NCBI GenBank assembly: GCA_018609965.1
Contig: JAHENP010000246.1
Coordinates: 1 to 5,160, forward strand
From: Haloferacaceae archaeon
GTDB taxonomy: Archaea > Halobacteriota > Halobacteria > Halobacteriales > Haloferacaceae
Direction: 5' to 3'
Length of the DNA: 5,160 nt
Shown here: positions 1 to 5,160 of the stretch, piece after piece
How positions within the stretch are numbered: the first letter of the stretch is position 1
How the letters are laid out: each line of letters opens with the position of its first letter
Notes under the pieces: generated by a model
Seen by the model: only the letters and a program-made list of their open reading frames with translations
Database searches by the model: none
Told to the model about the DNA's origin: nothing
Translations under genes and position numbers: made by a program

Positions 1-1634
1 ATGTCACCCGCCTTCGGCGTTCCCTCGACCTCGTGGCTGGAGCGTGTTGGTGCCGTCGTCCGCTCGAAGTCACTCCCGAACACGACGGGCGCCGTCTGGA
101 CTTTCGTCCCAAGCAGTCTGAACCCACCGTCCCGGAGTTTTCTCGGCCGATCACCGAACGACCGGTCTCGGACCAACTCCTGAGCGATCTTGGTCCGGGC
201 CCGCTCGAACCGACGCGGACGGTACGTGTCCGTCTGGAGATGCTGGAAGAACACCCGGTCGGGGTTGCCAGAGACGAGCAACGCCGTCGTGATACCGACG
301 TGGTCGTACACCGACTCGTCGTCTCTGTCGCCGAGTCCCAGCATCGATGCGTAGTCGGTACCGTCGTCGCTTCGATCCGTGTTGCCGTCGGTCTGACCCG
401 TTTCGTCTCCGGCCGCACTCGTGTCGTCTGTCTCGATCCGTCGCTCGGCGAACAGGTCGTCGACAGCGTCCTCGAACGCACCACCACCGTCGGCCGTCCG
501 AAGATTGCCGAACACCTCCTTGACGAACGTCACGACCGTTTCCGGGTCCAGTTCCGCAGGCAGGCCACGAAGGTACGGCAGCACGTACAGCCGCCGTCCT
601 TCTCCCAGCCGAGTAAAAAACGACTCGAAGATACCGTCGGCGGTCGCCAGTGTCGTCGCGGTCGACAGCGACACGGGTCGTGCTCGCCACGCCGTCGTGC
701 CGTCTTTCGGCACTCCCGGGAAATGTTCACGTTGTTGCTTCGTGTACATTCCCAGCAGTCCGCCAGAGGCACCGGTGACGCGGCCTGTCTCGCCGGTAAC
801 GTACCCCGTCCCCTCGCCGGCGGAGTCGACGTTCATCGACTCCAGTCGGTCGCGCTTCTGTTCGGCCATCACCTCGTTCAACACCGGGAAGTAGCCGGGG
901 GAGCGGTAGCCGTCTGACGACGGTGTCTCGATCTGGACGGTGACGAACAGTTCGTGGTCGGTCTCCTCGTCGTCCGGGTCCAGCGGGCTCGCTGCCCTGG
1001 TTGCGACTTCCCGGAGGTGGTCCTCGTCGTTCCCGAGTTCGCGCAACCCCTCCAACACCCCTGTGTCGCCGTCGTACTCTGCGAGCACGTCGTCGGCCGC
1101 CTCCGAGTGTGCCCACCGCGTGAACCGGTCGACGACATTTGCGGTCCCCCAGGCGTCGTCACGCTCGCCCGCGAGATGGTGTTCGCTCGCGGACTTGTGT
1201 GTCGTCAGCGAGTAGTCGGTCATCGAACTGGTCTTGTTCGTCGGATAGGCGTGGCCGAGTTCGTACCGCTGACTCCGCCCAACCGTCCGGAACTCGACGG
1301 CCTGCCGTTCTTCGATCCCGTCACCGTCCGCCAACTGCGGCGTCTCGCCGGTCAGGTCGACGTTGACGACGAGCGCGTTGTCGGGTTCGTCATAGAGCTC
1401 TCTCTTGGCGTCCGGCGTCATGAGACTGAGATGCTCCGGATTGAGGTCGAAGCCGATCTCGCCGCCGGTGACCGTCTGGTACCAGTCCAGCGTCGCGTAC
1501 TGCACCGCGAGATCGTACAGTGAGGCCACACGCCGGCTCGGGAGTCGTTCCAACGCCTCTGCTGCAACCTCTGTTGGCGACCGCTCGGTGTCGCTCTCGT
1601 CCTGCCGGTCCCTGTCTGGGCGCTCACTCGACAC
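1..1634 (-). CDS. cas8b: Cas8b (haloarchaeal Csh1-type) large subunit of type I-B Cascade, C-terminus off window
   Basis: The reverse strand is open from a GTG at 1632-1634 to the window edge, giving 544 codons with no stop; family members are roughly 700 residues, so the C-terminal quarter is missing. Cas8b is the large subunit of type I-B Cascade and in the family recognises the PAM and helps Cas3 recruitment. Recognisable stretches are the N-terminal helix with SRRVASLYDLAVQYA, the block GRRLYVLPYLRGLPAELDP around residues 340-360, and a low-complexity Asp/Thr/Gly linker around residues 390-425. The GTG start is chosen because a GGAGG lies 6 nt upstream (1641-1645) and it overlaps the cas6 stop by 11 nt, the normal coupling in this operon. 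A segment beginning near residue 277 (GYVTGETGRVTG, then LLGMYTKQQ) sits where many Csh1 proteins carry a CxxC knuckle, but here it has no cysteines. Identification rests on family resemblance plus position directly after cas6. Confidence 0.92.
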   Translation of the reverse strand, partial: MSSERPDRDRQDESDTERSPTEVAAEALERLPSRRVASLYDLAVQYATLDWYQTVTGGEIGFDLNPEHLSLMTPDAKRELYDEPDNALVVNVDLTGETPQLADGDGIEERQAVEFRTVGRSQRYELGHAYPTNKTSSMTDYSLTTHKSASEHHLAGERDDAWGTANVVDRFTRWAHSEAADDVLAEYDGDTGVLEGLRELGNDEDHLREVATRAASPLDPDDEETDHELFVTVQIETPSSDGYRSPGYFPVLNEVMAEQKRDRLESMNVDSAGEGTGYVTGETGRVTGASGGLLGMYTKQQREHFPGVPKDGTTAWRARPVSLSTATTLATADGIFESFFTRLGEGRRLYVLPYLRGLPAELDPETVVTFVKEVFGNLRTADGGGAFEDAVDDLFAERRIETDDTSAAGDETGQTDGNTDRSDDGTDYASMLGLGDRDDESVYDHVGITTALLVSGNPDRVFFQHLQTDTYRPRRFERARTKIAQELVRDRSFGDRPRKLRDGGFRLLGTKVQTAPVVFGSDFERTTAPTRSSHEVEGTPKAGD

Positions 1635-2475
1635 GCTGGGCCTCCGTGGACTCCTCGCTCGTCGCTCGCGACGTGGCGGGTTCTGTCTCGTCTTCGTCGG
1701 GTTTCGGGAGGTTCAGCAGTCCCAACCCGAGACTGTTCCGTTCGCCGACCCCGCAGTCCAGCGCCAGGTTCAGGTGGCGTCGGTGGTGGTCGTCCCGCAC
1801 CGTGTACTCGAAGCGCCACTTGCTCAGGACGTACGTCAGTCGTTTGCGGTCGGTCACGCCGACGGGGACCGCGAACGTCTTCAGCAGGTCGTAGCCGTCG
1901 AACAGGTCCCCCGACCGGTCGCTCGGCCCCGGGAGGTGGTCCGGCGCGTACAGGCCGTGTTTTCGGTCGAGGTTGTTCTCGATCTGGGTGCGGAACGGCT
2001 CCATCGTGTGTTCCGGCCGCCAGTAGACGGCGGTGTCACCGTCTTCCCCCTGCGGGTGGTCGATCCCGTAGTCGGGACACCGCTCTGGCGGGATGCGGAC
2101 GAGCACGCCCGTCCCGGTCTCCAGCGTCCCCTCGCTGCCGGGTTCGCCCACATCCGTCGACAACGGCGCGAGTCGGTCGACGTACAACGGCATCTCGCCG
2201 ACGTTCAGCTCCCGGTCGCGCTGGAGGTCGTCGGCGACGTACGCCAACAGCTCCTCGTCCGGCGAGGCGACCAGCAGGTGCCGGCTGTCACCCGCCGCGG
2301 CGTCCTCCGGCGGGAACGGGTTCGAGAAGACGAACCCCGGCGGCTCACCGTTGTCGTGGCGGTCGTCGTACGGCGTGTCGCGCAACGCCTGCCAGATCCG
2401 CCCGGCCAGTTTTCGATGCCAGTCGTTCTGGTAGGCGTACGCCGCCCGCGCCGACAGTTCGACTAACAGGCGCAT
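1624..2475 (-). CDS. cas6: Cas6 CRISPR repeat endoribonuclease
   Basis: Cas6 cleaves CRISPR precursor RNA inside each repeat and leaves an 8-nt 5' handle on the crRNA (here GTTGAAGC). The 283-residue product has the expected two-part layout. Near the N-terminus, RHDNGEPPGFVFSNPFPP includes His40, at the place of the catalytic His of haloarchaeal Cas6. The C-terminal RAMP glycine-rich loop is CGVGERNSLGLGLLNL at residues 241-256 (Gly242, 244, 250, 252). It ends in an acidic tail typical of halophiles. The ATG at 2473-2475 follows GGAGG (2479-2483) by 3 nt and lies about 50 bp below a TATA-like box, so the gene appears to head its own transcript. It overlaps cas8b downstream. Upstream, 118 bp away, is a mini-CRISPR RNA that Cas6 should also process. 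Confidence 0.95.
   Translation of the reverse strand: MRLLVELSARAAYAYQNDWHRKLAGRIWQALRDTPYDDRHDNGEPPGFVFSNPFPPEDAAAGDSRHLLVASPDEELLAYVADDLQRDRELNVGEMPLYVDRLAPLSTDVGEPGSEGTLETGTGVLVRIPPERCPDYGIDHPQGEDGDTAVYWRPEHTMEPFRTQIENNLDRKHGLYAPDHLPGPSDRSGDLFDGYDLLKTFAVPVGVTDRKRLTYVLSKWRFEYTVRDDHHRRHLNLALDCGVGERNSLGLGLLNLPKPDEDETEPATSRATSEESTEAQRVE
1641..1645 (-). promoter_or_regulatory. Shine-Dalgarno GGAGG of cas8b
   Basis: GGAGG on the minus strand lies 6 nt before the GTG at 1634, inside the 3' end of cas6. It fixes the non-ATG start of cas8b and implies translational coupling with cas6. Confidence 0.8.
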
Positions 2476-2504
2476 CTGCCTCCGTCATGGCTGTCTCTCG
2501 TCAC

Positions 2505-2545
2505 GACGCTAGGTTGCGAGGGTTCGGGATAAAAGTGTGTGGTAC
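2505..2545 (-). promoter_or_regulatory. Putative promoter of the cas6-cas8b operon
   Basis: On the minus strand CTTTTATC at 2528-2535 is the only AT-rich box in a GC-rich 118-bp gap, about 52 bp before the cas6 ATG. A start about 26 nt downstream (near 2505) would give a leader of about 30 nt that carries the GGAGG. I see no sequence resembling the pseudo-spacer at 2625-2658 around this box, so the mini-CRISPR RNA is not obviously aimed here. Confidence 0.55.
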
Positions 2546-2578
2546 CCGTACTGGAAGTGAAACGCCGGTGGCAGCCGA

Positions 2579-2599
2579 CGCCTCTCCCGGCCGGGGGCG
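2579..2599 (-). terminator. GC-rich inverted repeat directly after the mini-CRISPR
   Basis: The self-complementary CCCGGCCGGG (2587-2596) is enclosed by CGCC/GGCG-type ends at 2579-2599. It follows the second pseudo-repeat in the transcript sense and overlaps its decayed 3' end. It could define or protect the 3' end of the small RNA. There is no strong T-run after it, so a terminator role is only a guess. Confidence 0.35.
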
Positions 2600-2686
2600 A
2601 CCCCACAACGGGTTCGTCTGGAACTACTGGTAGCTCGGTCCGTAGCTGGGTACAGCATGCTTCAACCCACAGTGGTTCGGCTGAAC
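2594..2686 (-). ncRNA. CreA/CreR-like CRISPR-derived guide RNA (mini-array psiR1-psiS-psiR2)
   Basis: Three parts are visible in transcript sense. PsiR1 at 2686-2659 (28 nt) is a shortened copy of the array repeat: it begins GTTCAGCCGAACC, ends GTGGGTTGAAGC, and keeps the full 8-nt handle GTTGAAGC and an AACC/GGTT stem with a 6-nt loop. PsiS at 2658-2625 is 34 nt, within the 33-37 nt spacer range of the real array. PsiR2 at 2624-2594 matches the array repeat in its first 25 nt except for one base (GACG for GATG), then decays so that the handle is lost. It starts 9 nt after the stop of the winged-helix gene; a TTTTGA at 2718-2723 inside that gene could be its own TATA box. The same plan (two degenerate repeats around one spacer beside cas6, with a partial match to a nearby promoter) defines CreA antitoxin RNAs and CreR regulators of haloarchaeal type I-B loci. 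PsiS matches 3039-3060 with a TTC motif beside it, so Cas6 processing and Cascade loading are expected, with binding but not cleavage because of the partial pairing. Confidence 0.85.
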
Positions 2687-2695
2687 TACCCAGCA

Positions 2696-3001
2696 TCAGT
2701 CGCTAGTCTGGCCCGCTTCAAAACCCCCTCGGAGGGAGTCGCGACCCTGCTCGGTGACTCGGTAGTGAGCGCTGTCTGGATTTCTTGGAGTGCGACGTCG
2801 TCGGGAACGACGGCGACACAGCAACTTTGGACGCATCTCTCGCCGTTCCACGTAGTTCATTTCCTCCAGTTCGCTGAGCACCGTCTCGGCCTCCTGGCCA
2901 CCAGCGTAATGATTCTCCACCGAGTACTGCGGAACGTAACTGTGAGTGTTGCTCGCGATGCTGTACAGCCTCCCGAGGAGTTCTCTCTGGTTCTCCTCCA
3001 T
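2696..3001 (-). CDS. Small winged-helix-like protein, predicted target of CRISPR-guided repression (CreT position)
   Basis: 101 residues. Residues 4-20 (NQRELLGRLYSIASNTH) and 36-50 (QEAETVLSELEEMNY) look like helices of a winged helix. A Lys/Arg-rich stretch (residues 59-73, with CRRRSRRRR) would be an extended wing, and HYRVTEQGRDSLRGG (79-93) is the usual last strand and helix of MarR/PadR-like archaeal regulators. This suggests a DNA- or nucleic-acid-binding protein; no further family is recognised. Start choice: the ATG lies 23-27 nt below TTTTTATTA (3024-3032) and has no Shine-Dalgarno, the typical leaderless haloarchaeal arrangement. Codon use is less GC-biased than in cas6, and rare AGA/AGG arginines occur early (codons 6 and 11). 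Its promoter overlaps a site matched by the pseudo-spacer of the mini-CRISPR just downstream, which is where the toxin gene creT sits in CreTA modules. It may therefore be a protein toxin or a cas regulator. An acidic alternative frame over 2696-2825 exists, but the wing motif favours this one. Confidence 0.7.
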   Translation of the reverse strand: MEENQRELLGRLYSIASNTHSYVPQYSVENHYAGGQEAETVLSELEEMNYVERREMRPKLLCRRRSRRRRTPRNPDSAHYRVTEQGRDSLRGGFEAGQTSD

Positions 3002-3023
3002 AGAGGGGACGACAGTCTCTGTC

Positions 3024-3032
3024 TAATAAAAA
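3024..3032 (-). promoter_or_regulatory. TATA box of the winged-helix gene (leaderless)
   Basis: TTTTTATTA on the minus strand is centred about 27 bp before the ATG at 3001, so transcription should begin at or next to the start codon. The preceding ACCAACAGA would be the BRE region. Both fall within or next to the predicted guide-RNA target. Confidence 0.8.
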
Positions 3033-3063
3033 TCTGTTGGTCAGTAGGTAGGTATAGCATGAA
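3027..3063 (-). promoter_or_regulatory. Predicted Cascade/guide-RNA target site with TTC PAM over the winged-helix promoter
   Basis: Read on the minus strand, TTC (3063-3061) is followed by ATGCTATACC and TACCTACTGACC. Compared with the pseudo-spacer (ATGCTGTACC, then CAGCTACGGACC), positions 1-5, 7-10, 12, 14-17 and 19-22 match and positions 6, 11, 13 and 18 differ. That is 9 of the first 10 and 18 of the first 22, falling to 4 of the last 12. Positions 6 and 18 are flipped-out positions in type I crRNA pairing. TTC is a known PAM of haloarchaeal I-B systems. A full 34-bp footprint (3060-3027) would cover the BRE and most of the TATA box, so bound Cascade should block TBP/TFB. Confidence 0.85.
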
Positions 3064-3169
3064 GTTTTAGTTCCCCGCCGAACAACACCGCCCTGAACCA
3101 ACAGTGATCAGTCCGAAGCCACCCAATCACTCCTATCGGGTGCGCCACCAGCAGCGGCGCGTCCAATTC

Positions 3170-3183
3170 ACTGACGTGTCAGT
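3170..3183. promoter_or_regulatory. Operator-like palindrome ACTGAC-GT-GTCAGT
   Basis: Perfect 6-bp inverted arms separated by GT lie immediately upstream of the AT-rich box at 3186-3194. The position fits a dimeric regulator controlling the small plus-strand gene. The winged-helix protein encoded divergently is a natural but untested candidate. Confidence 0.5.
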
Positions 3184-3185
3184 TG

Positions 3186-3194
3186 AAATAATAA
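3186..3194 (+). promoter_or_regulatory. TATA-like box of the 47-aa membrane protein gene
   Basis: AAATAATAA is the only AT-rich box between the divergent genes on the plus strand. A start about 26 nt downstream falls near 3216-3220, exactly where the 5' hairpin at 3216-3235 begins, leaving a leader of about 25 nt. Confidence 0.55.
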
Positions 3195-3215
3195 GTGCGG
3201 CAAGGGTCGTCGCCT

Positions 3216-3235
3216 GCCGGTGTCCCACCACCGGC
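3216..3235 (+). promoter_or_regulatory. 5'-leader hairpin before the small membrane protein
   Basis: GCCGGTG (3216-3222) and CACCGGC (3229-3235) form a perfect 7-bp GC-rich stem with a 6-nt loop, ending 8 nt before the ATG at 3244. It could limit translation or stabilise the RNA. No Shine-Dalgarno is visible between the hairpin and the start. Confidence 0.5.
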
Positions 3236-3243
3236 TTGGTACG

Positions 3244-3387
3244 ATGATCGGTGATATACTCGTCATCGCGGCGATTGTCACCGGAGCAGCCATCACCTTG
3301 CTCCGGCTGACACCCGACAGATGGAACTCCCTCGAAATTAAACTCTGGGGCATCCGGCTGCGGGCCAGCGACTCCGACGACGAGTGA
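3244..3387 (+). CDS. Small single-TM protein of unknown function (47 aa)
   Basis: The frame encodes 47 residues. MIGDILVIAAIVTGAAITLL gives one N-terminal hydrophobic helix (about residues 5-20). A short basic and aromatic segment follows (RLTPDRWNSLEIKLWGIRLR), then an acidic tail ASDSDDE typical of haloarchaea. It is probably membrane-anchored with the C-terminus in the cytoplasm. It is the only plus-strand gene that I support. It has its own TATA-like box, an operator-like palindrome and a leader hairpin, and its 3' end converges on the TnpB-like gene 45 bp away. The family is not recognised. The coherent hydrophobic-then-acidic composition and the upstream signals argue that it is real, but short frames carry inherent doubt. 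Confidence 0.6.
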   Translation: MIGDILVIAAIVTGAAITLLRLTPDRWNSLEIKLWGIRLRASDSDDE

Positions 3388-3432
3388 TCGTCGTCGCGCA
3401 CTGTCCCAGTCTCGGGTCTCTCGCTCCCGACC

Positions 3433-4026
3433 CTACCGATCACCCCGTCGCGCGAGACTCACCGCGCTGCTCAGATCGCGCCGCACCCGACTCACCGGAC
3501 AGTCGTCGTTGCGACACACCAACACGCCGTCGTCGTGGATCGCACCCCACGCGCCGCAGTCGTGACACTGCCGGCTCGTCGAGCCGGGGTCGACACGCAC
3601 CACGGGCACGCTGGCCTCGCGAGCCTTCTCGACGACCGCCTGCCGCAATGCCGCGGGGAGCCACGCCGCCAGATCGCTCTCACTCCGCCGCGGCCACAGC
3701 GACCCCGGGCGGAGATGTCGATCCGCGAGGACGAGCCGCGGCGCGTCGAACCGCTGGGCGTGTTGGACCGTCCGCGCCGCGGCGCTGTACACCTGCGGTC
3801 GAATCTGGTGGTACATCGCGACGAACAGCTCCGTCTCGCCGCGCGTGGTGTCGAAGTTGGCAGCCTGCAACGCCTGTGTCGCCTCGGCGAGAATCTCCCG
3901 GCGTTCGTGGAGATGTGCGCCGTCGATCACCAACTGCGTGCCGGCACCACCCCGCGGCGGCGCGGCGGCGATCAGCGTCTCGACGCCGACGCTGACGCCG
4001 ATTGGTGTCTCGGAGGCGTCGCTCAT
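3433..4026 (-). CDS. TnpB/IS200-IS605 OrfB-like protein, RuvC plus zinc-ribbon half only, predicted nuclease-dead
   Basis: The 197-residue product resembles the C-terminal half of TnpB transposon nucleases. The RuvC-I strand reads PIGVSVGVETLIAAA (residues 8-22), with Ser12 where TnpB has the catalytic Asp of GIDxG. The RuvC-II strand reads RLVLADRHLRPG (97-108), with Ala101 where the catalytic Glu is expected. The bridging segment ALRQAVVEKAREASVPVVRV leads to DPGSTSRQCHDCG (146-158). The zinc ribbon has Cys154, Cys157, Cys171 and Cys176, and RuvC-III RRDLSSAVSLARR keeps Asp184. So two of three catalytic acids are gone while the metal-binding cysteines remain. The N-terminal recognition/WED part of a roughly 400-residue TnpB is absent, and the frame above the ATG, open to 4216, shows nothing like it and has no alternative start. 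GGAGG (4034-4038), 7 nt before the ATG, and a clean frame suggest an expressed, domesticated protein rather than a random relic. It lies between the CRISPR array and the cas genes. Confidence 0.82.
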   Translation of the reverse strand: MSDASETPIGVSVGVETLIAAAPPRGGAGTQLVIDGAHLHERREILAEATQALQAANFDTTRGETELFVAMYHQIRPQVYSAAARTVQHAQRFDAPRLVLADRHLRPGSLWPRRSESDLAAWLPAALRQAVVEKAREASVPVVRVDPGSTSRQCHDCGAWGAIHDDGVLVCRNDDCPVSRVRRDLSSAVSLARRGDR

Positions 4027-4033
4027 CGGCAGG

Positions 4034-4038
4034 CCTCC
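4034..4038 (-). promoter_or_regulatory. Shine-Dalgarno GGAGG of the TnpB-like gene
   Basis: A perfect GGAGG lies 7 nt before the ATG at 4026. It fixes the start of the short protein and shows that the truncated form has its own initiation site. The transcript therefore has a leader. Candidate AT-rich boxes at 4089-4096 and 4222-4231 are both weak. Confidence 0.7.
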
Positions 4039-4118
4039 GTGGAGATCGCGAGTCGTTCGGCTGTCGGTACCGCGAGCGTGGCGGAACGTTGAATACCGCC
4101 GGCTGGTTGGTCGAGCAT

Positions 4119-4193
4119 GCTTCGTTGGTTGCGAAGCGCGGTCGGGCGTGTCACTGCACGCCCGGCCATTTTCTGGCCGCGTCCCGCGCTTCG
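4119..4193. other. Strongly structured element: 10-bp outer stem enclosing two hairpins
   Basis: CGAAGCGCGG (4132-4141) is perfectly complementary to CCGCGCTTCG (4184-4193). Inside, CGGGCGTG (4143-4150) pairs with CACGCCCG (4157-4164) around a 6-nt loop, and CGGCCA (4163-4168) pairs with TGGCCG (4174-4179), sharing two bases with the first hairpin. A competing hairpin GCTTCG/CGAAGC (4119-4124 with 4132-4137) could disrupt the outer stem. Possible roles are the terminator region of the CRISPR transcript, a structured 5' leader of the TnpB-like mRNA, or the remnant of a transposon end. It does not fit a tRNA. The strand is undecided. Confidence 0.65.
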
Positions 4194-4212
4194 TGGCGTA
4201 ACTGTTGGTTGC
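4124..4212. repeat. Direct repeat GTTGGTTGC flanking the structured element
   Basis: GTTGGTTGC occurs at 4124-4132 and 4204-4212, 80 bp apart, on either side of the inner hairpins. It might be a duplicated end or a protein site, or chance; only 9 bp are shared. Confidence 0.3.
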
Positions 4213-4289
4213 TAGCTACTTGAATCTTTAGTTGGCGGGGCGGGTTGCGTCTGTGTGGAGATGGATCTGGGTGGTGTGGCTGGTGTCGG

Positions 4290-4987
4290 AGTCTGATCCC
4301 ACAACGGGTTTATCTGGAACTTGTGACTGGCTGGAATCCACACTGATTAGTCTGGATACTTCAACCCCACAACGGGTTCATCTGAAACCAGAATGTCCTC
4401 CCGAAGCCCGGACGCGGCGGCTTCGCTTCAACCCCACAACGGGTTCATCTGGAACCAGTGTCGTAGGTGTCGGCGCGCTTGTCGATTCGCGCTTCAACCC
4501 CACAACGGGTTCATCTGGAACGGCACGACGACGTGTTGCGCGACCTGTGGAACGCTCGCTTCAACCCCACAACGGGTTCATCTGGAACGCTCCGAGTGTC
4601 CGTCCCGCTCCCGGAGCACAACCTCGCTTCAACCCCACAACGGGTTCATCTGGAACGATCATCGAGTCGGAGGATCATCCCCTGGTTCGACCTTCAACCC
4701 CACAACGGGTTCACCTGGAACTGTGGAGGTGTGTGCTCACGTCTGGCACATGAAGCTTCAACCCCACAACGGGTTCATCTGGAACCTTCTGGTGTAGTAT
4801 GGAAGCCCACGAGGCAACCACGCTTCAACCCCACAACGGGTTCATCTGGAACGCTTCACCCATTGAGTCGACACGGATTTCAACAGTGGCTTCAACCCCA
4901 CAACGGGTTCATCTGGAACGATCCCCGGAGACGATGCTGTTGAACCCACTCCCGGCGCTTCAACCCCACAACGGGTTCATCTGGAAC
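4290..4987 (-). CRISPR. CRISPR array, 11 repeats and 10 spacers, haloarchaeal type I-B repeat
   Basis: The repeat read on the minus strand is 31 nt: GTTCCAGATGAACCC followed by GTTGTGGGGTTGAAGC. It has an AACCC/GGGTT stem with a 6-nt loop and an 8-nt handle GTTGAAGC. Repeats lie at 4957-4987, 4889-4919, 4822-4852, 4755-4785, 4691-4721, 4626-4656, 4558-4588, 4491-4521, 4425-4455, 4358-4388 and 4290-4320. Spacers are 33-37 nt (37, 36, 36, 33, 34, 37, 36, 35, 36 and 37 in that order), all different. Repeat variants: 4691-4721 has one internal change (TCACC for TCATC) plus a different first base, 4358-4388 has TGAAAC for TGGAAC and a different first base, and 4290-4320 is decayed in its first 8 bases with one internal change. 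Decay at the low end places the leader at the high end and transcription on the minus strand, the same direction as cas6-cas8b. Confidence 0.98.
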
Positions 4988-5038
4988 CATGCCCTGATCG
5001 GGCACGTACATACCGCTACCTGCCGCCGAGCACTTAGT

Positions 5039-5089
5039 GTTTCCGTCGACCCGCAATCACCCCCAAACCCCCGGGGGGTCGACGGAAAC
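5039..5089. repeat. Leader inverted repeat with 14-bp perfect arms
   Basis: GTTTCCGTCGACCC (5039-5052) and GGGTCGACGGAAAC (5076-5089) are exact complements, separated by 23 nt rich in C and G runs. The inner arm boundary is 52 bp from the first repeat. It may be a protein-binding or integration-guiding element of the leader, or an RNA hairpin early in the precursor transcript. Confidence 0.8.
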
Positions 5090-5116
5090 GCCCATCAACA
5101 ACCACGCGACCGATCT

Positions 5117-5131
5117 TCAGGCACCGCCTGA
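5117..5131. repeat. Short palindrome TCAGGC-ACC-GCCTGA in the leader
   Basis: Perfect 6-bp arms lie around ACC, just downstream (transcript sense) of the weak TATA candidate near 5138. It could be an operator or part of the leader promoter. Confidence 0.4.
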
Positions 5132-5160
5132 CTCCCCATAATCGCACCAGAACCAACCCC

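Follow-up and report, generated by a model that had tools for sequence, protein, structure and literature searches.

A CreA-type guide upstream of cas6 very likely represses a protein-coding gene in the toxin slot of a haloarchaeal type I-B CRISPR locus

Next to cas6 in a Haloferacaceae genome there is a small unit in which two degenerate copies of the CRISPR repeat enclose a single spacer-like stretch. The question raised by this locus is whether the unit is a stranded piece of an array or a guide that takes Cascade to the promoter of the neighbouring gene. The window, that is the whole stretch of 5,160 nucleotides analysed here, is an entire contig (C246) of a 2.6-Mb assembly that is 74% complete, and carries on its minus strand a CRISPR array, a TnpB-like ORF, an ORF of 101 amino acids, the two-repeat unit, cas6 and the start of cas8b. 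Our analysis indicates that the unit is very likely a CreA-type guide whose repressed neighbour, in the slot of the toxin, codes for a protein, which makes the module a variant of the CreTA and CrePA systems. The features on which the argument is built are the following:

4290-4987, minus strand: CRISPR array with 10 good repeats, one degenerate end repeat and 10 spacers
3061-3063, minus strand: TTC, in the PAM position of the target
3039-3060, minus strand: part of the protospacer paired with psiS (18/22)
3027-3038, minus strand: remainder of the protospacer (4/12 matched), including the BRE-like AACAGA and the first part of the TATA-like element
3024-3032, minus strand: TATA-like TTTTTATTA, predicted promoter, about 27 nt before the ATG as read from the sequence
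2696-3001, minus strand: orphan ORF of 101 amino acids occupying the toxin slot, with weak winged-helix signals, scoring as coding mainly in its first half
2659-2686, minus strand: psiR1, degenerate repeat of 28 nt with intact handle GTTGAAGC (predicted 5' handle)
2625-2658, minus strand: psiS, pseudo-spacer of 34 nt (candidate guide)
2594-2624, minus strand: psiR2, degenerate repeat with intact 5' part and lost handle (predicted 3' handle)
2526-2535, minus strand: TATA-like CTTTTATCCC, likely cas6 promoter (predicted), between guide and cas6
1624-2475, minus strand: cas6 (Cas6b, family match at E=2.3e-123)
3-1634, minus strand: cas8b, truncated at the contig end, with the rest on contig C59

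The part of cas8b found in the window gives no family match on its own, and the name rests on its position after cas6, on a 193-bp overlap with contig C59 of the same assembly and on the match of the C59 part to Csh1, which falls under the curated cut-off. C59 carries the remainder of cas8b as well as cas7, cas5b and cas3, so that, with cas6 and the start of cas8b in the window, a set of Cascade genes is present. The overlap (positions 1-193 of both contigs) has 91% identity, which points to a mixture of strains or to a variable cas8b. In the interval between the array and the cas genes, a 197-aa ORF (3433-4026, minus strand) resembles the C-terminal part of TnpB (Cas12f1-like TNB domain, E=1.6e-07); its RuvC acidic residues look substituted and we take it to be possibly a nuclease-dead remnant. 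The leader side of the array has a perfect 14-nt inverted repeat with a gap of 23 nt (5039-5089), and the last array spacer (4321-4357) has a second match of 18/22, without PAM, which is its own reverse complement and perhaps forms an array-end hairpin. Contigs C153, C167 and C316 of the assembly contain more arrays or copies of the array repeat.

The two repeats of the unit have decayed at opposite ends. psiR1 is 3 nt short and its 5' part has decayed, its last 10 nt being those of the array repeat with the 8-nt handle GTTGAAGC within, while psiR2 agrees with the 31-nt array repeat at 26/31 positions overall and at 24/25 over the first 25 nt. Divergent decay of the two repeats is described for creA genes (PMC8501985, PMC9458426), and the anatomy of CreA is found here, with psiS between divergently decayed repeats near the cas genes and both handle parts kept. 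The description that a model had given from the letters alone (the sequence-only reading), with two degenerate repeats around a 34-nt pseudo-spacer, is thus borne out. An array spacer misread as a guide was rejected, as the unit is located about 1.7 kb off the array and has different repeats. Another repeat-like stretch at 2715-2745 (17/31) is at chance level, unrelated sites reaching 19/31. Cas6 would cut the RNA of the unit to about 64-65 nt, with the form GTTGAAGC-psiS-GTTCCAGACG..., and the mature guide RNA would begin GTTGAAGCATGCTG.

When psiS is compared with the minus strand from 3060 to 3039 mismatches appear only at positions 6, 11, 13 and 18, and directly ahead, at 3063-3061, is TTC, the PAM of haloarchaeal type I-B systems (PMC8501985). 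The agreement at 18/22 positions (9 of the first 10) and the TTC in the PAM position had both been claimed from the sequence and are confirmed, and so is the fading of the pairing past position 22, because only 22 of the 34 nt match over the full psiS. Positions 6 and 12 have no part in crRNA pairing (PMC8501985). In a seed test over positions 1-5 and 7-11, 9/10 matched, with position 11 mismatched and further matches at 12, 14-17 and 19-22, so that the single seed mismatch claimed, at position 6, is true of positions 1-10 but no longer when position 11 is included. A footprint over the BRE and the TATA box had also been claimed. The paired 22 nt stop at 3039, beside the BRE-like AACAGA (3038-3033), and the 34-nt protospacer as a whole reaches to 3027, within the TATA-like TTTTTATTA; thus it is the whole complex, not the paired part, that would cover the promoter. 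With the ATG at 3001, about 27 nt from the TATA centre, a leaderless gene is plausible.

A chance match between psiS and its target was rejected by shuffling, as the best match of shuffled psiS sequences at the 165 TTC sites was on average 11.3/22 and none of 20,000 reached 18 (1/3,000 did without the PAM demand). The 10 array spacers gave 11-12 matches at TTC sites. Of the 8,798 22-mers that the window has outside the array, six match a TTC site at a distance of over 40 bp with 18 positions, namely psiS itself and five from psiR2, which is similar to the array repeats. The PAM-plus-seed TTCATGCTNTACC is found in the 2.6-Mb assembly at one exact site and at three with one mismatch; with no second exact site in the assembly, targets in trans were rejected.

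We have compared the sequence upstream of cas6 in other haloarchaea by two scans. The first started from the handle and included 134 loci from the family and the order. The second was handle-free and covered 142 loci, the same 134 and 8 named plasmid loci (two further named loci were omitted as duplicates of L148 and L132, and nine of the 142 upstream stretches are shorter than 900 nt because the contigs end). It accepted a guide start from -260 to -90, a TTC from -1000 to -280 and agreement at positions 1-5 and 7-10, with at least 6/8 handle nucleotides ahead of the guide as a separate filter. This gave 148 pairs in 33 loci, of which 17 had the handle, one each in 17 loci, the window included. 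Almost all of the 131 TTC pairs that lack the handle (16 loci) come from array repeats, and three, in L031, L150 and L172, look like chance. Five control PAMs (GAA, TCC, TTG, ACT and CTT) gave 0 pairs with handle, and 16-107 each when the handle was not demanded. The membership of the CreA class proposed by the sequence-only reading is therefore supported by 17 of 142 loci with the same logic of handle, guide and TTC target.

In the handle-first scan, 14 of 59 ectopic units had a TTC target with a seed of at least 9/10, and under the same rule of seed and TTC the controls gave 4/390 for array spacers and 28/8,980 for shuffled guides. The other 45 units had no matching target under the rule, some of them being arrays with variant repeats, and a looser rule applied to 13 of the ectopic units still left 9 without target. 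The anatomy of the unit alone is therefore no proof of a guide. Among the near cases, the unit of L179 and one of the two of L111 have a 10/10 seed match without TTC, that of L156 has 9/10 without TTC and 8/10 with it, and L152 has two TTC sites with 9/10.

The 17 modules include those of Haloarcula marismortui (L148), Halobacterium hubeiense (L132) and Haloferax mediterranei (L198), the last missed by the handle-first rule and recovered only by the handle-free one; that of Haloarcula hispanica, located between cas6 and cas8b, was not recovered by the cas6-upstream scans. Small RNAs with a crRNA-like handle are known in H. marismortui, H. hubeiense and H. mediterranei (PMC8501985), and creT was described as toxic in H. 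hubeiense (PMC8501985) as well as in the other two (PMC9458426). One related guide is common to five hubeiense-like modules and a second to L185 and L193; that of L183 may be kin to the second, so that there are eleven or twelve distinct guide sequences among the 17. L185 and L193, together with L204 (Haloferax larsenii), have a short interval of 237-264 nt and probably another type of cargo.

Position 11, which was outside the filter, is matched in 16 of the 17 modules, the window being the sole exception, and positions 6 and 12 are matched in 4/17 each, the level of chance. The sequence-only reading had named position 6 as unread in type I pairing, and the class agrees with this; unread positions 6 and 12 with a conserved position 11 are as would be expected for Cascade pairing. 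The window pairs at 17 of the 19 read positions, among the best of the 17 (range 11-18). When nine modules were matched against each other, each guide fitted its own target at 9-10/10 and foreign ones at a mean of 2.9 and a maximum of 7, indicating that guide and promoter change together between modules. The covariation of psiS with the promoter had been put forward as a check, and this comparison addresses it across the class.

Comparison with known Cre systems places the window close to the type I-B CreTA modules of H. marismortui (pNG400) and H. mediterranei. In both, the guide lies about 155 nt before cas6 and the sense strand has, upstream of the gene, a TTC followed by the matched seed, as in the window, and the interval between guide and target, 402 nt here, is 402 nt in H. 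marismortui and 409 nt in H. mediterranei. They also have two degenerate repeats (PMC8501985). However, both have a seed of 10/10, against 9/10 in the window, and a PTxNWxxxGH microprotein ORF in the slot where the window has its 101-aa orphan ORF; the H. marismortui locus in addition has a strongly structured RNA and the window none. CreTA of H. hubeiense is alike in having a creA of two repeats in front of the cas operon, a TTC PAM and an unread position 6 (PMC8501985), but differs in a target on the opposite strand, an interval of 222 nt, a tRNA-sequestering mini-ORF and a total pairing of 12/22 (18/22 in the window). CrePA, as reviewed in PMC12737573, has a CreA guide over a protein-coding gene, like the window, but CreP has a KilA-N domain and acts on FtsZ, and the window protein has no such family match. 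In CreR the effector represses through a crRNA-like guide, as would be the case here (reviews PMC12737573, PMC12948488), but the target is a cas promoter, whereas that of the window appears to be the promoter of another gene, 585 nt before cas6, from which transcripts may read through into cas6. Neither the RNA toxin of CreTA (the stem-loop with consecutive rare codons of H. hispanica and H. hubeiense) nor a KilA-N type toxin as in CrePA was found in the window, and the module, predicted to act in the manner of both, would be best filed as a CRISPR-guided toxin-type variant.

The 101-aa ORF itself has a codon score of 0.108 per codon, above the maximum of 0.077 in 37 null ORFs and below the 0.13-0.36 of the ten training ORFs from same-genus cas loci when left out (cas7 among them was assigned from gene order). 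In blocks of 17 residues, the scores are 0.16-0.57 up to residue 51, negative for the 34 residues after that and near zero in the last block; a separate coding test also favours this frame. A search of 5.8 billion proteins gave one homologue, 97% identical, with 3 substitutions and the ORF still open. The protein is absent from 169 other genomes of the family, from viral contigs and from a scan of GTDB contigs (from which near-identical records were possibly left out); in 392 genomes of the order only the protein itself appeared below E=0.006 among the matches listed, and PDB and PHROGs gave no match.

The eight other modules with a long interval (L131, L144, L145, L148, L155, L175, L183 and L198) all have an ORF of the PTxNWxxxGH type, with S for N in L131 and L183, P-F-D-N-W in L145 and S-H in L155. 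The seven of them that were folded (all but L198) have structured RNA, with z of -2.3 to -5.6 for the best 110-nt window, chosen per locus against 60 shuffles, and the nine relatives folded in all range from -1.7 to -5.6. In the window the best value is -0.78 and the motif, a feature of the present comparison and not a published criterion, is not found. The slot in the window thus probably encodes a protein, perhaps a small one that binds DNA.

The motif P-T-x-N-W-x-x-x-G-H is found between target and guide, about 290-410 nt before cas6, in both known and new CreTA-type loci: L148/L196 (H. marismortui), L198, L131, L144, L145, L155, L156, L161, L163, L175 and L183. The pattern was written from seven loci and found afresh at the same place in L156, L161, L163 and L198. 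The search gave 14 hits, including H. marismortui twice, a far-off one on the minus strand in L149 and one in L165, which is not at a module, and the reversed control gave 2. The microprotein may be the toxin of these modules; we found no mention of the motif in the available text of the CreTA papers (PMC8501985, PMC9458426).

The guide, the target with its PAM, the ORF and the Cascade genes are read directly in the DNA, and the arrangement recurs in other genomes. The mechanism that we infer from them, from promoter activity, transcription and processing to repression and toxicity, would be as follows. Cas6 would process the RNA from 2594-2686, the type I-B Cascade of the cell would load the guide, and the loaded complex would sit on the predicted promoter at 3024-3063 and block transcription of the 101-aa gene, acting as a roadblock without calling Cas3. 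Loss or inhibition of Cascade would then lift the block and allow the small protein to be made, most likely a growth-arresting toxin or an alarm by which such a loss would become costly. We consider it probable that the unit guides Cascade in this way and that loss of Cascade frees a toxin or alarm protein. A protein in a toxin role is preferred because a toxin occupies the same slot in those modules compared here that have been studied by experiment, the tested occupants having proved toxic (PMC8501985, PMC9458426); the toxicity of this protein would follow by analogy of position.

Binding without cutting is suggested by the strong pairing near the PAM that ends after 22 positions, a length that represses in H. 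hispanica. There, with spacers of 21-24 nt, about 9-13% of the target transcript remained in one background and 10-29% in another. The authors considered lengths of up to 24 nt to carry no danger of cleavage; the effect was clearly weaker at 20 nt, cutting persisted at 28-30 nt, and they recall very weak priming by a 24-nt spacer against a virus (PMC10989794). Those spacers were short, fully matched and directed inside a gene, whereas the spacer here has 34 nt and is matched over 22, so we draw the parallel by inference. Against the proposed mechanism stand the mismatch at position 11, the sole case in the 17 modules and within the seed required in H. hubeiense, where a change at any of positions 1-5 or 7-11 abolished repression (PMC8501985), although the total pairing is weaker there than here, and also the psiR1 shorter by 3 nt and an orphan ORF with a poorly coding second half.

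The main rival is that the 101-aa product is a winged-helix transcription factor, under control of the guide, that switches other genes such as a backup defence or cas. Its best Pfam matches are indeed to winged-helix families, PadR (E=0.1) and TrmB (E=0.12), and a haloarchaeal repressor of cas genes is known (PMC11434293). Both matches are far under the cut-off, though, and the protein read in reverse still gives a match to an unrelated family at E=0.18, so close that the winged-helix label is weak; an arginine-rich stretch also matches Circo_capsid at E=0.83. The structure model (pLDDT 54.5) has no confident fold and is too poor for a structure search, and searches of genomes, contigs, proteins, PDB and PHROGs gave no homologue of known role. 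The winged-helix gene of the sequence-only reading is thereby reduced to weak PadR and TrmB signals near noise. We regard a regulator in the slot as rather unlikely, and likewise doubtful is a CRISPR-guarded transcriptional alarm in which Cascade would hold down a DNA-binding protein instead of an RNA toxin. If true, a virus that inhibits or deletes Cascade would make the winged-helix factor appear and reprogramme the cell, and this would be a third cargo of the CreA slot beside the toxic RNA and the KilA-N toxin; among the literature matches listed we found no report of a CreA-type guide over a winged-helix gene.

Autoregulation of the CreR type, a known regulatory type (review PMC12737573), would have the 101-aa gene, guide, cas6 and cas8b on one transcript, with Cascade controlling its own supply. 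All these genes are co-directional and by reading no terminator was seen between guide and cas6. In L111, moreover, a unit with its guide at -318 has a 10/10 seed site 63 nt before cas6, but with TAC for TTC; this is possibly a CreR case or chance. However, between guide and cas6 the window has a TATA-like box, its TTTAT 58 nt upstream of the cas6 start codon, near its place in three same-genus loci (69 nt; the start codon of L052 is uncertain). The targets of the 17 modules lie 348-708 nt before cas6 in a scan that admitted them only beyond -280, and the TTC handle-first scan, with all distances open, gave none nearer than 351. Because cas6 has its own TATA-like box and none of the 17 modules targets there, this reading is less likely than the regulator, and we hold it improbable. 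CreR-type action on a cas promoter, to which the sequence-only reading had likened the guide, is unsupported, the target appearing to be another promoter than that of cas6.

Equally improbable is that the unit is a relic without function now, either a stranded array end or a self-targeting spacer beside a dying gene. The degenerate repeats, the mismatch at position 11, the weakly coding second half of the ORF and its absence from the 169 other family genomes would fit such decay. But only 4/22 positions are mismatched, two of them (6 and 18) on the six-base period, the handle is intact and the ORF has stayed open in the second sequence with its 3 substitutions. Least probable is a tRNA-sequestering RNA toxin in the head of the ORF, with leaderless AUG, rare arginine codons and stem-loop, for although the TATA centre lies about 27 nt from the ATG, codons 6 and 11 are AGA and AGG, a small hairpin exists at 2951-2978 (-11.2 kcal/mol) and the CreTA authors allow rare codons heading a longer ORF (PMC8501985), the hairpin has z of only -1.89, the first 72 nt -1.02 and the best 110-nt window -0.78 against -1.7 to -5.6 in the nine folded relatives, and the mini-ORF was rejected since no two consecutive rare codons (AGA, AGG, ATA, CTA, TTA) occur throughout the ORF.

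If the preferred reading, with a protein gene under a CreA-type guide, is right, the CreA slot before cas6 would be a general socket in which guide and promoter co-evolve and the guarded cargo is swapped. CRISPR-guided repression would then be a regulatory layer with interchangeable outputs and not a single addiction trick. Since the rule of handle, TTC and agreement at positions 1-5 and 7-10, with 6 and 12 free, found 17 modules in 142 loci and none with the five control PAMs, it can serve to survey archaea for such modules and their cargo.
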